From Porphyra umbilicalis (Eukaryota > Rhodophyta > Bangiophyceae > Bangiales > Bangiaceae), in NCBI GenBank assembly GCA_002049455.2, contig KV918794.1, positions 62,001-126,000 of the forward strand: 64,000 nt of DNA, in the 5' to 3' direction. The notes below the pieces were generated by a model, which worked only from the letters and a program-made list of their open reading frames with translations, did not search any database and had not been told where the DNA came from. Numbering within the stretch: the stretch's first letter is position 1; the number at the start of each line of letters is the position of its first letter. Both the position numbers and the translations under genes were made by a program. Shown here one piece after another: positions 1 to 64,000 of the stretch.

Positions 1-308
1 ACGATCTGTGTCTGAGGGACTCCTGCCTCTAGCGTCTACTTGCTTTTCTGCTCCTTTGTCTGATCAGCCCATTGAGATGGGGCAGAGGGATGTGGGAGAT
101 GTCGGCGTGGCCAAAGGGGTGCCGCAGTCGGGGGGCAGAAGGGTGGGCGGCTTCGAAACAGCCGAGGAGAAAGACGAGCGTCACGCTCGTGTTGCTGCGG
201 AAATAGGTGCAGCTCAAGATTCTCTTGACCACTTATGGAAACTGAGGTACCCCGGGGATGCTCCTAGCAGTAAATAAGATTAACATGTGTTCCCAGAAGA
301 ATAATAAC
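1..308. other. Window edge, no gene recognised
   Basis: I see no recognisable coding sequence, RNA gene or repeat here. It lies downstream of the minus-strand helicase gene, so it should hold that gene's 3' untranslated region. If helicase and transposase belong to one element, one element end could be here or off the window, but I could not identify an inverted terminal repeat. Confidence 0.4.
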
Positions 309-2987
309 CTACAAGCGACGCCACTCCCCATATAACCTCAAAGCAACCGGGTCAGCTCGCAACCGCGACGCCGCAAAAGACTTGATGTGCAACCCACTCT
401 TCGTTGGCACCCGGCTCAAAGCAGTCTGCACCATGCCCGGCTCAAAACAGTCAGCCAACTCGAGCACTGCTCGGGAGACACTCAAACTCTGGGACATGTG
501 GATGGTGGTGGCCCAACCCAACACAAACGGCACTTGCAAACGTACGGCCAAGGCACCAGGGTAAGCAAGGATGCGAGCAGTGATCTTCACAGGGGGACAA
601 GCAACCTCAATCCACGAGTCACCCGCATCATGTACGCCGGCCTGTCCGCGATCCACCCCAACCGGCAGCGTGTGATTGTCGAGCCGGACAATCGGGGTGC
701 CGTCGGTGTCGTACGAGGAGATGAAGCCGACGCTGCCATGCCACACACCAAGCGCCTTCCGTCGGTTGTTGTTGATGATGACCCGAGCATGAAGACAATG
801 CGGCACCACGGCAGGAGCCACACAATCCACCAACGCCGCCTTCCTCGAATACTCGGACACAGCGGCGAGGACTGGTCGGCGGAGTGTCGCGTCTCGGTCA
901 GGGTCCTCCTCCACGTCGTCATCAGCCACAAACAAAGGAGCATCAGCACCAGACGTGAGGCGCCGGAGGCAGGCACGGTTGTGGGCGAGGACCCCCTTGT
1001 GGTGCGGCATTAAATGGAGGACCTCGTACCGCATGCGCTCGTACTCGAGGCCCTCCACCCAGCAGTCCTTGACGAGTTCCTCCACCGCCGGGGAGAAGTT
1101 GCCGACCCGCGCATCGCGGACGGCTCGGATGAAGCTGGGGTCCTTCTGCCGGAAGGAACCAGGTAGGTCCAGGAAGGCGTCGCCAAAAAGGAGCCGCCAG
1201 CAAGGGGCGGTATAGGCCATGGCCCCTTTCACTGGTCCCAGTTGTAGAAAGTCCCCGAAGGCAAACCATAAACAGGGCCGGGAGGAGTCGGACCGCGACT
1301 GGCACAGAAGCTCGTGCATGATGCCCAGCTTGTCTGCACCTACGAGGGAGACCTCGTCAAGCAGCACTGCGCGAACCCGGCTTAGCCGCGCCTTGATCGG
1401 CCGAAAACGGTCGGTCTGCAGCAGACGGGCAGCCTCAAGGCTCGGGTCAATCCGCGTCGGGTCGTAATCACGCACAAAGCCAAAAAAAGAGTGAAAGGTC
1501 ATGCCGCCGGCCGTCTTTGCCGACGTGCCGGTCGGGGCGAGCACGACCACCTCGCCCTCCGCCGGGTAGCGCTGCTGCAGAAAGACTCGCAGGCGCCGCA
1601 GCAGCGTAGACTTGCCGGCACCAGGCCCGCCCGAGATGAAGGCACTGTTGACCCTTGCAAAGAGCTGCTCGCAAACGTCATCCCACCGTCCGGCACCAGC
1701 GAGAAGGCCGATTGGCCCGACACCGTTTGGAGACAGCGCGCCGCCGTCGCTTCCGGCACCTTTCAAACGGCGAACAGAGGGGCCGGCTTGTGCTTCAGTC
1801 CTGCTACCTCCACGGAGCGGGGTACGACCTTGCCGCGCTGGGTGAGCATCTTGCCCATCCCTCTCGACAAAGGAAGAGGGTGGTAGGTCACAAGGCCGCT
1901 GCAGACCAGAGGCAGCCCGTCCCGCGCTTGCAGGAGACCGACCGTCACCGGCGCCCGGAGGGACCACCCGCTGGATTGTTTCCAGCAGGTCACACGCGTC
2001 AGAGGCCGACCACTGCGTTGCCCGACCGGCTCTCGCGGCCGGTGGAGTGCGCGGCCGCACTGGGTCATCAAACTCCGCATCCGGCGACCGCCGGCGCTTG
2101 GTGGGGCGGCCACCCGTGAGATCAAGCTCGACGATGGGCAGCTCTGTGGCCAGGCGTCGCCCGGGTGACGACGACGAGTTGCCACAAACGCGCCCCTCTG
2201 TCGACCCGAGTGGTGCCGTCACCCGAGCACCCGCGCCGGCAGGGGCCGCGGGGCGCTTGCCCAGTAGCGACTTCCCAATTGGGTCCTGCACGACGGCGCC
2301 GCTTCGCGAGCCCCCGCTCCACGACGCGCACGAGCTGCTGAAAAACTGCACGTCGACAAAGGTGGATTCCGCCGTCTTCCCGTCCGCCGCAGTTCCAGCA
2401 CAGGAGCTCGTCGCCGCCGTAGCCGGAGGCAGACCTGGCTGCGGTGCGCTCGGGATCTGCCCGATACGCGGGACACGAGGATCGTCATCTTCGTTCGGCC
2501 ACCGCAAAATGTCCAGCAAGCACCGCCCAGCGTCATGGATGAGCCACTGCCAAGCGAGCATCTCCGACGCGAACCGTCGAAAGACGCAGGCACCGACATC
2601 CGGGTCCCGCACCATCGCCAACGCCGAGGCGACGCCCGCTGCGTCAACTCCAAAGCAGCTCGAGGAAGAGCGGGTCACGACCGCAATGCGTCCGCCGTGG
2701 TCGTTGCCGATCGTCTCGGAGCGCCGAGCAAGCGCAGCGGCAGCCGCCATCGCCTCCGTGTGAACGGGGTTGGTGAGCCAACAAAGTGCATCCTTTTGTG
2801 TTGTGAAGCACCGCGTGGCGAGCATCCCATTGCTCTGGACCGCGACGACGCGACGCCCAATCTCAGCCGCATCGGTCCAGTTGTGGATGACGCACATCGA
2901 CGGTGACAGCACGGCGACGTACTTGCGCGCTTTGGTGGACGCGGCGGCCATCTCCGTGCTCCTTGTGGCGTGGAGCTGCTCCAACAC
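309..2987 (-). CDS. PIF1-like superfamily 1 DNA helicase, probably transposon-associated
   Basis: 892 aa. The C-terminal half is a PIF1-type 5'-3' DNA helicase: Walker A GGPGAGKST at about residues 448-456, Walker B LLDEVSLV near 542, the PIF1 block GDFLQLGPV near 577, FRQKD near 612, the motif V-like stretch IHMSQSLS near 830 and ALSRV near 857. PIF1 proteins normally read IHKSQG at that last block, so the Lys to Met and Gly to Ser changes are odd. The N-terminal 150 residues hold two short segments (about 15-62 and 98-148) that resemble the hybrid-binding domain of RNase H1 (aromatic-V-A-V start, W..A middle, F.T..DA..WL end); this is my pattern reading and is tentative. The middle (about 160-440) is low complexity. 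It lies head to tail with the KDZ transposase upstream on the same strand, about 2.15 kb away. Its composition is less GC-extreme than the host genes, so I infer element cargo rather than host PIF1. Confidence 0.8.
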   Translation of the reverse strand: MLEQLHATRSTEMAAASTKARKYVAVLSPSMCVIHNWTDAAEIGRRVVAVQSNGMLATRCFTTQKDALCWLTNPVHTEAMAAAAALARRSETIGNDHGGRIAVVTRSSSSCFGVDAAGVASALAMVRDPDVGACVFRRFASEMLAWQWLIHDAGRCLLDILRWPNEDDDPRVPRIGQIPSAPQPGLPPATAATSSCAGTAADGKTAESTFVDVQFFSSSCASWSGGSRSGAVVQDPIGKSLLGKRPAAPAGAGARVTAPLGSTEGRVCGNSSSSPGRRLATELPIVELDLTGGRPTKRRRSPDAEFDDPVRPRTPPAARAGRATQWSASDACDLLETIQRVVPPGAGDGRSPASAGRAASGLQRPCDLPPSSFVERDGQDAHPARQGRTPLRGGSRTEAQAGPSVRRLKGAGSDGGALSPNGVGPIGLLAGAGRWDDVCEQLFARVNSAFISGGPGAGKSTLLRRLRVFLQQRYPAEGEVVVLAPTGTSAKTAGGMTFHSFFGFVRDYDPTRIDPSLEAARLLQTDRFRPIKARLSRVRAVLLDEVSLVGADKLGIMHELLCQSRSDSSRPCLWFAFGDFLQLGPVKGAMAYTAPCWRLLFGDAFLDLPGSFRQKDPSFIRAVRDARVGNFSPAVEELVKDCWVEGLEYERMRYEVLHLMPHHKGVLAHNRACLRRLTSGADAPLFVADDDVEEDPDRDATLRRPVLAAVSEYSRKAALVDCVAPAVVPHCLHARVIINNNRRKALGVWHGSVGFISSYDTDGTPIVRLDNHTLPVGVDRGQAGVHDAGDSWIEVACPPVKITARILAYPGALAVRLQVPFVLGWATTIHMSQSLSVSRAVLELADCFEPGMVQTALSRVPTKSGLHIKSFAASRLRADPVALRLYGEWRRL

Positions 2988-5141
2988 CTGCGCTGATTGA
3001 GAAACGCTTGGTCACGAGCCCCTTGCTGTGGGCAGAGAAGCGTCCGAGTGTGAAGAGAACAGAAAAGCACGACAACAGGAAAGCACCGCGATGAGAGGAA
3101 AAACTGTCAGTGACATAGCCCCACAGGTTTTGGCGACCACAAAGCGTGCAGCCCTTCACAAAGGAAACGAAAATGCGTCCGGGTTGTGGAGTTCGTAGGA
3201 AAGGATGGCGCCCACAGGCGTCAACGGCAGAGTGCGACCTCGACGGTACACGTACAAAGAGAGGAACGGCCATGCGGCCACCCGCAAGCGTCGACGGCCA
3301 AAGGTGCTATTGACGACACTGGAATGCCCACAAGAGCAAACAAGAAGAGCTGTGGTCGACCGGTCGTGTCTCGGAGCACCAGAGCGACAGAGGGATAAAA
3401 ACATACCCAGTGGCAGCCGAAAAGAAAGAGAGGACGACCAAGGAGCGTTCGCAAAGGAACCGCGGCGGCCGCGGTCACCAGGATGGCGCCAACGACTCCG
3501 TGGTGTGCACCAAACGAGTGGGGGGAGAGCGCGGGCAAGACACTGCAACGTGCGTGGCTTGGTCACCCGAGATCGAACCGTTGCAACAGCGTACATCCGG
3601 GTGGCGAACTGATCAGGCTCCGCTTGTTCACTGTCATACCCGGGCTACCTCTGTGACGTGTCAGCGCGGCACACGCGTCATCCTGCCTGCAAAGCGGCAT
3701 TGCAGCAATGAACGGGGTACACGTCATCCAATTCCACTGACAACTTGACCGCTGACCCGCCGTGTCCCACTGCCAGTCCCTTTCCCGACCGCCCGCTGCC
3801 CACCCCCGTAGCAGCCGCTGGGCACCCAGCCTCTATGGAAACCGTATTTAGGCAGTACCTGTGTGTATACAGGAGACCTACAGAGAGGGACGACCGAGAA
3901 AACCTTCATGCACGTACACCTGTGTCGCGACAATAGTGAAGGAACGGACGCCCTGTACCGACTGCCGAACTGCTGTCCCTCGGCTGCGCTTGTGCATCTC
4001 CTCCAATGTGTTCATGTTTTCCATCCTACCATGCCGCACCCCACTTGGTCATAGATCTTGGCACCAGTTGTCTGTTGATGGAAAATCAGAAAGAAGCCCA
4101 GGTATGTGCTGCAGTCTACCAGCACTCGGGTTCCACTAGTACGAATGTGGATGCAGTCCCGTCGGGTGGAAGCTAATGTGGCGCCTACATCTCGGCCAAC
4201 GCCGGACGGAAGGCACGTTTGGCACCCTAAGGAGTTGCGAATGATGGACCGTGCTATCAGTAGTAGTACACAATATGCTGCCAAACCAATGAGGTGGGCA
4301 TCGGCTGACACTCAGCTGGCTTTTCTAGGCACCCGCAGTGCAGCTGCTGTGGAGAACTGTCTTGACCCACATCCCTCATGGTGGTGCGGTTGTGCACTGG
4401 TCGGCCATTCACTTTCTGCTGCTCGCGCACCCACTGCTCGTTGAGCTTCGTCTCCCAGTCCAGCTGAGCGGCTCGCTAGCTGCGCTGCCCAGAAAAAGTG
4501 GATGCTTCTAGTTTCTATGAGCTGCTCTGGTCGTCGGGTTCAGTTCGCTTTTGGCTGGTCATGGTGTCGTGTGGTGCTCAGAGCACCATGTTTGTGCAGT
4601 GCTGTCTATCCACAGTAGGAAGGCTATGGGGGGTTGCGTGCAGCGGACAGGTGCTTTCCAGATGCGCTCGCTTTGCTTGTGGGTCAGTGGCGTCGCTATG
4701 CCATCGCTGCATTTCCCGAGCCATTCGGCAATTAGTTACCGTGGAAGTCTTCAGCTCCACTTTAGCACTTCATGCTGCACATTCTCCAGTACACACGTGT
4801 CGCTCCACAAACGTATAGATCATGTGGCAGGGAAGCCCCCCCTGGGTTCACTGTTACTGTCGAAGCGGGTCCGGATCTTGGTTGAGGATGACAGAGATGA
4901 GGTCGTACAAGTCGTCCGCGGAGTGGATGCCCACCTGTGAGCATGGCAGTGTCACACTCACAGTGTTCATTCTTTGCTGACAAGCACTTCCATACCTGAG
5001 CATGTGCTCTTCTGTCCCACTCGACATGGCATGAACCAGCACAAGCTGTATGTCTGTGGCAGTGGCGTGCATTCCTGCCGGCCACGTCTGATGGCAGTCG
5101 GGCTCGGTAAAACGAGCTCGTGTGTACACAGGCAATAAAAA
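2988..5141. other. Spacer between helicase and transposase, no gene recognised
   Basis: This 2.15-kb stretch has moderate GC and only short ORFs in all six frames. It should contain the promoter of the minus-strand helicase and the 3' flank of the minus-strand transposase. I see no tandem repeat, RNA gene or clear inverted repeat. If helicase and transposase belong to separate elements, their boundaries must fall here. Confidence 0.4.
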
Positions 5142-8100
5142 TCATTCTTCTTCGTGGTCCTCTTCTACGTCAGACGCCAGCGGCGTGGCCACGCTCGGCA
5201 ACACCGACAGCACGTCATCACCCACCTGCATATCATCAAAGAACAATGCAATGGCCATCCGCTCCCGCAGAGTGGAGATGTCCCGCTGCGAAAACAACAA
5301 GGGCGCTCCCAGCGAAAAGCAATCAGCAGCCGCTAACACAAACACCCCACAACTTCCTCCATCGGTCTGCCGCGGCCAGCGCGGATCCGCCCGCACCGCC
5401 CACGAGGCAACATCCCAACTGGAGGCAGCATCCGGCCCCAGGCGGGAGCGCACCTCGTCACCCAGCCACCGCCGCAAAACGTCCACCACGCCGTTGCGGT
5501 CCGCGCGCCTGACCGAGTCGTAAAAGCAGAACAAGCGGTTGGCCACGTCGATGGCCACGACCACCCAGTGCAACCCGTCGATGTTGACCGGCACGATGAT
5601 CTTGTCGACGGCGTCCAGGTCGAGCCCCATCTTGACGCCCCAGTTGCGCACCCGGTCGTAGCTGTAGCGGGACGGGAGCGGCGCGAGCCGTGAGAAGAAG
5701 AAGGAGTTTAGCATTCTGGTCCGTGGCATGAAGCGGCCGCCCGCAGCCGAGAGCGCATCCCCGCCCGGCGCCTCCTCGTGGAGCGTGCCCCCAGGATGCA
5801 GTTGCGCGGCGCGCTCGTTGATGAGCGCCACCATGGAGTTAAGAAGCTCGTCGTTGAGCCAGCTCTCCCCCGCGAGTCGCAAGAAGTCGGCGCCCTTGAG
5901 GACAATACGGGCCTTGTTCCGCGGGCGCACAGCCTCCGCAGGGGGGTGGTCAATGAGGCGGCGCGCAAATGCGAGCGCCTCCTTGGACAATGGCCGCGTG
6001 TCCATCGGCTCGGGGTTGGGGACAGATTGGCCGTCGATCCAGCGCGCATGCTCCACGAGTAGCCACCCGTGCAGGAACTTGTCCAGCGCTTGGTCACCGT
6101 CGAGTAGATTGCCGCTCGCGGGCTCCGTCTCATCCACTGCCCCTGTCAAATCCACGAAGGCCTCATCAACGAGACCGGTGGCTGCACCTGCGTCCCCCGC
6201 ATGGTCTGCAATCGCGCTGGGATCCCCCGCCGCGTCTCCAACCACGGCCGCGTCGGCCACCCCCGTCGCGTCGGGCTCCGCCGCCGCGTTCTGACCCGCG
6301 TGTGCATCAACCGCGCGCACCCAGTGGGTCGCGGCCACGCAGTTGCTCGCTCCGACCGCGTCAGCGACATCCATCCGCGTGCCGGCCACGTCCACCGACA
6401 TGGGCACTGGTACGAGCTGCATCGCCCCTTCGCGCCCCCCCATCGAGTCGGCCGCCACAGCAGAGTCGGTCGCCGCCACGCCGTCGATCACCTCCAACGC
6501 GTTGGACGTCCCCACCGCGACGGGTGTCTCTTGATTGGTGACATCGTCGCCGTCGAGCTGCTTGCACGAGCACAAGGAGACGCGCGCGCATTGGTGGGAC
6601 ACCTTGGAATGGAAGAAGGGCGCCAACCACACATGGTCGTTTTCCCCAGGCGAGTTGTCGGCGTTGAGGCGGTACAACTTGCGGATGTTTGCAAAGGCGA
6701 CTTGCACCATCTTGTGCACCATGTAGGTGGCTGGGGCCATGTACGCCAAGCTGGTACGGTTGACGACGGCGATTGAGTGCGAGACCTCCGCGGCTTGGGT
6801 TGCGACGCCAGCCGTGGACCCCAAGCTGTCGTCGGGCATGTAGATGGGAGAGCAGGTGTGCGTGATGGAGTGCGACCGATCCAAGATGCAGCGCACCCCG
6901 TGGGCGCGCATGATGGGCCTCACCCGCCGCATCGCGTTCTTGTCCAGCTTACACGCCACGTCGTAAAAAATCACCTGCGGCAGCTTGGGAAACCGCTCCA
7001 AGACGATGGAGAGTGCCTCCCCCACGCTCTCTGCCCGGAACAGGCAGCGAAAGCCCAGCGTGATGACGTGGGGGCAAACGACATTGAAGACGCCTTGAGT
7101 CAAACCGGCCTTGATGGAGAAGGCCTTGTTGCACGCGTCGCCCTCTCCCTCCAGGTCTGCAACATGCCGGTCCTTACCCCGGTACTGGACCCGCCGCTTG
7201 GCCGCCTCCGAGTCCATGATACCCGGGCGCACCCGGGGCAAACCCGCAAAGTACTCGTAGCTGACGAGCGGGTCGTTCTCGTCCAGCGCGGCGAGGTCCG
7301 TCTGCTCAAATCTCCAGTCGAGGTAGTCTGCCGGCGTGGGGGTGCCCTTCCATCGTGCACAATAGTTGGCGTTCTGCCAGCCCGCGTCCAGGGTGCTCTT
7401 CTTGGACGCCTGCTCTGCGTAGACGTCGTCGACGTACTTCTCGATGGAGACCGCTTTCAGCAGCAGCTCGCCGACCGCCGCGCGCAGCGAGCGGTCCTCC
7501 TCCAGGTCGTCCGCAAACTGCCCCAGGAAGCTTGCCACGTACCCGACCCCATCGGCGGCCGCCGTGAATTTTCGCCACTCGTCCCTCCCCCGGATGCGGA
7601 TGGCGTTGGCCAGCAGCTCGACGGCCTTCTCGTCAAAGCTCTGGAACATGCCACAGATCGTCTCCGTGAGCATGGCGTGCAAGAAGGGGTGTGCGGCGCA
7701 CCACACGTCCGCGTCCTCCAGCGAGTACGACTCAAAGGCCGGGCGGCACAGCCCAACGCGGTCGGACCATACCTCCACGGGCTTCTTCGGGACGGGCCCC
7801 TTGCCGCCCAGCACGAGCTTGCCCTCTTTGTCGACGCGCACCGCGCTCTCCAGTGTGGAGGCCATAGACGACCGACGTCGCTTGGGGCCGGGAGCGGTGG
7901 TGGTGTTGGCCGTCGGAGTGGTGCCGGTCGCCCCGTCCTCGTCGCCAGGCGGTGGTGGGGCGGCTTGCGGATTTCCCAGCGGGAAAAAGTGGAAGAACAC
8001 CTTAGCGGCAGCAGCTTCCGGCGTCGGGCGGCCAGGGGCATCGACCATCTCTTGCCAGGCCCGCAAGGCCGTGATTTGGCCCGCCGTCAGCGCCGTGGAG

Positions 8101-10218
8101 CTCCGCAACACCTTTGAGATGGCGTCCCGCAATGGAGCTTTCTCAAAGATGCACAGCTTTGACGCCGGGATGTCAAGCACGGGGCAGTTCTCCCCGGGCC
8201 GTAGCGGCGTTGTGTCATCGGGATCCGAGCATCCGAGTGCTTGGGCATCAATGACGATGAAGGCGGGATTCGGACCGCACAGCGGGCACCGCCCCGACTC
8301 AGGAGGGATCTTAAAAGTCTTGATGACGGCGGTGCCGAGCTTCACCACGTCTTGCCGCCGCAGGGAAAACGACTGCACGTCGGCCGAGAGGTGTCGGGTG
8401 GCCGCCGTGTAGGTGGTGCGGCCGGCAATGATGGAAGACACCAACTTATCCACCACCCCCCGAGTGAATAGCAGCCACTGCTTCTTCTTGTTCCGCCGCC
8501 GCAGGGAGAAGAGCGCGTCCTCGTTGCCGTCGTACTCAACCGTGCGCTTGCAATCTGCACCATCGCACTCCCATCGGCCAACCCACACCTGCTCAATGCA
8601 AAACGGCCGAGATCCACTTGACATCGGAGATGCAAGTCAGTCATCCGCGTGCACAGAGAGCATTGGCGGCGTGGCTCGCCGATCCACAAAGAGAATCACG
8701 TGCAAAAAGACATGAGCAAAAAGTGGAGATGAGCTCGGACATGAAAGCATAGAAGACAGCAGCACATACCTTCAAAGACGGCGCAGACGGATGGTGTGTC
8801 GTCAACAAGCCCGGCTCCTTGACCACCTCGTGGCGCTCCTCGCGCTTTTGACCGCAGCTTCCGCAACATGGCTCCACCAGCACGTCCCGTACGTCTCGTA
8901 GGTGGCCTGCCCCCATCGAGAAGGCAAACAGCTGGTTGTGCATCTTCAAGTCGGACGCCTTCGCTGCAGCAGGTCCCGACACCCTCTTCATGTACAGCGC
9001 CCGCCAGTCTGCCGTCCGCGCCCATACTTCTCCTTGATCACATTCCGTCGAGCACGGCAGCAGGTTGCGGGAGGCGCGGGAAGAGAGCTTTGCCTGGTCC
9101 GGATCTTGCGGGCCCCGGATCGTATCAGACTCCTCCTTCTCGACCCCCTCGTCCTCCTCCTCGTTATCAAGCACCTTCGCACGTGGAGCGCCGGCATGCT
9201 TACGGGCATGAAGGCGCGCCTTGACAGCGACGGGTGCCGTGCCGGTGCTTGCGTCCAAAAACCCATCAGGACCCTGTCGGTCACGTGCAACGCGCACGTG
9301 ACCACAACGACCGCGGAAGCGCCGGCACCCCGGGGCAATGCAGGCGGGTGCGTTGCCGGAGCTGAAGGACACGACGGAAAAGACCGATCGGTAGAGCACC
9401 GCCCACAGGATCGTCACCCCGTACTCGTCGGGTACCGCAAAGTCGGCCGCGTCAGCGCGGAGGCGCATGCGCCCGCGGAAGACGTCGATGCCCACGCCCG
9501 ATACCGCCAGCGCCTTGTTCATTGCCACCGTGTGGATGCACTTCGTGCTACGAGCAGATGCGGAGAGGAAGAGGGCGTTTTGGGTGCCGCCAAAGCACGA
9601 GCACAGGAGACCGTCACGGCAGGACACCCACATGATGGCGACGTCTTTCTTGCCGACGCCGCTGCGGAGCACGATCGCTCGCGACCGCGAGTTCTTGTCG
9701 CCAATCACCCGAGCAGTGACGGAGGTGCTCCGAGAGACGAGCGGCTGCGACGAGGGCAGCCCGCAGGCGCGCTGGATGCAAGCCACGAGCGCCTCCTGCA
9801 CAAAATCTTGAACAAACAAAGCGGCGCGCGGGGTGCGCTTGCGTACAGCAGGGCGCAGCGGCGACAGAGCTCCAGCCGAGTCGTCACCTTCATCACCATC
9901 TGCACCTGAGGGTCCGGCAGTAGACACCGTCCGTCGATCGGAGCGGTCCTTCGGTTGGACGTCATACCGCTTCTTGATGTGGGTGGCGAGGTCGCGATCT
10001 CCTCCTCCTCCACGAGCGCGTTCCATCTGCGCGCTCCATGAGCGCCCGACCGGTCGGCCACGACTAGCGGCAGCGCTGCAATGCACGACAGTGCTTGGAC
10101 CGTGATGACACGGAAGCAGAGCGACTCTTGCCGCCAAAGCTTTGGCGGCGTCCCGGCTCCCATAAAAGGAGAACTCCACCGGCCTTGCCAAGCTCGGAAG
10201 TGGCCGGGAGGTCGACAT
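5142..10218 (-). CDS. KDZ/Zisupton-type transposase with SWIM zinc finger and C-terminal Ulp1 (C48) protease
   Basis: Two long frames (8641-10218 and 5142-8624) join through a predicted phase-0 intron at 8589-8769 (donor AAG|GTATGT, acceptor GAGCAG|GTG), giving about 1,631 aa from 8770-10218 plus 5142-8588. The first exon carries a SWIM-like CxC...CxH motif (CSC ... CIH) near residues 210-240 and a second Cys/His cluster (C..GRCGH). Exon 2 opens with the CxC-type pair WEC..ADC followed by EYDG, then CPLCG, then the KDZ core with VIFYDVACKLD and ILDRSHSITH. The last 250 residues are a SUMO-protease-like C48 domain with WLND, catalytic His in GLHWVV, Asp in FYDS, and Gln/Cys in TDGGSCGVF. All expected catalytic residues of the protease are present. 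Start chosen at the first ATG; an internal ATG at 10026 is possible. Confidence 0.8.
8589..8769 (-). other. Predicted 181-bp intron in the KDZ transposase gene
   Basis: The donor on the minus strand reads AAG|GTATGT and the acceptor GAGCAG|GTG. Both are phase 0. Removing the segment skips the stop at the end of the upstream frame and joins a Cys-rich segment (CCGSCG) to the CxC motif WEC..ADC at the start of the next, as expected for KDZ transposases. Other acceptors nearby do not keep phase. Confidence 0.6.
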
Positions 10219-10256
10219 GGTCGAGAGTAGCCGTGCCGATCACACCCATGTCCGCC

Positions 10257-11295
10257 CTGCCGCCCGCCGGCGCGCTGGGGTGGCGCCCAGGCCCGCAAAA
10301 CGATCCGGAAAAAGGCGCTCAAAGCCGCACACGCGGGCACCGGTAGTAAAGTGGGGCGGCGGAGCAACGGGGGAAGCGGCAAACCACCACCAGCCCGCCC
10401 AATCCAGCCGCCCCCCCCGCCGCCCGCCGCCGCACCGGGGCGGCGCCCAGGGCGGCAAAACAACACAAAAAGGCGCTCAACGCCGCGGACGCGCCTACCA
10501 GAGGTGGGGAGGGGCGGGGAGCAACGGGGGACGCCGCAAACCGCCACCAGCCCGCCCAATCCAGCCGCCCCCCACGCCGCCCGCAGGCGCGCCGGGGCGG
10601 CGCCCAGGGCCACAAAACGACGCAAAAGAGGCGCGCAATGCCGCGGACGCGCCTACCGACGGTGATGAAGGCGGGGAAGCAACGGGGGCAGACGCAAACC
10701 GCCACCAGCCCGCCCAATCCAGCCCCCCCCCCGCCGCCCGCAGGCGCGCCGCGGCGGCGCCCAGGGCCACAAAACGACGCAAAAAAAGCGCGCAATGCCG
10801 TGGACGCGCCTACCGAAGGTGGGGAAAAGGGGGAGCAACGGGGGAAGCCGCAAACCGCCACCAGCCCGCCCAATCCAGCCCCCCCCCGCGCCGCCCGCAG
10901 GCGCGCCGCGGCGGCGCTCAGGGCCACAAAACGACGCAAAAGAGGCGCGCAATGCCGCGGACGCGCCTACCGAAGGTGGGGAAAGGGGGGAGCAACGGGG
11001 GAAGCCGCAAACCGCCACCAGCCCGCCCAATCCAGGCCCCCCCCCCGCCGCCCGCAGGCGCGCCGCGGCGGCGCCCAGGGCCACAAAACGACGCAAAAGA
11101 GGCGCGCAATGCCGCGGACGCGCCTACCGGAGGTGGGGAAGGGGGGGGAGCAACGGGGGAAGCCGCAAACCGCCACCAGCCCGCCCAATCCAGCCGCCCC
11201 CCGCGCCGCCCGCAGGCGCGCCGGGGCGGCGTCCAGAGCCGCAAAACGCCACAAAAAAAACTGCAACGCCGCGGACGCGGCCACCGGCGGTAGGG
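10257..11295. repeat. Tandem array of about 6.6 copies of a 157-bp GC-rich unit
   Basis: The landmark AAACCGCCACCAGCCCGCCC (AAACCACC in the first copy) recurs at 10381, 10538, 10696, 10852, 11009 and 11167, giving spacings of 157, 158, 156, 157 and 158 bp. Each unit also contains a GCGCGCCG...GGCGGCGCCCAGGGCC block and a GGACGCGCCTACC block. Copies differ by scattered substitutions and by length changes in C and G runs. The unit is not a multiple of three, so the ORFs crossing the array change frame each unit and are not genes. The array starts about 40 bp upstream of the transposase ATG and may be the subterminal region of the KDZ element or a host minisatellite. Confidence 0.9.
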
Positions 11296-12042
11296 AGGTG
11301 GGGGGGAGGTTCAGGGACCAAGCGCGGGCAGCGTCCGGTCGGGGTGGACGCCAGGCGCGCGGGGCGACGATGACGGTCGAGGTGCAGATCGGGGGCGTGA
11401 GGAGGGCGCGCCTGGACGGTCGTGAGGGGGGTCCAGATCGGTGATGTGGAGGGGGTGCCGCTGGAGGTCACGCGCCTGTCAGCTGGCAGTGTCTGGGGCC
11501 TCGGGCCCGACTGTTCGTCTGGCGTCTGGACCTTGACATGTCCGGAACCAGACGTCAGTGCCCTGATGTCTGGAGGGTGCACTGAATGGGCCGCATTGAG
11601 CGGTGGTCTGATTGCGTGTCTGAAGGGGCGTCCAGCGGCCTCGACGGTGCAGTGCGGCCCTCTGATTGGCGGAAAAGCTGTTCACAGCCGATTCTCACAC
11701 CCGATCTTGTGAATGTCGATCCGCCCGATTACTTCACGGGTCAGCGCGTTGATCCGCACGGGCGTGCATGCGGCGTGACGCCGAGACGCCTCCGGCGTCC
11801 CGACCACCAAGGCGTCACCCGCGCCGGCTCCTGGCTGCGCCGCACTACGGGTATACCCGCCTCGTGCATTGCGTGAATGCCATGACGGCAATGCCCTCGT
11901 GCACCACACGTTTGTTCAATTGAAACTTGTTCCCTTGCCGTTTCCCCGTTGTTTCTGCTCCTCCCCCCTCTCCCCTCCCCCCTCGCTCAACCTGTACGAC
12001 TCCCTCACCGACCTGCGCGGTAGCCGCTCCCGCCACCGCACC
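11296..12042 (+). promoter_or_regulatory. Non-coding region with ALG2 leader
   Basis: No gene is recognised. The last ~110 bp before the ALG2 ATG, from about 11935, are strongly C/T-rich on the plus strand, the same kind of pyrimidine leader seen before other genes in this window. The start context is CCGCACC-ATG. No TATA box is obvious. Confidence 0.4.
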
Positions 12043-13365
12043 ATGCGCGTCGCCTTTCTCCACCCCGACCTCGGCTTGGGCGGCGCCGAGCGGCTCATCA
12101 TTGACGCCGCCACCGCCCTAGCCGCCCGCGGCCACGGCGTGACCATCTACACGGCCGCCCGCGACGGCGCCCGCTGCTTTGCCGACGTGCACCCCGACCG
12201 GCCCGCCGGCGCCGTGCCCGCCGTCGTGGTGCTCCCCCCCCCCATCCCCCGCACGGTCGCTGGCGGCGGCGCCGCCGTCCTCGCCGCCGCCCGCATGACC
12301 GCCCTCGCCGCCGTCATTGTGGCGACGGGCCGCCCCGACGTGGTCGTTGTCGACCAAGTCGCCGCGCCCGTGCTGCTCCTGCGCGCGGCGGGGGTGCCCA
12401 CCGTCTTTTACTGCCACTACCCAGACGTGGATGTGGAGGCGAGCCTCCGCGCCGCGGGGGGGGGGGGGGGGGGGCGCCCCGCCCCCGCCTCCGCGCCCTC
12501 TACCGCGCCGCCGTGGACGCGGTGGAGGCGGCGGGCGTCGCCGCCGCCGACGCGGTCGGCGTCAATAGCGAGTTTACGCGCGCCGCGTACGGGCGGGCCT
12601 ACCCGGGAGCGCCCGCCCCGGCGGTCGTCTACCCCGCGGTGCGGGCGGTCGGGGGCGGCGGCGCCGACGGGGCGGCGGCGGCGGCCGACGCGGCCGACGC
12701 CGACGCCCCCCTCACGCTCCTCTCCATCAACCGGTACGAGCGCAAAAAAAACATCCCCCTCGCCCTCGAAACGCTCGCGCACCTCCTCCGCCCCGACGGC
12801 GGCGGCGGGGTGGCCCTCCCCCCCGGCGCCGCCGCCCGCCTGCGCCTCCTCCACATGGGTGGCTACGACGAGCGGCTGAGCGAAAACGTGCAACACCACG
12901 ACGAACTCGCCGCCCGCGCGGCCGCCCCCGACCTCGCCGGCCGCGTCACGCTCGCCGTCAATGCCGCCGACGCGGAGGTGGCGGGCGCCCTTGCGTGCGC
13001 GACCGCCCTCCTCTACACCCCCACCGACGAGCACTTTGGCATTGTGCCGCTGCAGGCGGCGGCGGCGGGCCTGCCGGTCGTTGCCGTGGCGGCGGGGGGG
13101 CCCCTCGAGACGGTTGCCGACGGGGTGACGGGGTGGCTCGTCCCCCCGACGGCGGCCGCGTTTGCGGGCGCCGTCGGGCGGGTGCTCGCGGCGGGGGGGG
13201 GGGGGGGCGGGGGGGCATGGCCGCCGCCGCCCGCGCGCGCGTCGCGGAGCGGTTTTCCATGGAGGGGCTCGGGCGGGGGTTTGAGGGGCTCGCCCTGGCG
13301 GCCGTGGAGGGGCGGCGGCGGCGGGGGGGTGGGGGGGGTGGCTCCGCTCCTGGTGGGGGGGGTAG
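12043..13365 (+). CDS. ALG2: ALG2, alpha-1,3/alpha-1,6-mannosyltransferase of N-glycan precursor synthesis (frame changes at G runs)
   Basis: GT4-family, GT-B-fold glycosyltransferase that adds the second and third mannoses to Man1GlcNAc2-PP-dolichol on the cytosolic face of the ER. Family marks in order: FLHPDLGLGGAER at the N terminus, VVVDQV, FYCHYPD near residue 125, VNSEFT, SINRYERKKN and DEHFGIVPLQ followed by GGPLETV..G.TGW, then RARVAERFS at the end. The reading frame shifts at a 19-G run (12456-12474) and again at a 15-G run (13193-13207), with family similarity continuing smoothly across each, so I read one intact gene with homopolymer length errors. About 430-440 aa, normal for ALG2. 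The second Glu of the EX7E motif is Gln here. The stop is uncertain because of more G runs; a TAG at 13363-13365 is the best candidate. The NmrA-like gene converges on it. Confidence 0.85.
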
Positions 13366-13861
13366 CGCCTCCCCGGGGGGGGGGGGTAGCGCCGCCCCGG
13401 AGGGAAAGGGGGCGACCAGCCAGACGCGGCAAAGCGCGCGCCAGTGCCGAGCGGCGGTGCCGACGCAGAGGCACACGCGCGGCGGGCGGCCGAGCGGGTG
13501 GCCAGTCGCGGCCCCGGCGCGGGTCGGGAGGGGCTGCAGAGGCTGCCCGCGCCGCGCCTGCCCGCCCGTCGGCGCCACCAGAGACCATGGCAATCGATTG
13601 GGCCCGCCATACACGTTCCGGTGCACACAAGGAAACAACAAGAGACGCAATGCCATCGAGCACGCACCACTCGGCTTCGGTCGGACCGCGCCCCCCCCCG
13701 CGCCCCAGCTACTCGTCAGGGAAACCCCAACCTCACACGTGACTCGAAAATCCTTCGACACCCTGACCCCACCGCCGAGACGCGCACAGACACCCGACCA
13801 CCCCCCCCCCCCCTTTTACCCCCCCCCCCCCCCCCCCTCCCCCCCCGCCGTCCGCCGCGCC
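13366..13861. other. Intergenic gap between convergent genes
   Basis: This gap lies between ALG2 and the convergent NmrA-like gene. It contains long C runs near 13800-13850 and no recognisable coding or RNA feature. Open frames through it are compositional. Confidence 0.4.
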
Positions 13862-14722
13862 TCACTGGAACTCAAACGCATTCTGCGTGGTCCACTCTTG
13901 AATCGTCATGGCCGCCTCTCCGACCAGCTCCTCATAGTGGTTGCTCTCACTCACGTGGCCCGCCGCGACGAGGCGGTCCGCCTCGACCAGGTCCCCCGCC
14001 TCCCACGCGGGGGTGCCCTCCGCGACCATGCGGTCGTAGCTCTCCTCCCACCCAATCTGCACGTACCGCACGGGTTTGCCGACGGCCTCCCCCAGCGACG
14101 CGGCGAGCGCGTCGCCCGTGTGCCCCCGCGCCAAGATTTCATACGTGCGGTACGCGTGCACGTCGGGGGCGGCGAGCACCGCCGCCGCCGCGGCGCCCAC
14201 ATCCTCCACCGCCACCCCCCGCACGGGCGTGTCGGCCGGGACGGGGCTGTAGATGACGCCCTCCTCCACGACCGACGCGACCGACGCGAGGACGTTTTCG
14301 AAAAAGGCGGGCAGGCGGAGAAAGGTGGTGGGGATGTCGAGCGACTTGACGCCGGCTTCAAGTTTGAAAAAGCGGCGGCCGTAGGGGGACCCCACCGCGT
14401 CCGCATAGATGTTGCTGACGACGACCAGGTGGGCGGCGCCCGCCACTTTGCCGGCCGCACACGCGCAAATGACGCGCTGCCCGCAGTCGGGGCTGCCGGG
14501 CGCGTTGACAAAGACCGTCGAGACGCCGACGAGGGTGCGGCGGAGGTCTTTGGGCGACGCCACCGACCCGCGCACGATGGTCAGGCGGGGGAGCACGTCG
14601 GCAAAGAGGCGGTTGGCTTTGGCGGGGTCGGGCGCGACGAGCGTGACGGGGAGGGAGAGGGCGATGAGGGCGCGGACGACCGTCGAGCCGAGGACGCCCG
14701 TGCCACCAATGACGGCGATCAT
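13862..14722 (-). CDS. NmrA-like / atypical SDR NAD(P)-binding protein
   Basis: 286 aa from the ATG at 14722 (minus-strand context CCCACC-ATG). It opens with MIAVIGGTGVLGSTVV, the glycine-rich GxxGxxG dinucleotide-binding loop of atypical short-chain dehydrogenases. It continues with the NmrA/HSCARG-type features: an early beta strand ending VTLVAPDP, VFVNAPG, HLVVVSNIYAD, then FLRLPAFFENVLA and GVAVEDVGAAAAAVLA. There is no classical YxxxK active site, so it may be a redox-sensing or regulatory protein rather than an oxidoreductase. The length is normal for NmrA-type proteins. I see no transit peptide. Substrate unknown. Confidence 0.8.
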   Translation of the reverse strand: MIAVIGGTGVLGSTVVRALIALSLPVTLVAPDPAKANRLFADVLPRLTIVRGSVASPKDLRRTLVGVSTVFVNAPGSPDCGQRVICACAAGKVAGAAHLVVVSNIYADAVGSPYGRRFFKLEAGVKSLDIPTTFLRLPAFFENVLASVASVVEEGVIYSPVPADTPVRGVAVEDVGAAAAAVLAAPDVHAYRTYEILARGHTGDALAASLGEAVGKPVRYVQIGWEESYDRMVAEGTPAWEAGDLVEADRLVAAGHVSESNHYEELVGEAAMTIQEWTTQNAFEFQ

Positions 14723-15957
14723 GGTGGGCGACGGGGGGGTGGGAACGCCCGCAGGGAGGGAGGGGGGGGGGCGCGAGGGGGCCCCTGGGGACTTCAGGGA
14801 TACACAGGGGGGGGGGTGTAAGAGAAGCAAAGAGGAAGAGGGTGCACGAACGTCCGCAACGGACACGCGTCACCCTTCTTGTTGGGCGGGGGCGGTGACG
14901 CGCGTACGAGCCGCGGGAGAATGCACCGCGAGCACACCGGACCAACTTTGGTACCGTACGCGACGCCTCGCCCCCACCAGCAGGCTTGACACCAAGTGCT
15001 ACGACGCGGTGTTTGGGCGGCAGGGGGGGCCACCCGGAGGTAGCTTGACGCAAGGTGCAGCCGCGGCTGCGCTCTGAGCAAGTGAGCGGGGGCCACGTAG
15101 CACACTGGAGCAACTGGAAAACGCACAGCAACAGCTCCTGACGGGACGTTTGTGTTCCGCTGTCCGAGGCGGCCCCCCGCCCGAAACTGTGACCGGCACC
15201 CACCGACACTGGCCTCAGGCGGCCCACAGGCGACGGGTGGCGGATTTTCCTCCCTGTTGGCCAGCCGGCTCGGCAGAGGGGGTTCGTGGCTGCAAGAGGC
15301 CTCATAAATGGACGCGGAATGGGTGGTGGTCGAGGCTGGATGACACTCCACGTCAGCGAGGCAGACCCTGTGAGGCAGCGGGAGGACCGCTGGGCTGTTT
15401 GGTTGTGTCACCGTGTCCGTTGTGACTGAAATCTGGATGCTTGAGAGTGCAGGTGCCCCTTTATCGACCAAGTCGTTTCCACTTAACTCGTATGGGTGGG
15501 TGGCGTGGAGGAGCAGTACCGACTTACCGACCGGGCTGCGCGAACCGCCGTTCCAGGCTGGTGCCCCGTTTTGCACGAAGCGGCGACGCGGCACGCGGGT
15601 GGACGGGACGGCAGGCGACGGTGTGCGCCACCTGCATCGCGCCGCGTCGTTGCACCGCGGTGCGCCACCCACCGTCTTTTGCGCCGCGCGCCCGTCGCCG
15701 TCGCCGGCCCCGCGGCTGGGAAAGTCCCGGCCGCGTCGGCGGTACGACCCCCCCCCCGACCGACGGCATCCCGTCGCCACTCCCCTCCACTTCTCCTCTC
15801 CCACTCCCCCCTCCCTCCCCCCCTCAACCCCCCCACTCGGACGTCGGGTCCCCCCCCGGCACCCCCACTCGGACGTCGGGTCCCCCCCCCGGCACCCCCC
15901 GGCCGTTCCCTGTGAGCGCGCGGTCACCCCCCCCCCCCCCCCCCCCCCCCCGCCACC
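14723..15957. other. Divergent intergenic region between NmrA-like gene and LTN1
   Basis: It should contain both promoters. Each end is C/T-rich on its own coding strand: the minus strand just upstream of 14722 and the plus strand from about 15780 to 15957, which ends in a >20-C run and CCGCCACC-ATG. At 15826-15898 there are two direct copies of CCCACTCGGACGTCGGGTCC about 37 bp apart. The middle (14880-15500) has lower GC but no gene I can support. Confidence 0.45.
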
Positions 15958-16396
15958 ATGGGGCGGAAGAAGGGCGGCGGCGGCGACGGGTGGAAGCAGC
16001 CCGCCTCGGCGGCGGCGGCGGCGGCGGGCCTCGGCGGCGGCCGCCCGTCGACGCCCGGGCGGCCGGCGGCGGCCGCCGCCTTTGCGGCCGCCGCCGCACG
16101 TCGCGGCGCGGCGGCGGGCGGCGACGGGGAGCCGCGGCGTGGCCGCGGCAGCAGCAGCACCGGCGGCGGCAGCGGCGGCGGCGGCGGCGGCGGCGGGGCG
16201 CCCGCCCCCGACGGCGCGCGGTCCGAGTGGGACGAGGCGGCGCTGATGCTCCTCCGCGGCTGCACCAAAAAAGACGCCACGACGCGCGTCAAGGCGTTGG
16301 CCGACTTGCGGTCGCACCTCGCGTCGCTGCCCGCCGACGGGGCAGACGGCACCGGCGGCGGGGGCGGCAAAAAGGCCGTCGCCACCACCCGCCGGT

Positions 16397-16427
<31 letters not shown>

Positions 16428-17092
16428 CTTCCCCCCCGCCTGGGCGGCAGTCTACCCCCGCCTCGCGGCGCCCGCCACGGAGGCGTCCCCCCCGTGCGCG
16501 CCGCCGCGCACGCGGTGACGGCGGGCCTCGTGGGCGCCCTCCGCAACGCGGTGCCGCCCCCCACGCTCGTCGCCCTCGTGCCCGTGTTGCTTGCGGGCAC
16601 GGGCGACGGGGCGGGGGAGGTGGGGGCCGCCGCCGCCGCGGCGGTGGCCGACGCGTTTGGGGGGATGGCCGCTCCGCGGCGCGCGCGGCTGGCGGCGCTC
16701 CTCCGCGCCCCCGCGGTGGCGTTTGTCGGCGCGCGCCTCGGGCCGCCGGGGGGGCGCCCCGAGGGGGGGGGGGGGGGATGGCGTCGCCGAAGCGCGCCGC
16801 GCGGGGGGGCTCGCCACCGTGTTGGTGGGGTGGGGGGGGGGGGGGACGCGGCGGCGGTGCGGGCGGCGGCGCTGGCGACGCCGGGGGGGGTTGGCGCCAC
16901 GCTGGCGGCCGTGGGGGCGGGGGGGGGGCCGCGCGCAAAGCGCTGCCAGATGCCCTCGTGCGGGTGACCGTCGAGCTCGCCGTCGCGCTGACGGCGGCCA
17001 GCCTCCGCGCCCCGCCGGCGGCGCCCGTCGACGGCGACGCGCGTGACGGCGGCGCGGGGAGTCCCGGCCGCGCCGTTGCCGACGCGGCGCCG

Positions 17093-17126
<34 letters not shown>

Positions 17127-20100
17127 GCGGCGGCGGCGTCGACGGCGACGGCGACGGCAATGGCGCCGCCGCCGCCGCCTACGCGCGGGAGTGTGCGCAC
17201 TTGGCGCGCCTCGCGCTCGGCGCGGTGCGCCTCGGCTGCGGGGCGGCGGCGTGGGATTTGGTGCTGACGCTCCTCACCGCCCACGCGCCCGCCGCGTTTG
17301 TCGGCGAGGGCGCCCCGCCGGCGGCCGCCGCGGGCGCCGCCGCCGACGCGGGCGCTGCCGCCGGCGGCTCGTCGTTGACGGCGACGGCGGCGGCGGACGC
17401 CGCCCCGACGCCCGTGCGCCTCGGCGCCCTCGTCGAAGCGTCGGTCGGCGGCGACGGGGCGGGCGCGTCGGGCCTCCGCGCCATGCTCCCGCTGCTGTCG
17501 CTCCTCCCGGGGCTGCCAGACGCCGGGCCGGCGGCAGCGGCGGCGGCGGCGGGGGCGGCGGGGGCCGGCGCCCGCTGGGCGGCCGCCCCCGTGGCGCTGC
17601 TCGTGCTCGACCGCCTGCGCGCGGCGGCGGCCGCGTCGCGCGACGCGCAGGTGCCCTACTTTGAGTGCCTCGCCTACTGCCTGCAGCGGGGGGTCACGCG
17701 GTGGACGGTGGAGGCGGCGGCCGAGGCGGCGGCGGTGGCGCCGCAAGTGGGGGGGGGGGGGGGGGGCGACACCCGCCGGCGGGTCAACCGCCGCCGGTGG
17801 GGCGGGCGCGGCGGCCACGGACCGCGCCGCCTTTCTCCATGCCGTGCTCCACACGCACCTGCAGCCGGCGGCGGCGGCGTTTGTGGCCGAGGAGCCGGCG
17901 CGCAACGCGCGCCGCGGGGCGCCGCGCGACGCGGCGTTGCCGGCGCTGGCCACCGCCCTGGCGGCGGTGCCGCCGGCGGCCGACGCCGAATCGCTGGCCG
18001 CCCCCATCACGCAAGCCTTTTTGTACGGGGGGGGCGACGACGGGGCGGCGGTGGCGACGGCCGCCGGCGGTCGGGCGATGCCGTCGCCCCCGTCGTCGGC
18101 GCGTGCCGCCCGCCTCGTGGGGATGCTCGCGCGCGTCGCGGGGAGCCGCTCGGGCGGCGCCTTGGCGGCCGCCATGGCCCGCCACCTCGTCCTGTCTGTG
18201 ACGTCGGCGGTCGGGGGGGTGGCCGCGTCGGCCACCCCAGACGAGGCGCGGGGGGGGGTGACAACGACCGACGAGTGGCTGTCGCTGGTCGTGGCCGTCG
18301 TTGACGCGGTCGGCGGGGACGTCTCTGCCCTCGGGCTGCCACGCGGCGCGCCCGCCGCGGCGCCACCCGACGACGGGCCGGCGGCCGCCGACTATGAGGC
18401 GGCGCCGTGGTCCAACCGCCTCGCCACGCTCGCCGTGGCGGCGCTCACGCGGTGCGACGCGGTCGGGGAAACACCGCCGGCGGTGGCGCCCGCAGCGGCT
18501 GCGGTGCTGAGCTTGGTCGGCACCGCGTTTGGGGACGCTGCCATGGACCACCTCGTCGGCCGCGTCGTGGGCGGGACGCCGGCGGGGCTGCCGACCTCCT
18601 CGGCGCTGCGGGCGCTGCTCGACGCGCACGGTGCGCGGCGGCCGCGCGATGCCGCGGCACCGGGCAGCCGCGCGTCGCTCGGCGACGCAGACCCGTCGAG
18701 CGCGGTGGTCGGCCCGCCCGGCACTGGAGCGACCGCGGTTGGGGACCACTCGTGGGCGCCGTGGGCGTCCCCGGCGCTCGAAGGCGCCGTGCAGGTGGCC
18801 ATGGACGCGGTGGATGCCGCCCTGTGCGGCGCGCCCGCGGGGGTGGCCGCCGCCGCCTCCAACGATGGCGGTGGCGACTCGACCGACGGGGCGCTCCAAG
18901 CCGCCGTCGCGCTTGTCGCCACCGCCCTGCGCCCGTCGTCTGACGGCCACTCGCCGTGTGCGCGGCTGCAGCCGTCGACGGTGGAGGCGGCGGTTGCGAT
19001 GCTGGTGCGCGGCGCGGCCACGCGGCGCGACGGGGCGGGCGGCCTGTGGGACTCGTGCGCGGCCATTGCCGAGGGCGTCCTCGGCCGGCGGGTGGTAGAG
19101 GAGGCGCCGTGCCGGAGCCAGACGGCGGTCACTGCGCTGTTTAACGAGGCGTCTGACGGTCGCTCGTGGGCGGCAGTGTGGCGCCCGTATGTGGCGCGGC
19201 TGGCGGCGGCGGCAGCGGCGGCAGAGGCAGCGGCGGTGCCGTCGGCCGAGTCGGACGCGCTCTTTGCGTCGGCGCAGGCGCGGGCGGTGGAGCTTGCATC
19301 GTCTGACGATGCGGCGGCGGGCACGTGTGCGGGCCGCTCCATTGCGGCGCTGGTTTTGGTGGCGAGCGGCAAGGACGCCGACGGCGGTGCGCCCAGCGGC
19401 AGCGGCGCAGGTGCCGGCCACGGCGGAGACACTGGCACCGGCGGTGGCGGTGACGCCAGCAGCGGCGCCGTGTCACTGTCGGCGCCCATGTGTGCGTACG
19501 CGCAGCAGGTGCTCGGCGCGCTCACCAACCACGCGGCCGGTGCCGCCACGGACGGTGGCGCGTCGGCGACTGCGGGCGTGCGCGCCGCGGTGCACGCGCT
19601 CATTGCCGCCCTCGGGCCGGCGCCGCTCTTTGCCGACGGCCCCGCCGACGCGGCCGCCCGCTCGGCCGCCTTTGTCGCCGCCTACACCGTGGCCGAGACG
19701 GCCGCCCTCGGCGCCCTCGACGGCCACGTGGCGGTCTTCAACGCGGCCGACGCGGCCTTCCCGGCGGCCGTCGCGCGCGCGGCGGTGGCGCACCTGCTCG
19801 CCGTCCATGACGCGTCGCCGCCGTCGCCACCCGGGGATGGCGCCGACGCTGACGCCGACGCCGACGCCGACCCGGCGGCGTCATGGACCTGGAGCCGCAC
19901 CCTCCCGCTGCTGTCGGCGGCGTTTGAGGGCGGCAAGGGTGCCGCCGCCGCGGACGCAGCGTCGGCCGCCACCGCCGCCGCCGTTGCCGCGTGGCGCGAC
20001 GCGGCCGCGTCGGCGTGCGGGGACGGGGCCCCCCCCCCGCGTTTGCGGCCCACCCGCCGCTCGTCGCTGGGGCGGTGGCCATTGCGGCGGCGGCCGCCGC

Positions 20101-22776
20101 CGCCGGCTGCGTGTCGGACGCGCAGCCGCTGGTGCGGGCGGCGGCGGCTGCCTACGCCGCCGCCTCGACGGCGACGGCCGTCGGCGCCGACGGGGGCGCC
20201 GCGCGGCGGTCGCGCCTCGCCGCCCTCCGCGTGCTGTCGGCCGCCTTTCCGGTCGGCGCCGCCCGCGAGGAGGCGGTGTCGCCGTTTGAGTCGGCGCCGG
20301 GGGCGGCGGCGCCGCCCGCGGGCGCCGCCGCGGGCGGCGGCGCCCGCGGCGGCGGCGGCGGCGGTGGCGCTGCCGCCGCCGCCGCCGCCGCTGCCGACGT
20401 GGCGGTGCCGGCGTGGGCCCAAAACGCGCTCGCGCGCGCCGTCGACGCGGCGTGCGGCCGCCTCGACGCGCTCTTCCGCCCCCCGCCGGCCACCCATGAC
20501 GTCGGCGACGCGGCGGCGGCGGCGGCGGTGGAGCGGGCGGCCACGCTCGGCGGCCTCTTTGCGCCCGCCGCGCGCTACGGCGGCCGCGCGCTCCTGCGCG
20601 ATGATTGGCGGGCGTTTGGGGTGGTGGCGCGCGACGTCTTTGCCGACGCGGGGGCGGCGGGACTGGCCGCCGCCGCGGCGGCCGGTGGGGCCCGCGTGCG
20701 CCTGCCGTTTGGCCTCGGCGGCGGCGGCGGGACCGCCGCCGACGCGTCGGCGGCGGCGCCCGCCCCCCCCGACACGGGCGTCGTCATTGGGGCGGTGGTG
20801 CTGTCGCGGGAGGTGCTCGCCTCGGGCGGTGGCCTCGAGGTGGTTGCCGCGCCGTCCTTGGCGGCGGCGGCGGGCCTCGCCGCCCTGGCCGTCCTACCCC
20901 GCCTCACGGATTGCGACTTGAGCGGGCTCGTCGGCGCCCCCGACGCAGACGCGGCCGCCGCCACGGGGGCGACGCCGCCCGCCACGCCGCCGCCGGCCGC
21001 CGCCGCGCCACCGCCCGCGTGGTGGTGGCTCGACGTGGACCCGCCCCTGCGGGGTCACCACGCGGTCGCCGCGGCGGCGGGCGCGGCCGGCACCGCCGCC
21101 GCCCACCGCCCCAGCTGGCGGCGCGTGTCCGTCGCCCGCGCCTTTGCCATTGCGGGGCTGTTGCACGCGGGGCGCCCCGCCGACGCGGCCGCCGCGTATG
21201 CGGTGTTGACGCTCGCCGGCGGGGCGGCGGCTGGGGCGGCGGCGGCGGGGGCGGCGGCGGGCCCCGCCTGGGCCGCCGCCGCCGCGGCGGGGGAGGAGGC
21301 GGACGCGGAGCGCGACGCGCTCGCGCCCCTCGTGCCGCCCTCCCTCCGCGCGGGGCTCGTGTGGAGCGAGTCGGCGGCGGGCGACGGGGCGCTCGAGGCG
21401 GGGTACTTTGCGGCGTGGGCCGCCTTTGTGCAACTGGCGTCGGACGAAGGGGGGGGGGCGGCCGCAGCCGCGGGTGCGGGTGCGGCGGGGGCGGCGGGGG
21501 CGGGCGCGGTCGCCGCGTCGTTGGGGGGGGGGGCGGCGGCACGACGGCGGCGGCGGCGGCGGGCGGCGGCGGTGGCGGCGGCTCCGCGTCGGGCGCCGCC
21601 GGCGCCTCGTCGTCGGCGGCGGGCGCGGCGGCGGGCGCGGCGGCGGCCGAGGCGGCGGACAAGTCCTTTCGCCGCGTCGCGGTGGCCCTCCTCCGCGGCA
21701 CGGAGGAGACGGCCTGCTTCCACGCGTTTATGGACCGCTGCGCAGACATCCTGCTCCACGGGACGGCGGAGGAGCGGCGGCGGGGGGCGGCGGCGGCGGC
21801 CGCCGCCGCGTCGGCGCCGCGGGGGACGGACCTCCTCCTCCCCGTGCCGTCGTGGGCGGCGCCCGCCGCCACGGATGGCGGTGGCGGCGGCGACGGCGGC
21901 AGCGACGGCGCCGCGGCGGCGGCGGCGGCGGCGACGGCGGCCGCCGCCACGGGCGACTGGGTCGGCGGCACCGCCAGCGCGGGCGTCTTTGGGGACGTTG
22001 GGAGCCTCACGGGCGCCGCGTTTGGGCGCGCCCTCAAACACCTGCCCGCCCTCTCCCGCCGGTGGTACGCGGAGCACGTGAGCCGCGCCACCGCCACGGG
22101 CGTCGAGGCGTTTGTGCGGCGGTGGGTGACGCCCGCCCTCGTCGCCGCCGAAGTCGACCACGTCAAGGCCGTCACGGCGGGGGCGGGGGCGGCGGGGGCG
22201 GCGGGGCCGCCGACGGCGGGCGGGCCACCCGCCGCCGGCGCGTCGGGGGCATCGGCGTCGGCGTCGGCGGCGGCGGCGGCGGCGGCGGCGGCAGCGGCAG
22301 CGGCGGCCGCCGCCACCGCCGCGGCCGACGACGATGGCGTCGGCGCCCTGTCGGTGCGCGGCTCCACGGTCGCGCGGGAGGTGTGGGCGTCCTACACCCT
22401 CTCCGAGGTGGCCCTGGAGGTGAGCCTCAAGCTCGGCGACGCCTTCCCCCTCCACCCCGTCACCGTGGAGGCGCGCTCCCACGCGGGCATGGGCTCCGCC
22501 CGGTGGCGCAAGACGCTGCTCGCCATGACCACCCTCCTCGGGCGGCAGGACGGGCGCGTCGCGGCGGCCGTGGAGTTGTGGCGCTCCAACCTCGACGCGA
22601 CCTTTGCGGGCGTCGACGACTGCCCCGTGTGCTACTCGGTGTTGCACCTCACGACGGGCGCGCTGCCGCGCATGACGTGCCGCACGTGCGCGTACAAGTT
22701 CCACTCCTCCTGCCTCGTCAAGTGGTTCACCAAGAGCAACAGCAGCGCGTGCCCAATGTGTCGGTCGGCGTTTTGA
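15958..22776 (+). CDS. LTN1: Listerin (LTN1), RING E3 ubiquitin ligase of ribosome-associated quality control (frame changes at G/C runs)
   Basis: Listerin ubiquitinates stalled nascent chains on free 60S subunits in the cytosol. The N terminus has the family start MGRKK and the 60S-contacting repeat block ..LLRGCTKKDATTRVKALADL. The middle is a very long Ala/Gly-rich HEAT/ARM-like helical region with little recognisable sequence. The C-terminal part has the RWD-region marks LPALSRRWY and EVALEVSLKLGDAFPLHPV, then a RING with CPVCYSV, MTCRTCAYKFHSSCL and CPMCRS ending four residues before the stop, exactly as in known listerins. The frame changes near a 7-C run (16487-16493), G runs at 16763-16777, 16832-16845, about 16917-16928 and 17749-17766, a C run at 20029-20038 and a G run at 21523-21533. 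At each point coding quality moves cleanly to another frame. About 2,270 residues, longer than the ~1,770 of human LTN1, mostly from alanine expansions. Confidence 0.85.
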
Positions 22777-23329
22777 GGGGGCCCCGCCGCCGCCGCGCGG
22801 CGGGGGCGTGGGGGTGGGGGGCAGGGGGGGGCGGGGGGCCCCCGTCGTCGCGGCGGCGCAGTAGGGGATGGGGAGGTCGGCCGAGGCGGGGGGGGTCGGG
22901 CGCCGCCGGTGGCTGGTGGTCGGCCGACCCGGCCGGGGGGGCAGCGATGGCGACGGCCATGTGGGTGGGGACCCTCCAGGGTGCGCGTCGAGGGCGCCCT
23001 GCTGCGGTCCGGCGTCTGTGCCAGTTCCTCTTTTTTTTTTTTTTTTTTCGAACGCGTGCACCGCATCCCGCGCCGACGCGTGCGTCGGGTACCCCGCACC
23101 CAGCGCGCACGAGACCAGGGCAACGCGCCCGGTATTCCTTGCCACGGCACGACAGCCGCGCCCGCGAAAACAAAAGGACCGACGCGTGCGGGGCGGCGGC
23201 CGCGGCGAGGTTCAGCCCCCCCCACACTCACCGGCGACCTCCCCCCCCCCCCCCCCCCGCCCTCTCCCCCCCCCCGCCCTCTCCCCCCCCCCATCCACCA
23301 CGCCCCGCCCCCCCCCCGCCTCCCCCCCG
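22777..23329. other. Gap between convergent LTN1 and the DUF4602-type gene
   Basis: The first part is the G-rich 3' flank of LTN1. At about 23031-23048 there is a pure T run on the plus strand, followed by a moderately GC region and then long C runs (23220-23380). The true 3' end of the minus-strand gene is hidden in these runs. No other gene is recognised. Confidence 0.4.
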
Positions 23330-24538
23330 CCCCCCCGACCCCCCCGCCCCCCCCGCCCCCCCCCCCCGACACGGCCGGCATCCCCGCCTCCCGCGCCGCC
23401 GCCTCTGCCGCCGCCGCCCGCCGCGCCGCCGCCCGGCGGGCGGCGAGGAGCAGGGGCAGGGGCTTTGCCACCCCCTTGGGCGCCTTGCAGCCGAGCGCAA
23501 CCAGCCGCGCCGTCGCCACCGCCGCCCGCGTGCGCTTGTCAAGCGCCGTCACGCCGAGGGCGGTCACCTCCCGGCGGACGGATTGGACGTACGCGTCGGC
23601 GGTGACGGGCGGGCCGGCGGCGGGGGGGGGGGGGGGGGTGGGGGGGGGGGCCCCCGCCGCGGCGGCGGCGGCGGCGGCGCCGCCAGTGACGGCGGGGGGG
23701 GGGGGGGGGGGCGCCGACCGCCTTGCCGCGCCGCCGCCGGCGGGGCGGCGGGCGGGTGTCGGGGGGGGCGACAATGACCTCGGGGGGGGGGCGCCCGCCG
23801 CCGACGGCGTTGGGGTGGGTGCCCCGCCCGCCGACGCTGCCGTCGCCGCCGCTACGGACGCTGCCGCCATTGTCGCCAGGAGCACTGTCGCTGCCGCTGT
23901 CGCTGCCGCTGCCGCTGTCGCTGCCGCTGCCGCTGTCGCTGTCGCTGTCGCTGCCGCCGCCGCCGCCCCCGTCGCCCCCGTCCCCGTCGCTACGGCCCAC
24001 GGCGGGGGCACGGCCACGGCGCAGCGCCGCCGCCGCACCCGCCGCCGCACCCGCCGCGGCGCCCGACCCGCCGACGGCGCCGACGCCCGGCGGCGGCCGC
24101 CCCGCCCGCGCCGCCACATCCGCCGAGGGCGGGGGCAGGAGGAGGGACCCGGCCGACGCGAGCAACTCGGCGGCCGTGTGGGTTGACGGCGGCGGCGGCG
24201 CCGGCGGCGGCGGCGGGGGGGGGGGGGGGGGGGGGGGCGCCCCCGACGCCGCGACCGGCGGCGACCGGCGGCGGCGGCGGCGGCGGAGGGGGGGGGGGGG
24301 GAGCCCCCTGGCAGCGGGGAGCGGCCCCGCTTGACCGACCGCCGGCGGGCACGCCCGTCGGGCCCCCCGCCGCACGCGTCGGGGGTGGTGGCGGAGCGCG
24401 GCGCGGCCGCCGCCGCCGCCGCCGCCGCCGCGCCGCGGGGGCGGCCGGTGAGGCGGGCGGCGACGGCGGCTTCGGCGGCGGCCAGCTCCGCATCCTCCTC
24501 GTCCGAGGGGGGGCGTAGTAGGGTAGGAGGTCCGCCAT
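23330..24538 (-). CDS. Probable DUF4602 (C1orf131-like) nucleolar protein, frame-shifted at homopolymers
   Basis: The start is MADLLPYYAP at 24538. After a short C run the frame moves to PSDEEDAELAAAEAAVAARL, an acidic helical segment. A Ser/Asp/Gly-rich acidic tract of the kind CK2 phosphorylates lies at 23880-23950. The C-terminal conserved block at about 23410-23600 reads VTALGVTALDKRTR, then RLVALGCKAPKG and a basic helix. This fits the DUF4602 pattern (V..LGI.g..K + LGAkpPK + basic helix) known from human C1orf131, a component of the small-subunit processome; I made this match from memory. Much of the rest is Pro/Arg/Ala-rich. Several long G/C runs break the frame, and the stop could not be placed. 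Confidence 0.5.
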
Positions 24539-24545
24539 GGTCGGG

Positions 24546-24576
<31 letters not shown>

Positions 24577-24766
24577 GGCGGGGGGCTCGTCGACCCGCCG
24601 AGCGGGCGGGGGAGCCGCGGGCCGCGCGCGTCTGCGGCGTCGAGCGGGCGTGCCGACGGTCGAGGCGGGTGGTACGGACGACGGCGGTGCCGAAAAAGGA
24701 AACCCTGCAATCTTTTGGCACGGCGGGTTCACCGGCCACCGGCTGCAGTGGTCATGGATGAATAGC

Positions 24767-24774
24767 CGCTCCTT
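24767..24774. repeat. 8-bp target-site duplication, left (CGCTCCTT)
   Basis: It exactly matches 24-base-distant context logic for a hAT insertion: the same octamer CGCTCCTT flanks the 709-bp element on the right at 25484-25491. Eight bp is the standard hAT duplication length. Confidence 0.9.
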
Positions 24775-25483
24775 CATGGATGGCAAAGTTTCAAATTCTT
24801 GGCGGTGGACTTCGATTAATCTATCGATTAATTGAAAATCTATATTTTTTTGATTAATCGAACATTAATCGATCTGTTTATTCGGGTCTCTTCTTTGCCC
24901 AACGCCGACTGGAGCAACCGACGCCGAGGCAACCGTCGTCACCTGCTACCACCCAGCGTCCCCATCTGTACCACGAGAGCCCCCCGCCAGTATACCGGTC
25001 CCGCCGCCGATGCCCCCCACACCCCAACAGGCGCCACCACCGGGACAGCTGGCGCCCGCAGAGACGGCGCGGCCTGCGGAGGTGAGGAAGGCGCCGGCGC
25101 CGCATATAGAACCGGCTACCTCGCGTCTGACTGTTTCTGCTTCGCGACCGGCACGGGCCGCGCTCGCACTGGGGGCGGTCAGGCGGCGGTCGCGCCTGAA
25201 AAAGGCAGCAACCGCATCACTGCCGGCCGCCGTCGGCCACGAGGCGGCGCGCTGCCGCCCGTGCCACCTGGTAGTAGTCGACGAACGATGCCAGCGCCGA
25301 AAGCCAGTGCGATGGGGAGATGGTCGGCACAGCGTTAGCGACATTCCAGGTCGCCACCTCGCTGGCACCGCGATAAAATTGAAAAATGCAATAAATGCAT
25401 GAAATCGGCTCCTGATTAATCATCGATTGATCGCAGATTAATTCATTGGATAAAATGCAACGATTTCATCGTTGACATCCATG
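24775..25483. mobile_element. Non-autonomous hAT-superfamily element, copy 1 (709 bp)
   Basis: The ends are short imperfect inverted repeats: CATGGATGGCAA on the left, and CATGGATGTCAACG as the reverse complement of the right end. Just inside both ends are AT-rich subterminal blocks with repeated ATTAATCGA-type motifs (24817-24880 and 25405-25475), typical of hAT binding sites. Perfect 8-bp duplications (CGCTCCTT) flank it. The core is GC-rich with no transposase, so it must be moved in trans. A homologous copy with an identical 709-bp core length lies at 49019-51552. Perfect duplications suggest a fairly recent insertion. Confidence 0.92.
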
Positions 25484-25491
25484 CGCTCCTT
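25484..25491. repeat. 8-bp target-site duplication, right (CGCTCCTT)
   Basis: Right-hand partner of the octamer at 24767-24774, immediately after the CATCCATG end of the hAT element. Confidence 0.9.
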
Positions 25492-25667
25492 TGCTCCCAG
25501 AAGGGGGGGGCTTTCGGTTTGTACGTGATTCGACGGGGAAGCCGCCTTTGAAAGCGGTTGCTCGGCTGCACAAATCCCCCTCTCGGTCACAAAGCACCGT
25601 GGAGCCAATCGTGCGTCGCTCGCGTCACGCCCGTCCCTGCAGGTGCCCCCACGGGCCGACCGCCCCC

Positions 25668-26444
25668 CTAGCCGCTGCGCCTGAGCGCCACCGCCACCGC
25701 CACCGCCGCTGCCACCACCACTGGCAGCATGCGCCGCGCTTGGTGAGCGAGTGCCGCGTGGCGGACGCGGGCAAAAAAAGCAACCATCCCCCCCGCCGCG
25801 TTGACCCGCGGGTACGGCACGTCTGGCACGGGGAGGCCGAGGAACGCACAGAGGGGCGCCCACCCCGAGCCGAGCTCGTACACCAGCAGCCGCTCGGGGG
25901 GGATGGTCTTGACCACCGCCGCGTTGTGCGCCTCGTACGCCGCGACGCATGGCCCCTCGCGGAGCGCCCCGCCGGCGGCCAAATCCCACGCCCCAAAGAG
26001 CGGCCCAAACACGGCCCGCGTCGTCCACGCGCCGGCGGTGCGGAGGCGCGGCGCCGCCCACCCCCACCGCCGGACCTCGAGAAACATCAAGTTGATGACG
26101 CCGACCCAGGAGCGGAACCAGGCGCCCGACGGGCGGACGGCGAGGGCGATTTTGGCGTCGGGGAAGGCCGCCGCCAGTTCCGCATAGTAGATGCAGATGG
26201 GGAAGTCAACGGCGCCCGCGTAGCCCCGGTCGACGAGGAGCGCCTGCCAGTCGGGGTGGTCGGGGCGGGTCGGGTCTTTGGACGTGGCGTCCCAGGCGTC
26301 GAGGTCGGCAGGGGAGGGCGCAGGGGGGCGAGGGATGAGGATGGACTCCATGTGATAGATGGGCGCATTGTAGAGGATCTCCAGGGCGGTCTTGAGCGAG
26401 AGTGTACTCGTGCGGCCGTAGCCCGCGCCAATTACCTTGACCAT
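25668..26444 (-). CDS. Sulfotransferase-family P-loop protein (Sulfotransfer_4 type) with C-terminal hydrophobic tail
   Basis: 258 aa from the ATG at 26444. It begins KVIGAGYGRTSTLSLKTALE, the PAPS-binding-type loop typical of the Sulfotransfer_4 family common in fungi and algae. This is followed by the family blocks YHME, a variable hydrophilic stretch, VDFPICIYYAEL, FPDAKIALAVRPSGAWFRSW, HNAAVVKTIPPERLLVYELGSGW, PLCAFLGLPVPDVPYPRVN. Family members are annotated as sulfotransferases, but activity is rarely shown. The last ~20 residues form a hydrophobic stretch (VVVAAAVAVAVA) after RRM and before RRSG, which could be a C-terminal membrane anchor. The leader upstream of the ATG is C/T-rich on the minus strand. 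The hAT element sits about 180 bp downstream of the stop. Confidence 0.8.
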   Translation of the reverse strand: MVKVIGAGYGRTSTLSLKTALEILYNAPIYHMESILIPRPPAPSPADLDAWDATSKDPTRPDHPDWQALLVDRGYAGAVDFPICIYYAELAAAFPDAKIALAVRPSGAWFRSWVGVINLMFLEVRRWGWAAPRLRTAGAWTTRAVFGPLFGAWDLAAGGALREGPCVAAYEAHNAAVVKTIPPERLLVYELGSGWAPLCAFLGLPVPDVPYPRVNAAGGMVAFFARVRHAALAHQARRMLPVVVAAAVAVAVALRRSG

Positions 26445-27167
26445 CGTGCCCGGCAGGGAGGGAAGGTTGAGGAGAGGGAAGACTGGGGGATGGGAGGGAA
26501 ATGGGGTAGTGGAGAAGGGGGACAGGATGAAAGACGGGGGAGGGGAAACGGAGCACCCTTGGAACAGGGAACGCGCCAAGCGGCCAGTGGGGGCCGTGTG
26601 TTTGGGCTTCGTGTCTGGCGGCAGAGGCGGTGTGTGGGGAAGCGGTTGCCTGGCGTCGGGTTCGCCATGTGTCGTCGGTGTTTGCTACGTTCTAGAGCTC
26701 ACCTGAATCTGACACCCAGCTGAAGCTGGGCAAGGTCCGTGCCGACTGGCTGTAGACGCACCAGGCTGTAACTGAGATCGGCACTCGCTGTTCAGGCTGC
26801 CGGGCAGGAGCTCCCGCACTCTGGCTAAATTAATGCGGGGGTGCGCCCTTCAATGCCCGCAAGCGCGCGCTCGCGCGGGCCAAAGCCACGCAGAACAGCT
26901 CCGCCCGCCCGACGAGGCCCCCCCTACGAGCTGTTCGGCGCCTGCAGCCGCCCAGGCGCCCTCCCTGCGGCCTCCCAGGGGCGCCGGGCGCGCACACAAG
27001 CAGCCGATCGTGGACACGCTTTGACAGCAGCCCAATCTCCCTTCAGACAAGCAGTCGAGCGCACGAGCTGGACAGGTATTAATATGTACCGCACCTGCGC
27101 TCGGCTGATTTTCCCCATTCCTCATATGTGCGACAACTGAATCCGTATTCGGGTCAGAACCCTGGAC
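26445..27167. other. Divergent intergenic region
   Basis: It lies between the sulfotransferase-like gene (-) and the kinase-like gene (+) and should hold both promoters. The first ~120 bp are purine-rich on the plus strand (pyrimidine leader for the minus gene). I see no TATA box at a convincing distance, no RNA gene and no repeat. Confidence 0.4.
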
Positions 27168-28562
27168 TTGTCAACAGTAAATATGGATTTCACAGCGCAC
27201 TTCGTGGTCGCCGTTGCCGCCCACGCGTCGACCGGTCTCGCAGCGGCGTCGACGACCGCCGACGCGGCTGCGGCAGCGGCGGCGGCTGCGCTGACGCTGC
27301 CACCGCGCCGCATCGCCCAACGACGACGTCGTCATTACGAAACCCAAGCTGTTGGCGGCGGGCGTGCTCGTGGGGAAGCTCCGGGCCTCCCCGCCTCCCC
27401 TTCACCAAGAATGGACACCTTCAGCGAGGTGGCGGGGGACGCCGTGCCGCCGCAATGGCAGCTGATCGACTGCACGCCGTCCTTGTCTCTACACGGTCGG
27501 ATCTGGACCTCCCACTCTTTTCAGCTGAGGAAGCGACCGAAGGACGGCTACAACGAAGGCAGTGACGGTGGTCCCGTCTACGATCTCATGGTTTGCTTCA
27601 ATCCTGACGTCCCGGATGCTGTGGAAAACCCACTCATGGATGCCCTCTACGTCTGCACGGACCTGGAGGCGGACGAATTGATTTTTGACAGGAAAGCCCT
27701 GAGGGCCGCGTCGCGCGCGATCCTTTCCTTCCTATTTGCGCACGAGCACCTGTGGGCCGACCAACCGCCAGAGCTGGTCCCAGCCAACCCCGGAGCTGGT
27801 GACCGCCCGCCTCGACTCCTTGTGCGGCGTGAACTCCGCTCCACGTCGTCGGGCGCCGTGGAGGCCGTGCCGCATTCGCTACCGGTGCGGGACCCCGCGG
27901 TGGTCTACCAAACGGGGCCTATTCCCAACCTGTACCCCGGTGTGCCTGTCGTGTGTCCGTCACAACTGGTACGGCTGCGCGGTCTTGGGCCCCGCTTCGA
28001 CGGCGTTCGCGTCGCGGCAGACGGCGGCGGCGGCGGTGGCGGCGGCGGTGGCGGCGGCGGCGACGGCGACGGCAACGGCGGCGGTTTGCGCGAGCTCGTG
28101 CATAAGACTTATCCCGCGTGTTGGACAACCGATTGGTTGAAAAATGAGGTCGGCAAGTTGTGGAAGCTTGACCACCCCTCCGTCGTCAAGCTAGCCGCCG
28201 TCGTTGTGGTCGCGGAGGACCCGGATGGCCCTGTCGCCTCCATTCTCCTTGAGCTCGTGCCAGGAAAGTCACTAGCCGACGTGACTACCGCCACGGCCGA
28301 GCAGAAGCGGACGTGGACTGCTCAGCTGCGCGACGCGCTGGCCCACATCCACAGCCGCGGCTGTGTTTGGGGCGACGCCAAGCCCCACAACATCATTGTT
28401 CACGAGTCGTCGGGTGCTCTGGTCCTTATTGATTTTGAAGGCGGCCACACGCCGTCGTGGGTGTCGTGGCGCAACTCGGATTCCAAGGAGGGCGACGCCC
28501 AGGGCGCAGAAGCCATCGAGCTCTTCATCGACGCCTTGCCGACCCTGCCACCGGATTTCTAG
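27168..28562 (+). CDS. Atypical protein kinase-like protein with GDxKPxN catalytic loop
   Basis: 464 aa from the first ATG; the ATG at 27411 (MDTFSEV) is an equally good start because the 81 residues before it are low complexity. Residues ~100-300 are a unique N-terminal region (WQLIDCTPSLSL, YDLMVCFNPDVP), then a Gly run, then a compact kinase fold: lysine in VHKTYP near 312, Glu in LKNEVGKL, catalytic loop VWGDAKPHNII near 401 with Asp and Asn in place but WGD for HRD, and IDFEGG near 421 with DFE for DFG. It ends soon after with DAQGAEAIELF. The WGDxKPxN/DFxGG arrangement is that of kinase-like proteins abundant in fungi. The key Lys, Glu and two Asp are present, so catalysis is possible. 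Substrate unknown. Confidence 0.75.
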   Translation: MSTVNMDFTAHFVVAVAAHASTGLAAASTTADAAAAAAAAALTLPPRRIAQRRRRHYETQAVGGGRARGEAPGLPASPSPRMDTFSEVAGDAVPPQWQLIDCTPSLSLHGRIWTSHSFQLRKRPKDGYNEGSDGGPVYDLMVCFNPDVPDAVENPLMDALYVCTDLEADELIFDRKALRAASRAILSFLFAHEHLWADQPPELVPANPGAGDRPPRLLVRRELRSTSSGAVEAVPHSLPVRDPAVVYQTGPIPNLYPGVPVVCPSQLVRLRGLGPRFDGVRVAADGGGGGGGGGGGGGDGDGNGGGLRELVHKTYPACWTTDWLKNEVGKLWKLDHPSVVKLAAVVVVAEDPDGPVASILLELVPGKSLADVTTATAEQKRTWTAQLRDALAHIHSRGCVWGDAKPHNIIVHESSGALVLIDFEGGHTPSWVSWRNSDSKEGDAQGAEAIELFIDALPTLPPDF

Positions 28563-29203
28563 CCTATGGGCGTGCTTGTGTGTTTGTGCGTGTGCGGGGG
28601 TTGGCGGCGTGGTCTTGTCGTGGCTGAGGAGGGACTATATTCACAGTGGGTGGTGCTGTGCCGAGGGTCGATTGTGGGCCGGAAACGCGCTGAATGCGGT
28701 GATCACATCTCGACAAGAACAGGAGGCCTTCGAATGCCGCGCCGAGTCGACGGGGACAAGTCGTCTGGCCCGCGACTAAATCCGCCCCGCACGTGCGACT
28801 TAGATATGACGTGTCACGCCCGCGGCTCACGACCAGTTCTCGTGCTCGCTGGACCAATGGGAACCGTGGGGGTCGATTCAAGTAGATCCCCTGCACTCTC
28901 GGTGCCATCGCGGCAGCTGATCGGCCGCCGGTCGGCGCCATCACGGCAAATTCCGGACGCACCCGGCTGATCGCCGGCGTCCGTCCGCAGTGGGAAAGAC
29001 CCCCTCCGTGTCGTCATCGAGGCTGGCCGCCACGGCGCTGTTGCCGCTGCTGACTGCCGGCTGCTCTTTGCAACTTAGCCGCTTGCCTGACGACGCCCGC
29101 TGCTCTGTCGGCTCCACCCTCTGGGCCACCTATCGACATCCTTTCCCAAGTGTGTTCCTCTGCTGCGCTTCCTGCTACCCGTCGTCTACCCCCCCCCGCC
29201 ACC
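28563..29203. other. Tandem-gene spacer with PGDH leader
   Basis: 3' flank of the kinase-like gene (T/G-rich just after the stop) followed by the PGDH promoter. The ~60 bp before the PGDH ATG are C/T-rich and end CCGCCACC-ATG. No other feature is seen. Confidence 0.4.
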
Positions 29204-30592
29204 ATGCTCGGCCAGTCGAGCGGCTCCCGCACCCGCGCGTCGTCGTCGCCGGCGCCGTCGCCCGGCAGCATGGTCGTCGGTACCCCCCCCCCCGCGTCGT
29301 CCTTGATGGAGCGCATGACGCTCGGCTCTGGCGGCGTCTCGCGGCTGTCCACGTCGCCGCCTGCTGACACGCAGTTTTCCTTCCCCAAGGCCAAAATCGA
29401 GGTGTTGCTGCTCGAAAACATCCACTCGTCGGCGGTGGAGATGTTTGAGGCGGAGGGCTTTAACATTCGCACCATCTCCAAGGCGCTCTCCGAGGCGGAG
29501 CTCGTGCAGGCCATGGAGGCGGTGCACATCCTCGGCCTCCGCTCCAAGTCCAAGGTCACCCCGGCGGTGCTCGCCGCCGCCCCGCGCCTCATGGCCGTTG
29601 GCTGCTTTTGCATCGGGACGGACCAGGTGGACCTTGGCTTGACAGAGATGCGCGGCATCCCCGTCTTCAACGCCCCCTTCTCCAACACCCGCAGTGTCGC
29701 GGAGCTGGTGCTCGCCGAGGTCATTGCGCTGTCCCGGCGGCTCGGCGATGTGTCCGCCTCGATGCACCAAGGGGTGTGGAACAAGTCCGCGTCGGGCTGC
29801 TACGAGGTGCGCGGCAAGACGCTGGGCATTGTCGGGTATGGCCACATTGGCTCCCAGCTGTCCATCCTCGCCGAGGCGCTCGGCATGAACGTCATCTACT
29901 GGGACGTGGTTCCCGTACTCGGCCTCTCCCGCACGGTGGCATGCGAGTCCCTGGAGGACCTCCTCAGCAAGGCCGACTTTGTGACGCTGCACGTGCCCCG
30001 CTCGGACGCGACGCGCAACATGATTGGCGCGCCGCAGCTGGCGGCGATGAAGGAGGGCGCCTTCCTCATCAATGCCAGCCGGGGGACGGTCGTCGACCTC
30101 AACGCGCTTGCCGACGCGCTTCGGTCGGGGCACCTCGGCGGCGCGGCGGTGGATGTGTACCCGACCGAGCCGGCCAAGAACGGGCCGGGCTTCGAGTCCC
30201 CACTGCGGGGGCTTCCCAACGTGCTGCTGACGCCGCACATTGGCGGTAGCACCGTCGAGGCGCAGCACATGATTGGGCGGGAGGTCGCCACGAGCCTCAT
30301 CCGGTACGTCAATGAGGGCACGACGCTGGCGAGCGTCAACTTCCCGACCTTGGAGATGCCGTTTAGCTCTGGCACGCACCGCATCCTAAACGTGCACCGC
30401 AACGTGCCGGGCGTACTCCGCGACATCAACGTCATCTTTGCGGAGCAATCGGCCAACGTGCGGACGCAAGTGCTCGGGACGAGCAAGGAAATTGGCTACC
30501 TGATCGTCGACGTGGACCGGTACCACTCGGATGAGACCAAGAAGGCTATCTCGGACCTCGAGACAAGTATCAAGACGCGGATTTTGTATTGA
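29204..30592 (+). CDS. PGDH: D-3-phosphoglycerate dehydrogenase, SerA/Ser3 type with C-terminal ACT domain
   Basis: 462 aa. It catalyses the first step of the phosphorylated serine pathway, oxidising 3-phosphoglycerate with NAD+. Start at CCGCCACC-ATG (29204). A ~60-residue Ser/Pro-rich N-terminal extension precedes the substrate domain (KIEVLLLENIHSSA). The NAD-binding loop GIVGYGHIGSQL is near residue 211, catalytic Arg in INASRGT near 291, Glu in VYPTEP near 320 and His in TPHIGGST near 345. The last ~75 residues are an ACT domain (NVPGVLRDINVIF ... GYLIVDVD), matching the short bacterial/yeast form rather than the plant form with an extra ASB domain. The extension is not a convincing plastid transit peptide, so compartment is undecided. 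The single frame is unbroken. Confidence 0.92.
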   Translation: MLGQSSGSRTRASSSPAPSPGSMVVGTPPPASSLMERMTLGSGGVSRLSTSPPADTQFSFPKAKIEVLLLENIHSSAVEMFEAEGFNIRTISKALSEAELVQAMEAVHILGLRSKSKVTPAVLAAAPRLMAVGCFCIGTDQVDLGLTEMRGIPVFNAPFSNTRSVAELVLAEVIALSRRLGDVSASMHQGVWNKSASGCYEVRGKTLGIVGYGHIGSQLSILAEALGMNVIYWDVVPVLGLSRTVACESLEDLLSKADFVTLHVPRSDATRNMIGAPQLAAMKEGAFLINASRGTVVDLNALADALRSGHLGGAAVDVYPTEPAKNGPGFESPLRGLPNVLLTPHIGGSTVEAQHMIGREVATSLIRYVNEGTTLASVNFPTLEMPFSSGTHRILNVHRNVPGVLRDINVIFAEQSANVRTQVLGTSKEIGYLIVDVDRYHSDETKKAISDLETSIKTRILY

Positions 30593-30882
30593 GGAGTGGG
30601 GGGGGAGGGGGGCGCTGTGCGTTGGTTGCGGGTGCGTAGGCGAGAGTAGGGAGAGGGAGAGGGGGCACTGACCGCTTGTGGCAGGTGTGGGGCCCCTTTT
30701 GTCTTCTTCAATACTTTTTTTTGTGGTCCTGATGAGTAACGTAGGGGGCAGGGTGTGCAGCACTGTCCAATCGCTCCTCACCGTGGGTCGAAGCTGGTGT
30801 CTGCTGCTCGCGCCCATGTACCCTATTCGCTTCACTTGACAAGCTGACTGCGTGAGGAGGTAAAACAACACGACCCGTGGCT

Positions 30883-32274
30883 TTATGCTGTTGCCGGCTC
30901 GTTGGCCATCTCCTCCAGCTGCTCCTGCTGGTCGGCAAAGATGCACGCCTGGATCATGTCGTCAATGTCCCCCTCCAGAAAGGCGTTGAGCGAAAAGTTC
31001 CGCCCGAGCCGGTGGTCGCTCACCCGCGAGTCCTTGTAGTTGTACGTCCGGATCTTCTCCGACCGCGCGCCCGTCCCGACCTGCGCCCTCCTCCGGCCAC
31101 TGACCTCTGCATTGTGCGCTTCCAGTTCCAGCTCGTACAGCTTGGCGCGGAGGATTTGCATGGCGAGCTCCCGGTTCTTAAGCTGGCTCCGCTCCTGCGT
31201 GCAAAACACGCGGATGCCCGTCGGCTTGTGCATCAGGTCGACGGCCGTTTCGACCTTGTTGACGTTTTGGCCGCCCGACCCGCCCGACCGCGTCGTTGAG
31301 ATGTCCACATCCTTCATGTCAATCTTCACGTCGACCTCGTCGACTTCGGGCATGATGGCGACGGTGGAGGTGGAGGTGTGCACGCGGCCCTGCGACTCGG
31401 TGGCGGGCACCCGCTGCACCCGGTGCACGCCCGCCTCGTACTTGAGTTTCGAGTAGACGGCGTCGCCCGTCACTTCCAAGACACACTCCTTGACGCCGCC
31501 CGCCTCGCTCAGCGACTCGGAGACGGTAGAGACGCGCCAGGACATGGCCTCGGCATACTTGGTGTATACGCGGACCAGGTCTGACGCCCAGATGCCCGCC
31601 TCGTCTCCGCCCGTGCCCGCCCGGATTTCGAGCATGCAGTTCTTCTCGTCGTTGGGGTCCTTGGGCAACAGGAGCACCTTGAGGCGGCTTTCCAGCTCCT
31701 CAATAACCTCTTCCAGCTCAGACACCTCTGCCCGCGCCATTTCCCGCATCTCCGCGTCGTCGCCCGCATCGGAAAACAGCTCCCTCGCCTCCTTGAGCTG
31801 CTCGTTGGAGCTCAGCCACTCCTCATAGGCCTCCACGACGGGCTCGAGCGTCGCCCGCACCTTGGACAGCCGCATGAGCTCCCGCGCGTCGTTGCACACG
31901 TCGGGGTCGGCCAGCTGCCTGTCGAGGTTCTCAAAGGTGTCCCGCGTAGTGTCAAGCTTGCGAATGAGGGAGGCTGTCGCACTGCCGCCCGACGACCCGT
32001 TCTTCGCGTCAGTGGCCATGCGGGGCGCCACGCCGCGCTGTCGGGGGGTGGCCGGCGCCGCGGCCGACGAGCCACGGTGCGCGATGGTAGCACCATTGAA
32101 AATGCAGGAGGAAGAGGCCAGCACACGAGAGGGTCGGGTGGTCGCAACAGGGGCCAAGCTGGCAGGGGCCGAGCACAAGCCAGCGCGCGGCGGCGGGGCG
32201 ACGGGTCCCCCACAGACGGCCAAGCCGGCAAAGGCAAGTGGCTGGAGACCAGAGACAGAAGATTGAATTTTCAT
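30883..32274 (-). CDS. prfA: Organellar peptide chain release factor 1 (RF1), probably plastid
   Basis: 463 aa from the ATG at 32274 (MKIQSSVSG); an ATG 17 codons upstream (32325) is also in frame. Class I release factor that reads UAA/UAG and triggers peptidyl-tRNA hydrolysis. The first ~100 residues are Ala/Ser/Pro/Arg-rich with few acidic residues, as in a transit peptide. Then come a coiled-coil domain 1 (RELMRLSK ... [11 protein letters not shown]), the RF1 codon-reading tripeptide PAT in [16 protein letters not shown], the catalytic GGQ in [21 protein letters not shown] and the C-terminal [17 protein letters not shown] marks RF1 rather than RF2 (SPF). Plastid rather than mitochondrial is inferred from the long leader and bacterial-like sequence. 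It is convergent with PGDH, about 290 bp between stops. Confidence 0.9.
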
Positions 32275-32847
32275 AGTGAAGCTCGTTGGTGGAAGTGTAC
32301 AAGGGCGGGGTGGCTTGAAGAGCAAGGCGATGACGGCCCGCTACGGCAGTCGGCACGACGGCGGCGACGGCTGGTTTGTGGGTGGTCGCCACCACGACCG
32401 AGGCGTGTCCGGATCTCGGCGATCCTTGTGGTTAAGTGGCCTCCTTGCTTAAACAAGAGACATGCTGAATGTTCAAGATCGGGTCCATTTGTTATATTTC
32501 TCTTAGCTCGAAATACTGCGTGAATTTCCATAAAATGACACGTTCTAGCCGCGCTACGCCCTGCACGAGCTGGGGAGGAGACGCACATGGCGACGATCGC
32601 AAAGGATTGTCGGCCATGACGGGACACACTGTGCCATCACCAGCAACTGGAAAGACATGCAGAATAAGCCGAGCATGCCCGATGGGCCCATGTGCAACAC
32701 AGTTTCATTCATCGACAGACAAAACCACGCGACAAGAATCCAAGAAGAAAAAACTACATCGACCCCACAAGCCACAGTCCCTGGCTCAAAATGGTCACAT
32801 GGGTACCCCAGCCACACCAAACCCCACCCCACCTCTCTTTGTGTCGC
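32275..32847. other. Spacer between RF1 promoter and gamma-like gene 3' end
   Basis: It should hold the RF1 promoter and leader (minus strand) and the 3' untranslated region of the gamma-like gene. Moderately AT-rich near 32430-32560. No gene, RNA or repeat recognised. Confidence 0.35.
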
Positions 32848-34026
32848 CTAGTACCGCGGCGTCGGCCGCATCACCGAAGCCACCGACCGGAACTTGTTGT
32901 AGAGCCCCTCCTCATAGTCGCAGCCGTGCCCGAGCTTCACGCTCGCGTTGGCGTTGGCGTCGTACAGCGCCTGGGTCCACTCAACGGGCGGTGCGTTCTT
33001 GGACAGGTACTCGGCGGCAACGGCGTCGACGCCGTCAAAGCCGCCAAAGCCCGGCGGCGTGCGCGTCGACCGCTTGCGCTTCATCGCCGCGTCGACGGCG
33101 GCGGTCATGTACGCCTCCTCCACCGACGTCGGGGCCACGTAGCGGAGCTGCGACTCGCGCGCAGCGGCGGCACGGTCGACGACCTTGCGCGCAACGGCGG
33201 GGTAGCGGGTCACCAGGCCTTCCGCGTAGGAGGAGCCGTCGACGAGCGAGAGCGCTTGGCGGCGAAGCTCGTAAAAGTCGTTGTACTTCTCCGCCGTCGA
33301 GCGGTTGCGAGAAAGGTAGGTCGCAGACAACTCCGCCTTGCGCAGTTTCTCTTCCTTACCCTTGGTGACGGTCTCCTTGAAGGATGGGACGGACTGTGGT
33401 GAGTGACACAAGAAGAAAACCGGTGCAGGCGTGGAAGCGAGGTATCCAAACGACAAGGCCAGCGAGTCAGTGAGTGACCTCATCAATGGTGATCGCCGCG
33501 CCGCATGTTCTGCACCCGTCCAGATCGTACTCAGATGCACCTTTGCTCCCACGACTGCGGCCCCCACCAACGTTTTGCGCAAACGAATGGCAACACGACG
33601 CTGCTCCACGCGCGGTCATTGCGCCCAACGTACCTTCCCTGCGCCCGCCGCCGGGTTCCCGTACATCACGGTCACGCCCGCGGCCATGTACGCCTCCGCG
33701 GGGTCGGTCACAGCCATGTCGTCGATGGACCGATCCGCGTACTGCTGGAGGGCCTTGGCGCGGTCCGCCGCCGACACGCGGAATTTGGCGAGCAGGGTGC
33801 CCGCCCGGATGGGCCCCGACGTCCTCGGGTTGCCGACGCGCGACGGCACCGACGTCGGGGTGATGGTCGGCAGACCGACGCGTGGCGCAAACGTGTCGTT
33901 GCTGATGGCGTTGCGCATCGTCGGGCCCGCCGACGGGCGGACGGCCGCCACCGCTGGGCGGCCGCCGACAAAGGAGGTGCGGTCCGCCGGGGCGGCGACC
34001 GGGGTCCACGCCGACGCAAACGCCAT
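32848..34026 (-). CDS. Phycoerythrin gamma-family rod linker, cysteine-poor paralogue (two exons)
   Basis: Exon 1 is 33634-34026 and exon 2 is 32848-33393, joined across a 240-bp phase-0 intron (donor AAG|GTACGT, acceptor CCACAG|TCC), giving about 312 aa. Red algal gamma subunits sit in the central cavity of phycoerythrin hexamers, act as linkers and carry bilins on cysteines. This protein has the family's two-repeat structure: AEAYMAAGV ... SSYAEGLVTRYPAVA and EEAYMTAAV ... GHGCDYEEGLYNKFRSVASVMRP. The paralogue at 35295-36383 has matching blocks. Only one Cys is left in the whole protein, in GHGCDYEE; the equivalent site in repeat 1 is Ser (DGSSYAEG). The N terminus (MAFASAWTPVAAPADRTSF ... 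VAAVRPSAGPTMRN) looks like a plastid transit peptide plus a linker tail. It is transcribed divergently from the second gamma gene. I infer a mostly colourless or single-bilin linker. Confidence 0.85.
33394..33633 (-). other. Predicted 240-bp intron in the cysteine-poor gamma gene
   Basis: Minus-strand donor AAG|GTACGT and acceptor TCACCACAG|TCC, both phase 0, with a pyrimidine-rich stretch (TTTTCTTCTTGTG) before the acceptor. Splicing bypasses the stop codon that ends the first exon's frame and restores the two-repeat gamma structure. Confidence 0.75.
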
Positions 34027-35294
34027 GGTGAGAGCAGGGGGGGGGGGGCGGACGGCGCGTAGCGCAGCGGGTGTGGGCGGACGGCGTCGGTACGGGACGT
34101 GTCTGGGTGCGGGAGAGAAAAAAGTGAGGATTGCCGAAGGGAGCAAGAGCAGCACCCTGCAAACGCAACGTCGCCGCCGCCAACTCTCCGCACGCTCTTG
34201 AAGCTTCTACCGCCTGGCCAGCCCGTCTAGGCATGGGGCCGGTGCCGCTGGCAATGGCAGTGCGGCGCGCCTGCGCGCCGCGTCTGGGGTGCCAGGCGGG
34301 ATCTCGGGGGGGTCCCAGCACATCTCCAACTGCCAACGGCTGGGCGAAGAGGTGAGCTCGGCCGGCCACGTGACGCCGCCGTTGCCACCAGTGCAGCTGT
34401 CGGGCACCCACCCCGCCCAACGGAGATCCGGGGAGGGTGCGGGAGCGCCGCCAGCCCAGGTGCCCAGCGGCTTTGCGCCGACCCGACCGCATCCTCGAGA
34501 TGGGTTTTCGGGCCAACGGTCAGGAGATTAGGATCCCTAACGCACCTGCTCGCACCTCGGCCACAAGCAGAGGTGCGGGTGGCAAAGTCGGAGATTCCAT
34601 GGGGGCTTGGTCGGCTCCTGAGCGTGTTGATTGGTTGGCTGCGTGCCGTCAACGGTTTCGGTCTTGCATTCTCGGAGAGCGACCGGTGCTGTGTGGCACA
34701 AGGGCCCCCAGCAGACGTGCACCAAGTTGTGCCGCAGCAACGGCACCGTGCAAGGACTCCAGTTGAAACAAGTGGTAGTGCCTGTCCGTCTTGTCATGGA
34801 GAAATTGATTGCACACTTGAAACACTCTGTGGATGTTCCCACTCAATTGGATCAAAGATTCTAAGTCGATGCGTTCCACAGTGGGGAGCTCATGCGAGGT
34901 CTCTGCAGATCGGCGTGCCCTTTTTTCTGGGTGCAGGCTGGCCACTCGCCCGGGCGCCCCTGGACCCCGCGCGCCTGGGTGCAGGCTGGCCACTCGGCCC
35001 TGGACCCCGCGCTGGCGACAGCGGCGCGGCTGCTGACGCTGCCGCCCACCCGGCAGGCGCCGGCCGCCGCCCCACCACACCCATTCGACTGTGGCCCGCC
35101 GTCGCGTGCGCGGCGCGTGTCAGTTCCGCCGCCGGGCTTGCCACCACCCAAATCCCAGGCGCGTCCACCACCTCTGCTCGCCCCACTTGCCGTCTGCCGA
35201 CCGTATCCCCTTCCCCAATCCTTGCGTCCTTGCCTCCCCTTTGCGGCCAGTGCCGTCTTTTTCGGACACCCATCACCCCCCCTCCCTCATAGCC
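34027..35294. promoter_or_regulatory. Divergent promoter region of the two gamma-linker genes
   Basis: A 1.27-kb head-to-head region that should drive both photosynthetic genes. The ~110 bp before the plus-strand ATG at 35295 are C/T-rich. An imperfect direct duplication of about 40 bp (GGGTGCAGGCTGGCCACTC ... CTGGACCCCGCGC) lies at 34929-34973 and 34977-35012. I see no clear TATA box; light-response elements of red algae are not well enough known to call. Confidence 0.45.
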
Positions 35295-36383
35295 ATGGCC
35301 GCCTTTGTAGGCTCCGCCGCCGGCGCGGCGGTCGGCGCCAAGGCCTTTACCAGCCCCGTGGCGCCCGCCACGTGCGCGCTGCCGACACGGCGGTCGCCCG
35401 CCGCCGCCGTTGCCGCGCCGACCATGAGCGTCGTCGACGACTACATGGCCGCGAGCGTCATCCGCCAGTACAAGGCCGCCGCCGCCCCCGGCGGTGTGTA
35501 CACGCCCCAGTGCACCGAGGGCGCCGTGCCCGGCGACGCGGAAGCCAAGCGCGTCTACGCCATCACGCAGGCCTTTCGCGCGCGGCAGTCGACGACGCGG
35601 GCGGCGGCGGCCAACCGGTTTGAGACCCGCCGCCGGGGCATCATTGCCGCGCACGGGTGCTCCCACGAGGAGGGCCGCGTCGTCGCCTTCCCGTCCATGG
35701 CGGCCAACATGGTGATTGGGCAGGCCGAGGCGCTCCGCGCGTGCTCCCGCTACCAGGTGCCCGCCTCCAAGGCGGAAAAGTACATGGCCGACGCCGTCGA
35801 ACGGCAGTACGCCGCCATCCAGTGCCCGACCGGCGAGTTTACCGTCTGCACCGACGGGGCCGCCAAGGGGGAGGCGCACGCCGCGCGCGTCGCGGGCGGC
35901 TCGACGGCCTTCCGCGCCCGCACCCTCTCGGCCGGCGCCAAGGCGCAGGGGCGGTTCAACGCGCAGGCGTACGCGACGGCGCAGTATGGCCACGGGTGCG
36001 GGTATGAGGAGGCCCTCTTTGCCGCCTACCCGGCGGTCGCCGGCGCCATGCGCCCGTCGACGGGGGCGTACGCGGCGGCGGCGGCGCCGATCGGCTCGTC
36101 GGGCGGGGCGGTGGTGACAAAGCCCGAGACGCTCGCCGTGCGGCTGGCGGGGCCCAACCGGGCGGCCATTTGGCCGTCCTTCCTCCGCCGCCCGGCGGTG
36201 GCGCGCACCCGCGCGCCGTGGAACCCGACGCCGATCAAGAGCTACGCGCCCATGAGCGAGGCCGCCGTCGCCGCGGGCGTCAAGGCCCAGTCGGGGGCGT
36301 TCAAGTCGACCGTCACCGCGGGCGAGTCGTCGTGGCGGTCGGGGTGGCAGCCGAGCTCCTCCAAGAGCAAGCGCTACGTCTAG
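35295..36383 (+). CDS. Phycoerythrin gamma subunit / rod linker (LR-gamma), cysteine-rich, plastid-targeted
   Basis: 362 aa, single exon. The N-terminal ~45 residues (MAAFVGSAAGAAVGAKAF, then Ala/Pro/Arg-rich) fit a plastid transit peptide. The mature part is an internal duplication: DDYMAASVIRQY ... HGCSHEEGRVVAFPSMAA and EKYMADAVERQY ... GHGCGYEEALFAAYPAVAGAMRPS. Six cysteines follow the transit peptide (in PQCTEG, HGCSHEE, RACSRY, IQCPTG, TVCTDG, HGCGYEE), which are candidate phycourobilin/phycoerythrobilin sites as known for R-phycoerythrin gamma. A C-terminal basic extension of ~95 residues (ending SSSKSKRYV) goes beyond the usual ~317 aa and probably contacts neighbouring rod or core parts. 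Start context AGCC-ATG-GCC. The 3' flank is T/G-rich. Divergent partner: the gene at 32848-34026. Confidence 0.9.
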   Translation: MAAFVGSAAGAAVGAKAFTSPVAPATCALPTRRSPAAAVAAPTMSVVDDYMAASVIRQYKAAAAPGGVYTPQCTEGAVPGDAEAKRVYAITQAFRARQSTTRAAAANRFETRRRGIIAAHGCSHEEGRVVAFPSMAANMVIGQAEALRACSRYQVPASKAEKYMADAVERQYAAIQCPTGEFTVCTDGAAKGEAHAARVAGGSTAFRARTLSAGAKAQGRFNAQAYATAQYGHGCGYEEALFAAYPAVAGAMRPSTGAYAAAAAPIGSSGGAVVTKPETLAVRLAGPNRAAIWPSFLRRPAVARTRAPWNPTPIKSYAPMSEAAVAAGVKAQSGAFKSTVTAGESSWRSGWQPSSSKSKRYV

Positions 36384-37668
36384 GCCACACGCTCGGCGTG
36401 GTGTGGGTGCGCATATTTCGGGGTGTGAGCGTTGTTTTTCTTGGCTGTGGGTGCGTCCCTAGTTTGTTCTCTTCTCGTCTGTCTGTCGGGTCCGCCCCTA
36501 GGTTTTTGGCTGTCGGCTCGCCGCGGGCGTTTGGTGCTGCGAGGTGCCGGAGGGTGGGGGCGGGCCCGCGTCTAAACCGGCTTTTGCAATGCACGGGGCT
36601 CGCTCGGGTGCACGCACGAGGGCGAGTGGACGCGCGACGACCGCGCCGCTCGGCGGCCCGACGCGGCCGGATGCGGGGGCGCCGGGGAGCGGGGCGGCGA
36701 CAATCCACCCACCCGCGGGCCCCCGACACGCCCGCCCCAGATCCGCGCCCCCGCGCGTGAATGTGGTATGCCGATTCCCGCCCGCGCGTGCAGTCCATCC
36801 GCGCGCCACCGTCGACGCGTTGGCGGCCGCCCGCGCCACCGGCCGGTGCGGCACAGCCCCCGCCGGCGTCACCCTTGCGCGCCGGCTCCCACCCGTGCGG
36901 CGCTCCCCCCCGACGCACGTGTTTTTTTTTCTCGATTCTATCGACCCCGCCGACGCCTTGCGCTCACCCCCACCCGCCTCGTGCGTTTCCCCCCAGACGC
37001 GGTGCGCCTCCCCCCTCGTGTCGCACCCCCCACGGGACCCCCTGCGCTTTTGGCCGCGGCAGGCGGTCGGTCGCGCGGGGGGCGCGCCGGCCAATCACGC
37101 GCGCCCCCCCCCCCCCACGACGCGTGGCCGGCACACGCGGCGCGGGATCCGCCCGCCGCGCCACCCGCGCGTGACGTGCCGCGCGCACCCACACACCCCC
37201 CGCGGCCCCGCCGCGTTGGCGCGTGGCCCGCGCCGCGCGGACGACGCCCCCCCCGCCCCCCGCCCCTGGCGGCGGCGGCGGCGCCGCCCGCCGCCCCCCC
37301 GCGTCGTCGTCGTCGCCCCCCCCGCGACGGCGGCGGCGGGGGTGTGGGGTGACGGGCGACCCCCTCCCCCCGCCCCCGGTCTGGCGCCTTTTTCCCGACC
37401 CGGCGCTCCCGCCCGGTCCGCCGCCCGGCCCGTGCGCGCGGCCGTGGCCGGCGCGACCGCGGCGCGCTTGACCCCGCGGCGGTAGTGGGCCGCCGCACCC
37501 CCTCCCCACTCTGCTATTTCTCCCCACTTTGCTTCTTCTCCACCCCGCCCTCCCCCTTCCCCCCTGCTTCCCATCCACCCCTTTTCCCTCGGCCCCCCCC
37601 TGCCCCCTCGCCTTCCCGTGCGTACGCGTCCACCTCCCCACCCCCCACCCCCTCTGCGGCCGCCGCGC
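36384..37668. other. Intergenic region, GC-rich, with C-rich leader
   Basis: The first ~150 bp are the T/G-rich 3' flank of the gamma gene. From about 36900 the plus strand becomes C-rich with several C runs; 37500-37668 is an almost pure C/T leader before the ATG at 37669. Open frames on both strands are low complexity and unconvincing. Confidence 0.4.
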
Positions 37669-37780
37669 ATGGCGTCGGCCGTCGGCGGCGGCGGCGGGCC
37701 GGTGGACGACTTGCCGCCGCTCGAGCCGATTGTCCTCCCGCCGCCCGCCGCGGCGGCAGCGGCGGCGACCCCGCGGCCAG

Positions 37781-37812
<32 letters not shown>

Positions 37813-38153
37813 AGCGGCGGCCGCCCGTCGGCCAAACGCCCGCGGCACGCGGCGGCTGGCGGGGCGCTGGGGGGGGAGGGGGACGCTGGCGGCGGCGGCG
37901 GTGGCAGCGGCGACGGTGGCGGTGGCGGCGGCGACGGCGGCGGCAGCGGCTCGTTGCCGTGGCCGCCGGCAGAGGCGGGGTGGCTCAGCGACGGTGGCGG
38001 GGGCGGCGGCGGCGACGGCGGCGGCGGCAGCAGCGGCTCGTTGCCGTGGCCGCCGGCAGAGGCGGGGTGGCTCAGCGACGGCGGCGGGGGCGGTGCGGCC
38101 GCCGCCCATGGGGGCGGGGCGGGCGACTGGGCGGCGGCGGCCGCTACCGCGGT

Positions 38154-38187
<34 letters not shown>

Positions 38188-39419
38188 ACGCCGCCCCTGC
38201 CCTTGACGCCACCCCGCGACGCGCTGACCGCCCCGGTCGGGTGGGAGGAGTGGCTGTACGGGCCGGCCGGGGCGGCACGGCCGCCCGAGGCGGCGGCGGC
38301 GACGGCGGGGGCGACCGCCGCCGCCACCGCCACCCCCACCGCCGCCACCGCCGCCGCCGCCGCCGCCCCGCCGCCGGCAGACGGGGGTGCAGGGGCGGCG
38401 GCGGCCGCCTGCCCGCCCGCCGCCGCCGCGTCGCCACTGGCGCTGGCGGGGGCGGATGTCGCCGCCGCCGCCGCGGCGGCAGCCGCCGCCGCCACCGCCG
38501 CCGCCGCCGCGCGGCGGTGGCGGCGGGCGACCCGCCGCCGGTGGTCGTGGACCGCCCCCGCGGTCGTGCGCGTCTTTGGCGCCCCCGCCGCCGCCGACGG
38601 GGGGCCCGCCGCGGGGGGCGGGGGCACCTCGGACGAGGCGCCCCCCTCCCCGCCGTCCCCGCCGTCGCCGCCGCCCCGGCGGCCGCGTCGGCCGCCGCCG
38701 CCGCCGCCGCCGACGCGGCAGCGTCGACGCGTGCCGCGTCCCCGTCGGGCGGCGACGGCGCCGACGCGGCGGCGGCGGCGGCGGCGGCGGGCCGCGGCGG
38801 CGGGTGGGTGGTCGACCGCCTCGGACGGCGACGGCGGCAGCGGCGCGTCGGGGCTAGCCGCCGCCGCGGACCGCCGCGCGTGGGCGCCGGCGGGGGGCGG
38901 GCGGGTGCGCGCGACGGGGGGCCGGTCGGGGCGGCGCCCCCGGTGCGGGGCAGAAAGTCCTTTCTTGCCCTCCCCCCGCGGCCGCCGCCGTCGCCGTCGC
39001 CGTCGCCGTCGGCGGCGTCGGGGTCGCCCGCGGCCTCGCGCGCCGCCTCCCCGTGGCCGTCGCGCTCCCCGTCGTGGGCGCCGTCGTCAGACGCGCCCTC
39101 CCAGTCGCCCCCCGACCGGCCGCCGTCGGGCGGCGGCGTCGACGGCGGCGTCGGCCGCCCCCGGGGTGGGCCCGCCGCCGGTCGCCTCGGCGTCGGCGGC
39201 GGCGGCGGCGGCGGCAAGGGCGGCGGCGTTGCCGCCGGGGATGCCTCCCTCTCCCGCTCCCCGCGCCCGCGGGCGGTGCCGCGGTGGCCGCCCCTGCCGA
39301 CGCGCGCCCACTGCATGACGGACCCCGCGCCGGTCATGCGCGCGCGCCTGTGGTACCTCGCGCACCACGCGGGGGCGGTGCGGGCGGTGCGGCGGGCCGA
39401 GGAGGCCAAGCTGCTGTGA
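37669..39419 (+). CDS. Unrecognised low-complexity protein (Gly/Ala/Pro-rich), frame changes likely
   Basis: I do not recognise the product. Reasons to think it is a gene: a C/T-rich leader and MASAVGGGGGPVDDLPPLEP at the start, two near-identical copies of SLPWPPAEAGWLSD separated by a Gly/Asp run (about residues 100 and 126), the motif PVGWEEWLYGPAG, and a C-terminal segment in another frame that is not low complexity (DPAPVMRARLWYLAHHAGAVRAVRRAEEAKLL region) ending at 39419, followed by a T/G-rich 3' flank like other genes here. Between about 38500 and 38950 the best frame switches at least once near G/C runs. It is mostly disordered; the C-terminal ~30 residues could form a helix. It could be a nuclear regulatory protein, but nothing shows a function. 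Confidence 0.45.
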
Positions 39420-41640
39420 GGGGGGGGGGGGGGCGGCGGTGGCGGGGGGTGGGGGCGGGGGGGTGGCGGCGACGGCTAGGATGTTGCGCATGCGGGCGGG
39501 GGGGGGGGGGCAGAAGGGATGGGGGTGGTGTTTGTGCGGTCTTGCGCTTCGTGGCGCTGCCTCGTGACTTGTGCTGCATGCTCTGTTTTTTTTTTCGCAC
39601 TGTACAGTGCTTGGTCTTTCGTGTGACTTTTTTGTGCTTGCTCTTCGGCCCAGTGGTCATCCTGGTGGTCGTGCTGTGTGTTTTCTCGGCGCCCACATCC
39701 CCACGTCGGCAGAGCCGTCGTGCTCGAGCGCCGTCAGTTTGGGGGCACCACCGCGGTCTGCCCAGACCGCCACGCACGGGCCCTTTTCTTCCCCCCCCCC
39801 TTTGGCCGAGGGTGCCAACCGCTTGCATGCGCGTCCGCACACACGGACAATACCGGCTCGGGGCCCCCCCCGCTTTGCCACCGCCACGCTGGCGACGAAC
39901 CCTCTCGCGCGCCGCCGGCGGTGGGCACCCGCCTCTCGTCCAATGACGGCGCCCGTGCGGCCGCTCCCCGTGCGTGCGCCGCCGCCGCCGACGGCCGCCG
40001 GCCAGCCGCACCACCGCCTGCGCCGCAAGACGCGGAGCGACGGTGCCAGGCGGCGGGCTCTCCCCCGCGACGAGTGTCGATGCCGGGCCCGCGGACACGA
40101 CGCCGACGGCGGCGTCTGTGCGGCGGCGCTTGCGCGCCCTGCCGTACGGAACAGCTGGGGGGGCGGCGGCGCGGCACGCGGCGGCAGCGGCGCCTTTGAC
40201 CAAGCCCCTATCGGGGCAGCGGCAGGTCCCGCCAGCCGCCGCCACCGCCGTTGGGGCCTCAACCGCTGCGGCGGCGTCTCACGGGGACGCGCCGACGCGA
40301 CCGGGAGTGCCACCACCCGCATCGACGCGGTCGTGCGTTCGCGTATCGTTCGGAGAGGCATAATCATGACCAATCGGAGAGTGAGGCGTTTGATCCCGAC
40401 GGGATCATCCCGTGCCTCGAGTCGTGTGCTTCTGCGTCCACCCGTGGCTCTCTCCCGCGTCCCTCCCTGTCGCCAACGGCCCATCGGCGGGCACGGCGAG
40501 CGCCCAGCCGACGAGGCGCCCTGCGCCCCCCTCGTTGACCAACTCGTGGGAGCTGTGGCGGACGGTGCCATCCACGACTGGCAACCAATGGATGATGAGG
40601 CCCCGCCACCGACGCGGCTCGCCGACGACCGAGGCAGGCGGTCGGCGACGTCCCCCTTCTCGGCGTCGCCCCGCTTGACCGCTCAAAGGACCGACGGCGC
40701 ACGTCGAGAGGAGCATATGTATCCGTCAGGGGTGGCAGTGGGCGGGCAAAGCGCCGAGATGGACTGGGGCATGACCGTAGGAGGCGTTGCGCGAGTGCCC
40801 TACGTGGGGTCACGGGTCCCTCGTGGTCGACCCGACGCGGGCGCGCGGCGCATGGGGCGGCGGCTGCTGTGGGGCAAAGGCACAGAACCAGCACAAGCTC
40901 CCGCAACATTTCGAGTCACTGGTCCAAGGTGTGAGGACGCCATGACTGGATCCTTTGGGTGCAACCGCCATGGCACCCGAGCTGGCGTCGTCCAAGATGA
41001 CGGCGCGGCCGTTGCGCTTCCCGCCCCCCCCCCCCCCCCCATTTGCGACGACGCTGGCGACCGCTACCGCGCCGCTGCGCACCCCCGTCGCCGCCGCCGT
41101 CGACGCACTGGCTTCCGCCGGGACGCCACTGGCCGGCTGCCGCGCCCGTCGCCAGACGGCGCCGCGGCGACGACGCGACCGCCCCGTGGCGACGCCCCGG
41201 TTCCCCCCGTCGCCGCCCCCCCCCCCCACCGCGTGCGCGTCGACCCACGGCGGCGCGCCACCGCGGCGCCGCCGCACCCGCCCCCTCCGCCGCGGCGACG
41301 CGGCACGACCCCTGGCAGCCCGCGCCGGGAGCCGCCGCCGCCGCCGCCGCCGCGCGCGGCGCCACGGCCCCCCCCCCCCCCCCCCCCCCCCCTCACAACC
41401 ACAAGCGCCACCGACCCGCGGCCGCCGTCGGCGCGCGTCGCCGCGGCGGCGCCGCGCCGCGCCGCCGAGCCGCGGCGTCGACGGCGGGCGCGCGCACGGC
41501 GCGCGGCGGGCGCGGCGCGCGTCGAGGCGGGGGGGGGGGGGGGCACCCGCCGCCCGCGTCGGCGCCGCCGCCGCAGCGGGGGCCGCCTCGGACGGCGCGC
41601 GCGCGTGGGGGCGGCGCGCGCGGCGCGCGGCGCTGCACGG
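39420..41640. other. Intergenic region, no supported gene
   Basis: It begins with the T/G-rich 3' flank of the previous gene (39420-39670). A frame at 39974-40363 (+, 129 aa, ending CVRVSFGEA) is the least implausible ORF but has no family I recognise. A perfect 17-bp palindrome, TGATCCCG-A-CGGGATCA, lies at 40391-40407. The right part (41000-41640) is extremely GC-rich with C and G runs; frames there are compositional. Confidence 0.35.
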
Positions 41641-42702
41641 TTAACCGCGGGCACTGGCGGGGGTGTCCTTTCCCCCGCCGCTGCCGCTGCCGCTGCCGTT
41701 GTTGCCGCTGCTGTTTCCGCCGCTGCCGCCGCCGCCGCTGCCGCCGCTGCCGCCGCTGCGGCCGCCGCTGCGGCCATAGATGACCTTGTCGTCGCCCCAC
41801 TCGTCCGCCGTCGGGTCGCGCACAAACTGCTCGAGCCGTGCGAGCGCGTGCCAATCGTTGGTCACGCTGCTCGTCTTGGACGCGGGGTCGGCCCACAGCG
41901 GGGTCGTGCCCTTCCCCGCGTCCAGCCGCGCCTCGGCGGGCAGGCACGAGTCAAAGTCGATGAGCACGGCCGTGTCGTCCGCCCGGAACATGATGTTTTC
42001 TGGCTTGACGTCGTTGTGGCAGTAGCCGAGGCCGTGGAGGTGGGTGAGCGCGGCGGTGACCTGCGCGAGGCACTCGTCCACGTCGAGCGGCGTCGTTGTG
42101 TCTTGGAGACGCCCCCGGAGGTCATTGACGCACGCTTCCAGCGCAATGCCGGCAATGAGGCCGTCCTCCACCACACAGCCGCGAAAGGCGACAATGTTGG
42201 GGTGCGGCGTGTGGGCCAGCTTCTCTAGTATGCGCACCTCCGCTTCAACCCAGGTGCGGTACTTTTCACACTCGTCGGGGTTGGCCCAGTCAACCGCAAA
42301 GAGCTTCTTGATAAAGACGGCGTCATCGGGCTTGATGGCATCGGCGTCCGTCTGCTTTCCATAGAGGCGGTATGCGCTCACGTACTTGGGGCGGACGAGG
42401 GCAGCATCAAAGGGCAACGGCGGGCCACCGATCGCACCGGCCGGCAGCCCGCTGTCCTTCCCCTTTTCGACAAGCGGTCGGACGTCGCAGTCCGGGGGGT
42501 CGCTCCAGTTCTCCAACACGACACGCAGGGCCAAGGGAGCTGAATCGATATGCTCCCTTGTTCCGTCCTCTTGTTCATACGAGACAATCTCATGATAGAC
42601 GATGGCCGTGTACAAGTAAGGGCCGTCCGCGTAGTTGGCCTCTGACGGTCCATGGCAGTTCGAAAAAGCGTGTAGCAGCCACCGGCGCAGCACCTCCACC
42701 AT
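41641..42702 (-). CDS. Atypical protein kinase-like protein with HNDxKPxN loop
   Basis: 353 aa from the ATG at 42702 (MVEVLRRWLLHAF); the frame stays open upstream to 43023 but that part is not convincing. An N-terminal unique region (~1-125) is followed by a kinase fold: FIKKLFAV with the ATP-binding Lys near 130, WVEAEVRILEKL with the helix-C Glu, a hinge-like IAGIALEACV, catalytic loop GYCHNDVKPENIMF near 225 with Asn for the usual Arg of HRD, and VLIDFDSCLP near 246 with DFD in place of DFG. The catalytic Asp, Asn and Mg-binding Asp are kept. GTTPLWADPAS follows where the activation segment ends. The last ~50 residues are a Gly/Ser repeat tail. It belongs to the same broad fungal-like group as the gene at 27168-28562, but the two are too different to be a recent duplication. 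Substrate unknown. Confidence 0.75.
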   Translation of the reverse strand: MVEVLRRWLLHAFSNCHGPSEANYADGPYLYTAIVYHEIVSYEQEDGTREHIDSAPLALRVVLENWSDPPDCDVRPLVEKGKDSGLPAGAIGGPPLPFDAALVRPKYVSAYRLYGKQTDADAIKPDDAVFIKKLFAVDWANPDECEKYRTWVEAEVRILEKLAHTPHPNIVAFRGCVVEDGLIAGIALEACVNDLRGRLQDTTTPLDVDECLAQVTAALTHLHGLGYCHNDVKPENIMFRADDTAVLIDFDSCLPAEARLDAGKGTTPLWADPASKTSSVTNDWHALARLEQFVRDPTADEWGDDKVIYGRSGGRSGGSGGSGGGGSGGNSSGNNGSGSGSGGGKDTPASARG

Positions 42703-43326
42703 GACGTTCCACCGGACCACACAGAGTACCACCTGTGGTCGTCGCACGCGATTGCGCGCCTCGCTGCTGGTGGAAATAACAACACCAAGAGACACAAAAG
42801 TTGCAACAAAACGAGGTCTGGGGTACACAACCACATTGGCAAAAAAGGGTACACAAGTAAACAGCGTGTTTCGGGAGTCAGAAAAACGCGATGGATACAA
42901 TGCGAGGCCCAGATTTGGCCCGCACACGCACGCTTTGACCAGCCACACGCCCTGGCGCGAGCACACAGAGCGGTACTCGCGCGGCAGCCGATCCCACGAG
43001 CAAAGCGCAGCACACCTCCACACCGCTCACGCACATGTACACGATCCAGACCCAGAACGAGCCGCCCCCTCGAGCTGTCGAGCGTGGCCCGCCAAGCAGC
43101 GCGGCACGAGGCCGACGGCGCTGTGGCACTGGGACGCAGGGGCTGCCGCGGATCCTCGTGCGCGACGTGGCGGGATTTCCCATGCACAGCGACGCCGCCG
43201 ATGCGTGGACCGGCAGCCAAATCTGGCTGGAGACGACCGAGTCGAGTCAGGGGTGAAGACACCTGTCCCGGGTCAACCGACCAAGCACGATCTACATCGA
43301 CTCGCCGCCACGGCCCGCGACCCGCC

Positions 43327-43353
43327 AGGAACCGACCATCATGGTCGGTTCCT
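43327..43353. repeat. 27-bp perfect inverted repeat (13-bp arms, 1-base centre)
   Basis: AGGAACCGACCAT, a central C, then ATGGTCGGTTCCT. The two 13-base arms are exact reverse complements. It lies in non-coding sequence upstream of the minus-strand kinase gene. It could be a regulatory-protein site, a hairpin in a transcript, or part of an element end. Confidence 0.85.
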
Positions 43354-43599
43354 CTTGATGAGGGTACCGTACTGTACCCCCTCCCAATGGGCCAAAAACC
43401 TTGAAACTCGTGCCGGGGTCCCCCTCCAGAAGACCCGAGCTCCATGGAACTCGAGGTCCCCGAGGTCTCTCTAATCAGTGCCTCTATTCCTTTGCACTGT
43501 TTCTGACATGATGTTAGAAGGTTCCACCTCCTCTGCCCCCGTCCCCATCTCTTTCCCCCAGCAGTGATGCTTCTTCGCTTGACCTCCCCCTGCAATCGC

Positions 43600-43860
43600 T
43601 GTTTCCCCGCCCGCTGCTGCCTCCCCGCCGCTGTTGCCTCCCCCGCCCGCTGCTGCCTCCCCCGCCCATTTCTGCTCCCCCGCCCATTTCTGCCTCCCCC
43701 GCCCGCTGCTGCCTCCCCTGCCCGCTGCTTCCCCCCCCCCCCTCTGCTGTCCCCCCCTTGCTGTCCCCCCCGCTGCTGCATCTCCCCCGCTGCTGCACCC
43801 CTCCCGCTGCTGCTCCCCCCCACCTCTGTTACTTCCCCCCACCGTGGCTGGTCCCCCTCA
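43600..43860. repeat. Pyrimidine-rich minisatellite, about 17-19-bp units
   Basis: Variants of CCCGCCCGCTGCTGCCTC recur with interspersed CCCATTTCTGC forms. The plus strand is almost entirely C/T with occasional G for ~250 bp, so the minus strand is G/A-rich and could form G-quadruplex or triplex structures. Confidence 0.7.
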
Positions 43861-44406
43861 CGCCGCTGTCCCCCCACCGCCCATGTGTCCCCCACCGCCG
43901 CTGCCTCCACGATCGCCACTGCTTTCCCTCTCCGCCGCGGCTCTCCTGCCGACCGCCCACGCGTCGGGGTCGCCCGCCGCCGACCGCCAGCGGGGCGGTC
44001 GCCAGCGGCGGGGCGGCGCCAGGGGCAGTGGCGGCGGCCGGAAGCGCGGGCAGCGGCCAGGAGGGGGCGGCGGCCAGCGGCGGGGAGGTGCCGGCAGCGC
44101 GGGAGGCCGCCCAAGTGCGGGGTCGGCGACCAGGGGCTGGGGTCGTGGCCGGCAGCGCGGGCGGCCGCCAAGGCGGGGGGTCGCCCAGAGGCGGGGTGGC
44201 TGGCTGGCCGCGCGGTCGGCTGTCCGGCAGCAAGGGTGCCGCCCGGCGGTGGGGAGGTGGCTAGCGGCGGGGGCGGCGCCAGCAGTGGGAGCGACAGCCA
44301 GTGGCACGGCCAACAGCTGGGGGGGGTGGTCAGCTGCAAGAAGCGCGCGCGTAGCAACTGCGGCTACCGAGGGGGAGGGAGAGACAGCCAGTTCCCCCCC
44401 CCCCGC

Positions 44407-44457
44407 TCGCCAGAAGCAAAGTTTTGCTTCGTGTTTGAGATGCCCAGATACTATCTC
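44407..44457. repeat. Short dispersed repeat, copy A (~51 bp)
   Basis: TCGCCAGAAGCAAAGTTTTG followed by CTTCGTGTTTGAG and CAGATACTATCTC. It contains a near-palindrome GAAGCAAA-GT-TTTGCTTC. About 80% identical to the copy at 44959-45009, each preceded by a C-rich run. Confidence 0.75.
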
Positions 44458-44958
44458 ACGTGAGCCCGCTTTCTTCTGCAAAGGTAGCAAGATTTTTCCA
44501 CATGAACAGTCCACTATGGAGAGTATTATCTTCCCAACCGTCGGCCCGTACGAACCTCTGCCTTCCCAGTTACACGTGCATGTGCACACCAGCCTCATCA
44601 ACCTGAGTGTGCTCATTGTGGTCTCGCATGACATGGCCGCATGGAGCACCCCGATTGTGTGCCGTTCGAACCTAGAGCGGAGTCATCTTGTTGGACACAG
44701 CCTCCGCGGCAACGTCGATTCTCTGGCAAGGCGGCCTCCGACAAGGCGGAGCCCTTTGCAGCCGGTGCTGAGTGCACCGCTGGACATCGAGAGGTGCCTG
44801 CAGACACGATCTGTGCATATGACCACGTCGCCAAGTACCTAAATCGTTCTGAGGCACGTGGCCCCGATATGAATTCAAGCCTAGCCCCCCCCCAAAACCC
44901 CCCCACCACCCCCCCAAGCACTCCACGTGGCGCGCTCACAGGCCGCCCCGCCCCCCCC

Positions 44959-45009
44959 TCGCCAGAAACAGAATTTTGCTTCGTTGTTGACATTCTCAGA
45001 TACTACCTC
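44959..45009. repeat. Short dispersed repeat, copy B (~51 bp)
   Basis: TCGCCAGAAACAGAATTTTG followed by CTTCGTTGTTGAC and CAGATACTACCTC. Same orientation as copy A, 552 bp apart. Confidence 0.75.
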
Positions 45010-45222
45010 CCCAGGCGGTGAAGCCCGCGGCGGGGGAGCTCGACGAGCGGGTGCCGCCGCCGGCGCTGCCGCCGGGGGACGCGGCGGCGTCGGCAGGTGC
45101 CCGCGGGGAGGGACAGTGGGAGGCGCGGACGGCGGGCAGCGGTGCACGTGCACACGGTGCACTCCCGGCGTCGTTGAGGGTGCCATGGAACTCGGAAGAA
45201 GTGTTCCGGTGCAGCCCCACCA

Positions 45223-45525
45223 GAAATTTTGCACGGTATGTACCGTGTTCAGCGGCCTGAGAATACCGGGTTGCGCGGCCCAAAATCGATTGGGGGGATA
45301 GCAAAGTACAGTTCACCATGTACCGTGTTGAGATAGTCCTGGAATACCGAGTTTACCGGTGTACCCTGGATCCGGGGAACCTCCAAATCCCGAGTGGACC
45401 GGTATGTTGAGTGCGGTTGAACCCCCATTTCTGAGTGCTGAGTGGGTCTTTGACCCGGCATTTTGGGCCACGCAACCCGGTACTCTCGGGCCGCTGAACA
45501 CGGCGTACACCGTGCCAAACTTTTC
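45223..45525. mobile_element. MITE-like element with ~65-bp terminal inverted repeats (~303 bp)
   Basis: The left arm 45223-45286 (GAAATTTTGCACGGTATG ... GCGGCCCAAAAT) pairs with the right arm 45460-45525 (ATTTTGGGCCACGCAACC ... CCGTGCCAAACTTTTC) as reverse complements with a handful of differences. Shared blocks include CACGGT, GTGTTCAGCGGCC, TACCGGGTTGCG and GGCCCAAAAT. The interior holds a further diverged copy of the GTACCGTGTT...GAATACCG motif. No coding capacity. I could not find a convincing target-site duplication, so the superfamily is unassigned and the outermost bases are approximate. Confidence 0.75.
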
Positions 45526-48226
45526 TCGTCGGTCCGACGGCACGAGCGCGCGCGCCGCCCAACGCGTCGCGGGGGGGGGTGAGACCCCGCCGGCGGCGGC
45601 GGGGCGGCGGCGCCATGCGCCCGCGTCGCCGGGGGCGGTGGCGGGCGGAACGCGCTTGCCGAGACGTCGGGCCCTGCCGGCACCGCGGCGGGATGGTGCA
45701 CCCGGTCGGGCGTGCGGGGAGTGCGGGGAGCCCCCCCCCCCCCTCCCCGCAGCGCGCGCGTGTGGGTGTCCCCGCCGTTGCCGCCGCGCCACCCGCCCGC
45801 CTCAACGTCACCCGCACGGACCGCGGCGGCCGACGCGCCGCGCCGCGCCGCCGCCGGCCGCACCGCCCGCCGCGCGTGCCAAGTCCGAGGCGGCGCGGCC
45901 CCCCCCCCCCCCGCCGCGTCGACGCGGCGGCAGCGCTGACGGCGGCGGCGCCCGGCGAGGCGCCCCCCACACACCTCGCCCCCCCGCCACGGTCTGACGG
46001 GGGGCCGCCGCCGCCGCCGTCGGCAGCGGCCGTTGGGAGCGGGGGCGCGCGCCGGCATTGGCGCCGCCGCCCCCCCGACGGCCGCTGCCGCCGCCGCCGC
46101 CGCGCTCGCCACCGCCGCGACTACGACGGGCGGCGGCGGCGGTGGTGCTTTTTGCAGGTGGCTGGCTTGCCGTGGACGTGCGCGGCGGCGCGGGGGGGTG
46201 AGTCGCGGAGGCTGGTCGTCGGCGGCTGCTTTGTCTCTGTGCCCGCCTTGCGGATGGGGGCGGGCGCCTTTTGAGGGGGGTGGGGGGGGGGGCGGGAGTG
46301 ACGGTTGCGGCGGCTGCGGCGGCAATGCCGCTGTGCATGCCTGGTGGTGGGGGGGTGGGCGCTTTGCTGTCGGCGGCGGGGTGACGCGGCCGCAGGGGCG
46401 GGGGCGGCGCCGGTTTGTCGCTAGTGCCGTGACTTTTGCCCGTGTTTGCGCGACGGCGCGTGGGGGAGGAGCAGCGGCGGCGGATGGTCGTCGGCGACAC
46501 TGTTGACACCGTGTTCGGAGGGGAACACCTGCCAAGACGCCGGCGCCGTTCCCACTCCCCCCGGCCGGCATCCTGGTACACGCCCCCCTTCCCGCTCCAA
46601 CGCTGCGGCCGTGCTCTCCCTCACCGCCGTGATTGCCGCTGACTTTTTCTCAGTCTTGACCATGACGGACGCTGCCGCTTCTGGGCGAGGAAGGCGGCCA
46701 CCACGGACTGCGGCGACCCGACTGTCGCTGTGGTCAGCGTGGGACGAGTGCAGAGGCGGCAGGGAGCAGTTGGCGGCTGGGGGGGAGGCATCGCAGGTAC
46801 GCTGCGTGGCGGAAGGGGGGTACTGAGTGCGCGCGTGGGTGTGTGAGAGCAGATTGTGGCGGCAGCGGCTCCTGGGAGCGTCGGTGGCGGCGGTCGCGGC
46901 GGCTGCTTGCGTCGTACCCGCTCCAAGCGGGCGAACGCCGCGCGCCCCCCGTGGGCTTTGGCCGCCGCCGCCCCCGCCCCCAAGATCGGCGGGCGGCGGC
47001 GGCACCGTGGTTGGCTGGCGGCGCCGGTGTGCCGCTCTCCATACGACCGTTTGCGGCGTGTGGCGGGCGGCGGGAGTGGGAAGGTGCCTTGGGCGTGTAC
47101 GCGTGGACGTGAGTGACGCGGGCGGCGTCGACGGGGCAATAATGGCTGGTGCCGGTGACCGCGGCGCCCGCACCCGCGCGCCCAGCGGGTGATTGCCCAC
47201 AGCGCGGCCGTCGTTGGCGGCGGCGTGGTCGACGCGCGCCCCTGTGGGTTGGATCGACGGCCGGCGGCGTCGCGGCTGGTGGTGGGTAGCGTCGTCGCCT
47301 CTGTCGCCGCGGCAGCTGGGCGCGGCGTCGGCGGCTGCACACGCGGCGCGATGCGTGGATGAGGTGGGGGTGGCACCTGGGAAGGTGGGAGGGACGACGG
47401 TCCAGCTGCTGCGCCGTTGGCGCCGTCCATCGACACGGGGCGCGGAGCCCGCACGGACGCAGGCACCGCGTGACAGACGGTGGGGATGCCCCGCCCCCCC
47501 CCAGAGGTTGGGCGGGATGCGGCGCCCATTGATCGCGGTGGAAGGTGGGAGCGGTGGCAGAGTCACCCCCGCCACAACCGCGACGGACTTGCCATCGCTC
47601 CGATGGGCGGCGGGCAGGTCACCGCCGCGGTCGTCGGCGGTGGCGGCAGCGGTCGTCCACGCGTCCGTGACCGGTGGCCAGCCGCCATGCCACCGTGACG
47701 ACGCGGAGCGGCGGCGGAGGCTGCGCCTGTTGTGCTGGCGGGGGGCGGGGTGTGGCGGGATGGGTGGGGGATAGGAGGAGGGCGCTGTCGTGCTAGGGGC
47801 GACTCGGCGCGATGGCAACGAAGACCAGAGCGGCGACGGCCGTGGCGCCCGCGCCCGCAGTCGCAGCCAGTGGGCGGGCGCAGCGTGGCTGCTGAGCGCG
47901 TCTGCCGCCCACACCCGTCGCAGTCAGACCGGCGGTCGACCGGCGGCAGCGTCGCTGGGGGCTGGGGGCGTCTACGCTACCGCCACCACGACCCGACGTG
48001 GCGAGAGAAACGGGCGGGACGCCGTGCGGTTGGGATTGCGGGGTCGTTGCGGCCCACATTGTGGCGAGCGGCGGCGGCGCCAGTCGCGGCTGCTGCAGCC
48101 GCGACACCTGCCGCGAGCGGGCGAATCCCGCGCGGCTGCCGTCGGCCGTGACCGCCGACACCGCCCATCCCACGATGGGCGGCCGCGCTCGCTTGCACGG
48201 TTTGTGCCGCGATCAGGTCGCGGTCC
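45526..48226. other. GC-rich region with no firmly supported gene
   Basis: Long frames are open on both strands, as expected at this GC level. The least repetitive is a minus-strand frame at 46421-47914 (listed separately at low confidence). I see no domain, RNA gene or clear repeat array. Confidence 0.35.
46421..47914 (-). CDS. Hypothetical ORF, unrecognised (weak)
   Basis: A 497-codon frame rich in Ala, Pro, Arg, Thr and His with no family I recognise. It contains stretches such as VMVKTEKKSAAITAVREST near the C terminus that are less repetitive than typical GC artefacts, which is the only reason to list it. There is no C/T-rich leader at a good ATG. It may well be spurious. Confidence 0.15.
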   Translation of the reverse strand: MWAADALSSHAAPAHWLRLRARAPRPSPLWSSLPSRRVAPSTTAPSSYPPPIPPHPAPRQHNRRSLRRRSASSRWHGGWPPVTDAWTTAAATADDRGGDLPAAHRSDGKSVAVVAGVTLPPLPPSTAINGRRIPPNLWGGAGHPHRLSRGACVRAGSAPRVDGRRQRRSSWTVVPPTFPGATPTSSTHRAACAAADAAPSCRGDRGDDATHHQPRRRRPSIQPTGARVDHAAANDGRAVGNHPLGARVRAPRSPAPAIIAPSTPPASLTSTRTRPRHLPTPAARHTPQTVVWRAAHRRRQPTTVPPPPADLGGGGGGGQSPRGARGVRPLGAGTTQAAAATAATDAPRSRCRHNLLSHTHARTQYPPSATQRTCDASPPAANCSLPPLHSSHADHSDSRVAAVRGGRLPRPEAAASVMVKTEKKSAAITAVRESTAAALEREGGRVPGCRPGGVGTAPASWQVFPSEHGVNSVADDHPPPLLLPHAPSRKHGQKSRH

Positions 48227-48874
48227 CTACTTGCACAGCAACCTGCCTTCCTTCCCGCTGTACAGGAAGCCGACGTCCACGTACGCGCGGGCGGCGGTCG
48301 ACCCCACCGCGGCCGTGTCACGTGGCCGCAGCGGCTGCCGCAGGGTGCCGGGCTGCGGCACCCCGGTGGACCACACCCCGGCGGTTGGGGCAGCCGCCAC
48401 CGCTCTCGCTGCTGCGCCGAGCGGCCGCGCACGCGCTGCGCGCGCGGTGGCGACAGCGGCGGCGGCTCTACGAGCGAAGGAGCCTCTGTGCGGGGTGGGC
48501 CGCTGCGGTCGGGCGCGCCGGCGTGGGTGCCGGCGGCGGCAACGGTGGCCCACCGCCACAGACGGGGCCGCCACCTGTGCCACCGCCGTTGCAGCGTCGG
48601 CCTCTGCGGTGCCAACACTGATGTCGGCGTCCACCCCGATGGCGGGGCGCTCGCCTGCTCGCCGGGCGGCCACGGCGGCGGCGGCGGCGTCGACGGTGGG
48701 GGCGCCTGGTGGGAACAAGAGTGCTGCAGGTACTGTCGGTCTGTGCCCGCCTGCACCCTCCCCCCGCCTCTGTGGGACGTACAGGGGCGCACCTGGAGCG
48801 TGGTAGGTGCCCAGCAGTACAGGCGTGTGGCTCGCTTGCGCCATGGACAGCGCAGCCATACTAGGACGGTTCAA
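48227..48874 (-). CDS. Hypothetical ORF, unrecognised (weak)
   Basis: A 215-aa frame. The first third (MAQASHTPVLLGTYHAPGAP, ALLFPPGAPTVDAAAAAVAARRAG, AIGVDADISVG) has a plausible amino-acid mix; the rest turns Arg/Ala-rich. It ends FLYSGKEGRLLCK. No known domain. It could be a first exon or a chance frame. Confidence 0.25.
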   Translation of the reverse strand: MNRPSMAALSMAQASHTPVLLGTYHAPGAPLYVPQRRGEGAGGHRPTVPAALLFPPGAPTVDAAAAAVAARRAGERPAIGVDADISVGTAEADAATAVAQVAAPSVAVGHRCRRRHPRRRARPQRPTPHRGSFARRAAAAVATARAARARPLGAAARAVAAAPTAGVWSTGVPQPGTLRQPLRPRDTAAVGSTAARAYVDVGFLYSGKEGRLLCK

Positions 48875-49010
48875 TCAGTCGGAACGGGGGGGGTCGAAAA
48901 GCCCCTGTTGGGATCAAACAGGCTGGTTTGAGACCCCCCGAAACGACCATACTGGACCGGCCTACACTGGACAGTGTCCGTGAACGGGGCCGACGACCGC
49001 ATGCGGTCAT

Positions 49011-49018
49011 CTTACCGC
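49011..49018. repeat. 8-bp target-site duplication, left (CTTACCGC)
   Basis: Pairs with CTTACCCC at 51553-51560, seven of eight bases identical, flanking the second hAT copy. Confidence 0.75.
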
Positions 49019-49445
49019 CATGGACGGCAAAATTTCAAATTCTTGGCGGAGGACTTCGATTAAACGATCGCTTAATTGAAAAATCTCTATTTTTTAGATT
49101 AATCGAACAATAATCGATCTATTTATTTGGGTCTCTTCTTTGCCCAACGCCGACTGGAGCAACCACCGCCGAGGCGGCCGTCGTCACCTGCTACCACCCA
49201 GCGTCTGCATCTATACCACGAGTGCTCTCCGCCAGTATACTGGTCCCGCCGCCGATGCCCCCCACACCCCAACAGGCGTCTCCACCGGCACCGCTCGCCC
49301 CCGCAGAGTCGGCGCAGTGTGCGGAGGTGGAGGGGACGCCGCCGGCGCCGCACATGGAACAGGCTGCGTCGCGGCTGATGGTTCCCACTTCGAGACCGGC
49401 ACCGGCCGCGTTCGCGCTGGGGGCGGTCAGGCGGCGGTCGCGCCT

Positions 49446-51268
49446 CACAGCGCGTTGATGAAATCTCGTGTCAGGTTCCAAGGTATCTGCAACAAGGCCG
49501 AACCGTATTGCTGCTCGACCCCTTTGCGTTCAGAGAGAGATCGAAAATGAGTACATAACTCCTCTTTGCCCAATCTTTAAGGAGAAGTTCACATCCTTCG
49601 AGACATATGTTGCGAGACTCGCCGCAATGATCCCTCGGAGGTCTCGGGGAAGAAGTGGAGCAAGACCCTGACGGAGGAAAGGATGTGACACCGGCCAGCA
49701 TTGAGGATACATGCCAAAGATGCATTGAAAGACACGGTCGCTTTATTGTTGCTCGGCGCGGGCACGGGTGGCAGAGCAGACACGAAATCGATAAGAAAGC
49801 CACGGTGTGCTACAGAGTCACGCAGACATGTAGCTAACTGCACACAGCCGCAAACTCTGACAGAGCTACAGGCCACCGGACAACAGCAAGCTCACCATGT
49901 CAGCGACTCGCGGACACCACGCATGCATGTGCGTATGACACAAGTTACTCGACTTCGATGTCAGCAACACCCATTGGTTTGCAAAGAAACAGAAGCCAAG
50001 AAAGAGGAAGCCATCGCACATATGCATGGTAAGGATACATGGGGGACGGGCGAGCGAACACGAAAAAGAAGTACGTGGTCAGTTCATCCAACCCATCCAC
50101 CACCCACCCACCGCGCGCGTCACACTATCCACACTGCGCCAGTGTGGATCCCCACCCAATCGCCACCACCACTAGTCCAGCGACTGCAAACGTCGTCCGG
50201 CCCGTCGTAGAGTGACTCCCCCCCGCCCCCGTGCGAGCTGGAGAGAATGCGTGGGATGGAGGGGATGCAGATAAGAATACGACAGGAACGAGGGCGGTCG
50301 GCAGGAGGGTGGGCGGGGCGATCGAACAGAGGGTGGCCGGGGCTTCCGGCCAGGAGGGTGGGTGGGGCGGTCGACCAGAGGGTGGGCGGGGCGGTCCGCC
50401 AGGAGGGTGGGCCGAGCGGTCGGCCAGGAGAGCGAGCGGGGATGTTGGCAGCACTTGTGCACTTGGGCGGCAGCCAGGAGCGGGGCTGGGGGCAGCATGG
50501 CAGTCACCTGCACACATGCCGAGGGCGCGCATTGGCGCCGCCCAGCACTTCGAATTATTATTAATCGCCCCGCTATCCCCAAGCACAAGGCTTGACGTTT
50601 TCCAGCCCGCTGGTTGGCTGCCCGGTTGACCGGGGGCGCATCCTGGGTCCCCATTGGTAGCAGACTATCATGCCAACAGGTACTGAACAAAGTCTGGCTG
50701 ACACAAGCTACGACGGTGAGGCGTCCGAGCAGAGGTCTCCATGTGCCCGCAAGAATGCATACTGTGTACGCCAAGTCTGCCTTGAACTGGGTGTGAAGGG
50801 TGCCGTTTGATCGCGCAAGGAGGACCTGCCCCATGACCCTGCCAGAGCTCTGCACGGCAATGCCAGCAGCCGTCCCACTCTAGCGACACCGTTTGCGCCC
50901 CCATCCTCCCCGACCCCCTCGGCATGTATGTGCAGCCCCCCTCGCCCCCCCCCCCCCTGCCAGCAGGAGAAAGGAGTGGGAGAGGACAGGAAAGGAGGCA
51001 AGCACAAGTGTCCGTGGTTGGGCGGTGCCCGCAGCTATTGGGAGTAGACGAGTACGCACATGGGTAGGGGTGACCAGGTGGGTGGGGTAAGAAGGTCTCT
51101 GGGGGTGTCAGAAAGCCTTCTCAGACAGAGCCTTTTAGAGATCGACACAGCGACATTTGCGAGGATGGTGTCACGAGGTTTGCTGCATGGAAAAACATTT
51201 CTCTCACGACCTCTCACGGTTCGCATATATTTTAAGTTCTCCGTGACCCAATTTGACAACGTGCTGTG
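49446..51268. mobile_element. Nested 1,823-bp DNA transposon with CACAG termini and 2-bp (CT) duplication
   Basis: Copy 1 of the hAT element shows the empty site (GCGCCT|GAAAAAG). In copy 2 the same point reads GCGCCT-CACAGCGCGTTG ... CAACGTGCTGTG-CT-GAAAAAG. The ends are inverted repeats (CACAGCGCGTTG against CACAGCACGTTG, 11 of 12) and CT is duplicated. CAC-type ends with 2-3-bp duplications recall the CACTA/EnSpm superfamily, but that is inference. It is less GC-rich than its surroundings, has no long convincing ORF and contains a minisatellite, so it is probably non-autonomous. Confidence 0.85.
50300..50432. repeat. Minisatellite of ~24-bp units inside the nested transposon
   Basis: About five units of the form GGTGGGCGGGGCGGTCGACC / AGGAGGGTGGG with substitutions (CGGTCGAACAGAGGG, CGGTCGACCAGAGGG, CGGTCCGCCAGGAGG, CGGTCGGCCAGGAG). 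G-rich on the plus strand. The frames across it are not genes. Confidence 0.75.
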
Positions 51269-51552
51269 CTGAAAAAGCAGCAGCCGCATCTCTGCCGGCC
51301 GCCGTCGGTCACGAGGCGGCGCGCTGCCGCCCGTGGCACCTGGTAGTAGCCGAAGAACGATGCCAGCACCGAAAGGCAGTGCGAGGGGAGATGGTTGGCC
51401 GCGTCAGCGACGTTCCAGGGCGCCACGTCGCGGGCACCGCGATAAAATCCAAAAATGCAATAAATGCATGAGATCGGCTCCTTGTTAATCGTCGATCAAT
51501 CGCAGATTAATTCATTGGATAAATGCACTGATTTAATCGTTGCTATCCCATG

Positions 51553-53678
51553 CTTACCCCACTTGTATTGATATGAGCCTTGTTCATAACTCTATGCGGA
51601 ATTGTCATACACCCCCTGCCCCGTCCGGTCGCTCAAACAGTCAAAAAACCGCCACCACCACCGCTGCTGCACCCACGCACCCTTCGCAGCGTGACCCAGC
51701 CAGCAGCAGCGCCCTCTGCTCGCCGCGACCGCCTGGCGATCGTGCCACGGCTGGCGGGGGCGGCGCGTGGTGCCCCCGCCGCCGCGCGCGTGACGGGCGC
51801 AGCGTGCGGGACGCTGCACCACCCGCCCCTCGCCGCCGCCGGGCCGGCGGCCCCAAGGATCTGGTCATCAAACCAGCACACGCCCGCCCCGGCGGCGGGT
51901 GGGGGGCCCGCCGGGCCTCGTGCGCCGCACCCCACACCGCTGCGAGCCGACTGTGGCCGGCCGCGCGGCGGGCCGACGCGCGCGGAACGCGCAGCCGGGG
52001 CCGACGGACAGCGGCGGCGCGGCTGCCAGCGGGCGGGCGACGACGGGCGTCGAGACCACGACCGCTGGTCGAGGGCGGCGGCCGTGCCGCGCCGTCCCCC
52101 CCGTGCTCGCGCGTGCGCGTGCACGGTCGGTTGTGGGCGGGGCGGGACAGGGCCGCTGGGCGCTGCCACACGCCCGTCGTGCGAGGGGCGCTGGTAGTGC
52201 GCGACGCGGGGGGCGCAGGGGGCGGCGGGCGGAGGCGGACGGGGGGAGGGCGGCCTGCGCCGTGGGGAAGAGCCGGCGCCGCCGCGTGTCGCGGGCGCGC
52301 GCAGCGGGTCGGGTGGTGCGGCGGCGCGGCCGGTAGCGACGGCGGGAGGCGCGGCGGCGGCGGCCCGCGGGTACAGCCACGGGTGTCAGGCCAACGGCGG
52401 CGGTGCAAGGCCCGCCCGCACCGCGCTCGGAGCGGCCGCGCGTCGTCCCGCTGGCGTGACTCGTCTTTGTGGTGCCGCGTCGACGACACGTGCGGGGTCA
52501 CCCCCCCCCCCCCCCCCCCCCGCGCTCACCCCGTTTTTCCCCCACGCCACCCCCGCCGGCGTGCGCAGCGGCGGCCGCGTGTCGGCCCGGCGTGCGCAGC
52601 GGGCACGCGCGAGCGCCGCGCTCGCGACTGGGGCGCGGCCGCCCCGCCGCTGACGCTGCCGACGGCCGCCGGCCCGCCGCGGGGGGCACAGCGCCACGAG
52701 GCGGCGGCGGCGGTGCCACACGGGCGCGTGTCGGGGCGGTCTGGTGGAAGGGGGGGGGGGGGGGGGGGGGGGGGGGAGGTGGTGGGCCGCTGGGTGGCTG
52801 GTGGCCTGCCAGACATCCGCGTTGGCGGGCGCCGGTGGCCGTACCGCGCCGCGCACACGCGTGGGGGGTGGGAGTCGCCCCGCCCGTTGGTGGTGGGCGC
52901 CGGCGGCGGGTGGCGGACGCCAGCGCCCCGCGACCTCGACGGGCGCAGGGGCGACGAGCCCCGCCCCTGCGCGCCCGCGGTGCGGTGGTGTGGGAGGTGG
53001 GAGGCGGGAGGGGGGACCGCCGCCGCGTCCCGCCGCGAGGGGGCACGCCGCAGGGGGGGAGAGGGGCGGAGGGGGGAGCGCACGCCGGTGCGCCCCCGCG
53101 TGCGCCCGCGCGCCACCGTCGCGCGCCGCCGCCCCAGGCGGCCGCCGTACCCGCCCGCCGCGCGCCGCGGCCCGTGGACGGCGGCGCGGGGGGCCACGGC
53201 GTTGCCGACGCGGCGCGGGTGGGTGTGTTGCTGCCCCCCGCGCGGGCGGCGTCTGCATTGACCGGCCGCGGCGGGTGGGCGCCACCCCCCCGCGGCCGAC
53301 AGTGGTGTCTGCCGCGCGGGCGCGGCGCGCGTCGGGCGCCTTGCGCGCCAGCCTCTTTTTCTTTTCTTTTTTTCTTTCTTTTTTTTTTTTTTTTTGCGCG
53401 TCGCCGCCCGCGCCTGCGGCCGGCCGGCGGCGTCGCGGGTGCGGTCGCCGCGCGCGTCGCCGGCCGGTCGCGACGCCGCGACGCGGGAGCGGCGGCCGCG
53501 TCGGTGACGGCAGACGGCCGGCGGGCGTAACGGGATGGGTAACGTCCTCCCGACCGCTGACGGCGGGGCGGGGGCGAGGCTCGGGCTTGGGGGGGGGGGG
53601 GGGGGGGGGGCGCCGCCGGGGGGGGGGGGTGCGCCGCCATTCCCACCTTAACGGCGTGCGGCAGCCGCCGCGGGCGGG

Positions 53679-53710
<32 letters not shown>

Positions 53711-53849
53711 ATGGCGGCGGCGGGCGACACCCCGGCGCCGGGCGGCCGCCGACCGGGCACCCCCCCCCCCCCCCCGCCCGCCCCCGGCGACGGCCCGCCG
53801 GGGGCGGCCGGCGCCCCGCGCCTCCTCTGGCGTCTTTGGCGAAGACGCC
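51553..53849. other. GC-rich gap before the NDR kinase, no supported gene
   Basis: It begins with the right target duplication of hAT copy 2 (51553-51560). Very high GC with several long G and C runs (for example near 52501-52520, 52750-52776, 53590-53610). Frames are open on both strands but rich in Arg, Pro, Gly and Ala without recognisable domains. A T-rich tract lies at 53345-53396. The last part should contain the kinase promoter. Confidence 0.4.
53345..53396. repeat. 52-bp T-rich (pyrimidine) tract
   Basis: Plus strand is CTCTTTTTCTTTTC followed by longer T runs with single C interruptions, within sequence otherwise far above 70% GC by eye. It could be a pyrimidine promoter tract for the downstream kinase or, on the other strand, the tail of an inserted poly(A) sequence; no retroposed gene is visible next to it. 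Confidence 0.7.
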
Positions 53850-55810
53850 ATGCCCCGCGCGGCGGTCCTCGCCAAGGCGCTCATTGAAAACCACTATGCC
53901 GAGGCGGCGGCCGCCGCCGCCGACCGCCGCCGCCGCATCGGGCGGGTGCGGGGCCGGGTGGCGGCCGGCGAGTTGACCCCCGCCGCCGCCGACACGGTGC
54001 TCCGGTCGGCGGCGGCGGCGGAGGTGGCGCACCTCCGCCGCCGCCGCCACCGCCCGCCGTCGCCGTCCGACTATGCGGTCGTGCGGCACGGGGTGCTCGG
54101 GCGGGGCTCTTTCGGCCGCGTCTTCCTCGTGCGGCACCTCGAGACGGGGTCCCTGTACGCCATGAAGCGGCTGTCCAAGCGGGACGTCCTCTCCAAGCGC
54201 CAAGTCGACCACGTGTGGCTCGAGCGGTACGTGCTGCTGTCGGCGGCGGCGGGGCAGGCGGTCGTGCGCCTCGTGGCGGCGTTCCAAGACCGCACCCACC
54301 TGTACTTTTGTATGGATTACGCGGCGGGGGGGGACCTGCTGTCGCTCCTCATCCGCGCGCCGCGGGGGGTGCTCCCCGAGGACGTTGCCCGCTTCTACAT
54401 TGCGGAAATCGCGGCCGCGATCGCCGCGCTGCACGCGTCGGGCATCATCCACCGGGACATCAAGCCGGATAACGTGTTGCTCGACGCGAGTGGGCACTGC
54501 AAGCTCAGCGACTTTGGCCTGTCAAAGTCCCTCGTGCCCCCGGGGGCGGGCGCCGGCTTCCGCTCCGCCTCGCAGCCGGGGGGGGGGGGGGGAGCCGCCG
54601 CCACTCGGTGTCGAGCGCCGACGGCCGGCGGCCGGGGCGGGGGGGCGGGGGGTCCCCTGCGGCAGGGGCGGCGGCGGCAACGTCTGCCGCCGCCGGTTGC
54701 AATGGCGGCGACGGCGCCGCCGGCGCTGCCGCCGCCGACCGGCGGCGCTCCTTTGCGGCGGGCGCCGCCGGCGGCGCCGCGCGGTGGGACGGCCCCCTGA
54801 CGCCCTCCGAGTCTGGCACCCTCTCCCTCTCCCCCGAGCAGCGCGCGGTGGCGTGGCGCGCGGCGGGGCGGTCGGGCATCTTTTCGGCGGTCGGCACGCC
54901 CAACTACATTGCCGTCGAGGTGCTCCGCCGCACCGCCGGCGTCGGCTACACGGACGCGTGCGACTGGTGGTCCCTCGGCGTCGTGCTCTTTGAGGCGCTC
55001 GTCGGCTACCCGCCGTTTTGTTCCGCCTCCCCGGCGGTGACGGTGCAGATGATTTTGCGGCACCGGCAGTACCTCGACTTTCCGCCAGAGGCGGGCGTCT
55101 CCCCCGCCGCCCAATCCCTCATCCGGGGGCTCGTGTGTGAGCCCGAGGGGCGCCTGGGCGCGGCGGGGGGGCTCGCCGAAATTGCGGGCCACCCCTGGTT
55201 TGCGGGCGTCGACTGGGGGGGGTTGGCAACCGCCGCGCCCCCGTTTGTGCCCGCCCTCGCCGCGGATGACGACACGCGGTACTTTGAGACGCTGCCGCCC
55301 GAGGCGGCGGATTTGGCCCCGTTTGCGCCGCTCCCAGAGCGCTGGGGGGGGGACCCGTCGCCGGCCGACGAGGCGGCGGCGCCGGTGGCGCCGCCGTGTG
55401 TCGACTCGCCCGGCGGCGGCAATGGCGACAGCGGGAGCGCCGGCCGGCGCTCCCCGTCCCCCGTGTTGCTCACGCCGTCGGCGACGGACGGGGGCGGGAC
55501 GGCGGCCGCCAGCCCCGCCACGCCCGCCGCGCCGACCGGCGGTGCGGCGTCGTCGGCGGCCGACACGCCCCGCACGCGCACGCCCCGCGTGTCGGGGGAG
55601 CGCCGCCGGCGGCCGCCCGACGCCGACGGCGGCGGGTGGGCGCCGCCCCCGTCGGCGCGGGCGGGCGCGGCGTCGACGCCGCCCGTGCGCACCGTGCGCC
55701 TGCGCGCGCTGCGGCACATGTCGCGGGTCTTGTCGACCGACTTGGCGTTTGTGGGGTTTGCGTGGGCGGCACCCGTGGGGGGGGGGGGGACCCCGTGCGC
55801 CCAGGCGTGA
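53850..55810 (+). CDS. NDR-family AGC serine/threonine kinase (frame change at a G run)
   Basis: NDR/LATS kinases work with MOB co-activators in cell growth, polarity and division. The N terminus has the MOB-binding helix pattern (AKALIENHYAEA ... RRRRIGRVRGR). Kinase motifs: GRGSFGRVFLV near residue 85, AMKRLSKRD near 105, the NDR mark HVWLERYVLLS, HRDIKPDNVLL near 201 and SDFGLSKSL near 221. Next comes the long insert before the activation loop typical of NDR kinases, then GTPNYIAVEVL (AVE for APE), CDWWSLGVVLFEALVGYPPF, and the AGC tail with GVDW and DDDTRYFETLP. The C-terminal hydrophobic motif is LAFVGFAW, lacking the usual phosphorylatable Thr/Ser. The frame changes at a 15-G run (54578-54592) within the insert, without loss of similarity, so I treat it as one gene. 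A same-frame ORF continues directly after the stop. Confidence 0.85.
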
Positions 55811-56128
55811 CGGGGGGGGGGGGGGCGCCACCGCGGCGGCGGCGGCGGCGGCAGCGGCCGATCGGGTGGCGGCGGGGGGGAGGCGGCCGCCGACGCGGCG
55901 GGTGTGGGGGCGGGGGCGGCGGTGCGCGACGGCGGCGTGGCGTCACCGTCGGCAGAGGCGGCGGGGGCAGACGCGCTGCGGATACGCGCGCGGGCGTCGC
56001 CGACGCGGGCGGCGGCGCCGTCGGCCGACGCGGTCGACGCGGCCGCGAGCGGCGGCGGCGGCGCGTCGCCATCCCCCAACGGCGCCCCGTACGCGTCATC
56101 GCCCGCCCTGCCGACGGCCGCCGACGTG

Positions 56129-56159
<31 letters not shown>

Positions 56160-57376
56160 CCGGGGCGGGCACGCCCTCCCCCCGCCGGCGCGTGGCGCCG
56201 TCCCCCCCGCCCCCGCCCCCGTCCCCGTCCCCGTCCCCGCCGCGCTCGCCGGTGACGGCGGGGGCGCCATCGCTGCTCGACGGCGGGCGCGACGCGTCGC
56301 TGCTCGACGTGGTGCCGCTGCTGCCGGTGACCGTGACGTCACCGCCGCCGCTGCCGTCGCCGCCGCCGGTGGGCGCCGCGCGGTCGCCCCGACCGCCGCT
56401 GGCCGCGTCGCCGCCGCGGCGACGCGTGGCGGCGTCGGCCGTGTCGACGCCGCCGGCGCCGGCTCCGCCGGCGGGGGCGCTGGACGACTCGCCGGTGGAC
56501 TTGCCGCCGCTGCCGCTGCTGCTGCCGGCGGCGGTGGCGGCGCCGGCGGGGCTGGCGCCGGTGCCCCTCCCGCCGTCCTTGGCGTCGGCGGCGGCGCGGC
56601 GGGGTGGTGCCGCCGGCGGTGGCGGCGGCGGTGGCGGCGGTGGCGGTGGTGGCGGTGGCGGCAGTGGTAGCCCCGCCCGGCGGGGACCGCCGGGCGTGGC
56701 GACCAGGGGCGCGTGGACGCCCCCCCCCGTGGTGGCCCCCGGCGGCGGCGGGAGCCCGTGCACGGCGTCGGCGGCCACGTCCAAGGCGGCCCCGTCGCCG
56801 CCGCTGCGCGTCGGTGGCGGGGGCGGCGGTGGCGGCACCGTCCACCGCCGCCCCTCCGAGCCCCTCCTCGACAAGGCCGACGCGGTGACGAGTGACGACG
56901 AGACGCCTGGGGCGGGGGACGCAGCGGTCGACGCGCCGCCGCCGCCGCGGTCGCCGCCGATGCCATGGGCGGCGACGCCGCCGCCGCGGTCCGCACCTCC
57001 GCCGCCGCCGCCGTTCGTCGGCGGCGGCGGCGGCGGCGGGGGCGGCAGCCAGCCGACGTCCCCGTGGGGCACCCCCCCGCCGCCTGTGCGGCGGGCGACG
57101 GTCGGTCCGCCGCCGCCGCCACCACAAGGCGTGCCGTCGCCCCCCGTGCTCGGTGCGCCGGGAAGAGACGAACGGTGTGGCGCGCCGCCGCTGCTGCTAG
57201 CGTCGCTGTTGCACCCGCTGCCGGCGGCGTTGCGCGTGCCGTCGCCGCGGCGGACGGGTGCGGGCGGCGGCGCGTCGGGGGTGGCGGCGGCGGGGGCGGC
57301 GGCGGGGGCGGCGGCGGGTGCGGTGGCGGCCACCGCCATGGGCCGGTCACCCCCCGCGTCCCGCCCGCTGCCGCTG

Positions 57377-57413
<37 letters not shown>

Positions 57414-57562
57414 CGTCGGTGGAGGCGTCGGTGGCCGCCGCCGCCGACGCGGCGCCGGCGCTCGACGATGGCGCCACGTCGTCCGTCTCCAACGACCGCC
57501 TCGCCGAGCTGATCACCGGCGCCGCACCGGGTGGCGAGGCGGGGCGGCCGGCAACGCCGTGA
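55811..57562 (+). CDS. Long Pro/Gly/Ala-rich ORF directly downstream of, and in frame with, the NDR kinase
   Basis: 584 codons without a stop, starting immediately after the kinase TGA in the same frame, with G runs on both sides of that stop. Mostly Pro, Ala, Gly and Ser; less repetitive segments include RRPSEPLLDKADAVTSDDE and SVSNDRLAELITG near the end. A T/G-rich 3' flank follows at 57563-57900, as after other plus-strand genes, which supports a plus-strand transcript ending here. It could be a disordered C-terminal extension of the kinase (stop created by homopolymer errors or removed by splicing), a long 3' untranslated region, or a separate gene. An 880-codon frame on the opposite strand is its compositional mirror. 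Confidence 0.35.
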
Positions 57563-57930
57563 GCGTTGCGGCGGCGCGCGTGCCGGCGCGTGCCGTGGGG
57601 CAGGGTAGTAAAATAGGGTATCCGGGGTTGGGGGCACTGCGCGTGCATTTTTGGTTCTTTTCGTCTTTGTGTCGTCTTGTGTGCTTGCTTGTGCTTGTTG
57701 TGCGTCGCGTGTCTGACTCGGTCGCGGCCCCCTCCCTTTATCAGCTGTGTGTGGGCGGTTCCTTTCCCCTTCGAGCGGTCTGTGCCTGCTTCTTTTACTC
57801 TCCCGCTGGCTCTGCCTCACTCTATTACTCACCTGGGCAGTTTTTTTTTTTATCTTGCTGAGTACACCCGTGCTTGCCAAGACTCGGTCGTCCAGTCCAA
57901 AGTGGGCCCACGACATTGATTTCTCGCCAT
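57563..57930 (+). terminator. T/G-rich 3' flank, probable 3' untranslated region of the kinase locus
   Basis: After the stop at 57562 the plus strand turns T- and G-rich (TTTTCGTCTTTGTGTCGTC, CTTGCTTGTGCTTGTTGTG) and ends near an 11-T run at 57841. The same pattern follows the gamma gene and the gene ending at 39419. No AATAAA is obvious. Confidence 0.45.
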
Positions 57931-58710
57931 AAGATCGCTGGCCTGAAGATTGTTTTCGAGATCACCTTCGTTTCCAGGTCGTCGAGGGGGTTACATACGA
58001 CGAACTGAAAGAAACTCACGAAATCACCCCAACTTAATAGCGAGAACTCATGTATTATTCTTTTTCTTAGAACTTCGGAGTTTTCCTGCTTCCGGCCCAG
58101 GGATCAGTGAGAGGAAGCGCAGAAGTGTTAGAGCAAGTCATTCCGTGGGCCATTGTGCTATCGCCATCTGGTCATCTTTTTTGGCTATGGCCGAGAGCTT
58201 CTCTATGGTGCTGTTCCAAATTTTGCCATGTCCGCGGGTGTGAACGTTTGACAATACCCCGACACCCCCTCCGAACACCTCAACAAAGCCTGTCTCTCGA
58301 CGGGGTGGGGGGACACACGCCTAGTTAAGAGCCAGTGTACCTCCTCTTCTGGGTTTTCAAGAGTAATGTTGGTCACGGTTGGTCACTGCCTCAAATGCGA
58401 CAGACCATTGGTCGCCCTCGCCGTTGTCAGCAATCACGGTTATCCTTCAAAAAAGACACACTTGTTTCATGCCAACATTCAACGTGTACGGCCTCCACTG
58501 CTCAGGTTGGCAATCGGGAGCCGGTGCAGACGTGGTGATTTTGATTGAATGATGCAAAAACGGGCTGGAATTGAATCCCTCACGGACCACGCAAATGGTC
58601 CCTAACGGCATCTTACGCACGCGGGAAGGAAATTGGCGGAGCAACATCTACGACGCTGCGCTTCTATCGACTGGCGTTGGGACATAACTCCGGCTGTATA
58701 AACGCAGTCC

Positions 58711-58770
58711 GACTGTTCTTTGGCGCATGTGGTAGGTCTCGTTGAGAAGAACGCAGGGGTGATGTCAAAG
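58711..58770. repeat. 60-bp direct repeat, copy A
   Basis: GACTGTTCTTTGGCGCAT followed by GT(C)TCGTTGAGAAGAACGC-type sequence and TGTCAAAG. Six differences from the copy at 59786-59845 (about 90% identity). Flanks are not similar beyond it. Confidence 0.8.
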
Positions 58771-59785
58771 TCATGCCGACCTGTCTCAAGAACAGCCGGT
58801 CGGCGTTTTTGTGTAAGAGCGGCACACGAATGCACGTGGCCACCAGAGTGCCGGAGGTGCTCGGAATCGTTTTTTGACTGCAGAAACGGGCTCAGGGGCC
58901 CCGCGTTACCCTGTCAGGCATAGGGGGAGCTTCTGGGTGCGTGACCTGAAGCGTCCGTACCGATCCAATGTGCGCTTGGAGCTGGACGCTTCCATTCATC
59001 GGATTGCAATCGGAGATAACTCCGGCTATAAAATTGCGTTCTGAGAGCATTGCCAACAACTCAGGCTATCGCTATCGGCTATTCCATTCTAGAACCAAGT
59101 CCGCGTCCTTAGACAGCCACATGTACGTCAGCGGTTGGCTGCTGTGCTGTCATGAGCCTAAGTACCTGCAGGTTTCCTTACACCAGGCCTTGTCTGGGCC
59201 CGATCAAGACGATATTTTCTGCCAGGACTTGATTCACTGCAGCGACAGATGACAACTGTGGTGAGCAGCCGTATCAACCATAACGAAGGCGCAGAGAACG
59301 CTCGTCGGCAGACGGACAAAGAAACAGGTCAAAATGTGCAGCGCTTGATGACGACCACGCCTAGAAGGACGTCACTGTAGGACCATTGCCATGCACGACA
59401 GCTCTTGCGGACGTTCCCACCACCTCTGCCCAGAAGAAACTGGCAGTCAATCTTGCAGACGTGGCGCACACGTTGCAGCCACGTGCTACTATTTGCTGTG
59501 AAACGGGTCGTTGATCCATCACATGGGCCAATCAGAGGCCCCCGTGAGATAGCCTCGGCTATCCTAAAAGCTATTCCGACTCGAAATAGAAAAGCGATAG
59601 CCGCACAGCTATTCTTGGTCAGCGGAAGCCAGAATCAAGTAGGTAGTTCGATTTCCATGGCCCGAACAAAAAAAAGGCTTCTTCGTCTAAAAAGTGGTGT
59701 TACGTCGGACTTCAGGTGCTTAATGGGACACGTTGTGCAACGTGGCTCGAATGTGGGGATAGCATCTCATTGTTAACAATGCTCT

Positions 59786-59845
59786 GACTGTTCTTTGGCG
59801 CATCTGATAGGTCTCGCTGAGAGGAACGCCGGGGTGTTGTCAAAG
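59786..59845. repeat. 60-bp direct repeat, copy B
   Basis: Same orientation as copy A, 1,075 bp away. On the minus strand both could encode a related peptide (TPAF.S.RP..CAKEQS), so this may be a remnant of coding sequence from a repeated element. Confidence 0.8.
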
Positions 59846-60419
59846 ATTAATGCCCACTTTGCCCACTCCTGCCCCGCAGTTGGCTTGAGGAGAAGGCGAT
59901 GGCAGTCAACGCTTTGGGACGCCCATATCCTGCCGCGAAACGTCTGCGCGATATCTGTTATCGTTACCCTGTGTTTGTCACGAGAAAGAGAACCATACAT
60001 GGGAACGGTACGGAATGACCAGTGGAGCTGTGCGGCGAATAGAGGGAGGGTAGGGAAGAGGAGGTGAGCCTTTTTATCTCATCATATCTGCAGCGTGCCA
60101 ATTTGTGTCTCATCCCGGCTCCTTGCCGCCCCGCCCCCCCCTCAATTGATATCTTCAACGGGCACACATCGAATAAACAGACGTCCGGTCGTCATCGTCA
60201 CCCACCATGTTGAGCCCCACCACAGTAAGACAACAGCTGTACAGCGACTGCGAAGCCACCTGTAAAAGCGCCTGCAGGCGGCAGGCGCAGAAAAGCGCGG
60301 GCAAGACGGGATCCGCCTTGGATCACGACACCCCGTCCACGGATCATCCTGGGTTATGAACTACGTACTCGTCTCACAGAGGCTGTGAAGGCCTAGAAAA
60401 TTGGGACGCGTCCCAGAAA

Positions 60420-60448
60420 ATTGGGACGCGGGGGGGGAGCGTCCCAAT
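60420..60448. repeat. Hairpin: 10-bp arms around a 9-base G-rich loop
   Basis: ATTGGGACGC, then a G-rich loop, then GCGTCCCAAT. Immediately upstream (60400-60415) is a related palindrome TTGGGACGCGTCCCA, so GGGACGC occurs three times within 50 bp. It could be an element end or a structured transcript segment. Confidence 0.7.
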
Positions 60449-61196
60449 CGCTCTCGACCAGTGGATCTTTAGCACGTTGCAGCCTGGCTTTCATCTGGCC
60501 TGTGTAAAGCTCAGACCCAGAAGAGCAGCCTTAACTAAAGGTCGATTCCACACATTAAGGCGCATGAAGAAAGATATTTTTCCTGCTGTTCCAGGCATTG
60601 TTTGGCCATGAGAAGCTACAGAACTGGTCTCTGTGGCATGGGTACTGAGAAAAAAAAGAGGCGCTCAAAGAGTCCTGTAGAGCTGAGATACGTCTCGGTG
60701 TTTCTCTGTGCCTCGAGAATCTCCCCGTTTTCTCCGTCTCTGCCAATCCGGAGCGGATCCTGACCAATTTGGGATACTGACACCGAATTATTGTACTTGG
60801 ATTAGCGGTGCTACTTAAGTCGCTGTCCAGATCTTGTGCCTGGAACTCGTCTGTCTCGCGATGGAAGCGAGTCCGTTCTCTTCGCGGCTTCCGGCCACAG
60901 ATTGACGCCCGGCGTGCCTCCCTCCCCCTCCTATATTTCGTTGCGACTGGCGCCACCTGATCCACGAATCCGCATCCGGCGCCTGCCTCTAATGCAATGC
61001 CGTGGTGACGCTGGGGGGGGGGGGGGGGGGGGGGTTGACGGTGGCCAGGCTGCGCGAGCAGCGGCGTGCCGCTCCCCCCTCCCCCCCCCCACCCCCCCGC
61101 ACCCCCCACTGATGTATCCAGCCCATTTTTCACTCGCCTGGAACCCCACCAGGCAGGTGTCCCCAGAACCGCCAACGGACAGGAAAATCTGACGTT

Positions 61197-62460
61197 CTAC
61201 GAGCCCTTCTGGGCTAGCTCCGGATGGGCGACGAGTGAAATCAGGATCTTGACGTTGAAACGCCGTGCGAGATCTTGAACCTGGTATCGTGGAGCCGGTC
61301 GATGCTTATCTGCTTCCGCCTTCATATCCGCCTTAGTTTTCAGCTGCCGCCAATCTTGGGATAACCAGGAAGGCGGCTCTGCATCGTGGCGTACAAGCCA
61401 CTCCGCAAATTCCGTCTTCTTTATTGCTGACCTCCAAAAAATGGCGGTTGCAGAGTGGTTGCAATCATTCAACAGCGTACGTGGACCAATGGCAAGGCTA
61501 GGAATCAAGCGAGTTCCTTACACAGTCTCCTCATGCAGCTCTGCGCGCCGGAAACGCACATCAGCATCTCAAGAAATCTGAAGAAAATTGTTGATCTCAT
61601 AACAAATCAGAGGTCTGGCGCAGAACCCTCTCCATGCCCTCTTCAGGCCCGAGGAAGCGGCCCAAAAATCTCAGAAAATCGCATTATGGGTTGCAATGGC
61701 TCTGCGTGACCCCTAGAAGACACGTTGACTGGCTTGCAAGATTACTGGCGGCAACTCTCAGCCAATCGTGCGATCGTGGCTTGTCAAACAGCCAATCCGA
61801 CTTCATTTATATGCTGTGTCGTCGGCTCTGCCTCCCTTCTCTCTGCAACCGCCATTTTTCGGAGGATAGCAATATCTTAGTCGTAGCTGGGCGCGCATCG
61901 TCCGTCAGCGTTAAGTGGTAGGGCGCCCGATCAATCACAAGTACGCCGTCCGAGATCTTGGGGAAGACATCATCCTCCAGCCATTTCAGCCAGGTAGGTC
62001 CGTTCATTTCCTTGTGATAGTTGCCCGTACTCTTTTTCCCGACAAACGAGAGGCCAGCACCTTGCAGCAAGCCCGTCTCTCGCGAGCCGACGTGGGCGAT
62101 GATGATACGCCCGCCCTTTCCCGACGGCTGGTCCAATGGCGAGCGCAGGTTTCCGTCGTTCCAGCTACGGTAGACCGACATATTTTTGTTGGCCCACGTT
62201 TTTTCGGTGTAGAAGATGACCGTGCCGCTCGCCTGGTACTGCCGCAGCGTATCAATGAAGTCCTCCCGCTGGCGGATCACAGATGGCTTGTCCCGTGCCA
62301 CATCATAATGGTTGGGCCCCTTTGAGAAGGTGAATCCAATATCCTGCAGGCAACGAAAGAGTGTCGTGCGCGACCACAAATAGGCGCCCTGTCCACCGCC
62401 ACGCGCCCCCCCCCGGACGGCACCAGCCTCCCCGATGCCGACACCCGCGCTGGCCACCAA
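61197..62460 (-). pseudogene. Decayed IS630/Tc1-mariner-like DDE transposase
   Basis: The minus strand at 61807-62460 encodes a clear DDE-type domain: a helix-turn-helix end (SRTTLFRCLQDIGF), RQREDFIDTLRQY, FYTEKTWANKN, then GKGGRIIIAHVGSRETG, GNYHKEMNGPTWLKW and GVLVIDRAPYH with the second Asp. In active relatives the first block reads Y.DETW; here the catalytic Asp is Glu. Similarity resumes in another frame at about 61200-61440 (AIKKTEFAEWLVRHDAEPP, YQVQDLARRFNVKILISLVAHPEL), so an intron or lesion lies around 61440-61850. The sequence ends right after HPEL, before the NPIExxW block that carries the third acidic residue. N-terminal DNA-binding sequence is also missing. It is probably dead. 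It lies head to head with the Myb-like ORF, about 75 bp apart. Confidence 0.75.
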
Positions 62461-62534
62461 GCGACACAGAGTCGGACAAGTCGGGACGTACCCGTGCTCG
62501 TGAGAAGCGAGCAGCCGGCGCCTGACCGGGAGCT

Positions 62535-63530
62535 ATGCCGCGACCAACAATGTCGGACCTTGGTGGGGCTGGCGGCGGTGCCGAGAGCGAGTGGAACAAG
62601 TCTTCGGTCGGGAGCGTGGCATCATCCAGCACCGGCGGTGCGCCGACACCGCAGCCCCAGGGGCGCCGCGCGAGCGGCGGTCCACGCCGCGGGGGCGGCG
62701 CAAGCGCGAAGAAGGTCCCCGGCAACGGCAAGGGAAAGTTGTGGACGGTCGACGAGCAGGTGGCTCTCTGTGAGGCGTTTAAGTTGGTCGCGCAACGGTC
62801 GGACATGGGAGCTGACTGGTCGAGGGAATGTCTTTGGGACACCATTCAGGAGGACTTTGTGAAGCACATCCCCAAGAGCCTGAAGCCCAGTGACCTGAAG
62901 GGCCGATGGAGCGAGCGCACGGCGGGCTCCAAGCAAACGCAGATTTACCGCAAGATCGCGCCCGACGTGCAGCGCTTCGCACACGTCTTCAACGTGGTAT
63001 CCGACAAGAAGCAGCTCACCGGGGGGCTGACTGAGGAGGACCTCGTGCGCGCCGCCGCGGGCCTCTTCTCCGGCGTGTCGGCGTACCAAGCCGTGCGGCA
63101 GGACGCGTGCTCGTACGACGAGCGCGAGCGGCAGGGAAAGGCGCGCGCGGAGCGGACCGGTCACGTGGTGACGTGCGCGTGCATTCCGATGTGGCGCGTG
63201 CTGAGAGAGATGGACAAGTTCAGCGCGGCGGCGGCCGATGCCGACGCCGTCGCCGACCACTTTCACGGCACTGGTGGTCAGCAGGGGCTTTGGAATCAGG
63301 CATTTTTTGTCGCATTAGGATATATTCCACATTGCCTGAGATGCACTCTGGAGAGTGTGGTATTTGACAAAGTCATCGATCCGAAATCAGATCTTGCTGG
63401 GCCGGACGGAGTAAGGATAAATAGTATAATCGGATACTCAATAAGTGCGATTTCGGATATGGTCCGGATAGACAAATTGAATATATTCTCTTGGATGTTG
63501 CATCTGGACAAAAAGAAAATTTATCGATAG
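62535..63530 (+). CDS. Myb/SANT-like DNA-binding protein of transposon type, probably truncated
   Basis: 331 aa as read. After a Gly/Ser-rich N terminus comes GKGKLWTVDEQVALCEAFKLVAQ, a trihelix/Myb-SANT-like start, with SRECLWDTIQEDFVKHIP, LKGRWSERTAGSKQTQIYRKI and SGLTEEDLVRAAAGLFSG-type segments (here GGLTEEDL). This matches the Myb-like proteins that accompany transposases or derive from them in plants and algae. From about 63290 the DNA turns AT-rich and the encoded protein (GYIPHCLRCTLESVVFDK ...) no longer resembles the family, so the original reading frame was probably cut by an insertion and the last ~75 residues are fortuitous. Start at 62535 (MPRPTMSD); a second Met is five codons on. 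Confidence 0.55.
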   Translation: MPRPTMSDLGGAGGGAESEWNKSSVGSVASSSTGGAPTPQPQGRRASGGPRRGGGASAKKVPGNGKGKLWTVDEQVALCEAFKLVAQRSDMGADWSRECLWDTIQEDFVKHIPKSLKPSDLKGRWSERTAGSKQTQIYRKIAPDVQRFAHVFNVVSDKKQLTGGLTEEDLVRAAAGLFSGVSAYQAVRQDACSYDERERQGKARAERTGHVVTCACIPMWRVLREMDKFSAAAADADAVADHFHGTGGQQGLWNQAFFVALGYIPHCLRCTLESVVFDKVIDPKSDLAGPDGVRINSIIGYSISAISDMVRIDKLNIFSWMLHLDKKKIYR

Positions 63531-64000
63531 GAGATATCTGACCAGGTACAGCCTTACGTCTGCTGGAACAGGCGCTTCTATTCACAAGCTTTTTTTGCAA
63601 TGAACCGCCGTCAAGTACCATTGCGTAGTTGGAATTGATTTGGCTGATGCCACTGTCGTCGTCAGCAGGTATCTTCGGAATTTTCGTGCGCTCACCAGGA
63701 AGCGCCCGTTTGGGTTCTCGTGCAGGCCGTTGACAACACAGTCAACGGGTTCACACACGGGACAGAACCGTTCGGAGATTCTTTGGCAAGATCGCCGCTT
63801 GGCACTGCCAGATGTTGGCGCCTATTGTGCTTCTCACGAACACTGGATCCGCAACATCCGCTTCAGCATCATGAACTACCGTCTGAGCCAATGAAACAGC
63901 GATTTTGCAACGGATGCTGATGCACCAAGGTCCAGATTTTTTGATAAGCACAATAAACCCGGTGGGGAGGCACCCCCTCGCGCCAGCAATGCGGCGCAGA
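63290..64000. other. AT-richer window end, no recognised gene
   Basis: A sharp drop in GC at about 63290. Several GGATA/TATCC motifs occur at 63320-63540 in both orientations, as in subterminal regions of DNA transposons, but no ends were found. Beyond 63640 short frames are open on both strands without recognisable domains. Confidence 0.4.

Follow-up and report, generated by a model that had tools for sequence, protein, structure and literature searches.

The stretch of DNA analysed here (the window, 64,000 nucleotides of a contig from the red alga Porphyra umbilicalis) carries a large KDZ-type transposase gene, raising the question whether this gene is a mobile unit by itself or part of a larger one. 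Our analysis makes it highly probable that this gene encodes the transposase of a Zisupton-like KDZ DNA transposon that is complete, apparently autonomous, 14,620 bp long and equipped with three genes. The element reaches from window position 11738, on the minus-strand KDZ side, to a far end 2,882 bp left of the window, and in this copy the KDZ gene, a helicase gene and a third gene, termed G3, are all open (Table 1). A previous sequence-only reading had described the KDZ gene as a complete copy of the element. The gene is indeed open and whole, but it spans only about one third of the 14.6-kb three-gene transposon, whose ends, helicase gene and G3 had been missed.

Table 1. Positions of the element's features in the window (unless stated otherwise)
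Feature	Position	Strand	Details
Target-site duplication, KDZ-side end	11739..11746	.	Minus-strand reading CGCTGACC; 8/8 match with the flank past the other end
Partner copy of the target-site duplication	Outside the window, just left of C34:59119		8/8 identical
5' terminus of the element (150 bp shown)	11589..11738	-	CGTGAAGTAATCGGGCG..; subterminal TTCAC/GTGA repeats
Leader array between terminus and KDZ gene	10255..11308	-	6.7 units of 157 bp; Tandem Repeats Finder
KDZ transposase gene, exon 1 (483 aa)	8770..10218	-	SWIM-like CxC-x18-CxH, codons 9603-9532
KDZ gene, intron	8589..8769	-	181 bp, GT..AG; position common to 20/20 fetched copies
KDZ transposase gene, exon 2	5142..8588	-	Zinc-type cysteines, KDZ core, C-terminal Ulp1/SENP-type protease; Pfam, PDB, conservation
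VIFYDVACKLD motif of the KDZ core	6974-6942	-
Second gene, PIF1-type helicase (880 aa)	309..2951	-	Pfam PIF1 and AAA_30, PDB Pif1, motifs, synteny
Third gene, G3, last 91 codons and stop	1..277	+	Open through the window edge; remainder left of the window

The KDZ transposase gene

The two exons join in frame to encode a protein of 1,631 amino acids without stops, as had been proposed from the sequence alone, and the comparison of copies supports the 181-bp intron. In 20/20 fetched copies the identical two exon ends flank a gap of 148–213 bp, with GT and AG located at the ends of the matches or one to two codons away.

The assignment to the KDZ transposases, also made earlier, was borne out by the Pfam model PF18758, which matches all members of an alignment of 11 copies (E ≤ 10; best 2.4e-5), picked from 21 for their unbroken exon-2 reading. 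The scores lie close to the cut-off of 26.6 bits: the exon-2 protein of the window on its own stays below it (23.6 bits, E 4.8e-5), and in a scan of the whole genome the window place scored 26.4 bits alone and 26.8 bits with its in-frame neighbours. The places of the copies C129 and C223 are likewise under the cut-off (25.8 and 25.5 bits), and 19 of the 28 places found genome-wide at E ≤ 0.001 exceed it. Invariant acidic residues, candidates for the catalytic triad of the predicted RNase H-like core, are present in the 11 copies; Asp543 of VIFYDVACKLD is only nearly invariant.

The further motifs that had been noticed in the protein fared as follows. The zinc-type cysteine pairs C8/C13 and C101/C104 are invariant in 11/11 copies. 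The SWIM-like finger stands as a motif, C206xC208-x18-C227xH229 being kept in 17/17 copies (17 of the 21, the four with broken exon-1 matches omitted), but not as a recognised domain, since the Pfam scan of exon 1 returned no family. The Ulp1 protease is intact: Peptidase_C48 matches the exon-2 protein with 84.1 bits (E 1.6e-23, over the cut-off), and His1007, Asp1024, Gln1074 and Cys1080 (exon-2 numbering) align with SENP1/SENP5 in the PDB and are invariant in 11/11 of the chosen copies. The predicted structure of exon 2 was poor (pLDDT 47). Relatives of KDZ or G3 in viral contigs were not confirmed.

Ends, target duplications and short copies

Classical inverted repeats flanking the KDZ gene alone were not convincingly found in the flanks tested; the 3' end of the element sits past two further genes. 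A genome search for additional copies, suggested earlier as a way to define termini and target duplications, allowed both ends to be placed. At the 5' terminus homology stops in the copies C129, C223, C37 and C210, and the terminal motif occurs 39 times in the genome at up to three mismatches, versus twice for the reversed pattern. Arrays with a period of 157–158 bp are also present in the C129 and C37 copies. The terminal 100 bp contain three to six TCAC/GTGA motifs, compared with a mean of 0.50 in 210 interior windows, where the maximum was 4. Imperfect and about 30 bp long, the inverted repeat gave alignment scores of 6, 7, 1, 6, 7 and 7 in six elements versus a mean of -6.2 (sd 3.3) for shuffled sequences; the best of the 1,200 shuffles scored 8, higher than any observed element.

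The duplications flanking the elements are 8 bp long and 8/8 identical in 11 of 13 elements (7/8 and 6/8 in one each), while mispaired flanks (n=156) agreed at 5/8 positions at most. The offset for this comparison was set by eye on five elements, and six of the eight others are 8/8. These duplications at both outer ends contradict the reading of the locus as a domesticated, non-mobile host gene cluster present in many copies, in which the common 5' motif, which includes a CCAAT-like box, would be a promoter. Conserved motifs upstream of the KDZ gene, including CCAATCAGA, and the small number of close copies would fit such a cluster; against it, homology ends at the same bases in different copies, and a short copy shares just these ends. 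We consider a domesticated cluster very improbable.

The short copies are 1,994–2,001 bp long and have the same ends as the long elements as well as perfect duplications. One of them has nothing but the ends in common with the long elements compared, and one matches the beginning of a fifth, interrupted copy at 97.8% over 1,946 bp. These copies of about 2 kb point to recent mobilisation in trans. C115 was considered as a 14-kb element with other cargo, and this was dropped when a 2-kb short copy was found within its first 5 kb; it is likely a short copy interrupted by a nested insertion of about 12 kb. For the lineage of the window copy, recent movement is unsupported, since the nearest copy is just 80% identical to it at the DNA level. 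Among the 21 copies the closest pair, C223 and the truncated C210, is 94.2% identical over 2,685 bp; the next reaches about 86%.

A three-gene set and its possible roles

The gene downstream of the KDZ gene on the same strand encodes a PIF1-type helicase. Pfam PIF1 (PF05970, 27.4 bits, cut-off 25.9) and AAA_30 (35.3 bits) both match above their cut-offs, and the match to the PDB Pif1 structure 7otj (E 3.6e-21) covers both helicase halves. The protein contains GGPGAGKST, LDEVS, GDFLQLGPV and TALSR, motifs of SF1B helicases. Its N-terminal region is recognised by no Pfam model; an RNase H1 hybrid-binding domain was considered here and dropped, as it had no Pfam support in seven copies. No Rep (HUH) nuclease model matched in Pfam scans that covered both KDZ exons, the helicase gene and the C129 copy of G3. 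G3 encodes 817 amino acids (C34:59824-62277), ends at window position 277 and is convergent with the helicase gene. Its C129 copy has no match in Pfam, NCBIfam or the PDB, and the predicted structure of residues 1-560 is poor (pLDDT 45), a Foldseek search with this model yielding no matches at E ≤ 0.001.

Genome-wide, a same-strand PIF1 place lies within 20 kb downstream at 36 of 41 KDZ clusters, in 28 of these 36 at a distance of 2.0–4.5 kb; chance alone, given the 125 PIF1 places of the genome, would yield about 0.6. G3 is convergent and within 25 kb downstream of KDZ at 34/41 clusters. The helicase is absent from the expected place at five of the 41 clusters and G3 at seven. Across copies, the sequence identities of the three genes drop together (Spearman 0.64, 0.64 and 0.50). 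Relative to KDZ, the strand of helicase and G3 is constant and the spacing mostly so, and in the eight long elements tested all three genes lie within one pair of ends whose duplications match. Both observations speak against a KDZ transposon and an unrelated helicase element that repeatedly adjoin by nested insertion or target preference; nested insertion does seem to happen, as in the interrupted short copy C115, and we still regard this explanation as having very little chance of being correct.

Another possibility is that helicase and G3 are passengers that play no part in movement, an ancestral KDZ transposon having picked them up from the host or from other elements. Giant algal transposons carry accessory genes which, in the parts of PMC12477816 covered here, are mostly of unknown function, and many of the 125 PIF1 places are in long frames that likely belong to other elements. 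On the other hand, order and orientation are constant at 34–36 of the 41 clusters, most of which have only 48–75% KDZ identity to the window copy, and the convergent PIF1-G3 pair recurs near a second, distant KDZ lineage (C24, C172), where the KDZ gene has the opposite orientation. In addition, purifying selection acts on helicase and G3 with roughly the strength seen for the transposase. Among three copies, dN/dS is 0.15–0.21 for KDZ exon 1, 0.11 for the core, 0.18–0.24 for the protease, 0.16–0.22 for the PIF1 N-terminus and 0.09–0.11 for the helicase, and one pair of copies gave 0.13 for the first 190 codons of G3; the tested parts of all three genes (0.09–0.24) are under purifying selection. 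Capture of mere passengers seems unlikely to us.

For the three-gene transposon that we favour, a division of labour can be proposed. The zinc-binding regions of the transposase may bind the subterminal TTCAC/GTGA repeats, its RNase H-like core would cut at the imperfect inverted repeats, and the transposase would insert the element with an 8-bp stagger. The Ulp1 part might deSUMOylate the transposase or host proteins located at the element, or free them of a SUMO-like tag. Unwinding of element DNA by the PIF1 helicase could serve excision, the repair of gaps or the replication of so long an element, and G3 may be a dedicated partner of helicase or transposase. A bolder and rather doubtful version is a KDZ class with its own replication helicase: the transposase would cut, PIF1 would displace strands either at the gap left by excision or on an extrachromosomal form, G3 would be its partner in replication or packaging, and Ulp1 would clear SUMO from the stalled complex. 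A long element could thereby persist for long periods in few copies, split into many separate lineages.

The locus offers a KDZ element that is complete, may work and has precisely defined ends, along with a family of short partners mobilised recently and a set of three genes that is nearly constant. Two questions about KDZ/Zisupton transposition become testable, namely why the transposase includes a protease of the SUMO type and why an element that moves by cut-and-paste would retain a helicase. The near-constancy of the set suggests that giant algal transposons can have accessory genes that form a conserved functional group and are not random passengers, and G3 represents a large family of orphan proteins whose genomic context is strong.

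Comparison with known systems

The element is best filed as a variant of the Zisupton-like KDZ transposons. Boehne et al. in 2012 reportedly described a Zisupton transposase that combines a SWIM-type zinc motif with a C-terminal Ulp1 protease. With Zisupton (KDZ superfamily; fish, fungi) the Porphyra element shares the KDZ transposase, the SWIM-type motif, the C-terminal Ulp1, the 8-bp duplications and inverted repeats at or near the ends, imperfect in the Porphyra element. It differs by the addition of two conserved genes, the PIF1-type helicase and the orphan G3, and by the single intron found in the transposase gene; in the Zisupton of fish this gene has 24 exons.

A PIF1-type helicase is also encoded by Helitrons, in which it forms one protein with a Rep nuclease and which are not known to make target duplications, whereas here the helicase gene is separate and accompanied by a KDZ transposase and 8-bp duplications. 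Another DNA transposon, with a transposase of a different superfamily, encodes a helicase as well, of the SF2 class.

KDZ elements of giant size that carry accessory genes have been described before. The combination of KDZ and PIF1 was not found in the literature searched, with most subscription journals and Repbase outside its scope. The portions of PMC11258239, PMC12411881, PMC7473861 and PMC8290104 that were covered do not link KDZ and PIF1. Parallels in size are the giant KDZ transposons of Ectocarpus and Chlamydomonas, very long algal elements which in Ectocarpus have accessory genes and non-autonomous families; compared by description, the covered sections of PMC12477816 name no PIF1 helicase among these mostly uncharacterised genes.

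As far as the covered parts of PMC12730594 go, 8-bp target duplications are made by Zisupton and by the fungal KDZ element Dileera, and 7-bp duplications by Kyakuja, a fungal KDZ element without inverted repeats. Kyakuja and Dileera, which carry TET/JBP genes, are according to these parts similar to the Porphyra element in combining a KDZ transposase with an accessory gene, and Dileera in the length of the duplication too; in them the accessory gene encodes a dioxygenase, in the Porphyra element a helicase.

A KDZ gene inside a three-gene unit

The sequence-only reading had proposed one spliced gene of 1,631 aa with a 181-bp intron, and this is borne out: in the window copy the joined exons translate into 1,631 aa with no stop codon, and a GT..AG gap of 148–213 bp separates the two exons at the same place in all 20 fetched copies. 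The cysteines and histidine of the proposed SWIM-like finger are conserved in each of the 17 copies examined. The protease with intact catalytic residues was likewise recovered, since the Peptidase_C48 match of exon 2 is strong (84.1 bits) and the four residues line up with SENP1 and SENP5 and are invariant in the 11 copies with an unbroken exon 2. The profile search also agrees with the proposed KDZ identity: exon 2 as a single protein matches weakly (23.6 bits, cut-off 26.6), in the genome scan the score of the window place is 26.8 bits once neighbours in frame are included, and all 11 copies selected among 21 for an unbroken exon 2 match the model. The same reading described a complete, open KDZ copy; the gene is indeed open, but it is only part of a larger unit of three genes.

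Searching this assembly (83.8 Mb in 665 contigs) at the DNA level, with only the best candidates scored, gave at least 76 matching pieces. Between copies, homology reaches window 11738 5´ of the KDZ gene and extends far beyond its stop codon, where a PIF1-type helicase gene and the orphan gene G3 are located. For the G3 copy on contig C129, no relative was found in Pfam, NCBIfam or PDB. The window copy is 14,620 bp long, from window 11738 to C34:59119 on the contig of the window (2,882 bp beyond its left edge), and is open with perfect target duplications. Between terminus and KDZ gene lie leader arrays of about six units of 157–158 bp, a period common to three diverged copies.

Coordinates of element genes, leader arrays and short copies (C, contigs; L, fetched stretches of the same assembly)
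Feature	Position	Orientation	Remarks
KDZ transposase gene	window 10218-5142	minus	exon 1 (483 aa), 181-bp GT..AG intron, exon 2
PIF1-type helicase gene	window 309-2951	same strand as KDZ gene	880 aa; downstream of KDZ gene
G3	C34:59824-62277	convergent	817 aa; beyond helicase gene, end at window 277
Leader array	window 10255-11308
Leader array	L009 2112-3036
Leader array	L011 7657-8607
Short copy	C36:26600-28598
Short copy	C74:234571-236562
Short copy	C129:102676-104672		in L039
Short copy	C512:15988-17981
C115 short element	C115:128937-142934		probably interrupted copy; start in L052

Next to the element, at window 11739-12043, about 300 bp separate its end from the downstream start of a host glycosyltransferase gene (Glyco_transf_4, 46.7 bits), which we take to resemble ALG2, and the insertion may affect the promoter of this gene. 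Elsewhere in the window, a possible DDE-type transposase fragment (61807-62460, minus strand) is divergent from a SANT-like protein gene (62535-63530, plus strand); both were recognised by eye, neither gave a Pfam match at E <= 0.01, and together they are perhaps another transposon.

Termini, target duplications and short copies

The genome search for further copies that the sequence-only reading had suggested located both the element termini and 8-bp target duplications. With up to 3 mismatches allowed, the genome holds 39 instances of the 5´ terminus (TGAAGGAATCGGGCGCATC and variants) versus 2 of the reversed control; for the 3´ terminus (GAGATAGGAAATGCC.., read inwards) the counts are 25 versus 0. 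The two termini make up an imperfect inverted repeat about 30 bp long. TCAC/GTGA is found 3–6 times per 100 bp at the ends of six elements, whereas 210 interior windows average 0.50 and none exceeds 4. End-to-end scores were 6, 7, 1, 6, 7 and 7, and shuffled sequences averaged -6.2 (sd 3.3); since the best of 1,200 shuffles scored 8, the inverted repeat rests on the pattern common to the elements and not on any single score.

Thirteen elements have both end motifs on one contig. The outer 8 bases match completely between the ends in 11 of them (C142, 7/8; C143, 6/8), while 156 mispaired controls reached at most 5/8; the comparison offset was set by eye on five (window, C129, C223, C356 and C20b), and six of the other eight show 8/8. 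Units bounded by these ends have integrated many times and left 8-bp duplications behind; short copies without the three genes have moved as well.

All three genes are present in eight of the 13, which are long (14.4–17.9 kb). Four are short copies of 1,994–2,001 bp with ends as in the long elements and perfect 8-bp duplications; the C129 copy was read whole, the others for 101 bp at each end. The C115 copy is this short element too, probably interrupted by about 12 kb of nested insertion, its start being 97.8% alike to one short copy over 1,946 bp. The ends of this non-autonomous family are most like those of the autonomous elements C356 and C20a, and the family, which is without the three genes, looks recently mobilised in trans.

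On C20, two elements with differing target duplications are arranged head to head with about 100 bp between them (C20:368990-369129). The C223 element has another, diverging 5´ end at a distance of about 140 bp (C223:22240-22397), and no body was found within the 2.7 kb that follow. These arrangements suggest that insertion is preferred close to the heads of the element itself.

Recurrence of the gene set and selection

We built 41 KDZ clusters, some of them fragments, from KDZ exon 2 places and two places known from the DNA search alone. A same-strand PIF1 place follows within 20 kb downstream at 36 (C342 included, where two places for each of KDZ, PIF1 and G3 make the pairing ambiguous), at 2.0–4.5 kb in 28 of these; about 0.6 such neighbours are expected by chance, given 125 PIF1 places in the assembly. 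Convergent G3 lies within 25 kb downstream at 34 of the 41. The expected helicase is missing at C104, C13:231210, C24, C257 and C312; conversely, 10 of 46 PIF1 clusters and 22 of 56 G3 places, some of them second parts of a single gene, have no assigned KDZ cluster. The three genes travel together. Their identities across copies are correlated (Spearman KDZ-PIF1 0.64, PIF1-G3 0.64, KDZ-G3 0.50), as expected if they are inherited as one unit. These values come from partial alignments of unequal lengths to the window proteins (KDZ and PIF1, 32 clusters) or the C129 protein (G3, 29 clusters); only clusters with both values were used, and C20b and a distant KDZ lineage were excluded.

This second, more distant KDZ lineage (C24, C172, C342, C104, C154) scores higher on the KDZ model (33–37 bits), and matches to the window protein end before the Ulp1 part at C24, C104 and C342. 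At C24 and C172 the KDZ gene faces away from a convergent PIF1-G3 pair beside it; at C104 and C154 neither neighbour was seen. The PIF1 places genome-wide (for example C14:380915, C166:40115 and C271:106579) include one group of about 190–208 bits with frames of about 800–1,900 aa, Helitron-like by size, and another of about 90 bits with many frames of about 700 aa.

Between the window, C129 and C223 copies, dN/dS was 0.15–0.21 for KDZ exon 1, 0.11 for the core, 0.18–0.24 for the protease, 0.16–0.22 for the helicase N-terminus and 0.09–0.11 for the helicase, and 0.13 for G3 (one pair, first 190 codons only); the ratios are approximate because dS is high (0.7–1.4). They indicate that function is conserved in the tested parts of all three genes. 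Among 21 copies compared as DNA, C223 and the truncated C210 are closest (94.2% over 2,685 bp), followed by C51-C261 (about 86%), and no relative above 80% over the length of the window copy was found among the best candidates scored. Even so, the window copy is open and its duplications are perfect; many separate element lineages persist.

Proposed working and comparison with known transposons

By analogy with their families, the RNase H-like KDZ core would cut the element, the zinc regions would recognise the ends at the repeated motifs, the Ulp1 part would remove a tag and the PIF1 helicase would unwind DNA. A catalytic triad was sought in the core, but no residues were assigned to it. The helicase and G3 may be passengers; the near-constant gene order and the selection favour instead a role of both in movement.

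SWIM and Ulp1 are Zisupton features, and AcademH is reportedly an earlier case of a DNA transposon that has both a transposase and a helicase.

Zisupton and Dileera leave 8-bp duplications like the window element (PMC12730594), and long KDZ elements have been reported in Ectocarpus and Chlamydomonas, accessory genes in Ectocarpus and fungi (PMC12477816). The words Zisupton, KDZ and Kyakuja are absent from a giant-transposon review (PMC6431247), and no KDZ element with a PIF1 helicase was found in the literature searched, which was partially covered. Relative to that literature, KDZ elements, accessory genes and 8-bp duplications are known already, and a PIF1 helicase in a KDZ element would be new.
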